A program made the position numbers and the translations under genes. From contig JACRIV010000062.1 of assembly GCA_016220005.1 (NCBI GenBank), positions 1-38,208 on the forward strand: 38,208 nt of DNA, given 5' to 3'. A model generated the notes under the pieces. That model did not search any database and was not told the origin of the DNA. It saw nothing but the letters and a program-made list of their open reading frames with translations. This document shows, in pieces, positions 1-38,208 of this stretch; position 1 is the first letter of the stretch, and each line of letters opens with the position of its first letter. Origin of the DNA: Deltaproteobacteria bacterium (GTDB taxonomy: Bacteria; Desulfobacterota; Deferrimicrobia; Deferrimicrobiales; Deferrimicrobiaceae).

Positions 1-368
1 GGACTCCCCGGCGCCGCCGGGGCGAGGTTGGGATAGAGGTACGAGGTCGGCGTGCCATAGGCCGACGTCATGCTGTTGAGCGTGGACTTCGCGGTAAAAT
101 AATACGTCGTCCCGCGCGTCATCGTCACGGACGCCCCGGTCAGGCTCGTCCCGCCGGCAACGGAGGTTCCGACCAGTGTCCATGGTCCCGATATCGTTCC
201 ACCCACGTAAACCGACGTCACGATGTTCGCCTGGTCCACCGTGGCGATCGGCGATCCGTCGTTGTACGTGGTCGGGTTCGTCCAGCTGATATCCACCGTT
301 GCTGCGCCGGCGATTCCTGCAGCCAGCAGGATGCCGATCATGAACATGCTCGCTGCAATCTTCCTCAT
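1..368 (-). CDS. Exported fibronectin type III-like protein, C-terminus beyond window edge (partial)
   Basis: The visible 122 residues begin with a basic and hydrophobic signal peptide (MRKIAASMFMIGILLAAG, likely cleaved after AGA near residue 22). A beta-rich stretch follows, with WTNPTTYNDGSPI, SGPWTLVG and GTTYYFTAKST, which fits one fibronectin type III-like fold. The reading frame is still open at base 1, so the length is unknown. The ATG at 368 is supported by a strong AAGGAGG at 377-383, 8 nt upstream. The gene lies 61 bp downstream of another exported Fn3-type gene on the same strand, so the two are probably co-transcribed. A cell-surface or periplasmic binding role is plausible, but no specific function can be assigned. 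The fold call is by eye. Confidence 0.7.
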   Translation of the reverse strand, partial: MRKIAASMFMIGILLAAGIAGAATVDISWTNPTTYNDGSPIATVDQANIVTSVYVGGTISGPWTLVGTSVAGGTSLTGASVTMTRGTTYYFTAKSTLNSMTSAYGTPTSYLYPNLAPAAPGS

Positions 369-429
369 CTTTGGTACCTCCTTATGATGTTGGTGCGTTT
401 CCGCCGATCCCCTGTAGCCGGGGTATCGA

Positions 430-891
430 TTACACGTCAGTCAGATCCCAGACGACGGGAGTGGAGAACCCCGATTTTACCTGGTCCACCCCCACGGCCC
501 GGATGCTCAGGTAATAGACCTGCCCCGGCTGGGTGAAGGGACGGAGATTGTCCAGCAGGAACTCGTCGGTCAGCTCGGGAATATAGGTGCGCCCGTCCGG
601 CGAAAGGACGTTAGTGACCGCAGCCATTTGAGCCAAGGGCGCATCGTTATCGGTAAAGTTCCGATCGCCCCTTACGTAGAATTCGTAATAATCCAGGTCC
701 TGGAACGGATCGAGCACCGTATTGTCCACGTATGTCCGGGGAGGCTCCCACGCAATCAAGGACACAGGCCCCGCGGGCGGAGAGGACTGGGGGCTTCCGC
801 CTCCCCCTTCCCCTCCGCCGCCGCATCCGACGGCAAGGAATCCGAGTGCAAGAGACATGGCGACAAAGACGCGGAATCGATCGACTCTCAT
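430..891 (-). CDS. Fibronectin type III-like lipoprotein, 153 aa
   Basis: A short lipoprotein. Basic residues MRVDRFR are followed by a hydrophobic segment and a lipobox-like LAVGC at about residues 18-22, then a glycine/serine/proline-rich linker. The rest resembles a single Fn3 domain: SLIAWEPPRTYVDN, YYEFYVRGD, YYLSIRAVG and SGFSTPVVW. The acyl-Cys would anchor it to a membrane, and the Fn3 domain probably mediates protein or carbohydrate binding. I chose the ATG at 891; an in-frame TTG three codons upstream also exists, but GGGAG at 901-905 fits the ATG. The next gene downstream encodes another Fn3-like exported protein. A GC-rich hairpin sits immediately upstream of the ribosome-binding site. 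Exact function unknown. Confidence 0.75.
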   Translation of the reverse strand: MRVDRFRVFVAMSLALGFLAVGCGGGGEGGGGSPQSSPPAGPVSLIAWEPPRTYVDNTVLDPFQDLDYYEFYVRGDRNFTDNDAPLAQMAAVTNVLSPDGRTYIPELTDEFLLDNLRPFTQPGQVYYLSIRAVGVDQVKSGFSTPVVWDLTDV

Positions 892-905
892 TTCCCACAA
901 CTCCC

Positions 906-933
906 GGCAGGGTCCTTCCGGTCGGACCCGGCC
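906..933 (-). promoter_or_regulatory. Leader hairpin next to the RBS of the Fn3 lipoprotein gene
   Basis: GGGTCC (910-915) and GGACCC (924-929) form a 6-bp stem with an 8-nt loop. After one mismatch, GGC/GCC extends the stem to about nine pairs. It lies directly upstream of the putative Shine-Dalgarno for the start at 891 and could affect translation initiation. There is no T-tract, so it is not an obvious intrinsic terminator. The rest of the 305-bp gap 892-1196 holds the tetR promoter and repeats annotated separately; I see no further gene in it. Confidence 0.35.
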
Positions 934-1157
934 CGTATTCTGCGGAGGGAGATTTCACGGCGCGTGCCATCTGCATTCCGCGAATCTCAGGTGGAGTGAT
1001 TTCTCTTCCAATTACCCGATTGACAAGTGTATTTTTCCGATCCTTCATCGATTCCAATCGGCATTTCCGGGAATCTTGCGGTCGGCGATATTTCAAATTC
1101 GAATCAGGTATTTCAAAACGGGGCAAAAGGAACTTCGAAAGACCGTCGCCTATCCGC

Positions 1158-1186
1158 TTGACATTAAAACGTGTGTTTAATACGAT
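1158..1186 (+). promoter_or_regulatory. Sigma-70-type promoter of the tetR-macAB operon
   Basis: A perfect -35 TTGACA (1158-1163), a 17-bp spacer and a -10 TACGAT (1181-1186). Transcription would start near 1193, only about 4 nt before the ATG at 1197, so the message looks leaderless or nearly so. No Shine-Dalgarno is visible. Inferred from sequence only. Confidence 0.7.
1163..1181. promoter_or_regulatory. Candidate TetR operator between -35 and -10
   Basis: An inverted repeat with 6-bp arms ATTAAA (1163-1168) and TTTAAT (1176-1181), separated by 7 bp. It fills the promoter spacer, where a bound TetR dimer would exclude RNA polymerase, so it is a good autoregulatory operator candidate. The arms are short and AT-rich, so chance is possible. 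Confidence 0.4.
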
Positions 1187-1196
1187 AGTTTGAAAT

Positions 1197-1847
1197 ATGG
1201 ACATGGATAAGCCGTTAAGCGAGCTGACCCGCAATCGCCTCCTGCACGCGGGAGGAGAAGTGTTCGCCGAGCGCGGCTTCCGCACGGCCACGGTGCGGGA
1301 GATCTGCCGCAGGGCCAAGGTGAACATCGCCTCGGTGAACTATCATTTCAGCAGCAAGGAGGAGCTTTATGCCTCCGTGCTCGAGTACGCCTACCAACAG
1401 GCCAGCAGCGCGTTCCCGAACGACCCGGGAGCGACAGGGGAAGACACGCCCGAGCGGAGGCTGCACAACTTCATCAGGAACTTCCTTTCGCGCCTTCTAT
1501 ATGAAGGCCGGCCTGCATGGTACGGCATGCTGATGGCCCGGGAAATCGTCGAGCCTACCGGAGCCCTGGACCGGATCATCGAGAGGGCGATCCGGCCGCT
1601 GCACGAATCCCTCGCCGGAATCGTGAGGGACATCGTCGGCGAGCAGACAAGCGGTGCGAAAATCACGCGGTGCGTTTTGAGCATCCTCGGACAATGCCTT
1701 TTCTATCGTCACGCAAGGCCGGTCATCGCCAGGCTCCATCCCTCCATTCATTACGAGGATAAGGACATAGAACGAACAGCGGCCCACATCGCCGAATTTA
1801 CCCTCGCCGCGCTGAGACATCTGTCGAAACAAGGCAGAAAGAGGTGA
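1197..1847 (+). CDS. TetR/AcrR-family repressor, CecR (DUF1956)-like, 216 aa
   Basis: A one-component repressor. The N-terminal TetR helix-turn-helix is clear at about residues 8-60 (LLHAGGEVFAERGFRTATV, REICRRAKVNIASVNYHF, SSKEELY). The C-terminal half (WYGMLMAREIVEPTGALDRI, RPLHESLAGIV) resembles the CecR/YbiH ligand-binding domain. E. coli cecR also lies next to an HlyD-type adaptor and ABC exporter, matching the genes downstream here, so it most likely represses this operon and responds to an exported substrate. ATG at 1197 or the second ATG at 1203 could be the start; neither has an SD and both are just downstream of the predicted transcription start. Its stop overlaps the start region of the adaptor gene. 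The ligand is unknown. Confidence 0.9.
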   Translation: MDMDKPLSELTRNRLLHAGGEVFAERGFRTATVREICRRAKVNIASVNYHFSSKEELYASVLEYAYQQASSAFPNDPGATGEDTPERRLHNFIRNFLSRLLYEGRPAWYGMLMAREIVEPTGALDRIIERAIRPLHESLAGIVRDIVGEQTSGAKITRCVLSILGQCLFYRHARPVIARLHPSIHYEDKDIERTAAHIAEFTLAALRHLSKQGRKR

Positions 1848-1849
1848 CC

Positions 1850-3061
1850 GTGAACAGACGGCTCATTGCCATCGCCATCCCGGCTGCCGCCCTTCTCGCG
1901 GCCGGCGGGACCTATCTCTACAAGTCGAAGAATTCGAAGGCCTCTCCTTTCCGGACCGCCCCGGTGGAGCGCGGGGACATCACCCAGGCCGTCTCCGCCA
2001 CCGGGAGCCTCAACGCAGTGACGACCGTCCAGGTGGGAAGCCAGGTATCGGGCACGATCCGGAAGATCTTCGTCGACTTCAACTCCCTCGTGAAGAAAGG
2101 ACAGCCGATCGCACAGATCGACACGAGCCTTTTCGAAGCCTCCGTCGTCCAGGCGCGCGGAGGACTCGAAACCGCGAAAGCGAACCTGGAGAAGGCGAAG
2201 GTGACCGCGGCCAACTCAGAGCGGACGCTGCGGCGGAACAAGGAACTCCTCAAGGACGGGTTCGTCGCCCAGGCGGACGTGGACAACGCCCAGGCGGACT
2301 ACGACTCCGCGGCGTCCCAGGTGCTGGCGGCCAAGGCCCAGGTGGAGCAGGCCAAGGGAACGCTTTCCGTCGCGGAGACGAACCTCGGCTACACGACGAT
2401 CCACTCCCCGGTCAATGGAACCGTGGTCTCCCGAAACGTGGACGTGGGGCAGACGGTTGCGGCCAGCTTCCAGACCCCCACCCTGTTCACCATCGCGCAG
2501 GACCTCACCAGGATGCAGATCGACACGAACGTCGACGAGGCCGACATCGGCCGTACCAAGGTGGGCCAAGAGGCAATGTTCACCGTGGACGCCTATCCGG
2601 AAAAGACGTTCGGCGGGAAGGTCATCCAGATAAGGAACTCTCCGATCGTGAGCCAGAACGTCGTAACCTACGACGTCGTCGTCAAGGTGAACAACAAGGA
2701 CCTCGTCCTCAAGCCGGGGATGACCGCCAACGTGTCGATACTGACCCAGACCGTCAGGGACGTGCTCAAGGTCCCCAACGCGGCGCTGCGATACCGTCCC
2801 TCGGACGAAAGGAAAGGGGAAGGAAAAGCGGAGGGAAGACCTGAAGGGAAAAAGGTCCCGTCCGGGGCGCGCGTCTACTTCCTGGGAAAGGAAGGGAGGA
2901 CCCAGGCGGTGCCCGTCAAGCTCGGGATCAGCGACGGCACGTTCACCCACCTCCTCGAAGGGAACCTCAAGGAGGGGGACCGCCTCGTCACCGAGGAGGT
3001 CCGCGCAAACAGGAAACCGGGCGCGGGCGGCGGACCTCCGGGATTGGGAGGGTTCCGTTAA
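1850..3061 (+). CDS. macA: MacA/HlyD-family periplasmic adaptor of an ABC exporter, about 403 aa
   Basis: The membrane-fusion subunit that couples an inner-membrane MacB-type ABC transporter to an outer-membrane TolC-like channel. After a short basic N-terminus, one hydrophobic anchor (LIAIAIPAAALLAAGGTYLY) precedes the barrel-sandwich half-motif (VQVGSQVSGTIRKIFVD, VKKGQPIAQID). An alpha-hairpin rich in A/K/E/Q follows at about residues 95-185, then the second half-motif (IHSPVNGTVVSRNVDVGQTV) and the beta-barrel and membrane-proximal domains. A charged E/G/K/R insertion lies near residues 320-335. GTG at 1844 (GTGA overlap with the tetR stop) and GTG at 1850 are both possible; AGAGG at 1840-1844 favours 1850. 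No outer-membrane factor gene is in the window. The substrate is unknown. Confidence 0.88.
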   Translation: MNRRLIAIAIPAAALLAAGGTYLYKSKNSKASPFRTAPVERGDITQAVSATGSLNAVTTVQVGSQVSGTIRKIFVDFNSLVKKGQPIAQIDTSLFEASVVQARGGLETAKANLEKAKVTAANSERTLRRNKELLKDGFVAQADVDNAQADYDSAASQVLAAKAQVEQAKGTLSVAETNLGYTTIHSPVNGTVVSRNVDVGQTVAASFQTPTLFTIAQDLTRMQIDTNVDEADIGRTKVGQEAMFTVDAYPEKTFGGKVIQIRNSPIVSQNVVTYDVVVKVNNKDLVLKPGMTANVSILTQTVRDVLKVPNAALRYRPSDERKGEGKAEGRPEGKKVPSGARVYFLGKEGRTQAVPVKLGISDGTFTHLLEGNLKEGDRLVTEEVRANRKPGAGGGPPGLGGFR

Positions 3062-3063
3062 TC

Positions 3064-3807
3064 ATGACGGCGCCGGTGATCGAACTTTCCCAGGTGGGCA
3101 AGGTCTACCGGCTGGGCGAGTTAACCGTCGAGGCACTGAAGGACGTCTCCCTGACCATCGGTTCCGGGGAGTTCCTCGCCGTGATGGGCGCGTCCGGCTC
3201 GGGGAAGTCCACCCTCATGAACATCTTGGGCTGCCTCGACCGCCCGACGACCGGCTCGTACCGCCTGGACGGGAAGGACGTCAAGGATCTGGACAGGAAC
3301 GCGCTGGCGGAGATCCGGAAAAAGAAGATCGGCTTCGTCTTCCAGGTGTTTAACCTTCTCCCGCGGATGACCGCCCTCGAAAACGTGGGGCTCCCGATGG
3401 TCTACGAAGGGATCGGCTCCGCCCGCCGGAGGGATCGGGCCCGGGAGGCCCTGCGCGCCGTCGGGATCCTTGATCGGGAACACCACCTCCCCACCCAGAT
3501 GTCCGGGGGGCAGCAGCAGCGCGTCGCGATCGCCCGGGCGATCGTCAACTCCCCCTCCCTTCTGCTCGCGGACGAGCCCACGGGAAACCTTGACACCGCC
3601 TCCAGCAACGAAATCATGGAGATCTTCAGGAAGCTGAACGAGGAACGGGCGATCACCCTCATCCTGGTGACGCACGAGCCGGACATCGCGCGGTTCTCGA
3701 AACGGACCGTCCGGTTCCGGGACGGCCGCGTCGTCGCCGATAGGTCCCGAAGCCGGGAAGGCGGGTCGCGGAACGAGCCGGCGGCCGGCGGAGGGGATGA
3801 AGCGTGA
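3064..3807 (+). CDS. MacB-type ABC transporter ATPase (LolD/MacB subfamily), 247 aa
   Basis: The ATPase subunit powering the exporter encoded by its neighbours. Visible motifs are Walker A GASGSGKST (residues 42-50), Q-loop Q94, signature SGGQQQR (about 147-153), Walker B LLLADE with catalytic E171, and the H-loop at H204 (VTHE). Sequence features such as TLMNILGCLDRPTTG are typical of the MacB/LolD/FtsE group. In E. coli MacB the ATPase and permease are fused; here they are separate genes. The ATG at 3064 follows the adaptor stop by 2 bp, and the 3' end overlaps the permease start by 4 bp (GTGA), indicating translational coupling. It has a charged, glycine-rich C-terminal tail. Confidence 0.95.
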   Translation: MTAPVIELSQVGKVYRLGELTVEALKDVSLTIGSGEFLAVMGASGSGKSTLMNILGCLDRPTTGSYRLDGKDVKDLDRNALAEIRKKKIGFVFQVFNLLPRMTALENVGLPMVYEGIGSARRRDRAREALRAVGILDREHHLPTQMSGGQQQRVAIARAIVNSPSLLLADEPTGNLDTASSNEIMEIFRKLNEERAITLILVTHEPDIARFSKRTVRFRDGRVVADRSRSREGGSRNEPAAGGGDEA

Positions 3808-5030
3808 ATCTCTACTCCGCGACCAAGGTCGCGTACCGGTCCCTTCGGGCCAACAAGATGAGATCGGCCCTCACGATGCTCGGGATGATCATCGGCGTGG
3901 CCGCCGTGATCGCCATGGTAGCGGTGGGGGCAGGAGCCAACGAGCGCCTCTCCGCGCAGATCGCGTCGATCGGGTCGAACCTCATCCTGATCCTGCCGGG
4001 GAGCACCACGTCGGGCGGCCTGCGGTCGGGATTCGGCGGGGTACCCACGCTCACGATGGGGGACGCCAAGGCGATCGGCAGGGAGCTCTCCGCGGTTCGC
4101 TACGCTTCCCCCTCGATCCGGTCCACCGCCCAGGTCGTGTACGGGAACCAGAACTGGAGCACGATCATCCAGGGGGTGACGCCGGAATTCTTCGATATCC
4201 GCGACTGGCCGGTCACCACGGGCCGCATCTTCAGCAACGACGATGTGGACGCCTCGACGAAGGTCGCGCTCGTCGGGCGGACCGCCTCCGAGAACCTCTT
4301 CGGCGGGGAGAATCCGGTCGGGAAGGTCATACGGATCAGGAAGGTCCCCTTCACCGTCATCGGCATCCTGGAGTCGAAGGGACAGTCTCCCCAGGGGCAG
4401 GACCAGGACGACATCCTCTACGTCCCCGTCACCACCGCACAGAAGAAGCTGGTCGGCACGACTCACATCGGCACTGTGGGCGTGATCCTCGCCCAGGCCG
4501 TCGACGGGGACAGCGTCGGCATGGCGCAGACCCAGATCACCGACCTTCTCCGCCAGCGCCACCGGATCAGCCGCGCCCAGGATGACGACTTTTCCGTGCG
4601 CAATCTGTCGGAGATGCTCGCCGCCGCGGAGGCATCTACCCGTATCATGAGCCTCCTCCTGGGCGCGATCGCCTCGGTTTCACTCCTTGTGGGAGGGATC
4701 GGCATCATGAACATCATGCTGGTCTCGGTCACGGAGCGGACCCGGGAAATCGGGATCCGCATGGCGGTGGGCGCCCGCGAGAAGGACATCCTGCTTCAGT
4801 TCCTGATCGAGGCGGTGGTGCTGGCCCTGACGGGCGGCGCGGCGGGCATCCTGGTGGGGATCGGCGGCTCGACGCTGATCTCGAAGTTCGCCGGATGGTC
4901 GACGATCGTCCTTCCTGGCGCCGTCCTGCTTGCTTTCGGCTTCTCGGCGGCGGTCGGAATCTTCTTCGGCTTCTATCCCGCCCGCAAGGCATCGCGCCTG
5001 GACCCGATCGAGGCGCTGCGGTACGAATAA
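3804..5030 (+). CDS. macB: MacB/FtsX-family ABC transporter permease, 408 aa
   Basis: The membrane subunit of the MacA-MacB-type mechanotransmission exporter. The first membrane helix lies at about residues 20-42 (ALTMLGMIIGVAAVIAMVAV). A large periplasmic MacB_PCD domain follows to about residue 270, then three C-terminal FtsX-type helices with the conserved GGIGIMNIMLVSVTERTREI signature and the terminal RKASRLDPIEALRYE. The start is the GTG at 3804, overlapping the ATPase stop. Family members export macrolides, peptides, lipids or siderophores, and the substrate cannot be told from sequence. The gene converges on the multihaem cytochrome gene with 19 bp between stops and no clear intrinsic terminator. 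Confidence 0.95.
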   Translation: MNLYSATKVAYRSLRANKMRSALTMLGMIIGVAAVIAMVAVGAGANERLSAQIASIGSNLILILPGSTTSGGLRSGFGGVPTLTMGDAKAIGRELSAVRYASPSIRSTAQVVYGNQNWSTIIQGVTPEFFDIRDWPVTTGRIFSNDDVDASTKVALVGRTASENLFGGENPVGKVIRIRKVPFTVIGILESKGQSPQGQDQDDILYVPVTTAQKKLVGTTHIGTVGVILAQAVDGDSVGMAQTQITDLLRQRHRISRAQDDDFSVRNLSEMLAAAEASTRIMSLLLGAIASVSLLVGGIGIMNIMLVSVTERTREIGIRMAVGAREKDILLQFLIEAVVLALTGGAAGILVGIGGSTLISKFAGWSTIVLPGAVLLAFGFSAAVGIFFGFYPARKASRLDPIEALRYE

Positions 5031-5049
5031 CGACCGGCCCGGCGGCACG

Positions 5050-6549
5050 TCACCGCTTGTGACACCGGGAGCAGATCCCCCCCGCCGACTCGTCCACAAC
5101 GAACCGGCGCATCCTGCCGCCTTCGGCCCCGGACCGGGCTTCGATGTGCGGGTTGTGGCAGGTCGTGCAGGTCAGTTTGCCCTTGGCGTCCAGCCGGAAA
5201 GGCTCCGGGATCGACATTTTCGGCTGCACCATGTGATTCACGCCTATCGGGTGCGCCTCCTGCGCGTGGCAGCGCAGGCAGATCATCCTGGTGTTGGAGA
5301 TGAAGGACACCCGCGCCGCCTCTTCGTTGGTAGGGTCGGTCATCGTGTCATGGCAGAACTTGCAGGAGTCCCGCTCGGACATCGCGGAGTGAGGGTTCCG
5401 CCCGATCAGGTCGGACTTGTCGTGGCACCGGAAGCAGATGGCATTGGTCGGGTCCCCCGGCTTCCGCTCCCGCATTGCGACGCCGCTCCCCACCTCGGGC
5501 ATCGGGTTGTGGCAGGTGAGGCAGGTGATCTTTCCGTCCGGGGACAGGGGCAGGCCCGGGCCGGGATGCATGCCGGGGCCGAGCTTGACGAGGATGGGAT
5601 GGCAGGCATCCATCGAGCCGTGGCACGACAGGCAGATCAGGAGGTCGTCCCCCCCGTAGCGTCGGTTATTCCTCATCTCCTCGCGCTTCGTCGAGACATC
5701 GGCGTGGCACCCCCTGCAGCTCGCGGAATCGCTTGCGCCATGGGGGTTCGTGTACCTTCCCTTCTCCAGGAACTCGACATAATTTTTCCGGAGGAAGTGC
5801 AACGTCGCTTCCGTCCCGTGAGGATCGTGACAGGTCCCGCAGGTGACCTCGCCCTTCTTCGTCCGCGGCAGCCTCTCCGGCAGGACGGCCAAGGGGTTCA
5901 CGTTTTGGGGATGGACCTTCTCCTTCACATTGTGGCAGAAGCTGCAGATCTGGACGATCCTCTCCCGGAGCAGGACGGTGGCGGCCGTGTCGCCGGCCTT
6001 GGGCGCGGAGGCATGGCATGTGTAGCATTTCTCGCTCTGCGCCCCGGCCCGGTGAGGGTTCAGGGCGGAGAAGGTCCCGGCGTGACAGTCGAGGCACATG
6101 TCCGTCCGAACGGCATACCTCCCCGTGTCGTATCCCCGCAGGAGGGCGATCTTCGACGATTTGAGATGCACGTCGTGGCAAGTGGAGCAGATCACCTCGG
6201 CTGCCGTGCTCACCGGCAGCCCCTCCGGCAGGTTGCGGTCGGTTTTTCTCTTCACCGGGTGATGGTTCACCTCCGAGGCGCGGTGGCATTCCCGGCAAAG
6301 CTCGACCGGGTCCTTCGCCAGCCCCGACAGCACCTCTTTCCAGGCGGTCTTCCCTCGTTCAGGGACCCTCGCATGGCAATGGGAGCAGTTCATCCCCGCG
6401 TGGGGATTCTCCCTTTCTCCCGTCGGAAAGGCCGGATTTTCGCCGGCCGGCAACGCGACGGGACCCCTGAACAGGACGAGCGAAAGGATTGCGGTCGTAT
6501 AAAGCGGAGCGTAGAAGGCGTGCCGGACGGCATTTCTTATTGCGCCCAT
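5050..6549 (-). CDS. Exported 15-haem c-type cytochrome, about 499 aa
   Basis: A multihaem cytochrome c with 15 CXXCH motifs, in order CSHCH, CRECH, CSTCH, CLDCH, CYTCH, CSFCH, CGTCH, CRGCH, CLSCH, CLTCH, CFRCH, CKFCH, CLRCH, CTTCH and CSRCH. That is about one haem per 33 residues. Five NPH motifs (NPHAGM, NPHRAG, NPHGAS, NPHSAM, NPHIEA) precede or follow haem sites and probably supply distal ligands, as in doubled-CXXCH cytochromes. An N-terminal hydrophobic segment (PLYTTAILSLVLFRGPVAL) indicates Sec export. ATG at 6549 (MGAIRN) is my choice; ATGs at 6567/6570 are alternatives, and longer upstream extensions would overlap the divergent TPR gene. None has a clear SD. It is probably periplasmic or extracellular electron transfer; the partner is unknown. 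No porin or other cytochrome gene is in the window. Confidence 0.93.
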   Translation of the reverse strand: MGAIRNAVRHAFYAPLYTTAILSLVLFRGPVALPAGENPAFPTGERENPHAGMNCSHCHARVPERGKTAWKEVLSGLAKDPVELCRECHRASEVNHHPVKRKTDRNLPEGLPVSTAAEVICSTCHDVHLKSSKIALLRGYDTGRYAVRTDMCLDCHAGTFSALNPHRAGAQSEKCYTCHASAPKAGDTAATVLLRERIVQICSFCHNVKEKVHPQNVNPLAVLPERLPRTKKGEVTCGTCHDPHGTEATLHFLRKNYVEFLEKGRYTNPHGASDSASCRGCHADVSTKREEMRNNRRYGGDDLLICLSCHGSMDACHPILVKLGPGMHPGPGLPLSPDGKITCLTCHNPMPEVGSGVAMRERKPGDPTNAICFRCHDKSDLIGRNPHSAMSERDSCKFCHDTMTDPTNEEAARVSFISNTRMICLRCHAQEAHPIGVNHMVQPKMSIPEPFRLDAKGKLTCTTCHNPHIEARSGAEGGRMRRFVVDESAGGICSRCHKR

Positions 6550-6628
6550 ACGGGGAAATACTATCATCATTCGAAGGAGTGGGACGACAGGTTCTCTCCG
6601 GCCGCAGAGACGCCTGAAGGAGGGCCGA

Positions 6629-7699
6629 ATGTTCAGGCGAATCGTCGTCGCTGGAATTCTTGTCCTTGCCGTGCTCGCGATCCTTCTCCCTTTCCCCTGC
6701 TTCGCCGGCAAGGAGGAAGGCGAGCGGATCTACACGAGCGCCAGGGAACTTCTGTCCGCAGGCGATGCCGCCGGAGCGATACGGCTGTTCGAAAAGGCGA
6801 TCGCCGAATACCCGGAACACGTGGAGGCCCGCTACCACCTGGGCGTGCTCTACTCGGGGAACATCAACACCTACGGCAAGGCGGAGGAGACGTTCTTCGA
6901 GATCCCCGATTTCGCCATGCGCGCCGGATCCGCTGTGCGGGACGACCTCTTCTTCCGCACCGGGCTTGCCCTCGGGAACCTCTACATCAAGAGCGGAAGG
7001 CACGTCATGGCCATCCAGCTCATCCGGAACTTGATCGCCTCCGCCCCGCCCAACGCCCCTCTCGACCGGGCGTTCAACGCCCTCGGCCTCTCCTACTACT
7101 ACGACCGGCTCTACGACGACGCCATCTTCGAACTTCGCCGGGCGATCAAGTTCAACCCGAACAACGTCGATGCGAGGTTCAACCTGAAAACGATCCGGGC
7201 CCGCCTGGAGCATTTCCAGGCCGCCAAGATTTACTCCCGCATGGGCGAGAGGACGGAGGCCATCGCGGAATACCGCAGGGCGATCGAGATCGACCCCCGG
7301 TTCACCGAGGCCCGCCAGCGGCTGGGGGTCGAGCTCCTGCTCGTCGGGAAGCATGCCGAGGGGCTCAAGGAGCTGCGCCGGGCGGACTCGATCTCCACAG
7401 GATACCGCAGGGCCTACGAGATCTGGTACGCAGAGGGGCTGGCGCTTCAGAGCCTGGGAAGGGGCGACGACGCCCTGCACCAGTTCAACCGGGTGATCGA
7501 GTCGAGGCCGAATTTCGCCGCGGCGCACAACGAGATCGGGAAGATCCGCCTCGAGAGGAAGGAATACGACGCCGCCATCGACTGTTTTGCTCGGGCGATC
7601 GGCCTGGACCCGAAGACCGAGTATGCCCGGAACCTCGTGCTGTCCATTTCGAGGAAAGGAACGCTGGAATCCTCTACGGCCCCGGCAAGGCAAGAATAA
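6629..7699 (+). CDS. Exported tetratricopeptide-repeat protein, 356 aa
   Basis: An N-terminal signal peptide (RRIVVAGILVLAVLAILLPF, then CFAGKEEG) is followed by a TPR array spanning most of the protein. Recognisable repeats include AGAIRLFEKAIAEYPEHVEA, YDDAIFELRRAIKFNPNNVD, TEAIAEYRRAIEIDPRFTEA, DDALHQFNRVIESRPNFAAA and YDAAIDCFARAIGLDPKTEY. It probably acts as a periplasmic protein-interaction scaffold. The Cys at the end of the hydrophobic core is not in a good lipobox. ATG at 6629 has a strong AAGGAGGG at 6617-6624. It is divergent from the 15-haem cytochrome gene, with a short (about 60-80 bp) shared upstream region, which makes a functional link possible but unproven. Its 3' end overlaps the convergent DUF3047-like gene by 26 bp. 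Confidence 0.9.
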   Translation: MFRRIVVAGILVLAVLAILLPFPCFAGKEEGERIYTSARELLSAGDAAGAIRLFEKAIAEYPEHVEARYHLGVLYSGNINTYGKAEETFFEIPDFAMRAGSAVRDDLFFRTGLALGNLYIKSGRHVMAIQLIRNLIASAPPNAPLDRAFNALGLSYYYDRLYDDAIFELRRAIKFNPNNVDARFNLKTIRARLEHFQAAKIYSRMGERTEAIAEYRRAIEIDPRFTEARQRLGVELLLVGKHAEGLKELRRADSISTGYRRAYEIWYAEGLALQSLGRGDDALHQFNRVIESRPNFAAAHNEIGKIRLERKEYDAAIDCFARAIGLDPKTEYARNLVLSISRKGTLESSTAPARQE

Positions 7700-8393
7700 T
7701 CCATCCCTTGATGGGGCCGTTCTCCCCGGAGGGGCGCTCCGCCCGCACGATGATCCGTGTGACCGGCCCCTTCGGGTCGCGCCCGTAGGCCGCCCGGAAA
7801 TCCTTCCGGAGTTCCCGCTTCGCTTGGACCTTCTTCCCTTTCTCTTCTTCGCCGGCCAGGATGAAGACCGTCTCCTCGTCATCCCCCGGACGGTACATCG
7901 AGCCCACCGGCGCGCGGTTTCCGAAGGCGTAGGTCAGGCGGATCCCTCCGGGCGGGAAGCCGCGCCAGATCCGGACGAAAAAGTCCGCCAGCCGGGTCTT
8001 GAAGGGGAGATCCATCGAGTCCTTTCCGAAGACGACGGTCACCGACACCGGGAAATGCCGGCCGAACTCCATGTAGTCTTTCGACGACGGGTTCGTCCCG
8101 TCGGACGACATTTCGAGAGAAAGGATCGCCCCCGCCGAAAGCTCCCATCCTCTTTTCTTCCCCCAGGCCACCCCCGTCCCGGGAGCAAGGACGAACTCGC
8201 CGGAGATCCCGTTATCCAGGGCCTGCACCTTCCGCTCGGGAAGGTTGTACCACCGCCCCGGGGTCGACTCCTCCCATCCGGCGGCGGCAAGCCCGGCCGC
8301 CCGGTCGTCGCCGAAGGCGTACGCAGAGGGAAACAGGAGGCAGGCAAGGAGGATCGCCCAGGCTGCCCGACGGTGCCGCTCAGATCTTTTCAT
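7674..8393 (-). CDS. Exported DUF3047-like protein, 239 aa
   Basis: A signal peptide (basic MKRSERHRRAAW, then AILLACLLFPSAYAF, probable cleavage after AYA) precedes about 210 residues resembling DUF3047. Visible landmarks are GWEESTPGRWYNL, ALDNGISGEFV, WELSAGAILSLE, FPVSVTVVFG, IRLTYAFGNRAPVGSMY and GPIKGWIILALPGP. DUF3047 proteins are periplasmic beta-rich proteins of unknown function. ATG at 8393 follows an AGGAAAGGGGAGGGG run. The start lies inside the 3' end of the upstream cinA-like gene (14-bp overlap), suggesting coupling. Its 3' end overlaps the convergent TPR gene by 26 bp. The family assignment is by eye. Confidence 0.75.
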   Translation of the reverse strand: MKRSERHRRAAWAILLACLLFPSAYAFGDDRAAGLAAAGWEESTPGRWYNLPERKVQALDNGISGEFVLAPGTGVAWGKKRGWELSAGAILSLEMSSDGTNPSSKDYMEFGRHFPVSVTVVFGKDSMDLPFKTRLADFFVRIWRGFPPGGIRLTYAFGNRAPVGSMYRPGDDEETVFILAGEEEKGKKVQAKRELRKDFRAAYGRDPKGPVTRIIVRAERPSGENGPIKGWIILALPGP

Positions 8394-9138
8394 CCCCTCC
8401 CCTTTCCTCCTCCCTCAACGAGATTTCCCATCCCAGATCCCGCAACTTCGCGGCGAAACGATCGGCGCATGCCTCCGCCCGCGCGAAGGCGGCGGCCCGG
8501 AATACGACCCTCACGCGGTATGTCCCTTCGAGCATCGGGTAGGACCCCACGCTCACGTCGGGGAAGGCGTCCATCGCCTCCCGCATGATCCCCGCGAAGG
8601 CGGACTCGGGCGCCTTGCTGCAAAGAGTCACACGGCTTTTCCGGGGGCCGGCGACGTAAGGCTTGAGCCAGCCGAACATCTCGTGCAACAGCTTCGGTAT
8701 CCCCGGGAAGACGGCCATGCGGGCGATGAAGAAGCCCGGCGCTGCGCTCAGAGGGTTAGGGATCAGCGTCGCCCCCTGGGGTACGTGGGCCATCAGAAGC
8801 CGGTACTCGTTCATCCGGTACTTGTAGTAGTTATCGAGGGCCGCCTTCGCCTCCGGGTGGATGACCAGAGGTACTCCCGCCACGCGGGCCACCGCCTCGC
8901 GGGTGATGTCGTCCGGCGTCGGGCCGATCCCGCCGGTCAGGACCAGCAGGTCTGCCTCCTCGAGATAGAGGCGCAGATGTCGGACCACCACGGGGATATC
9001 GTCGGGGAGGATGGCGCACAGGGCTACCTCCGCTCCCCACTCGTTGAGGAGCGGCAGGATGTGCGCCAGGTTCGCTTCCCGGATCTCGGCCTTGAGGACC
9101 TCGTCGCCGAGGATCACGACGCCGACTTTTATCGCCAA
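8380..9138 (-). CDS. CinA N-terminal/MoCF-type molybdopterin-binding domain protein, 252 aa
   Basis: The N-terminal 170 residues form a MoaB/MogA-like (MoCF_biosynth) fold with the hallmark GGIGPTPDDITREAVA. The start is VGVVILGDEVLKAEIREANL, like CinA proteins, in which this domain acts as ADP-ribose/NAD-related pyrophosphatase. The C-terminal part (about 175-252: SYPMLEGTYRVRVVFRAA) resembles the short KH-like domain found after the CinA N-domain. The PncC nicotinamide-nucleotide amidase domain of full-length CinA is absent. The ATG at 9138 gives the expected CinA-type N-terminus. The gene is divergent from purM and overlaps the downstream DUF3047-like gene by 14 bp. NMN-salvage or nucleotide-housekeeping roles are possible; the substrate is uncertain. 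Confidence 0.85.
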   Translation of the reverse strand: MAIKVGVVILGDEVLKAEIREANLAHILPLLNEWGAEVALCAILPDDIPVVVRHLRLYLEEADLLVLTGGIGPTPDDITREAVARVAGVPLVIHPEAKAALDNYYKYRMNEYRLLMAHVPQGATLIPNPLSAAPGFFIARMAVFPGIPKLLHEMFGWLKPYVAGPRKSRVTLCSKAPESAFAGIMREAMDAFPDVSVGSYPMLEGTYRVRVVFRAAAFARAEACADRFAAKLRDLGWEISLREEERGGDEKI

Positions 9139-9222
9139 AAAGAACCCTTCCAGCGGTTGATGGACCGGTTTATCTTACCGGATGCGGGGGGAAAAATCAT
9201 TGGCATTACCGTACGAGGATAA

Positions 9223-9234
9223 GTTACAAGTAAC
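9223..9234. promoter_or_regulatory. Small inverted repeat in the cinA-like/purM divergent region
   Basis: GTTAC (9223-9227) and GTAAC (9230-9234) are perfect inverted arms with a 2-bp centre in the AT-richer part of the 129-bp divergent gap 9139-9267. It could be an operator for purMN or the divergent gene. I see no convincing -35/-10 pair, and no gene in the gap. Confidence 0.25.
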
Positions 9235-9267
9235 AGGGTACGGGAGTTCTTCGGGAGGATTTCGCGC

Positions 9268-10311
9268 GTGAAGAAAACGGTGACATACGCCGCCGCGGGG
9301 GTGGATATCCACGAAGGGGACCGCATGGTTTCCCTCATCCGGCCGATGGTCCGCACCACCCGCCGGCGGGAAGTCCTGGGGGATATCGGTTCCTTCGCCG
9401 GGTTCTTCCGCTTTCCCGCCGGGCGTTACCGCGATCCCGTCCTCGTGGCGGGGACGGACGGCGTGGGCACCAAGGTCAAGGTCGCTTCCATGGCGGGGAT
9501 GCTCGGAACGGTCGGGATCGACCTGGTCGCGATGTGCGTCAACGACATCCTGGTGCACGGGGCCGAGCCCCTCTTCTTCCTCGACTACTACGCCACGGGC
9601 AAGCTCTCCGCGAAGGACGGCGCGGAGATCGTCTCGGGGATCGTGGAGGGGTGCAGGCAGGCCGGGTGCGCCCTCCTGGGCGGGGAAACCGCCGAGATGC
9701 CCTCCATGTACGCCCGGGGGGAATTCGACCTGGCCGGCTTCGCCGTGGGGGCCGTCGACCGGCGCGAGATCATCGACGGAAAGAGCGTGCGGGCCGGAGA
9801 CGCCGTCCTCGGCCTTTCCTCTTCCGGACTGCACAGCAACGGCTATTCTCTCGCCCGGAAGGTTGTCTTCGAGATCCTGAAGAAGAAGGTGGGCTCCCGC
9901 ATGCCCGAGTGGGGCGCCACCGTGTCCGAAGAGCTGCTACGGCCGACGCGGATCTACGTCCGCCCGGTCCTTGCCCTGGCGCGGAAGGTGAGGATACATG
10001 CGATGGCCCACATCACCGGCGGAGGGATTCCGGGCAACGTCCCCCGCTCCCTGCCGAACGGCCTCTCGGCGGTCATCGAGAAAGGGACGTGGCCCGTCCC
10101 TCCCGTTTTCGGGACGCTCGTCAGGGCGGCGAAGCTTCCGAAGGCGGAAGCCTACCGGACCTTCAACATGGGGATCGGGATGGTCCTGATCGTGAGACCC
10201 GGGGAGGCCGATCGGGCGTTGCGGCATTTGCAGCGGCTGGGAGTGCCGGCGTACCGGATAGGAGACATTCGGAAGGCCCGGCGGGGATCTGCACGAGTCG
10301 AGCTCGCCTGA
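9268..10311 (+). CDS. purM: Phosphoribosylformylglycinamidine cyclo-ligase (AIR synthetase), 347 aa
   Basis: Catalyses ATP-dependent closure of FGAM to aminoimidazole ribotide, step five of cytosolic purine synthesis. Diagnostic motifs are YAAAGVDIHEGD near the N-terminus, GTDGVGTKVKVA, VAMCVNDILVHGAEPLFFLD, LLGGETAEMPSMY, GLSSSGLHSNGYSLAR and HITGGGIPGNVPRSLP. The length matches the family (about 345 aa). The start is GTG 9268 with GGGAGG at 9253-9258, 9 nt upstream. purN follows 18 bp downstream, a common pairing that puts consecutive-pathway enzymes in one operon. Confidence 0.97.
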   Translation: MKKTVTYAAAGVDIHEGDRMVSLIRPMVRTTRRREVLGDIGSFAGFFRFPAGRYRDPVLVAGTDGVGTKVKVASMAGMLGTVGIDLVAMCVNDILVHGAEPLFFLDYYATGKLSAKDGAEIVSGIVEGCRQAGCALLGGETAEMPSMYARGEFDLAGFAVGAVDRREIIDGKSVRAGDAVLGLSSSGLHSNGYSLARKVVFEILKKKVGSRMPEWGATVSEELLRPTRIYVRPVLALARKVRIHAMAHITGGGIPGNVPRSLPNGLSAVIEKGTWPVPPVFGTLVRAAKLPKAEAYRTFNMGIGMVLIVRPGEADRALRHLQRLGVPAYRIGDIRKARRGSARVELA

Positions 10312-10329
10312 TCGGCGGGCGGAGGGAGG

Positions 10330-10992
10330 ATGGCCGTGAGCGAGAAGCACACCATCGCAGTATTGATATCAGGAAGCGGCTCCAACCTTCAGGCGATCAT
10401 CGACGCATCGGAGCGGGGAGAGATCCCCTGCCGGGTCGGGATCGTCCTCAGCAACAAGGAGGACGCCTACGGCCTCGATCGGGCGAAGAAGCACGGGATC
10501 CCCACCGAAGTCGTAAGCCACAAGGAATTCCCTACAAGGGAAGCGTTCGACCGGCGGCTCATCGAGGTCATCCGGAAAAGCGGCGCGGCGCTCGTCTGCC
10601 TCGCGGGGTTCATGCGCGTGCTCACCCCCGTTTTCGTGCAAGCCTTCCCGCACCGGATCCTCAATATCCACCCCGCCCTTCTCCCCTCCTTCCCCGGCAC
10701 GCACGGGCCGAAACAGGCGCTGGACCACGGGGTGCGGTTTTCGGGGTGCACCGTCCATTTCCTCGACGAAGGGGTGGACACCGGCCCCATCATCGTCCAG
10801 GCGATCGTCCCGGTGTACGACGACGACACGGAGGATACCCTCGCCGCCCGGATCCTCGTCCAGGAGCACAAGATCTACCCGATGGCGATCCGGCTCTTCT
10901 TCCAGGGGAAGCTCAAGATCGAGGGGAGGCGCGTCCGGGTCCTGGGAGAACCGAAGATCCCCGAATTCTTCCACCGCAACCCCGACGCCTGA
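10330..10992 (+). CDS. purN: Phosphoribosylglycinamide formyltransferase, 220 aa
   Basis: Transfers a formyl group from 10-formyltetrahydrofolate to GAR in purine synthesis. Visible are the nucleotide-binding loop GSGSNLQAIID, the catalytic Asn/His motif LNIHPALLPSFPGTH, and the Asp-containing HFLDEGVDTGPIIVQ. ATG at 10330 abuts GGAGGGAGG at 10321-10329; a GTG at 10336 is better spaced from that SD, so the protein may lack the first two residues. It is the second gene of purMN. The stop is immediately followed by the long inverted repeat 10995-11204, which may end transcription. Confidence 0.97.
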   Translation: MAVSEKHTIAVLISGSGSNLQAIIDASERGEIPCRVGIVLSNKEDAYGLDRAKKHGIPTEVVSHKEFPTREAFDRRLIEVIRKSGAALVCLAGFMRVLTPVFVQAFPHRILNIHPALLPSFPGTHGPKQALDHGVRFSGCTVHFLDEGVDTGPIIVQAIVPVYDDDTEDTLAARILVQEHKIYPMAIRLFFQGKLKIEGRRVRVLGEPKIPEFFHRNPDA

Positions 10993-10994
10993 GG

Positions 10995-11204
10995 CGCCGA
11001 AATCCGCCCCCCTGCGGGTCGTGCGAGCCGCCGAGACGGGGTGCCCCGAGCGGGGGCCTGAGCGACGAAGCGAGAGCCAGGGAAGGCGGAGCGAGGAGCG
11101 ACGGAGCCGCCGCCCGTCCAGGGATGGACGGGCAAGGCGTCCCCCGGGCGGGGGGTACCCCGTGAGGCGTGACTCGCACCACCTGACGAGGACGGATTTC
11201 GGCG
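10995..11204. repeat. Long imperfect inverted repeat (about 210 bp) between convergent genes
   Basis: The two ends are inverted copies. CGCCGAAATCCG at 10995-11006 matches CGGATTTCGGCG at 11193-11204 perfectly (12 bp). GTGCGAG at 11021-11027 pairs with CTCGCAC at 11173-11179, with imperfect pairing between them. Further inward, 11036-11047 (ACGGGGTGCCCC) pairs 11 of 12 with 11152-11163. Arms are thus about 60 nt each, enclosing a GAGCGA-rich centre. An additional perfect 8-bp hairpin, GCCCGTCC/GGACGGGC, lies at 11112-11133. The element starts 2 bp after the purN stop and ends 11 bp before the ydcF-like stop. It could be a MITE or REP-like element, or a structured bidirectional terminator. No target-site duplication is evident and there is no T-tract. 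Confidence 0.7.
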
Positions 11205-11215
11205 GATTGCGGCTG

Positions 11216-11824
11216 TTACTCCCAGATGAGGAAGAGGCGGTAGGTCCAGTATTTCCAGCCCTCGACGAAGAAGAGGCGCAGCGTGCGCGGGAGGGCGTTC
11301 CTGTCGTTCCAGTCCGAGCGCACGGTAATCACCGCGATGGATACGCCGGGGGGGAGCACGGTGCGCAACGCGAGGCAGGCCCGCGGCATGTGATAGTCGG
11401 CGGTGATCAGGACGATCCGCTCGAACCCCCTGTTCTTCACGACAGTCTTGGCCGAAAAGGCGTTCTCCAGCGTGTTCTCGGACCAGCCCTCGATGTGGAC
11501 ACGGCGGAGCTCCTCGGCGGACAGCGCGGAGTGGCCGGGCAGGACGCGCTCGATCCTGGCGCCTCCTCCCGCGCCCAGGATGTACAATTCCTTCCCCTTC
11601 CCTTCCTTCCAGGCGCGGAATCCTTCGAGAATGCGGTTCTCACCCCCGGTCAGCACCAGGATGGCGTCGGCGGGCGGCCCCGAAGGGACGGGCAGCCTCA
11701 TCGCAAGCAGGTGCGGAATCGCCGCACCGGCGGCCAGGACCAGGATCAGTATGAACAAGGCGGACCGGAGGCCCTTCCTTTTCCGCCGGGCCCCTAGGAG
11801 ATTTTTATCTTGCCCTATCTTCAC
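11216..11824 (-). CDS. YdcF/SanA/ElyC-family (DUF218) membrane protein, 202 aa
   Basis: One N-terminal transmembrane anchor (ALFILILVLAAGAAIPHLLA) is followed by a DUF218 domain: PADAILVLTGGENRILEGFR, ELYILGAGGGA, WSENTLENA and IVLITADYHMPRACLAL. Relatives such as SanA and ElyC act in envelope integrity or undecaprenyl-carrier metabolism, but the biochemical activity is unknown. The only upstream start in frame is GTG at 11824, without a good SD, so the start is uncertain. The gene is divergent from rpmB with a 42-bp shared region that contains a palindrome. The 3' end faces purN across the long inverted repeat. Confidence 0.85.
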   Translation of the reverse strand: MKIGQDKNLLGARRKRKGLRSALFILILVLAAGAAIPHLLAMRLPVPSGPPADAILVLTGGENRILEGFRAWKEGKGKELYILGAGGGARIERVLPGHSALSAEELRRVHIEGWSENTLENAFSAKTVVKNRGFERIVLITADYHMPRACLALRTVLPPGVSIAVITVRSDWNDRNALPRTLRLFFVEGWKYWTYRLFLIWE

Positions 11825-11837
11825 GATACGTGATACT
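11810..11837 (+). promoter_or_regulatory. Candidate promoter of rpmB with internal palindrome
   Basis: TTGCCC (11810-11815), a 16-bp spacer and GATACT (11832-11837) make a reasonable sigma-70 promoter about 30 bp upstream of rpmB. The spacer and -10 edge contain the inverted repeat TCACG-ATA-CGTGA (11821-11833), which also overlaps the start of the divergent ydcF-like gene. It could be an operator serving both genes. Inferred. Confidence 0.45.
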
Positions 11838-11866
11838 CATAAAAGGTTATTTTTAGGGAGGATATC

Positions 11867-12055
11867 ATGGCCAAGTGCGCAATCTGCGGGAAGGGGCCCA
11901 ATTTCGGGCATAACGTGTCCCACGCCAACAACAGGACGCCGAAGGTCTGGAAGCCCAACATCCAGCGCGTGAAGGCGGTCGACGGCGGGACCGTCCGGCA
12001 CATCCGGGTCTGCACCCAGTGCATAAAGTCGGGCCGGGTGACGAAGGCCGTCTGA
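11867..12055 (+). CDS. rpmB: 50S ribosomal protein L28, 62 aa
   Basis: A full-length L28 beginning MAKCAICGKGPNFGHNVSH, with the conserved NRTPKVWKPNIQRVK stretch and a second cysteine pair in VCTQCIKSG. The two CXXC pairs mark the zinc-binding (C+) version, as opposed to the zinc-independent C- paralogue. ATG 11867 has GGGAGG at 11856-11861, 5 nt upstream. It appears to be a single-gene transcript, with the promoter directly upstream. It converges on ridA with only one base between the stop codons and no hairpin terminator, so the transcript probably runs into antisense ridA. Confidence 0.97.
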   Translation: MAKCAICGKGPNFGHNVSHANNRTPKVWKPNIQRVKAVDGGTVRHIRVCTQCIKSGRVTKAV

Positions 12056-12056
12056 T

Positions 12057-12437
12057 TCATCCGATCGCGGCAATCGCGTCGATCTCCACCAGCGCCCCCG
12101 CCGGAAGCTTCGCCACCTGAACCGTGGCCCGCGCCGGCGGGTCCTCCGGGAAAAACCTCCCGTACACGGCGTTCATCGCGGGGAAATCCCCCAGGTCGAC
12201 CATGAAGACGGTGGTCTTGACCACCGTCTTCCGCGCAGCCCCTCCAGCCGAAAGCACCGCATCGAGGTTCGAAAGGACCCGCTCGGTCTGTGCCTCGATC
12301 CCCCCTTCGACCATCTTCCCCGTCGCGGGATCGAGGGGGATTTGGCCCGAGCAGAAGAGGAACCCGCCCGTCCGCACCCCCTGGGAGTAAGGCCCAATGG
12401 CCGCCGGGGCTTTTCCGGTCTTGACCGTTTCGCGCAT
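12057..12437 (-). CDS. ridA: RidA-family (YjgF/YER057c) enamine/imine deaminase, 126 aa
   Basis: Hydrolyses reactive 2-aminoacrylate-type enamines released by PLP enzymes, protecting other enzymes. Hallmarks are AIGPYSQGVRTGGFLFCSGQ, NLDAVLSAGGA, KTTVFMVDLGDFPAMNAVY, and PARATVQVAKLPAGALVEID with the conserved Arg of the active site. The length is normal for the trimeric family. It is the last gene of the long minus-strand run, 3 bp after the spoT stop, and is convergent with rpmB. A ridA downstream of the spoT/rel gene is a common bacterial arrangement. Confidence 0.95.
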   Translation of the reverse strand: MRETVKTGKAPAAIGPYSQGVRTGGFLFCSGQIPLDPATGKMVEGGIEAQTERVLSNLDAVLSAGGAARKTVVKTTVFMVDLGDFPAMNAVYGRFFPEDPPARATVQVAKLPAGALVEIDAIAAIG

Positions 12438-12440
12438 CGC

Positions 12441-14585
12441 CTATCCTTTCCCTCGCTCCACCGAGTATACGTTCTTCACCTTCTCGATCGACTTGATCAG
12501 CGTCGCCAGGTGCTGGGCGTCGTTCACGGAAACCTCGAAGTTGCAGATGGCCCGCCTGTCCCGGGTGGTCATGACGACGGCGCGTCGGATGTCCACGTCG
12601 CTCGCCGTGATCGTCCGGGAGATGTCGGCCAGCAGCCCGGGCTTGTCGGCGCACACGACCTTGAGCTTTACCGGATGGACCGCCTTGGTCCCCGCCTCCC
12701 ATGCCACCTCGATCGCCCGAGCCGGGTCGTTTTCCAAGGCTTTCGGGCAATCCCTGGCGTGGATCGTCACCCCCCTCCCCCGCGTTATGAACCCCACGAT
12801 CGGATCTCCCGGGACGGGATGGCAGCAGTTCCCCAGCCGGATGAATATGTCGTCCATCCCCTTCACGATGACCGCGCTCGGCTTGCGCGTGGTCACGCGC
12901 TTGATGAGCGCCCCCAGCCGGGATTCCTTGACCTTCTCCTGCAGCCGTTCCGGCGGGACGATCCGCCGCAGCAGCGGGAGCAGCGAAAGCTTTCCGTACC
13001 CCAGGGCGATGCAGTAATCGTCCGCTGTCTTGAAACGGTTCTCCTGGAGGATCTCCTCGAACTCCTTCGCCTTTTGCACCTTGTTCACCGAGAGGGAGTA
13101 CTTCCGCAACTCCCGCTCGAGGATCTGGCGGCCCAGCGCCAGGCTGTGCTCCTGCTGCTCCTCCCGGATGTGGGCCCGGATCTTGTTGAGGGCGCGGCTG
13201 GTCTTGGCGATCTTCAGCCAGTCCTTGCTCGGTTTGTGGGCGGGATGGGTGATGATTTCCACCACGTCCCCATTCTTGAGGGAGACTTTGAGAGGGACCA
13301 TCCTGCCGTTGACTTTCGCCCCCACGCAGTGGTTCCCGACCTCGGTGTGGACGGCATATGCGAAATCGATCGGCGTCGCCCCCCTCGGAAGCTCCTTGAC
13401 GTCTCCCCGGGGGGTGAACACGTAGACCTCCTCCGGGAAGAGCTCGACCTTCACCGTGTTGAGGAACTCCCGGGGATCCTTCATGTCCTGCTGGAGCTCC
13501 AGGATCTGGCGCAACCAGAGGAACATCTGTTCGCCCTTCCCTGCGACCGGCTTCCCTTCCTTGTATTTCCAGTGAGCCGCCACACCGTATTCCGCGATGG
13601 CGTGCATCTCCTCCGTGCGGATCTGGATCTCCATCATCTCGGCGTTCGGGCCGAAGACGGTAGTGTGCAGGGACTGGTAGAGGTTGGGCTTCGGCATCGC
13701 GATGTAGTCCTTGAACCGGCCGGGGACAGGTTTCCACAGGCTGTGCACGATGCCCAGCGCCTCGTAGCATTCCCGGATCGTCTTCGTGGTGATGCGGAAG
13801 CCGATGAAGTCGAAGACGTGGTCGAAGTCGATCCCCTGCCGCCCCATCTTCTGGAAGACGCCCGCGATGTGCTTCGTCCTGCCGGTGACCGCCGCCTCGA
13901 TTCCCGCCTCGGTAAACTTCCCCGTAAGGAGCGTGACCACGCTCCGGATGTGGCTCTCCCGGCCGCGCCTGCGCTCGTCGGCCAGGCGGGTGAGCTCCCG
14001 GTAATCGTGGGGATGGAGCACCTCGAAGCACCGGTCTTCGAGCTCCATCTTCACCCGGGACATCCCCAGCCGGCTGGCGATGGGCGTATAGATCTCCTGC
14101 GTCTCCCGGGCGATGGCGACCTGCTTGTCCGGGGACAGGTGGCCGATGGTGCGCATGTTGTGTAGCCTGTCCGCGAGCTTGACCAGGATGACCCGGAAGT
14201 CCTTCCCCATGGCCAGGATCATCTTGCGGATGGATTCCGCCTTCTGGTCGGCCACATCGGATATCTGGACCCTGCTGATCTTCGTGACGCCGTCCACCAT
14301 CTGGGCGACGGTGTCCCCGAACAGGTCCCGGATCTCCTCCTGGCTCGCCACCGTGTCCTCCACCGTGTCGTGGAGCAGGCCGGTGACGACCGTCTCCTCG
14401 TCCAGGTTCCAGTCGGCCAGGATGTACGCCACGTTCAGCGGATGAATGAGGTAGGGCTCTCCGGACTGGCGCAACTGTCCATGATGGACTTTCGCCGTGA
14501 AGACGTAGGCCTTGTGGATGAGCTCGATGTTGGCGGCCGGCCGGGCGGCCTGGATCCGCTCAACGATGTCGTTCAGTCGGAGCAT
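12441..14585 (-). CDS. spoT: Bifunctional (p)ppGpp synthetase/hydrolase, Rel/SpoT family, 714 aa
   Basis: Long RSH enzyme controlling the stringent alarmone. The N-terminal HD hydrolase domain has its metal ligands (SGEPYLIHPL, then LLHDTVEDT with H72/D73). The synthetase domain has DFIGFRITTK and PGRFKDYIAMPKPNLYQSLH; the RFKD loop is the RXKD form found in bifunctional enzymes rather than the EXDD of RelA. TGS (VYVFTPRGDVKELPRGATPI), helical, zinc-finger-like (GNCCHPVPGDPI) and C-terminal ACT (ADKPGLLADISRTI) regions follow. The ATG at 14585 has GGAG 6 nt upstream and starts MLRLNDIVER. It lies 14 bp behind rpoZ in a gmk-rpoZ-spoT order also known from enterobacteria. Confidence 0.97.
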   Translation of the reverse strand: MLRLNDIVERIQAARPAANIELIHKAYVFTAKVHHGQLRQSGEPYLIHPLNVAYILADWNLDEETVVTGLLHDTVEDTVASQEEIRDLFGDTVAQMVDGVTKISRVQISDVADQKAESIRKMILAMGKDFRVILVKLADRLHNMRTIGHLSPDKQVAIARETQEIYTPIASRLGMSRVKMELEDRCFEVLHPHDYRELTRLADERRRGRESHIRSVVTLLTGKFTEAGIEAAVTGRTKHIAGVFQKMGRQGIDFDHVFDFIGFRITTKTIRECYEALGIVHSLWKPVPGRFKDYIAMPKPNLYQSLHTTVFGPNAEMMEIQIRTEEMHAIAEYGVAAHWKYKEGKPVAGKGEQMFLWLRQILELQQDMKDPREFLNTVKVELFPEEVYVFTPRGDVKELPRGATPIDFAYAVHTEVGNHCVGAKVNGRMVPLKVSLKNGDVVEIITHPAHKPSKDWLKIAKTSRALNKIRAHIREEQQEHSLALGRQILERELRKYSLSVNKVQKAKEFEEILQENRFKTADDYCIALGYGKLSLLPLLRRIVPPERLQEKVKESRLGALIKRVTTRKPSAVIVKGMDDIFIRLGNCCHPVPGDPIVGFITRGRGVTIHARDCPKALENDPARAIEVAWEAGTKAVHPVKLKVVCADKPGLLADISRTITASDVDIRRAVVMTTRDRRAICNFEVSVNDAQHLATLIKSIEKVKNVYSVERGKG

Positions 14586-14599
14586 GAAACGCTCCGGGA

Positions 14600-14794
14600 T
14601 CAGTGTTGGACCCGCACCTTCCCCTGTGCGATCTCCCGGAGGGCCACCACGGTCGGCTTGTCTCTCCGCTGGGACGTGTCGATCGACGCACCCACCCCGC
14701 CCAGGAGCTGCTTGGCCCGCTTTGCCGCCACGACGGTCAACTCGAAGTGGCTGTTCACGTGTCGCAGACAATCTTCCACCGTTACTCGCGCCAT
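14600..14794 (-). CDS. rpoZ: RNA polymerase omega subunit, 64 aa
   Basis: Small omega subunit that supports beta-prime folding and forms part of a ppGpp site in proteobacterial RNA polymerase. [20 protein letters not shown] and the conserved [11 protein letters not shown] match the family, followed by [15 protein letters not shown]. The length is slightly shorter than the E. coli protein (91 aa), common in deltaproteobacteria. It is placed between gmk (13-bp gap) and spoT (14-bp gap), linking transcription and alarmone functions. Confidence 0.95.
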
Positions 14795-14807
14795 CTCTTT
14801 CCCTTTC

Positions 14808-15413
14808 CTAACGCATTAGGATCTTCTGCGCCCGTCCTAGCATGCGGTCCCTCCGCAGCCGGTGCGCCCGCACGATCCATTCCACCTGGGTGACCGCCTT
14901 CTCCAGTTCCTCGTTCACGACCAGGTAATCGTACGACAGCAGCTCCCGCATCTCGGCCCCCGCCGCATTGAGACGGGCCTCCATTTCTTCCATGCTGTCC
15001 CGCCCTCTCCCGACCAGGCGACGGGTGAGCGTTCCCCAGTCAGGCGGGAAAATCCCCACCAGCACCGCTTCGGGAAGGGCTTCCTTCACTTTTCGCCCTC
15101 CCTGGATATCGATCTCCAGCACGGCGTCCAGTCCGCGGGAAACGATGGATCGCACCATCTCGCGTGAGGTGCCGTACCGGTTCCCGTAGACAGAGGCGAA
15201 TTCCACAAACTCTTTCAAATCTACCATTTTATCAAATTTCTCAGCATCGATGAAGTAATAATCCTTCCCGTCGACCTCCCCCGGCTTCATCTCCCGCGTC
15301 GTGTAGGAGATGGAAAGCTCGAGGTCCTCCACCCGATCGAGGAGCCGTCGGCAGATAGTCGTCTTCCCCGATCCCGACGGCGCCGATATGACGAACACGT
15401 CTCCTCGCCCCAT
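14808..15413 (-). CDS. gmk: Guanylate kinase, 201 aa
   Basis: Phosphorylates GMP to GDP with ATP, feeding GTP and hence (p)ppGpp pools. The P-loop APSGSGKTT is at residues 11-19, the GMP-binding region includes [20 protein letters not shown] and [14 protein letters not shown], and [13 protein letters not shown] and [13 protein letters not shown] complete the fold. ATG 15413 begins 2 bp after the yicC stop, with GGAG 5 nt upstream. Around 15205-15260 the coding sequence is unusually AT-rich for this window and contains TGATAAAATG on the coding strand (see findings). Otherwise typical in length and motifs. Confidence 0.97.
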
Positions 15414-15415
15414 GG

Positions 15416-16300
15416 CTACTCCACGTTTTGGATCTGCTCCCGGATCTTTTCCAGCTCGGTCTTCGCGGAAACCGCCAGCTCCGAGATCCCTGCATGGGCC
15501 GACTTGTTGGACGCGGTGGTCAGCTCCCGGAAGATCTCCTGCACGAGGAAATCGAACCGCTTCCCCACCGCCTCCGCAGGATTGTTCAACAAGGCCTCCA
15601 GCCCGGCGAGGTGGGAGCGGAGGCGATCGCATTCCTCAGTGATATCGAGCCGGTCGAGCAGGAACGCAGCCTCCTGGTGGATCCGGGCCGCGTCCACCCC
15701 GGTCTCTCCCGAGAGGGACTCGATCCTGTCCCGGAAACGGACGGCGGCCAGCTCCTTGTTCTCCTGCGAAAGGAAGGCGATCCGGTCCGCTATCCGGTGC
15801 AGCCCCTTCGCGGCATCCCCGATGACCGTCTGGAGGCGCTCCCCCTCTTCCCGTCGCGACGTCCGAAGCATGGAGAGGGCGCGCCGCACCGCGTCCTCGG
15901 CGATCTCCCAGTGCTCCTCGGCCGGGTCCGCCCCCTCCTGGGCGAACACGAACAGGTCCGGGACGCCCAGGAGGTCCCGGAACGTCAGATCCAGGGGGAG
16001 GCCGCACTCCTCCTTCACGCGGGAAGCCTCCGCCAGGAACGACGAGAGGATGGGGCGATTCACCCGAATGGTCATCCCGGTCTTCCCCCACTCCCGCACG
16101 TTGAGGAAGACGTCCACCTTCCCCCGCGAAACCGACTCCCGGACCATGCCGCGGATCCGCGTCTCCCAGGAAAGGAACTTCGCGGGACAGCGGACGTGGA
16201 CGTCGAGGTACCGGTGGTTCACCGAGCGGATGTCCGCGGTGACGGCAACCTCCTCCCTGTGCGCCTCGCCCCGCCCGTATCCGGTCATGCTCATCCACAT
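15416..16300 (-). CDS. YicC-family endoribonuclease, 294 aa
   Basis: A full-length YicC/YloC-type protein. The N-terminal signature SMTGYGRGEAHREEVAV and the SVNHRYLDVHVRCP block are diagnostic, as is the C-terminal KRFDFLVQEIFRELTTASNK segment followed by SAHAGISELAVSAKTELEKI. E. coli YicC has been reported as an endoribonuclease; relatives sit next to gmk in many genomes, as here. The ATG at 16300 overlaps the 3' end of the DUF4416 gene by 10 bp; a second ATG at 16294 is possible. Substrates in this organism are unknown. Confidence 0.93.
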   Translation of the reverse strand: MWMSMTGYGRGEAHREEVAVTADIRSVNHRYLDVHVRCPAKFLSWETRIRGMVRESVSRGKVDVFLNVREWGKTGMTIRVNRPILSSFLAEASRVKEECGLPLDLTFRDLLGVPDLFVFAQEGADPAEEHWEIAEDAVRRALSMLRTSRREEGERLQTVIGDAAKGLHRIADRIAFLSQENKELAAVRFRDRIESLSGETGVDAARIHQEAAFLLDRLDITEECDRLRSHLAGLEALLNNPAEAVGKRFDFLVQEIFRELTTASNKSAHAGISELAVSAKTELEKIREQIQNVE

Positions 16301-16839
16301 CGCTCTTCCCTCGTCTTCTGCTTCCCGGCCTCCCGGAAAGCGGCGCGCACCTCCACGAGGAATGCGCGGATCCCGTCGGAGGCGAAATCCGGGTACGTCC
16401 ACGGCAGCGGCCGGTACTCCCCCCTGCTGTACGTGAGGGTCAGGTCGGCGAACACCCCGTCCCCGAGGTACACCCGGTGGCTGTAGTTCTTCCCCGTGGC
16501 GAGGATGAAGTTCTCCTCGGTCAGCAGCCCCGGATCCAGGTTCACCGTGCGCCTGCCGTCCACGGAGAACTCCTTCTCCAGTTCTTCCATGCGGACCTTC
16601 GCCAGCGCGAGCGCGTCGCGACGCACGGGTTTTCCCATCACGGCGAACCGCCGGTGGAGCGGAGCGCCCATCTCCCGTTCATAATAATCCGTCCGGTCGA
16701 ACGGGAACGGAACGCTCGTCCGCTCGACCTCTCCCAGCAGCGCCTCGATTCGATGGAGGACCTCCCTGAACCGGCCCTCTTCCAGGTAGATCACCGAGAC
16801 GAGCAGCTTGGCGGGAGAAGGGATCGTCCTGCGGCTCAT
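16291..16839 (-). CDS. DUF4416 family protein, 182 aa
   Basis: A small cytosolic protein matching DUF4416: SPAKLLVSVIY at the N-terminus, FPFDRTDYYEREMG, VNLDPGLLTEENFILATGKN, SHRVYLGDGVFADLTL and PLPWTYPDFAS. The function is unknown. DUF4416 genes often lie by yicC and gmk in deltaproteobacteria and thermodesulfobacteria, as here. I chose ATG 16839 (MSRRTIPSP), 10 bp downstream of the hldE-kinase stop; a more upstream in-frame start would add 19 arginine-rich residues overlapping that gene and looks spurious. The stop is embedded in the yicC start (10-bp overlap). Confidence 0.85.
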   Translation of the reverse strand: MSRRTIPSPAKLLVSVIYLEEGRFREVLHRIEALLGEVERTSVPFPFDRTDYYEREMGAPLHRRFAVMGKPVRRDALALAKVRMEELEKEFSVDGRRTVNLDPGLLTEENFILATGKNYSHRVYLGDGVFADLTLTYSRGEYRPLPWTYPDFASDGIRAFLVEVRAAFREAGKQKTREERCG

Positions 16840-16849
16840 CGGTCGGGGT

Positions 16850-17905
16850 TTACCTGCCCGCGCGGGATGTCCCCGGGCGCTCCTCCTGCGCGACATCCCG
16901 CTCCCTCTCCCTGATCCGCAGAGCCCGGGAAAGCTTATCGATGGTGATGGGAACCGTTCCGACCTCGCCCACCACGACGCCGGCGGCGATGTTGGCGAGC
17001 AGGGCAGCGTCCCGCAAGGGGGCGCCCGCCCCCATTCCGACCGCGAGGGTTCCGATGACGGTGTCCCCCGCGCCGGTGACGTCGAAGACCTGCCGCGCCA
17101 GCGCCGGGATGTGGAAGAAGGACCTGCTCCTTCGCTCCACCAGGCTCATCCCCTCCTCCCCCCTCGTGATGAGGATGGCCTTCGCGTCGCATTTCCTCAG
17201 GAGCGCCTTCCCCCCCTCCCAGATCTCGGCGTCCCCGGACAGATCCCGGCCTCCCAGGGCCGCCTCCGTTTCCGACTTGTTCGGCGTGATGAGGGTGACG
17301 CCGCGGTAGAAGGAGAAGTCGGTCCGCTTCGGATCGACGGCGATGAAAACGCCGTTCCGCCTCGCCGCGGCGACCACGTCCTCGACAAGCTCCCGGGACA
17401 GGACCCCCTTCCGGTAGTCGGAGAGCACCACGCCGTCCGCCTCCCGGATGGCGGCCCGCACCTCTTTCCGCAGGTCTTCGCGCGCCCGCTCGTCCGGCGG
17501 CTCCTTCTTTTCCCGGTCGACGCGCACCACTTGCTGGTTATGGGCGATCACCCGCGTCTTGACGGTCGTGGGGCGATTCCGATCCGCGACGATCCCGGAG
17601 ACTCCGATGCGGCTTTTCGAAAGCATCCGCACGATCTCCCTCCCGGGGGAATCGGCGCCCACGAGCCCCGCAAGCCGGACCTTCGCCCGGAGCGCGGCAA
17701 TGTTTACGGCGACGTTCGCGGCCCCCCCGAGCGCCCGTGTGTCCCTCGTAACCGCGACCACCGGAACGGGAGCTTCGGGGGAGATCCGTCCCACGTTCCC
17801 CCAGACGTACTCGTCCAGCATGATGTCGCCCACTACGAGGATCCTGCAGGACGCGAACCTCTCGAGGTAGCCGAAGGCGCGGGCGGTGAACCCAGCTTCA
17901 TTCAA
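16850..17905 (-). CDS. D-glycero-beta-D-manno-heptose-7-phosphate kinase (HldE N-domain/RfaE1), 351 aa
   Basis: A PfkB/ribokinase-family sugar kinase making heptose 1,7-bisphosphate for ADP-heptose and LPS inner core. Motifs are LVVGDIMLDEYVWGNVGRIS, SPEAPVPVV, TRALGGAANVAVNIAAL, the anion-hole/catalytic DVTGAGDTVIGTLA, and GVVVGEVGT. It contains only the kinase domain; the nucleotidyltransferase half of HldE is absent, so a separate HldC/RfaE2 must be elsewhere. The start appears to be TTG 17905 with GAGG about 9 nt upstream, overlapping the Trm112-like gene by 8 bp. It works with the GmhB phosphatase encoded three genes upstream. Confidence 0.93.
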   Translation of the reverse strand: MNEAGFTARAFGYLERFASCRILVVGDIMLDEYVWGNVGRISPEAPVPVVAVTRDTRALGGAANVAVNIAALRAKVRLAGLVGADSPGREIVRMLSKSRIGVSGIVADRNRPTTVKTRVIAHNQQVVRVDREKKEPPDERAREDLRKEVRAAIREADGVVLSDYRKGVLSRELVEDVVAAARRNGVFIAVDPKRTDFSFYRGVTLITPNKSETEAALGGRDLSGDAEIWEGGKALLRKCDAKAILITRGEEGMSLVERRSRSFFHIPALARQVFDVTGAGDTVIGTLAVGMGAGAPLRDAALLANIAAGVVVGEVGTVPITIDKLSRALRIRERERDVAQEERPGTSRAGR

Positions 17906-18062
17906 TGGGAGTCGCCTCTTCGGCCAGGAGAATGGGAATCCCGTCGTCGATCCGGTAACTCAACCGGCATTTTTCGCAGCGAAGCTCCGTCTCATCGGGG
18001 GTCATCTCAAGCTCCCCCTTGCATTTCGGGCATGCCAGGATCTCCAGGAGCTCATTGTCCAT
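17898..18062 (-). CDS. Trm112-like/UPF0434 zinc-ribbon mini-protein, 54 aa
   Basis: An easily missed small gene. It begins MDNELLEILACPKCKGELEM, has a second cysteine pair in ELRCEKCRLSYRID, and ends with DGIPILLAEEATPIE. The CPKC...CEKC pair and DDGIPILL are the Trm112/YcaR (UPF0434) signature. E. coli YcaR lies in the lpxK-kdsB region, so association with LPS genes has precedent. The bacterial function is not established; eukaryotic and archaeal Trm112 activates methyltransferases. ATG 18062 is 3 bp downstream of the DUF3108 gene, and the stop overlaps the hldE-kinase start. Confidence 0.9.
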   Translation of the reverse strand: MDNELLEILACPKCKGELEMTPDETELRCEKCRLSYRIDDGIPILLAEEATPIE

Positions 18063-18065
18063 GGC

Positions 18066-19241
18066 TCATCCCCCTTCCTGTTGCGGCATCAGTTCGCCCA
18101 CCAGCGTCCAGATCCTTATCTTCTTGAACTTGGCGTAGATCCTCACGGGCACGTGCCGCGCGTCGTTGGTCATCCACATGCGCAGGTCCCCCTTGTCCTC
18201 CAGCTTTCCCTCGCGTTTGATGACCGGCTGGATGATGACGGTCTCGACCGGCCCCCGGGAAGTATTGAGCCTCTCGACGCCGAGGTTTCGCGCGGAGATC
18301 TGCCACAGCTTGCGTCCGGCGTAGACGTTGCGGGGCCGGTCTTCCGATCCCAGGTCGCGCGCACGGAAATAGTAAGCCGCGGACACGGGGTCGTAGACGT
18401 TGGGAGTCGCGTCCACCTTCTTGCGGATCTCCCCGGTGTGCTTGTAGCGGTAAACGATCCTGCCGGTTTCCTGGTCGTATATCGCCACGTCGTCCTTCTT
18501 CCGCTCCCGGTTGCTGAACTCCTGCCGGAGGGGCGCTAGCGTCTTCTCGTCCAGGTAGTAGTCGATCGTCTCGTTGACCGGATAAACTACGGATAGCAAG
18601 CCCGACGTCCACGCCCGGACGTTCAGGTGATACGTCCTCCTGCCGCGCAGAATCGCCTTCCCCTTGTAGGTAAAGCGGGCGTAACCCATCGTTATCCCAA
18701 GGAAGTCGATCCGGTAGACGAGTTCCTCCCTGCCGTTTGCCCAGGCCGGCTCTACCCCGGGCGCCTGCGGCTGTACCGAGCGTCCCGCGCCGGTGGAAGG
18801 GACCGCCGCGAGAGGCCTGTGATTGTTCGCCGTCTCGGCGGAAGGCGGCATCTCAGCGGGCTTCGCCGCTTCCGGGAATTCCGCCGGAGCGGCTCCGGTG
18901 GTCGCTTCCGGCGCCTCCGTCGGTCTCTCCTGCGTAGCCGCCCCGTCTGCCGGCTCCTTCCCGCCCTCGGGAACGCCGGACGGCGTTCCCACGCCTTCCG
19001 GCCTTTCCGGGGAGACGGAAGGTTCGGGGCCAGGCGCCGCGGTCCCGCGCGCCGGAGAGCTCGCTGCGGCCGGTTCCGCCGGCCCCCCCGGCGCCTGGGC
19101 GGGCCCCCGCGTTTTTTCGGCCGGGGAAGCGGTTTCCTGCCTTCCCCAATGGCATCCCTGCCCCGCAAAAAGCAGCACCGCCACGGTGAAGGCTAGAATA
19201 CCCCGGGATACAAGGGCTTTGTGATCTTCTCTCCCGATCAC
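18066..19241 (-). CDS. DUF3108 domain protein with long low-complexity linker, 391 aa
   Basis: An exported protein. The N-terminal hydrophobic stretch (ILAFTVAVLLFAGQGC) could be a signal peptide or a weak lipobox (Gly, not Leu/Val/Ile, at -3). Residues about 25-165 form a Pro/Ala/Glu/Gly-rich linker with almost no predicted structure. The C-terminal ~220 residues are DUF3108: EELVYRIDFLGITMGYARF, NETIDYYLDEKTLAPLRQEF, DPVSAAYYFRARDL and TVIIQPVIKREGKLEDKGDL. DUF3108 proteins are periplasmic and of unknown function. GTG 19241 is chosen because it overlaps the gmhB stop as GTGA; a start at 19268 is possible. Its place in the LPS cluster suggests an envelope role, which is inference. Confidence 0.85.
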   Translation of the reverse strand: MIGREDHKALVSRGILAFTVAVLLFAGQGCHWGRQETASPAEKTRGPAQAPGGPAEPAAASSPARGTAAPGPEPSVSPERPEGVGTPSGVPEGGKEPADGAATQERPTEAPEATTGAAPAEFPEAAKPAEMPPSAETANNHRPLAAVPSTGAGRSVQPQAPGVEPAWANGREELVYRIDFLGITMGYARFTYKGKAILRGRRTYHLNVRAWTSGLLSVVYPVNETIDYYLDEKTLAPLRQEFSNRERKKDDVAIYDQETGRIVYRYKHTGEIRKKVDATPNVYDPVSAAYYFRARDLGSEDRPRNVYAGRKLWQISARNLGVERLNTSRGPVETVIIQPVIKREGKLEDKGDLRMWMTNDARHVPVRIYAKFKKIRIWTLVGELMPQQEGG

Positions 19242-19816
19242 CTCGCCTTCCCCCCGGACAGGATCCACTCGGTCGCCTCCCTTATGCTGGGAAGGAAGAT
19301 ATCGGGGCGCTCCCCGCGTCGTTCGCCTTCCCGGCGCTCCGTTTCTCCGTATCCGGTGGCGACGAGGATCGTTTCCGCTTGCACCCGCTTACCCATCAAT
19401 ATATCCGACATTTTATCACCTACCACCCATATTCTGCACGAGGCGGGGACTCCCAGCCTGCGGAGGATCTTTTCGGCCATCCCCGGGGCGGGTTTCCGGC
19501 AGCCGCACGCCATTCGGTAGCGTTCCACCACCCCCTCCGGATGGTGGGGACAGTACTCCACCCCGTCGAATTCGACGCCCCGGCGCCGGAAATGTTCCAC
19601 GAAGGCCCAGTGGACCGCCTCCATCTGGTCCTCTCGGAACTTGCCCCTTGCCAGCCCCGCCTGATTGGAGATCACCGCCAGAGCATATCCCTCTTCTGAC
19701 AGCTTCTTCAGAGACTCCGCGGCCCCGGGGATCTCCCGAAGCCTGGCCGGATCGGAAAGATACCCCTCCTCCTCGATCAAGGTGCCGTCCCTGTCAAGGA
19801 ACACGACGCCCTTCAC
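19238..19816 (-). CDS. gmhB: D-glycero-beta-D-manno-heptose 1,7-bisphosphate 7-phosphatase, 192 aa
   Basis: A HAD-superfamily phosphatase of ADP-heptose synthesis. Motif I is VVFLDRDGTLIEE, motif II AVISNQAGLARGKF, and motif III/IV CGCRKPAPGMA and WVVGDKMSDIL. The zinc-binding loop CPHHPEG...CGCRKP is the GmhB hallmark that separates it from histidinol phosphatase. Start GTG 19816 is 0 bp after the acyltransferase stop. The following DUF3108 gene overlaps by GTGA. Within 19401-19440 the codons become AT-rich and include TGATAAAATG (see findings). Confidence 0.95.
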   Translation of the reverse strand: MKGVVFLDRDGTLIEEEGYLSDPARLREIPGAAESLKKLSEEGYALAVISNQAGLARGKFREDQMEAVHWAFVEHFRRRGVEFDGVEYCPHHPEGVVERYRMACGCRKPAPGMAEKILRRLGVPASCRIWVVGDKMSDILMGKRVQAETILVATGYGETERREGERRGERPDIFLPSIREATEWILSGGKAR

Positions 19817-20722
19817 CTAGTGTCCCGTCTCGTAAATATCGGGCTCTCCGGGGGGACGGGTCTTCCATCGCCGGTGGAACCAGAGCCACTGTGTGGGGTC
19901 CTCCCGGATCGCCATCTCCAGCTGCTCGTTGCATCCTCGCGTGAGGCGGAGCACCTCCTCTTCCCGCGGAGCGTCGGGGTCCATCGGCAAGGGAGGACCG
20001 AACCGGAGTGTGTGGTGGAACTTCCGACGCGGGTCCCGGAAGATGAACCCGGCGTGAATCGCCGTCCGCATCGCAAGGGCGAGCCGGGCGATTCCGAAGG
20101 TCGTGTACGCCTTCCGCCCGAAGAAATCGACGAGGACCCCTTTGTAGGTGTCCACGTTCTGATCTATCAGGATGCCGACCAGGGTCTTCCCCCGGATCTC
20201 CCGCATCACCGCTTTTGCCGAATCCACCTTCCGGATCGGCCGGTTTCCGCCCCACTCTCTCCGTTCGGTCACGATCCGGTCGAGGACGGGACTTTTTAGA
20301 GGCCGGACGATGAAGGCGGCCGGGGCGTGGACCGCTCCGTATACGTGAGCCAGGAGCTCCCAGTTTCCGAAATGCCCGGTCATCGCGAGGGCCGCAAGCC
20401 CTCGCTCCTTCTCCGTGCGCTGCAGGTGCTCCATCCCTTCGATCCGGAAATGCTCCGCGATGTACCGGGCGTCCATCTTCGGGATGTGGATGAACTCGGC
20501 CGCGGAAGTCCCCATCCGGACGTAGCACAGCCGGATGATCCGCGACGCCGCCCGGTCCTCCATCTCCGGAAAGGCGATACGGAGATTGATCCGGCCGATC
20601 CGCCGGTGCCGGGCGTCCACCGCCCAGACCACGAGCATCACCGCCTCAAAGAGGGCGGCCCGCAAGGGAAGAGGAATCGCTTCGGCGATCTTGAGGATGG
20701 CGCGGAACAGCCTTTCCTTCAT
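19817..20722 (-). CDS. LpxL/HtrB-type lysophospholipid acyltransferase (lipid A late acyltransferase), 301 aa
   Basis: An inner-membrane acyltransferase that adds secondary acyl chains to Kdo-lipid A. A hydrophobic N-terminal region (AALFEAVMLVVWAVDA) precedes the catalytic HX4E motif in MTGHFGNWELLAH. Downstream blocks RPLKSPVLDRIV, GILIDQNVDTYKGVLVDFFG, GRKAYTTFGIARLA and TQWLWFHRRWKTRP fit LpxL/LpxM-family proteins. ATG 20722 overlaps the lpxK stop as ATGA. The acyl chain and position cannot be determined from sequence. Only one such gene is in this window. Confidence 0.93.
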   Translation of the reverse strand: MKERLFRAILKIAEAIPLPLRAALFEAVMLVVWAVDARHRRIGRINLRIAFPEMEDRAASRIIRLCYVRMGTSAAEFIHIPKMDARYIAEHFRIEGMEHLQRTEKERGLAALAMTGHFGNWELLAHVYGAVHAPAAFIVRPLKSPVLDRIVTERREWGGNRPIRKVDSAKAVMREIRGKTLVGILIDQNVDTYKGVLVDFFGRKAYTTFGIARLALAMRTAIHAGFIFRDPRRKFHHTLRFGPPLPMDPDAPREEEVLRLTRGCNEQLEMAIREDPTQWLWFHRRWKTRPPGEPDIYETGH

Positions 20723-21708
20723 TTCTTCCCGAAGCTCCCGATACGTTCCAGGATCAGTCGGGACAGGCCCTCCCACCCCGACAGGAACTCCACCTCCACC
20801 CGAAGCGCCAGGACGCGAAACGGCAACGCGCCAGTCAGGCGCACAAGGTCCTTTTCCGTCGTCACCACCGGCATCCCTTCGGCGGCCGAAGCGATCTTTT
20901 CGATGTCTCCCGGCCCGTACGGATGGTGGTCTCGGAAAGCAAGGAACCGCCGGACGACGAACCCCGCCTCCCGGAGAGTCGCGGCAAACTGTTCGTTTCG
21001 AGCCAGCCCGCTGAACGCAGCCACCTCCTCCCCCGGGGACGGGAGGGGGGATTCTCCTCCATCCCGGTCGACGAGGGTCCGCGGAACCAGCCTGGAACAG
21101 GCGCGGGGGCGGTCCGGCGGGAAAGAGACCGACCCGGCAAGATCTTCGCATCGTGCCTCGTCCGCACACCGTGTAACCACAAGGGCGTCGGCGAACCGGG
21201 CGCAATCCGGAGGTTCCCGTAGGGGCCCCAGAGGAAGTGTCCGCCGGTTGCAGAGCCCCCGGCCCGCGTCGAGAAGAAGGAGGTCCGCGTCCCGCCGCAG
21301 GGAGAGATGCTGGAACCCGTCGTCCAGGAGGAAGGCGTCGATCTCCCTCCGCCTTAAGGCTTCCCTCCCCGCTTCCGCGCGCGATTCTCCCACAAGCACC
21401 GGGACGCCGGGTAGAGAGGCCGCAAGGAGGACCGGCTCGTCTCCTCCCGCTGAAGCGGGGACGGCCGGCCCGTCGCCGTAGGAAACCCAGACCACTCGCT
21501 TGGTTTCGCGGCCGTATCCGCGTGACAGGACGGCCACCCTCATCCCCGTGTTTTTCATCCAGGACGCAAGGAATTTCACGTGGGGCGTTTTCCCGGACCC
21601 GCCGACGGTGAGGTTCCCCACGCTGATCACCGGCCGGGGAAGAGCTTCCGACCGAAGTATCCCCGACCGGTAGAGCGCCCTCCTCCACCTGGCGAACGGT
21701 CCGATCAT
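20719..21708 (-). CDS. lpxK: Tetraacyldisaccharide 4'-kinase, 329 aa
   Basis: Phosphorylates the 4' position of the lipid A disaccharide at the inner membrane using ATP. The P-loop region VGNLTVGGSGKTPHV, AVLSRGYGRETKRV, GDEPVLLA, FLLDDGFQHLSLRRDADLLL and VTTEKDLVRL are all family hallmarks. ATG 21708 (MIGPFARWRRALY) overlaps the waaA stop as ATGA, and the 3' end overlaps the lpxL start as ATGA, giving tightly coupled waaA-lpxK-lpxL translation. The length matches the family. Confidence 0.96.
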   Translation of the reverse strand: MIGPFARWRRALYRSGILRSEALPRPVISVGNLTVGGSGKTPHVKFLASWMKNTGMRVAVLSRGYGRETKRVVWVSYGDGPAVPASAGGDEPVLLAASLPGVPVLVGESRAEAGREALRRREIDAFLLDDGFQHLSLRRDADLLLLDAGRGLCNRRTLPLGPLREPPDCARFADALVVTRCADEARCEDLAGSVSFPPDRPRACSRLVPRTLVDRDGGESPLPSPGEEVAAFSGLARNEQFAATLREAGFVVRRFLAFRDHHPYGPGDIEKIASAAEGMPVVTTEKDLVRLTGALPFRVLALRVEVEFLSGWEGLSRLILERIGSFGKK

Positions 21709-23039
21709 CCTTGCCTTCCCCTCCCGCGTTTCAGCTCCCATTCGACGATACCGGCGTTCCTTTCCGTGGCCCCGCGAAAGGCGGCAAGCAGCTCGCGGGC
21801 GCGTCTGCCCATCTCCTCCTCGCGTGCGGGGTCCGCCGCCCATTGCGCGACGCGCTCCGAAAGCTCCGCGCCGTCCCGTACCCGGCCTACCGCACCCGCA
21901 TCGCCGAAGATCTCTGCGATCTCCTGGAAGTTCTCCATGTGGGGCCCGATCAGGGTGGGGACTCCGTAGAGGGCGGGCTCCAGGATGTTGTGCCCCCCTT
22001 TCGCCGCGAGGCTCCCGCCGACGAAGGCGATGTCCGCGGCCGCATAGGCCGACAGGAGCTCGCCCACCGTGTCTAGCAGGACCACGGAGGGAACCTCCGC
22101 GCCGGGTTCGTCGAACAGCCGGGTCTTCCGCGTTACCTCGAAGCCTTCCCGCACGCACAGATCCTCTACCGGGGCGAACCGCTCGGGGTGCCGGGGAGCA
22201 AGGAGCAGCTTGATCGAACCGTTCACTTCCCTGCCCTTCCGGAAGGCCCGCAGGACCGCCGCCTCCTCTCCTTCATGGGTCGATCCCGCGACGAACCACG
22301 AGGCGCCGTTCCTCTTTTCCCGGAGCAGCAGGGCATGGAGGGGAGACATATCTTCCGGAGGGGGGGCAACATCGAATTTCATGTTGCCGGTGACCGTGAC
22401 CTTCGCCGGGTCCGCCCCGAGGCAACGGAATCGCCTTGCATCCTCCGCGGTCTGGGTCGTGATCGCCGCAAGGCAACGGAGCACCCGGGAGAACAGCACC
22501 CGCAGCCGCCCGTACCCCCGGAACGAACGTTCCGAGATCCTCCCGTTGACGATCACCGCCGGGATCCCGTTCGCAGCGCATTCCGCGAGAAAGTTCGGCC
22601 AGATCTCGGTTTCGAGGACGACCACGAGGTCGGGCCGGACGCGGGCGAGGAAGTTGCGGACGATTCCCGGAAGGTCGAAAGGAAAGTAGAACCGGGCGTC
22701 GGTCTCCGCTCCCAGGACCTTCTCCGCCGTCTCCTGCCCCGTAAGGGTGACCGTGGACAGCAGGATCTCGGCGTCGGGCAGCCGGCTGCGCAGCCGGCGA
22801 ACGAGCGGCGCCGCGGAAAGGGTTTCGCCGACCGAGACGGCGTGGATCCAGATCCTTCCCTTTCCCGACGGGGAAGGTACCCGGGTAAGCCCGATCCCAA
22901 GCCGATCGAGGAAATTCCTCCTCCTTCTCCTCGACAGCAGCGTCCAGGGGATCCACACGGGGCCGGCGACGAGCAGAGCGCCCGAAAGCGCCAGGTTGTA
23001 AAGAAGGTGCACCCCGGTTCGGGGGAGGAACGCTTTCAT
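21705..23039 (-). CDS. waaA: 3-deoxy-D-manno-octulosonic acid (Kdo) transferase, 444 aa
   Basis: A GT30 glycosyltransferase that adds Kdo to lipid IVA. The N-terminal membrane anchor YNLALSGALLVAGPVW precedes IWIHAVSVGETLSAAPLV, which contains the catalytic Glu. Other landmarks are VVVLETEIWPNFL, VNGRISERSFRGYGRLR, VTGNMKFDVAPPPE, VAGSTHEGEE, LLLAPRHPERF, FVGGSLAAKGGHNILEPA and PTLIGPHMENFQEIAE. ATG 23039 lies 6 bp downstream of msbA. Length is close to the 425 aa of E. coli. Whether one or two Kdo residues are added cannot be told from sequence. Confidence 0.96.
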   Translation of the reverse strand: MKAFLPRTGVHLLYNLALSGALLVAGPVWIPWTLLSRRRRRNFLDRLGIGLTRVPSPSGKGRIWIHAVSVGETLSAAPLVRRLRSRLPDAEILLSTVTLTGQETAEKVLGAETDARFYFPFDLPGIVRNFLARVRPDLVVVLETEIWPNFLAECAANGIPAVIVNGRISERSFRGYGRLRVLFSRVLRCLAAITTQTAEDARRFRCLGADPAKVTVTGNMKFDVAPPPEDMSPLHALLLREKRNGASWFVAGSTHEGEEAAVLRAFRKGREVNGSIKLLLAPRHPERFAPVEDLCVREGFEVTRKTRLFDEPGAEVPSVVLLDTVGELLSAYAAADIAFVGGSLAAKGGHNILEPALYGVPTLIGPHMENFQEIAEIFGDAGAVGRVRDGAELSERVAQWAADPAREEEMGRRARELLAAFRGATERNAGIVEWELKRGRGRQG

Positions 23040-23045
23040 CGAAGA

Positions 23046-24812
23046 TCAGGCCGGCCCGGCGCCGGGGACGGCGCCGGGCTTCCTCTCCTCGAACTGTTTC
23101 AGGTAGAACGAGCGGTACCTCGTGTCGCGGGAGAGCAGCTCTTCGTGACGGCCCCGTTCCACGATACGTCCTTCCTCCACGACAAGGATCACATCGGCGT
23201 TCTTTACGGTGGACAGCCGGTGGGCGATGACGAAGGTCGTCCGGCCGCGCATCAGCGTGTCGAGGGCCTCCTGCACGACGCTCTCGGACTCGGAGTCGAG
23301 GGCCGACGTGGCTTCGTCCAGGACGAGGATGCGTGCGTCCTTGAGGAGCGCGCGGGCGATCGCGATGCGCTGTCGCTCTCCGCCGGACAGCTTGAGGCCC
23401 TGCTCTCCCACGACCGTATCGTACCCGTCGCGCAGCCGGGAAATGAACCCGTGGGCGTTCGCCATCCGCGCGGCCTCCTCGATCTTCGACTGGAGCGTGT
23501 CCGGCGTGCCGTACCCGATGTTGCTGCGGACCGAGTCGTTGAAGAGGATCGTGTGCTGGCTGACGATGCCGATCTGCGCGCGGAGAGAAGAGAGCGAGAC
23601 GTCGCGGATGTCGATGCCGTCGACGCGGATCGCGCCGTTCTGCGGGTCGTAGAAGCGCGGCAGGAGGTCGACGAGGGTGGTCTTTCCCGCCCCGCTGGAG
23701 CCCACAATGGCCACCATCGTCCCGGCGGGAACCCGTATCGTGACGTCCTTAAGGATGTAATCCCCCTCTCCGTGGTACCGGAAATCCACATGGTCGAACT
23801 CGATCTCCCGCCGGATCGGGGGGAGCGGCGGGGCGGATGCCTTCTCCTCCACCTCCGGGAGGGTGTCCAGCACCTCGAAGACCCGCGAAGCCGCCGCGAT
23901 CCCCTGCTGGATGACGTTGTTGACCCGCGAGAGCCGCTTGACCGGCTCGTACAGCATGAACAGGGCCGTCATGAAGGAAAAGAAGTTTCCGGGCGTGCTG
24001 TAGCCGTTGACCACGCTGTAGCCGCCGTAGAAGATGACCGCCGCGGCTCCGATTCCCGCGAAGGTTTCGGAGAGCGGGGAAGTGAGCGCCTGGACCTTCA
24101 CGATCTTCATGCTGAGCCGGAAAAGGTCGGCGTTCCGGGCGGCGAACCGGTCCACTTCGTACTCCTCGGCGCCGAAGGACTTGACGAGCTTGGCGCCGCT
24201 GATCGTCTCCTGGAGATGGGAGGTAAGGCCTCCCACGACCTCCTGGGTCTTGATGCTCGTCCGGCGCAGCTTTCTGCCGAAACGCGCGATCGGCCAGAAG
24301 GCCAGGGGAAACGCCACCAGGGCGACAAGGGCAAGCTGCCAGTCGCGGTAGAAGACCACGCCGATCAGGAACATGCCCGAGAACGCGTCCTTGATCAGCC
24401 CCGTGACGGCGTCGGTGACCGCGCCCTGCATCAGGGCTACGTCGTTCAGGACGCGGGACATGAGGGAGCCTGTGGGGTGCCGCATGTAGAAGGACAGGGA
24501 CAGGGACTGCATGTGCCGGTACAGGTGCTCGCGGATGTCCCGGATCACCCGCTGGCCCACCCCGCTCATGAGGTACCCCTGCGCGAACTCGAAGACCGCC
24601 TTCAGCAGGTAGACGCCCAGAACCAGGAAGGGGATGAGCGTAAGCCGGGAGGCGTCCTTCTTGATGAAGATGTCGTCCAGCGCCGGCTTGACCAGGAAGG
24701 CGATCGACCCATGAAAGGCGGAGACGATCACCATGAAGAGCATGGCGAGGAGCAGCCGCGGCACATAAGGCCGGGCGTAGTCGAGCATACGGCGGTAGAT
24801 CGTCATTCCCAT
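23046..24812 (-). CDS. msbA: Lipid A export ABC transporter permease/ATPase, 588 aa
   Basis: A half-transporter that flips Kdo-lipid A across the inner membrane. Six predicted helices lie in the N-terminal ~320 residues (LLLAMLFMVIVSAFHGSIAF, LIPFLVLGVYLLKAVFE, and the GTGLIKDAF and FYRDWQLALVALVAFPLAFW areas). The ATPase domain has Walker A GSSGAGKTTLV, Q-loop IVSQHTILFND, signature LSGGERQRIAIARA, Walker B ILVLDEATSALD and the switch IAHRLST. ATG 24812 or the second ATG 24806, which overlaps the lpxB stop as ATGA, is the start. It lies between lpxB and waaA, in the expected pathway order. Confidence 0.96.
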   Translation of the reverse strand: MGMTIYRRMLDYARPYVPRLLLAMLFMVIVSAFHGSIAFLVKPALDDIFIKKDASRLTLIPFLVLGVYLLKAVFEFAQGYLMSGVGQRVIRDIREHLYRHMQSLSLSFYMRHPTGSLMSRVLNDVALMQGAVTDAVTGLIKDAFSGMFLIGVVFYRDWQLALVALVAFPLAFWPIARFGRKLRRTSIKTQEVVGGLTSHLQETISGAKLVKSFGAEEYEVDRFAARNADLFRLSMKIVKVQALTSPLSETFAGIGAAAVIFYGGYSVVNGYSTPGNFFSFMTALFMLYEPVKRLSRVNNVIQQGIAAASRVFEVLDTLPEVEEKASAPPLPPIRREIEFDHVDFRYHGEGDYILKDVTIRVPAGTMVAIVGSSGAGKTTLVDLLPRFYDPQNGAIRVDGIDIRDVSLSSLRAQIGIVSQHTILFNDSVRSNIGYGTPDTLQSKIEEAARMANAHGFISRLRDGYDTVVGEQGLKLSGGERQRIAIARALLKDARILVLDEATSALDSESESVVQEALDTLMRGRTTFVIAHRLSTVKNADVILVVEEGRIVERGRHEELLSRDTRYRSFYLKQFEERKPGAVPGAGPA

Positions 24813-25957
24813 GCATCCCCCGCTGCCCGGGCCAGCATCCCGACCACGGCTTCCGACGGCCCCGTCCCCTTGAGCTTTTCCCGCAGGGCCGCACATCGCG
24901 ACGCCATCGCTTCCCTGCGCGCCGCATCGCTCAGGAGGACGCCGATCTCTTCGGCGATCCGTTCGGGGCGGCATTCCGCCTGGATCAGCTCGGGCAGGAA
25001 CGGATCGCCGGCCACGATGTTCGGCAGCCCGATGGAGGAGACCCGTGCCAGGCGCTTCCCGAGCCAGTAGGTAAGCGCCGACGTGCGGTAAACGACGACG
25101 GAGGGGACCCCGAGCAGCGCGAGCTCGAGCGTCGCGGTGCCGGAGGCGGCCACCGCCGCCGTCATCCCGCGGTACAGGCGATAGCGGTCGTCCTCGACGA
25201 TCGTCACAGGAACCTCTCCTCCTCTCAATTCGCGTTCCATCGCATCGCGAAACCGGGGGGAAGCCAGGGGGACGGCGAAGTGGACGTCGCCGAACCTCGC
25301 CGCGATCCGGCGCGCCGCCGCGGCCATGACCGGAAGGTGGGCGCGGATCTCCCCGATCCGGCTCCCGGGCAGAAGCCCGACGATCCTCTTCCCTGCGGGG
25401 ATCCCGAACCGATTCGGGTCCGGAGCGGCGTCGAGATAGGGGGAAAGCTCGTCCAGCAGGGGATGGCCGGCGAACTGGACGTTTACTCCCCGTGCCTTGA
25501 GGATCGGCTCCTCGAATGGAAAGGGGACCACGACCCCGCTCGTGAACGCCGCAAGCTCCCGGGCCCGCTCGCGCCTCCATGCCCACAACTGCGGCGGAAT
25601 GTAGTAGACCACCGGGATCCCCTTCCCGCGCGCCCGCCTCCCGACCCGGAAATTGAAATCCGGGAAATCGACGAGAAGCACCGCGCCCACGTCGGGACGC
25701 GTGGCGCGCCGCACCGCCGCCTTGAGGGCCGACAGGATCGCCGGCAAGTGGCGCGCAACCTCCGTTATCCCCACCACGGAGATCCTGCCGTAGTCGAGCA
25801 GAAGCCTCACCCCCTCCGCGGCCAGACGGGCGCTTCCGATCCCTTCCATGGGCGCAAGGGGGTACTTGCGGCGGAAGGCCCGCGCGACGCTTGCGGCGTA
25901 CGTCTCCCCCGAAGGCTCCCCGCAGATCATGAAGAGTGTCTTCGGCGCGGAGCTCAA
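24803..25957 (-). CDS. lpxB: Lipid A disaccharide synthase, 384 aa
   Basis: A GT19 glycosyltransferase joining lipid X and UDP-diacylglucosamine. Motifs are MICGEPSGETYAASVARAF, LLVDFPDFNFRVGRRARGKG, YYIPPQLWAWRRERAREL, GHPLLDEL, VGLLPGSRIGEIRAHLPVM, AASGTATLELALLGVPSVVVYR and GLPNIVAGDPFLPELIQ. The likely start is TTG 25957, overlapping the oxidoreductase stop as TTGA, with GAGGAG just upstream; ATG 25930 would truncate the beta-strand before the conserved GEPSG. The length then matches E. coli (382 aa). The UDP-diacylglucosamine hydrolase (LpxH/LpxI/LpxG) that makes lipid X is not in the window. Confidence 0.95.
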   Translation of the reverse strand: MSSAPKTLFMICGEPSGETYAASVARAFRRKYPLAPMEGIGSARLAAEGVRLLLDYGRISVVGITEVARHLPAILSALKAAVRRATRPDVGAVLLVDFPDFNFRVGRRARGKGIPVVYYIPPQLWAWRRERARELAAFTSGVVVPFPFEEPILKARGVNVQFAGHPLLDELSPYLDAAPDPNRFGIPAGKRIVGLLPGSRIGEIRAHLPVMAAAARRIAARFGDVHFAVPLASPRFRDAMERELRGGEVPVTIVEDDRYRLYRGMTAAVAASGTATLELALLGVPSVVVYRTSALTYWLGKRLARVSSIGLPNIVAGDPFLPELIQAECRPERIAEEIGVLLSDAARREAMASRCAALREKLKGTGPSEAVVGMLARAAGDAWE

Positions 25958-26886
25958 CGTCTCCTCATCCGTCGCAGGATGCGGAAGGCCGCTTCCAGCG
26001 CCGCCAGGCCGTCGGACCCGGACACCCGGGGCGTCCCTCGCTCCCTCACACAGTCGAGGAACGACCGGATCTCGTCCCGCAACGAATCGCCTTTCTGCGT
26101 CTCGAGGATCTCCCCGGAGATCTCCGGCGGATTCCCGGGGCCCCGCGGGTAGGTCCTCCTGAAGATCTGGATCGTGTGCTCGACGAAGTCCATGGAAACG
26201 TAGGTGTCTTCCTGGAAGATCCGGATCTTCCGCTGCTTGCGCGCCGACACCCGGCTCGCGGTCACGTTGGCCACGCAGCCGTTGGCGAAGGTCAGACGGG
26301 CGTTGGCGATGTCGACGTTCGGGGAGATCACGGGGACGCCCACCGCATGGATGCGCAACACCGGAGAGCGGACGAACGATAGAATCAGGTCCAGATCGTG
26401 GATCATCAGGTCGAGCACCACGTCCACGTCGGTCCCCCGCCCGCCGAAAGGCCCCAGGCGGTGGCACTCGATGAACCTCGGCTCCGTCAGGAGGGAGGCC
26501 GCCGCAAGGACCGCCGGGTTGAACCGCTCCACATGGCCGATCTGGAAGACCAACCGCCGTTTCTCCGCCTCCCGCACCAGTGTGCGCGCCTCCCGCAGTC
26601 TCGCGGTGATCGGCTTCTCGAGGAGGACGTGGACGTCGGCGCGCATCGCGTCGATCGCCACACGGTAATGCTCGGTCGTGGGCACCGCGATGGAAACGGC
26701 GTCCACTTCCGAGAGGAGGCGCCTGTGGCTGTCGAAGAATGCGGTCCCGCACTCCTCCGCGACCGCCTTGCCCCGCGCCGGGTTGACGTCGCACACCCCG
26801 ACGAACCGGAGGCCGGTGAACGAAGCCATCTTCTGCGCGTGGAGCCGTCCCAGGTAGCCGACCCCTATGACGCCGACCCTCATCAT
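25954..26886 (-). CDS. GnnA-like Gfo/Idh/MocA-family NAD(P) oxidoreductase in the lpx cluster, 310 aa
   Basis: An N-terminal Rossmann fold (VGVIGVGYLGRLHAQKM, VGVCDVNPARG) and the conserved EKP motif (VHVLLEKPITARL) are followed by GHVERFNPAV and the C-terminal Gfo/Idh domain (DVVLDLMIHDLDLILSF). A gene of this family between lpxA and lpxB recalls GnnA of Acidithiobacillus and Leptospira, which oxidises UDP-GlcNAc at C3 for GnnB-dependent amination to UDP-GlcNAc3N. No GnnB-type aminotransferase is present here, so the substrate is uncertain. ATG 26886 or 26883 starts 5 bp after lpxA. The 3' end overlaps lpxB by TTGA. Confidence 0.8.
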   Translation of the reverse strand: MMRVGVIGVGYLGRLHAQKMASFTGLRFVGVCDVNPARGKAVAEECGTAFFDSHRRLLSEVDAVSIAVPTTEHYRVAIDAMRADVHVLLEKPITARLREARTLVREAEKRRLVFQIGHVERFNPAVLAAASLLTEPRFIECHRLGPFGGRGTDVDVVLDLMIHDLDLILSFVRSPVLRIHAVGVPVISPNVDIANARLTFANGCVANVTASRVSARKQRKIRIFQEDTYVSMDFVEHTIQIFRRTYPRGPGNPPEISGEILETQKGDSLRDEIRSFLDCVRERGTPRVSGSDGLAALEAAFRILRRMRRR

Positions 26887-26891
26887 GGACA

Positions 26892-27674
26892 CTATCGGTG
26901 CACTCCCCGCTTGCTCGATCTGATGAATTCCATGAGGTTGAGGACCTCCGGGAGAGGCGCCACCTCCACCGCAGCCTTCTCCAGGGCCTGGCTCATGGGG
27001 ATACCCGAACGGAAGAGGATCCTGTAGGCGTCCTTGAGCGTGGATATCGTCTCTTCCGGGAAATTGTTCCGCTTGAGCCCGATGAGGTTGAGGCCGTGCA
27101 GGTCGCGCCCGTCCGTCCCGCGTCCCACCGCAGCCGTCACATACGGAGGAATGTCCTGCGAGACCCCCGACAAGCCTCCGATCATCGCGTATTCTCCGAT
27201 CCGCACGAACTGGTGCACGGCCACCAGTCCTCCTATGAAAGCATGATGCCGGATCTCGATGTGACCGCCCAGGGTCGCCCCATTGGCCATGACGACCTTG
27301 TCCCCGATCCGGCAGTCGTGGGCGACGTGGCAATAGGCCATCAGGAGGATGCCGCTCCCAAGCCGCGTCACTCCCCCGCCGCCGACGGTCCCCCGGTTGA
27401 CGGTCACGTATTCCCGGATGGTGTTGCCGTCCCCCATCTCCACCCAGGTTTCCTCGTCCCGGTACTTGAGGTCCTGCGGAGGCGCCCCGATGGAGGCGAA
27501 CGGGGAGATGCGGTTTTCCCTCCCCATCCGGACATGGGACTCGATGGCGGCGTGGGAGCCGATCGCGCACCCGTCCCCGATCGTCACGTGCGGACCGATG
27601 ACCGCGTACGGCCCGACCGCGACCCCCCCTCCCAGGCGCGCGCTCGGATCGATGATCGCCGTCGGATGGATCAT
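26892..27674 (-). CDS. lpxA: UDP-N-acetylglucosamine O-acyltransferase, 260 aa
   Basis: First step of lipid A synthesis; a trimeric left-handed beta-helix enzyme. Hexapeptide repeats start at [20 protein letters not shown]. The catalytic His lies in [17 protein letters not shown], and the C-terminal helical domain in [16 protein letters not shown]. By-eye alignment to E. coli keeps the acyl-length Gly173 equivalent (IGGLSG), but the segment around His191 carries a 4-residue insertion ([12 protein letters not shown]). ATG 27674 overlaps the fabZ stop as ATGA. Order lpxD-fabZ-lpxA is conserved across Gram-negative bacteria. Confidence 0.97.
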
Positions 27675-28132
27675 TTCCCCGCTCCTTCCCGGGGGCGGTC
27701 ATCGAACGCCTCGCGTACCGTGGCGGTCAAGTCGGCTTCGGCCGCCACCGCGTCGCCCACGCGGGCGACCCCGCGCATCTTCCACACCGGTCCTTTGTGG
27801 GCCGTCACCGTCACATCGAGGAGGAGCTGGTCTCCGGGCAGCACCGGCCTCCGGAACCGGCACTTGTCGATCCCGGCGAAATAGGCGAGCTTCTTCTCGC
27901 CGCCGAGCGCCTTCAAGGCGGCGATCCCGCCCGTCTGGGCGAGGGCCTCGATGATCAGGACGCCGGGCATGATCGGATGGCCGGGGAAATGACCGATGAA
28001 GAAGGGCTCGTTGATGGAGACGTTCTTGATCCCCACGATGCGCCTCCCCGGGTCCCACTCGACGACCCGATCCACCAGAAGGAAGGGGTAGCGGTGCGGG
28101 AGAAGATCCATGATTTCCTGGATGGAAAACAT
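27671..28132 (-). CDS. fabZ: 3-hydroxyacyl-ACP dehydratase, 153 aa
   Basis: A hot-dog-fold dehydratase of type II fatty acid synthesis that competes with LpxA/LpxD for 3-hydroxyacyl-ACP. Residues [20 protein letters not shown] start the protein, and the catalytic His48 and Glu62 lie in [37 protein letters not shown] follows. ATG 28132 sits 1 bp from the lpxD stop, with GGAGAGG upstream. The 3' end overlaps lpxA (ATGA), coupling the fatty-acid branch point to lipid A synthesis. Confidence 0.97.
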
Positions 28133-28133
28133 T

Positions 28134-29168
28134 TCATTCCTCTCCTTTCGGATTTTTGCCTTCCTCGAGGCGTTTCACCCGACGGAAGAGCTCCGGCAGC
28201 TTGGGGAGCAGCGTCACCATCCGAAGCCACGTGGGGTGGGGAATCGCGGGTATCCCCGACCAGGCCTTGGCCTCCGACGCGCGAAGGGTGTCCGCCACGC
28301 CGCACTTGGCGCCCAGCATGATCCCGTCCTCCACCTCGAGGTGCCCCGCCAGGCCCGCCTGGCCGCCGATCATCACCCGGCTCCCGATGCGGCAGCTTCC
28401 GGCGATCCCGGTCAGCGCCGCGATCACGGTGTCCGACCCGATCGCCACGTTGTGGCCCACCTGCACGAGGTTGTCGAGCTTGCTGCCGCGCCCGATCCGC
28501 GTCACCCCGAGGGCCGCCCGGTCCACCGTTGCGTTCGCCCCGATCTCGACGTCGTCCCCGATCTCGACCGTCCCCACCTGGGGGATCTTCTTATAGCCCT
28601 CCCTGGACGGGGCGAACCCGAACCCGTCGCTGCCGATCACGCACCCGGCGTGGAGGATGACCCTCGCCCCCACCCTGACCCCGTGATAGAGAACCACGTG
28701 GGGGTAGAACAGGCAATCCTCCCCGACGGAGGCGCCTTCACCGATCACGACTCCGGGATAGAGCACGGTCCGGTCGCCGACGACGGCCCCGTCCTCGATG
28801 ACCACAAACGAGGAGACGGTCACGTCCTTCCCCAGGCGCGCCCCGGGATGCACCTGCGAGGCGGGGGACACCCCTGCCTTCGGCCGCATCGGGCGATGGA
28901 ACAGCTCGACGGCGCACGCAAAGGCGTAATACGGATTTTCGGAGAGGAGGAAGGCGGCCCTCGAGCCCTCCACCCTCCCCTTGGCGATGATAGCCGATGC
29001 CGCAGACGTGCGGGCGAAGCCGGAGTATTTGGGATTGGCGAGGAACGTCACCTGCCCGGCCGTCGCCTCCTCGATGGGGGCGACCCCCTTTACGACGATG
29101 CCCCCGTCACCATCGAGCCGCGCCCCTATCCGCGCCGCCAGGTCAACGAGGCGGATCTCATTTCCCAC
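28134..29168 (-). CDS. lpxD: UDP-3-O-(3-hydroxyacyl)glucosamine N-acyltransferase, 344 aa
   Basis: Third enzyme of lipid A synthesis. The N-terminal uridine-binding domain ([38 protein letters not shown]) is followed by a hexapeptide beta-helix and the catalytic His in [19 protein letters not shown]. The acyl-recognition loop [19 protein letters not shown] is conserved. The start is GTG 29168 with AAGGAG 7 nt upstream, overlapping the ompH 3' end by 11 bp. The length matches E. coli (341 aa). Confidence 0.97.
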
Positions 29169-29694
29169 CGATCTTCTCCTTGTTCATCATCTCCTGCACC
29201 TTGCCGGTGATGTCCAGGGCGGGGTTGGAATGGACCACGCCGCCCTGCGTCCTGTCCAGGACCAAGTCGATCTTCTCCGCAGCCACCACCTTATCCAACC
29301 GGGCCTCGATGAGCTTCAGCACCTCCCGCGTGAGCTCTCCCTGGCGGGTCTGCATCTCCTTCTCCGCTTCCTGGGTGAGCTGGCGCAGCTCGTTGACCCT
29401 GGCGGCGAGCGCGTCCTCCTTCTCCTTCAGCTTTTCCTTTCCGAGGAGGATCTTCTGCTTGTCGATCTCGTCCTTCAGCTTGCGCGCGTCCTCCTGCTTC
29501 GCCTCGACCCTCTTCTTCAGCTCTTCATACCTGTCCTCGATCTTCTTCTTCGCGGCCTTCCCGGCCTCGGACTCGTTGAGGATCTTGTTGACGTCGATCA
29601 CCGCCACCTTGATCCCGTCCGCGTACGCGGTCCCGGTAAGGACCATTGTCGCGGCGACGAACGCCGCCACCCACCACGCCTTTCCGTAGCTCAT
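29158..29694 (-). CDS. OmpH/Skp-family periplasmic chaperone, 178 aa
   Basis: A Skp-like holdase that escorts unfolded outer-membrane proteins to BAM. The signal peptide is MSYGKAWWVAAFVAATMVL, cleaved near TAYA-DG, followed by beta-strand IKVAVIDVNKILNESEAGKA. A long Lys/Glu-rich coiled-coil tentacle (about residues 50-130) leads to a C-terminal strand segment KIDLVLDRTQGGVVHSNPAL with the family's typical V(I)D/NP residues. ATG 29694 has GGGGGA upstream; a longer upstream start would add unlikely basic residues. It lies 16 bp behind bamA, the classic arrangement. Confidence 0.95.
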   Translation of the reverse strand: MSYGKAWWVAAFVAATMVLTGTAYADGIKVAVIDVNKILNESEAGKAAKKKIEDRYEELKKRVEAKQEDARKLKDEIDKQKILLGKEKLKEKEDALAARVNELRQLTQEAEKEMQTRQGELTREVLKLIEARLDKVVAAEKIDLVLDRTQGGVVHSNPALDITGKVQEMMNKEKIGGK

Positions 29695-29710
29695 GCGTGT
29701 CCCCCTTGCG

Positions 29711-31984
29711 TTAGAATGCGGTTCCGATCGTGAACTCCGCCACCCTCTTCGCCTCGCCCGGCTCGGGGCGCAGGTTCCATCCCCACTCAAAGCGGAGCGG
29801 TCCCATCGGCGAGTACCACCGGACTCCCAACCCTGCCGCGTATTTCAACGACGGTCCGTTCCAGGGCCAAACGCCCTGCCGGTAAGTGTTCCCCGCGTCG
29901 AAGAACACGACCCCCTTGAATCCGATCTCGTTGAACAGGGGGAAGACATATTCCAGGTTCAGCATCAGCTCCTTGTTCCCGCCGATCGCCTCCCCCGTGT
30001 TGGGATCTTTCGGGGAGATACTCCGGGACCGGAAACCCCGTATGCTGTATGGGCCTCCCAGGAAGAACCGCTCGAAGATCGGGACCCTCCCTCCCTCGGT
30101 GCTGATCGTATGGCCCCACAGGATGTTTCCGCTCAGCACGGTGGACGGGGTGACCGGGTAATACGCCTTCGCGTTCAGAAAATACTTCACGAACTGGCTG
30201 TCCCCCCCGAACGGCCCGCCGGCGTACTCCGCCGTCGCGGATTGGACGGCGCCCCGGGAGGGGTCGATGAACCTGTCCGTCGTGTTCCGGGTGAGGCTCA
30301 GGGAAACGCTCCGCGTCTGCTGCTTCCCCTTGCTGAACTCCTCCTTCAGGATCTCCGAGACCGCTGCCCCCGGGTCCTTGATCTCGGTCTCCTCCATGCG
30401 GAACGAAAGGCTCGCGGAGGCGTCCCGGTCGAACGAGTAGCCGATCCCCGCCTTGCCGCCGGCCGACTTGCGCTCGAAATCGGTGTACTTCGTGTCGGTC
30501 TTGTAAGCGTTCAGGAGAAGGCTGTAATCCGTGTCCAGGAAAAAGGGATCCCGGAAGTCAAGGCTGAAGACGGTCCTTCTTGCCCCGAACTGGGAATTGA
30601 GGGACGCCTTCCAGCCCCGCCCGAAAAGGTTGTTCTCGGTCAGTTGTATGACGCCGAAGATCTTGTCGAGCGAACTGTATCCGGCCCCCCCCGACAAGGT
30701 GCCGGTCGGGCCCTCCTGCACGTCCACCTTGACGTCCATCTCTCCCGGAGTCGCCGAGGGCGCGGTGGCGATCTTGACGTCCTTGAAGTAGGAGGTCCGG
30801 GTCAGGTTTTCCTTGCTGCGCTTGAGTCCCGTCGCGGTGTAGGTCCGGCCGTCGGCAACGTCCAGGTGCCGGCGGACGATGCGGTCGAGCGTCTTGGTGT
30901 TCCCCGCGACATCCACCTTCCCGAACCGGAACTTTCCTCCTCGCTCCGTCCTGAAGGTCACGTCCGCGAGCGGATAGTCCTTGCGCTTCTCCACGATCGG
31001 CGAGACGATCGCCTGGGCATAGCCCTTGTCGTTCAGGAGCGTCGTCAGGGCGAGGAGGTCCCCGAGCAGCGCCTCCCGGCTCAGTACGTCGCCCCGCTTG
31101 AGCTTGATCGCCTTCCGAAGATCCGCCTCGGGGATCTCGCTCTCCCCGGAGAAACGGATCTCCCCCGCCCGGTACTGCTTTCCCTCGAACACGTGGATCG
31201 TGATGTCCAGCCCCTCGGGGCCGCGCTTGATCTCCGGGTCGGAAACCTTCGAATCGAGAAAACCGTCGTTCTGGTACAGCGCCTCGATCTTGTGGATGTC
31301 GTTCTCGAGCACGTCCTTCTTGAAGGTCCCCGAGTCGGTGATGAAGGAGAAGAACCCCTTCTCGCTCGTATCCATCGCTTTCCGCACTTTTTTTGCCGCG
31401 TGGTAGACGTTTCCGGTGATGCGGATCTTCTCGACCTTCAGCTTCTCCCGCTCCGTCACCCGGAACCCGATCCGGATCGAGCCGTCGGGTTCTTCCTCCA
31501 CCTTCGGTTCGACCGTGGCGTCGAAGTACCCCTTGTTCTGGTACAGCTCAAGGATCTTGCGGGCGGATTCCTTCACCTTCTCTTCCTGGAACAGCGACCG
31601 TTCCTTGAGTGTGATCGCCTGCCTAATGTCGGAGGCGTCGACCTCCTTGTTCCCCTCGATCCGGACCGCGGAGACGATGGGCTTTTCCGCGACGATCACC
31701 GTGAGCCGGTACCCTCCGGGCGCCTCCTCCGCGTCGAACTTGACGTCGGTGAAATAGCCCATCCGGTAGATCGCCTTGACGTCCTCCCGGATCCGCGAGA
31801 GGTCGAATTCCCCTCCTGCCTTGGTGCTCATCACCTGCCGGATGGCGTCGGGGCCGACGCGTTTGGCTCCCTGCACCTCGATCGCGACCACGCGGAATTC
31901 CGCGGACGACGCCGCCCCGGCAAACAGCATGGCGAGCAGCCAGGCGACCGCCGCGGCGGCCGACGCCTTCGTCCTCGCCGTCAA
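29711..31984 (-). CDS. bamA: Outer membrane protein assembly factor BamA, 757 aa
   Basis: The core Omp85 insertase. A signal peptide (ASAAAAVAWLLAMLFAGAAS-SAEF) precedes five POTRA domains over about residues 28-345 (for example VSAVRIEGNKEVDASDIRQA, VEKIRITGNVYHAAKKVRKA, FGKVDVAGNTKTLDRIVRR). A 16-strand barrel follows, with the IRGF lock motif (GGPYSIRGFRSRSIS) and a C-terminal beta-signal ending in GTAF. The start is TTG 31984, overlapping the lolD stop as TTGA; no downstream start would retain the signal peptide. The SD is weak, so translation probably depends on coupling to lolD. Confidence 0.96.
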   Translation of the reverse strand: MTARTKASAAAAVAWLLAMLFAGAASSAEFRVVAIEVQGAKRVGPDAIRQVMSTKAGGEFDLSRIREDVKAIYRMGYFTDVKFDAEEAPGGYRLTVIVAEKPIVSAVRIEGNKEVDASDIRQAITLKERSLFQEEKVKESARKILELYQNKGYFDATVEPKVEEEPDGSIRIGFRVTEREKLKVEKIRITGNVYHAAKKVRKAMDTSEKGFFSFITDSGTFKKDVLENDIHKIEALYQNDGFLDSKVSDPEIKRGPEGLDITIHVFEGKQYRAGEIRFSGESEIPEADLRKAIKLKRGDVLSREALLGDLLALTTLLNDKGYAQAIVSPIVEKRKDYPLADVTFRTERGGKFRFGKVDVAGNTKTLDRIVRRHLDVADGRTYTATGLKRSKENLTRTSYFKDVKIATAPSATPGEMDVKVDVQEGPTGTLSGGAGYSSLDKIFGVIQLTENNLFGRGWKASLNSQFGARRTVFSLDFRDPFFLDTDYSLLLNAYKTDTKYTDFERKSAGGKAGIGYSFDRDASASLSFRMEETEIKDPGAAVSEILKEEFSKGKQQTRSVSLSLTRNTTDRFIDPSRGAVQSATAEYAGGPFGGDSQFVKYFLNAKAYYPVTPSTVLSGNILWGHTISTEGGRVPIFERFFLGGPYSIRGFRSRSISPKDPNTGEAIGGNKELMLNLEYVFPLFNEIGFKGVVFFDAGNTYRQGVWPWNGPSLKYAAGLGVRWYSPMGPLRFEWGWNLRPEPGEAKRVAEFTIGTAF

Positions 31985-32661
31985 CGGACGATCCGTCCGT
32001 CATCGATCTTGATCACACGGTGGAGTCGCCCCGCCAGTTCCTCGTTGTGCGTCACCATCACCAGCGTCAGTCCCCGTTTCCTGTTCAGGTCCAGCAGCAG
32101 CTCCATGACGCCGCCGGCCGTCTCGCGGTCCAGGTTCCCCGTCGGCTCGTCGGCCAGGAGCACGGCGGGTTCCATCGCCAGGGCCCGGCAGATGGCGACG
32201 CGCTGCTGCTCCCCTCCCGAGAGCTCCCCGATGCGATGGGTGAGCCGCTCCGAGAGTCCCACTTCCCCCAGGAGGGCGTCCGCCCTCTTCGCCGCCGCGG
32301 CGCGGTACGTCCCCGCGATGAGGCAGGGAAGCATCACGTTTTCGCGGGCGTCGAACTCCGGCAGGAGGTGGTGAAACTGGAAGATGAAGCCGATGGTGCG
32401 GTTCCGGAACGCCGCCAGCGCCTCCTCCGGCAGGGACGTCAGGTCGCGCCCCTCGTAGGAAACCGTTCCGGAGGTCGCCCGGTCCAGCGTCCCGATGATC
32501 TGCAGGAGAGTGGTCTTCCCCGCCCCCGAAACCCCCACAACGCCCAGCGTCTCCCCCCGGCGAACGGACAGGGTGATCCCCTTGATGACCTCCAGCGCTC
32601 CGCCTCGCTTCCGGAAGGCCTTTCGCAGGTCTTCGACGCGGATCAGCCCGGCGCTATTCAT
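31981..32661 (-). CDS. lolD: Lipoprotein-releasing ABC transporter ATPase, 226 aa
   Basis: ATPase of the Lol system that extracts outer-membrane lipoproteins from the inner membrane. Motifs: Walker A GVSGAGKTT (43-51), Q-loop Q95, LolD-type FQFHHLLPEFDARENVMLP, signature LSGGEQQR (147-154), Walker B LLADE and H205. The start ATG 32661 overlaps the permease stop by 8 bp, and the 3' end overlaps bamA by TTGA. Its closest paralogue here is the MacB-type ATPase at 3064, but the FQFHHLLPEF block and the adjacent lolC assign this one to LolD. Confidence 0.95.
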   Translation of the reverse strand: MNSAGLIRVEDLRKAFRKRGGALEVIKGITLSVRRGETLGVVGVSGAGKTTLLQIIGTLDRATSGTVSYEGRDLTSLPEEALAAFRNRTIGFIFQFHHLLPEFDARENVMLPCLIAGTYRAAAAKRADALLGEVGLSERLTHRIGELSGGEQQRVAICRALAMEPAVLLADEPTGNLDRETAGGVMELLLDLNRKRGLTLVMVTHNEELAGRLHRVIKIDDGRIVR

Positions 32662-33889
32662 ACCGGATCGCCTCCGCCGGCTCGATGCGCGCCGCCTGCA
32701 TCGACGGATAAAGGGTCGCAACGAAGCATATCAATACCGAACTCCCGCTTACCAGGAGAATGTTCCAGGGCTCCAGGGACACGGGGAGGGTGGAGATGTA
32801 GTAGACATCGCTCGGAAGCCGGATGAACTGGTACCTCCGCAGCAGGTGGCAAAGGATCCCGCCGAGGGAGGTCCCGAGGGCCGTCCCGGCGACCCCGATC
32901 AGCAGCCCTTCCAGGGCGAACACCCTGCGGATCGTCTTTTTCGTCGCCCCCATGGTCATCAGGACGGCGATGTCCCGGGTCTTCTCCATCACGACCATGA
33001 TGAGCGTGCTGATGATGTTGAAGGCGGCGACCATCACGATCAGGACGAGGATGATGAACATGACCACCTTCTCGAGCCGAAGCGCCGCGAAAAGGTTGCG
33101 GTTGGTCTGCATCCAGTCCTTGGCCCAATAGGGGTACCCCAGCTCGGACCGGATCAGGGCCGCCATCCGGGCGGCGGCGTACACGTCGTCGACCTTCACC
33201 TCGATCCCGGTGGCCCTCCCGTCCATCCCCAGCATCCCGCCCGCCTCCTCCATGGAGACGTAGGCGAACGTGGCGTCGTATTCGTACATCCCCGACTCGG
33301 AGATCCCGCCGACGCGGAACCGCTTCACGCGCGGGAACGAGCCGAGGGGGGTCACGTTCCCGCCCGGCACCAGGATTTCCACCACATCACCGATAGACAC
33401 CCCGAGGTTCCCCGCCAGTTCCTTCCCGAGCACCGCCCCGGGGAGGACCGAGTCCGATTTCGGCGAAAGCGCCTCGAGGCTGCCGCTCCGGATGTCCCGG
33501 GGGAGCCTTGTCACGTCCCCTACGGTGGCCGCATCCACGCCGCGGAGGACGCCTCCTGCGGAAGCGGTCCCCGAGGAGATCATCATCTGCGAGAATACGT
33601 AGGGGCTGGTCCCGGCCACGCCCTGTATCGCCTTGATCCGCCGGGCCAGGGGAAACGGGTCGGAAATGCTCCCTTCGAGGCTCGTCACGTGGACGTGCGC
33701 GGTGGCGCCCAGGATCCGGTCCTTCAGCTCCTTCTCGAACCCGCTCATCACCGCGAGGACGATGATGAGGGCCATGACGCCGACCGTCACCCCCGCCACC
33801 GAGATGATCGTGATGATGGAGATGAACGTCTGCTTCCGCTTGGCGAGAAGGTATTTCAGGGCGATGTAATACTCGACGGGGAGCCTCAA
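32654..33889 (-). CDS. lolC: LolC/LolE-type lipoprotein-releasing permease, 411 aa
   Basis: The inner-membrane permease partner of LolD. The N-terminus (YYIALKYLLAKRKQTFISII) and first helix (TIISVAGVTVGVMALIIVLA) with MSGFEKELKDRILG are the LolC/E signature. A periplasmic domain follows, then helices such as MFIILVLIVMVAAFNIISTL and the FtsX-type EKTRDIAVLMTMGAT, ending in QAARIEPAEAIRYE. Only one permease gene accompanies lolD, so it may act as a homodimer (LolF-like) rather than a LolC-LolE pair. The start is TTG 33889, 7 bp after lysS. The LolA and LolB carriers are not in the window. Confidence 0.93.
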   Translation of the reverse strand: MRLPVEYYIALKYLLAKRKQTFISIITIISVAGVTVGVMALIIVLAVMSGFEKELKDRILGATAHVHVTSLEGSISDPFPLARRIKAIQGVAGTSPYVFSQMMISSGTASAGGVLRGVDAATVGDVTRLPRDIRSGSLEALSPKSDSVLPGAVLGKELAGNLGVSIGDVVEILVPGGNVTPLGSFPRVKRFRVGGISESGMYEYDATFAYVSMEEAGGMLGMDGRATGIEVKVDDVYAAARMAALIRSELGYPYWAKDWMQTNRNLFAALRLEKVVMFIILVLIVMVAAFNIISTLIMVVMEKTRDIAVLMTMGATKKTIRRVFALEGLLIGVAGTALGTSLGGILCHLLRRYQFIRLPSDVYYISTLPVSLEPWNILLVSGSSVLICFVATLYPSMQAARIEPAEAIRYE

Positions 33890-33896
33890 ACCGCCG

Positions 33897-35380
<1,484 letters not shown>

Positions 35381-35384
<4 letters not shown>

Positions 35385-36506
35385 GCCGCTCCTCCCCTGG
35401 CCTCTTCCGCTCCTCCCGCAAGGAGATACCTCCGGATGAATTCCATCAGGTCTCCGTCCAGGACGGCGTCCACGTTCCCCGTCTCGTGGCCCGTCCGGTG
35501 GTCCTTCACAAGCCGGTACGGCGCGAGCACGTACGAGCGGATCTGGGACCCCCAGGCGATATCCTTCTTCGACTTGTGCGCCTCGGCGGCCTTCTCCGCG
35601 CGCTGGCGCATCTCGAGCTCGTAGAGCTTCGAACGCAGGATCTTCATCGCCATCGCCTTGTTCTTGTGCTGGGACCGCTCCTGCTGGCACAGGACGGTGA
35701 TCCCCGACGGCACATGGCTGATCCGAACGGCCGATTCGACCTTGTTCACGTGCTGGCCCCCGGCCCCTCCGGACCGGAGGGTGTCGATCTTAAGGTCCGA
35801 CTCGTTGATCTGGATCTGCACGTCGTCGTCGATCTCGGGCGAGACGAACACCGAGGCGAAGGAGGTGTGCCTCCGCTTGTTGGCGTCGAAGGGGGAGATC
35901 CGGACGAGACGGTGGACTCCTCGTTCCGCCTTCAGGTATCCGTACGGGTGGTCCCCCGACAGGAGGATCGTGGCGCTCTTGATCCCCGCCTCCTCTCCTT
36001 CCTGCCGTTCGATGAGCTCCACTTCGAACCCCGCCCGGTCGGCGAAGCGCATGTACATACGGAGGAGCATCTCCGCCCAATCCTGGGACTCGGTCCCGCC
36101 GGCGCCCGCGTGGATGGTGAGGATCGCATTGCGCTCGTCGTCGTCCCCGGAGAGCATCCGTTCCAGCTCGATCTCGTCGAGGTCCCGGAACACCTTTTCG
36201 ACGTGAAGATCGATCTCCGCTTCGAGGGACGGGTCCCCCGACTCGTCGTAGAGGTCGAGATACGCCCGCAGGTCCAAAAGCGATCTCTCCAGGCCGGACC
36301 ATTTCGACAGGAAGGTTTCGAGGGTCTTTCGCTCCTTGAGCAACGCTTCCGCGCTCTCGGGGGATTTCCAGAACCCCTCCTTCGCGGCCGCGGCTTCGAG
36401 CTCGGGCAGGCGGGCTTTTTTGGCCTCTACTTCAAAGGTAACCCCGGAGCGCGCGGCAACGGGATTCAAGCGCGGCGAATTTTTCTTCCAGAAGTCCTGA
36501 TGCCAT
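35381..36506 (-). CDS. prfB: Peptide chain release factor 2 (RF2), read through a programmed +1 frameshift, about 374 aa
   Basis: Terminates translation at UGA/UAA. The GGQ motif (GGAGGQHVNKVESAVRI) and the RF2-specific SPF anticodon-like tripeptide (RISPFDANKRRHTSF) are present. The real start is ATG 36506, in another frame from the main reading frame: 24 codons encode MASGLLEEKFAALE... and end ALRGYL, then TGA at 36434-36432. Slippage by +1 on CTT at 36437-36435 continues into EVEAKKARL from 36433, matching E. coli RF2 (LRGYL then DYDAKK). The joined range is 36506-36435 plus 36433-35381. Its first 41 bp overlap lnt. SD AGAGG is 5 nt upstream of the ATG. Confidence 0.93.
36432..36451 (-). 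promoter_or_regulatory. prfB programmed +1 frameshift signal
   Basis: On the coding strand, CTCCGGGGTTACCTTTGA places an SD-like CGGGG just upstream of the slippery CTT, followed directly by the in-frame TGA and then A. The E. coli counterpart is AGGGGGTATCTTTGAC. RF2 shortage would favour +1 slippage over termination, giving autoregulation. The SD-like run is weaker than in E. coli. Confidence 0.9.
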
Positions 36507-38034
36507 CGGAGCCTCTCAGAAAGGTACACAGAGTTAAAAAAGTAATTATAATACATGATATTGCGAATAAATCACCCATTTTTGCATAAACCGTCATCCG
36601 CGTATCCGGGGCGATCTCACCCGACAAGGTCCCCCTGCGGGACAGCCCGAGACGGGCCACGACCTCTCCCCGGGCGTCGATCAGGGCGCTGATCCCCGCG
36701 TTGGCCGCCCGAACCATGGGCCGCCGGAACTCCACCGAACGCATCCGGGCCATCGCCAGGTGCTGGTGCGGGGCCACGGTGTCCCCGAACCAGGCGTCGT
36801 TCGTGACGTTGACGAGCCATCGCGCCCCCCCGAGGACGCTGTCCCGGATGATTTCCGGGAAAACGGCTTCGTAACAGACCGAGGCTCCGGCCGGGCCGCC
36901 GGAGACCGGGAAGAGCGCCGTCCCCGTCCCGGACGCGAAGTCCTCCCCGCCCTCCGTCAGTTTCTTCATGAAAAACAAGACGGTCCGAAGAGGGATATAT
37001 TCACCGAACGGGACGAGGTGCCTCTTGTCGTACCGTCCCGCCGGCACCCCCCGGCGGTCGAGGAGGAACACGCTGTTGTAGTATTTTCCCCCCTCCGAAG
37101 GACTGAACCAGGGAGCGCCGAAAATCAACGGCGCCCGCGCTTCCGACGCGATCCTGTCGACCTCCCGGCTCATCTCCGCTTCCCACCCGTAGAAGAACGG
37201 CGCGGCGGTCTCGGGCCAGACGATCACCTCGGCGCCTTTCGCCCTGGCCTCCCGCGAAAGGGCTTCGTAGATCTCCAGGGTCTCGCGCTGGAAAGCAGGG
37301 GCCCACTTTATGGCCTGGTCGATCCCGCCCTGGGCTATCACTACACGCACGCCGGGGTTATCGGGGGCGGCGCGCCGCTCACTCATCCGGTAGGACCCGT
37401 ACGAGAAAAGAAAGACCAGGATCGCCGCGGGTCCGGCGAGCGCGGCCAAAGCTCTCCGGCGTTCCCCCTCCGCCAGGCGCTTCCCCGCCATGTAGAGGCA
37501 CACGTTCGACGCGGCGAGAAGGAACCCCAGCCCGAAAACTCCCGCCAGGTCGGCCGCCTGCATCAGGACGGTGCTGCCCGTAAGGGCATAGCCCGAAAGC
37601 ATCCACGGGAACCCTGTGAGCAGGACGGACCTCGCATACTCGAGACCGGTCCAGACGATCGGGAAAACCCACAGGCCCCTTTGGCCGTATCTGCCCTGCA
37701 ATTTATGGATGAAGAATCCCGCGGCGGAGATGTACGCCCCCATGTAGGCGGACACCAGGAACGCGGCCAGGCAGCCAAGCGGCCAGCCCAGTTTCCCCTG
37801 CACCGCGACCGTGTAGACGATCCAGTAGAAAAGCGGGAGGTTTGCGGCGGCGCCCGCGAGGGCGGCCCGGGCCGCCGCCTTCTTGGCATCCCCCGCGGAG
37901 ACGGAAAGGGCGATGAGAGGCACCAGGCTTGCGAAGGAAATCCAGTACTGGTCGTACCCCGGCGTCCCGAGGGGATACAGAACGGCGAAGAGGGCGCCTA
38001 ATATCCACGGGGAGGCTCCGCCGAGCCATTTCAT
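36466..38034 (-). CDS. lnt: Apolipoprotein N-acyltransferase, 522 aa
   Basis: The last enzyme of lipoprotein maturation, adding the N-acyl chain in the inner membrane so that LolCD can sort lipoproteins. Multiple N-terminal helices are followed by the nitrilase-like periplasmic domain with the Glu-Lys-Cys triad: VIVWPETAAPFF, RYDKRHLVPFGEYIPL and GASVCYEAVFPEI. FPWMLSGYALTGS is also typical. A final membrane helix (LFAISCIIITFLTLCTFL) is encoded by an unusually AT-rich, rare-codon stretch. ATG 38034 overlaps the ybeY stop as ATGA. The 3' end overlaps prfB by 41 bp. Confidence 0.96.
   Translation of the reverse strand: MKWLGGASPWILGALFAVLYPLGTPGYDQYWISFASLVPLIALSVSAGDAKKAAARAALAGAAANLPLFYWIVYTVAVQGKLGWPLGCLAAFLVSAYMGAYISAAGFFIHKLQGRYGQRGLWVFPIVWTGLEYARSVLLTGFPWMLSGYALTGSTVLMQAADLAGVFGLGFLLAASNVCLYMAGKRLAEGERRRALAALAGPAAILVFLFSYGSYRMSERRAAPDNPGVRVVIAQGGIDQAIKWAPAFQRETLEIYEALSREARAKGAEVIVWPETAAPFFYGWEAEMSREVDRIASEARAPLIFGAPWFSPSEGGKYYNSVFLLDRRGVPAGRYDKRHLVPFGEYIPLRTVLFFMKKLTEGGEDFASGTGTALFPVSGGPAGASVCYEAVFPEIIRDSVLGGARWLVNVTNDAWFGDTVAPHQHLAMARMRSVEFRRPMVRAANAGISALIDARGEVVARLGLSRRGTLSGEIAPDTRMTVYAKMGDLFAISCIIITFLTLCTFLRGSDGIRTSGRKIRRA
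36545..36550 (-). promoter_or_regulatory. TATAAT box in an AT-rich island upstream of prfB
   Basis: A perfect TATAAT on the minus strand inside the 3' end of lnt would start transcription near 36538 and leave a ~32-nt leader with an SD before prfB. No good -35 is seen at 17 bp (GATTTA). The surrounding ~70 bp are very AT-rich for this window. The plus strand also reads TATAAT at 36547-36552. Confidence 0.5.
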
Positions 38035-38208
38035 CGGCCCTTGCTCCCGACGACCGACAGGTACACCTCCATCTCGGCCTTCCTCATCCCGCGGGCTTCC
38101 GCTCTCCCTCTCTCGTGGTCGTACCCCAGGAGGTGGAGCAGACCGTGGACGATGAAAAAAAAGACCCGTTCCTCCGCCGAGCCCGGCCAGCCCTCGGTCT
38201 GCCTGAGA
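38031..38208 (-). CDS. ybeY: Endoribonuclease YbeY / rRNA maturation factor, C-terminal part (partial)
   Basis: Only the last 58 residues are in the window. They contain the zinc-binding histidine motif HGLLHLLGYDHE, diagnostic of YbeY, followed by the usual charged tail (RGMRKAEMEVYLS). YbeY acts in 16S rRNA 3' maturation and ribosome quality control. The stop overlaps the lnt start as ATGA. The ybeY-lnt neighbourhood is common. The N-terminus lies beyond the right edge. Confidence 0.95.
   Translation of the reverse strand, partial: LRQTEGWPGSAEERVFFFIVHGLLHLLGYDHERGRAEARGMRKAEMEVYLSVVGSKGR

Follow-up and report, generated by a model that had tools for sequence, protein, structure and literature searches.

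A mobile-like intergenic repeat of Deferrimicrobiaceae that encodes a predicted CsrA-binding RNA and may act as a distributed decoy

Introduction

RNAs that sequester CsrA are known mainly as the products of one or a few dedicated small RNA genes in Gammaproteobacteria, and bacteria with FliW are held to rely on a protein antagonist of CsrA, as far as the accessible parts of the sources go (PMC7652899; PMC11934962; PMC13407953). The portions of the literature available to us describe the high-affinity CsrA/RsmE site as a hexaloop, ANGGAX, which sits directly on a stem and in which N is free (PMC4005645). They give the SELEX consensus for CsrA as RUACARGGAUGU, with the GGA in a hairpin loop, and state that CsrB carries about 18 sites (PMC4347634; PMC7652899). 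In the extracts of the open-access literature on CsrA sites and intergenic repeats, no comparable dispersed CsrA-type repeat appeared among the matches listed.

In this study, we analysed a stretch of 38,208 nt from a member of the Deferrimicrobiaceae (contig JACRIV010000062.1 of assembly GCA_016220005.1; hereafter the window), in which one intergenic gap is filled by a long inverted repeat. Our best explanation of this repeat is that it is a mobile-like intergenic element which encodes a predicted CsrA-binding RNA and which probably acts as a distributed decoy for this regulator.

Results

The inverted repeat between purN and a DUF218 gene

A first-pass annotation had described a long inverted repeat at 10995-11204 that fills the convergent intergenic gap behind purN, and both the coordinates and the repeat, which is imperfect, were confirmed; the convergent gene is a DUF218 gene. 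It begins 2 nt past the purN stop and ends 11 nt before the convergent ORF at 11216-11824. The perfect 12-bp ends (10995-11006 and 11193-11204; 15-nt arms match at 93%), the inner matching segment (11-nt arms 11017-11027 and 11173-11183, 91%) and the internal 8-bp hairpin at 11112-11133, with 8 perfect pairs and a six-base loop, were all recovered; this last hairpin can also be counted as 9 pairs round 4, as its first and last loop bases are A and T. An inverted-repeat search of the window copy revealed further 21-nt arms at 11036-11056 and 11143-11163, which match at 76%. Folding of both strands, which had been proposed as a check, was run on 10985-11215 and gave z = -6.19 for the + strand and z = -6.10 for the - strand, with 0 of 200 dinucleotide shuffles folding as well on either strand. 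While the repeat is real, the picture of a single unit did not hold, and the structure is better described as two superposed parts, a 163-nt family core at 11019-11181 and an outer 12-bp stem. The features of the locus are the following.

10330 to 10992, + strand: purN, which we take to encode phosphoribosylglycinamide formyltransferase (Pfam gives formyl transferase, Formyl_trans_N, 1.3e-60); it reads into the element in sense
10995 to 11006, strand not applicable: CGCCGAAATCCG, left arm of the copy-specific outer stem; the flanks of other copies were not seen to contain it
11019 to 11181, + strand: family core with long stem P1/P2, three-way junction and two hairpins (match to covariance model R1, 141.2 bits, E 1.6e-28, the window copy itself being one of the 31 copies in R1)
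11036 to 11056, + strand: 5' arm of long stem P2 (folding, arm match and covariation, helix 3)
11076 to 11087, + strand: hairpin P4, GCC-AGGGAA-GGC, a CsrA-type A-N-GGA-N hexaloop on its stem (in the MFE structure; stem covaries; loop conserved in 45 divergent copies)
11112 to 11133, + strand: hairpin P5, GCCCGTCC-AGGGAT-GGACGGGC, a second CsrA-type A-N-GGA-N hexaloop (not in the MFE structure; loop conserved; stem covaries)
11141 to 11163, + strand: 3' arm of long stem P2 (folding, arm match and covariation, helix 3)
11193 to 11204, strand not applicable: right arm of the outer copy-specific stem, CGGATTTCGGCG (perfect 12-bp end; flank-pairing test)
11216 to 11824, - strand: DUF218 (YdcF-like) gene (PF02698, 1.1e-13), convergent, with its 3' end towards the element

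The MFE structure of the window-copy core (-101.9 kcal/mol) contains P4 and lacks P5, the pair probabilities are 0.73 for P4 and 0.50 for P5, and imposing the consensus fold costs 3.3 kcal/mol relative to the MFE. In these folding models the window copy, or its subfamily in this genome, is a less clear case than the copies of the second genus, represented by genome G010. Elsewhere in the window (5050-6711), a multi-haem c-type cytochrome (several CXXCH families) adjoins a MacB/FtsX-type transporter.

Copies, empty site and distribution of the element

A search of the complete genome for other copies, suggested alongside the annotation, was run on the genome of the window (G000, 2.32 Mb) and revealed a multi-copy family, with at least 35 blastn matches to a 214-nt query at E <= 0.001, a count that includes the window copy and partial copies and rests on the scoring of 40 of 81 candidates. 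The alignment of most full copies is confined to query positions 28 to 177-187, corresponding to about 11020-11179, and full-length copies in G000 are 85-92% identical to the window copy.

The comparison of the purN flanks in relatives uncovered the empty site that had been looked for. purN was found in 20 relatives, and a convergent DUF218 gene lies on the same piece in 17 of them; in the remaining three the pieces end soon after purN. The core is absent in 17 of 17, where 4-73 nt separate the purN stop from the DUF218 match (some of these matches fall short by a few residues), and a model search of the gap in three of these relatives (L085, L077 and L080) gave nothing significant, with a best E of 0.57. 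This absence suggests that the insertion is particular to the G000 lineage among those seen. The purN gap of G010 (L085) holds GAGTCGTGCGAGCC, a sequence without a model match that resembles the left end of the core and is perhaps a remnant.

Covariance model R1 was built from an alignment, A2, of 31 cores from two genera (G000 and G010). Among 24 genomes of the family it matched 33 times in G000, 20 in G010, 12 in G017, 23 in G018, 21 in G019, 5 in G020, 26 in G021 and once each in G022, G015 and G016, and it had no match in the other 14; 122 candidates were scored per genome and the counts are therefore possibly low. An order-level search returned the same 24 genomes. Divergent copies are thus found in further genera of the family, R1 containing no copies from genomes other than G000 and G010, and five further genomes outside the training set carry 5 to 26 copies each. 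A phylum-wide search with stricter filters, in which 19 candidates were scored per listed genome, found the element in 2 of 148 genomes sampled, G000 and G019, both of the same family, whose other carriers lie outside the sample. No blastn match to plasmids or phages was obtained. A Streptosporangiales MAG, the sole match of a pattern scan of the whole collection, was discarded as it has no R1 match at E <= 1.

Several observations were made on the arrangement of the copies. G000 and G010 share five intergenic sites, each beside orthologous genes, at which both genomes have the element and in all of which it points in opposite directions (L018/L055, L026/L061, L027/L042, L019/L059 and L097/L110, the last being partial copies; both flanks are shared in three). 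Such sites may reflect hot spots, inversion in place or the loss of one copy from an inverted pair. At eight places two copies lie on opposite strands within approximately 530 nt, all of them divergent with their 5' ends facing and none convergent (L143, which equals L181, L151, L144, L145, L158, L186 and L198 in G017-G019, and L011 in G000), and such pairs are possibly a composite unit. In the G010 copies L102, L103, L104 and L106, the match to the model spans 211-214 nt and includes an internal insert of about 50 nt.

A conserved fold on one strand

The fold, a long stem leading to a three-way junction with two hairpins, is kept through wholesale replacement of the stem sequence. In A2, which holds 31 of 37 cores (L010, L013 and L015, misaligned by one base in alignment A1, and L008, L025 and L057 were left out), 95.0% of the cells of the 55-pair structure are paired and 21 of the 55 pairs have changed on both sides. 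Shuffles of A2 had a mean of 11.0 such pairs and 0 of 500 reached the observed 21, and slid controls had 33.7-49.2% of cells paired and 1-9 such pairs. When no structure was imposed, RNAalifold predicted 37 pairs from 40 cores, again 21 of them changed on both sides. Outside R1, 40 stretches from eight genomes (of 90 matches there) hold 47 matches at E <= 0.01, and in these divergent rows, which were fitted to R1 and hence to a model that leans towards the structure, 54 of 54 pairs have changed on both sides and 89.1% of cells are paired, as compared with 38-43% when slid.

The element could in principle be a selfish palindromic repeat without function, the structure of which is kept solely by recent copying. 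The close identity of full-length G000 copies to the window copy is in agreement with this, and palindromes arise readily. However, compensatory changes in every pair among the divergent copies, together with near-invariant loops (see below), mean that recent copying alone cannot explain the structure, and we consider this explanation hardly credible.

The sense strand folds better than the antisense strand in 76 of 76 copies, with means of -98.8 and -85.8 kcal/mol. G-U wobbles also outnumber A-C mismatches: A2 has 52 G-U cells, of which a single pair contributes 25, and 9 A-C cells, and for 45 rows of A3 the counts are 77 and 26, respectively. Both findings indicate that the functional molecule is the + strand, either as RNA or as single-stranded DNA.

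Two hairpin loops of the A-N-G-G-A-N type

Both hairpins are capped by A-N-G-G-A-N placed directly on the stem, and ACAGGGAUGU is present exactly in P4 of some G000 copies. In 45 of the 47 divergent rows (two weak, cut-off rows were dropped), the P4 loop has A in 45, G in 43, G in 45 and A in 45 with N taking all four bases, and the P5 loop has A in 44, G in 45, G in 45 and A in 45 with N taking three bases. Since these loops were part of the training data of R1, the comparison was confined to columns with a conservation of 90% or more in A2. The eight loop columns keep an identity of 1.00 in genus g10 (24 rows) and 0.986 in genus g11 (18 rows), as compared with 0.63 and 0.67 for 27 other unpaired columns and 0.71 and 0.53 for 81 paired columns (loop versus other unpaired columns, Mann-Whitney p = 1e-4). 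Some unpaired columns of the junction are as fixed as the loops, and the RNA may therefore bind something more or something else.

Unconstrained MFE folds, in a count that also accepts a loop whose end A and U pair, contain a pair of such loops in 56 of 76 copies, which leaves 20 of 76 without both, and one loop or more in 75 of 76; antisense copies have such loops in 0 of 76. Two loops were seen in 0 of 1486 random stretches of the window (one loop in 4) and in 0 of 1140 dinucleotide shuffles (one loop in 12). The 31 copies of A2 had been found by sequence similarity, independently of the loops, and 21 of them fold with two loops, 9 with one and 1 with none. Covariation, strand bias and freely folding loops strongly support the earlier suggestion that the repeat could be a source of a structured RNA, at present a predicted one. 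At the level of the family, the element has the repeated ANGGAX hexaloops on stems that mark a CsrA-sequestering RNA; the CsrA reading rests on the family as a whole and is unchanged by the weak P5 of the window copy.

Co-occurrence with csrA and fliW

Genome G000 encodes one csrA (E 1.8e-22), whose product resembles CsrA chains of solved structure; fliW lies no more than about 120 nt away, and a gene with a flagellin domain is found upstream. csrA is present in 8 of the 24 family genomes, namely in 6 of the 7 with at least five element matches versus 2 of the 17 with none or one (Fisher p = 0.0013), and in 7 of the 10 with at least one match versus 1 of the 14 without (p = 0.0023). There are exceptions. 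G018 has 23 copies and no csrA or fliW was found in this 320-contig draft, which is 96% complete; G022 and G023 have csrA with one and no element match, respectively; G015 and G016 have one match each and no csrA. G010 has both the element and csrA; neither was seen in the three other genomes of its genus, of which two are incomplete. A purN tree covering 21 genomes (G005, G014 and G018, without purN matches, were left out) provides 4 independent contrasts; csrA and the element change together in an average of 3.3 of these and in opposite directions in none (p 0.125-0.25); when genomes with any match are counted, there are 3 supported contrasts and 2.1 go the same way (p 0.25-1). The independent contrasts on this tree are too few for significance.

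fliW is found in the same 8 genomes as csrA, which makes csrA and motility inseparable here, and the link could be to motility. This, the small number of contrasts and the conserved junction bases outside the loops would all be compatible with a conserved structured RNA of an unknown class with another partner, the csrA link being a by-product of motility or genome size. On the other hand, both loops fit the CsrA motif base for base, free N included, through a complete turnover of the stems. Rfam, too, offers little to such a class: cmscan at E <= 1 found no family in the window region (10900-11300), and at 8 other loci solely a weak match to the cobalamin riboswitch (L162, 1-57, E 0.12, below the cut-off), which lies outside the core match of that locus at 201-351. 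We therefore regard another partner as quite unlikely. The Rfam models of CsrB, CsrC, RsmY and RsmZ likewise gave no match to the window region or the other loci tested.

Ends and flanks of the element

The outer 12-bp stem of the window copy was not found in the flanks of the other copies read. Across 37 copies, the left flank of the core (20 or 30 nt) nevertheless shows stronger pairing to the right flank of the same copy than to those of other copies (p = 1e-4, the floor of 10,000 permutations; p = 6e-4 for 45-nt flanks), which suggests that many copies possess an individual outer stem, owed either to their origin or to selection. Sequence resembling terminal inverted repeats (TIRs) occurs at 13 places in G000, with 0 in a reversed-pattern control, and 7 copies with a core have it on one or both sides; the window copy is without it. 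Some TIR-like units in G000 have no full core, and in the TIR-like pairs read by eye in this genome no transposon was seen in between. L064, L065, L067, L071 and L072 of G000 are short MITE-like units of this kind, whose termini resemble CTTAGTGCTGCGTTTCATAAATACGGTCACGTATC, a consensus drawn by eye. Also by eye, at least L169, L171 and L173 of G021 adjoin a different sequence, which is inverted on both sides of L169, and the ends of the element seem to differ between genera while the core fold persists.

The first-pass annotation had called the repeat MITE- or REP-like, and of this the multi-copy, intergenic and mobile-like character stood, in view of the number of matches, the empty site and the TIR-like ends beside 7 cores; a tie to Y1/RAYT transposases did not emerge. 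Y1_Tnp is present in 15 of the 24 genomes and is unrelated to the element. A REP/RAYT system was considered and rejected, as Y1_Tnp is single-copy in G000, absent from the element carriers G017-G019 and present in genomes without the element.

A different view of the same data would be that of a non-autonomous mobile element (MITE- or IS200-like), in which the fold of the + strand is the substrate of a single-stranded-DNA transposase and the loops are its recognition sites, their likeness to CsrA sites being superficial. The multi-copy and patchy occurrence, the TIR-like sequences, which the reversed control lacks, and the copy-specific outer stem are consistent with this, strand-specific folds suit single-stranded DNA as well as RNA, and no promoter is enriched (see below). 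Against it, the presence of Y1_Tnp does not track the element, the ends seem to vary between genera around a constant core fold, the loops combine a free N with an invariable A, GG and A, which is what CsrA requires, and csrA co-occurs with the element. We consider a transposase substrate unlikely, albeit with a real chance of being correct.

Gene context

Genes were called with a caller trained on Pfam-supported genes, and at a tolerance of 25 nt 39 of 40 cores are intergenic; the exception is L008, where a gene start is called inside the element. Relative to the + strand of the core, the flanking genes are arranged -- in 18 cases, ++ in 10, +- in 7 and -+ in 3, with one side unknown in 2. 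No consistent orientation to the genes reached significance: the right-hand gene is antisense in 26 of 39 (p = 0.053), and both flanking genes are antisense in 18 cases versus both sense in 10 (p = 0.18). With such mixed orientations, transcription from the neighbouring genes would not yield the useful strand of many copies. Over 72 copies, neither sigma-70-type promoter patterns upstream of the element nor T-runs downstream of it were enriched.

These data also bear on the proposal that the repeat is a two-way terminator or a transcription barrier between convergent genes. The window copy occupies the gap between two convergent genes and either of its strands folds strongly, in agreement with such a device. 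However, of the 38 copies flanked by called genes on either side, just 7 have a convergent pair as neighbours, no intrinsic terminator-like site was found in the purN/DUF218 gap, the family has no T-tract, and a hairpin terminator needs no conserved loops or junction. The proposal was therefore abandoned as very improbable.

Discussion

We hold with moderate confidence that the findings on fold, loops and csrA are best accommodated if the element is a predicted CsrA-binding RNA that has spread in the manner of a mobile repeat. The copies are probably transcribed by read-through, since neither promoters nor terminators are enriched, so that the element would enter RNA mostly from neighbouring genes and, at the window locus, as the 3' UTR of purN. 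Copies placed antisense are a difficulty for this part of the model. Once transcribed, the two hairpins, side by side at the junction, could hold one CsrA dimer, and dozens of copies might jointly titrate CsrA as a distributed decoy, or else serve as local landing pads for the protein. We place a decoy acting in trans ahead of local landing pads because the gene context is inconsistent.

A bolder version of this model, which we put forward tentatively and with less confidence, is that of mobile CsrA sponges. According to this idea, a transposon-like repeat would carry a CsrA-dimer-holding RNA module as its conserved cargo in up to about thirty intergenic copies, and read-through of many loci would jointly set the level of free CsrA. 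If true, this would be a distributed alternative to CsrB that works alongside FliW; different genera would carry the module within different terminal repeats, and it would dwindle where csrA is lost. It would also join transposable elements to global post-transcriptional control in bacteria with csrA and fliW, give a testable function to an anonymous intergenic palindrome and show that the decoys of a regulator can be copied round a genome.

Among described repeats, REP and BIME sequences with RAYT are intergenic palindromes present in many copies, sometimes as inverted pairs, and the element resembles them in this; it differs in its length of about 160 nt, its branched covarying fold and the lack of a tie to Y1_Tnp. 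With MITEs it shares being short, non-coding, multi-copy and intergenic, with an empty site (established for the window copy only) and with some copies between TIR-like ends. Unlike MITEs, the window copy and many others are without TIRs, and the ends seem to differ between genera while the internal RNA fold is kept.

The similarities to the CsrB/CsrC and RsmX/Y/Z small RNAs lie in the A-N-GGA hairpin loops placed directly on stems and in the several GGA sites per molecule, which are suited to CsrA dimers. In contrast to CsrB, there are two conserved hairpins per unit and up to about 30 dispersed units, and in contrast to small RNA genes of the CsrB/RsmZ kind, no promoter or terminator of its own was seen when sigma-70-type and intrinsic-terminator patterns were looked for. 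Furthermore, unlike in CsrB/CsrC and RsmX/Y/Z, the hairpins of the element are set on a three-way junction and a long stem, no Rfam match was obtained and the host has fliW. Similar, too, are the predicted CsrB-like small RNAs of Geobacter sulfurreducens, which, in the part of the report available to us, are GGA-rich RNAs in a host with csrA and fliW in a flagellar operon (PMC11934962). According to the same part of that report, these are three single loci predicted by machine learning (PMC11934962), whereas the element described here is a dispersed repeat with a covarying fold.
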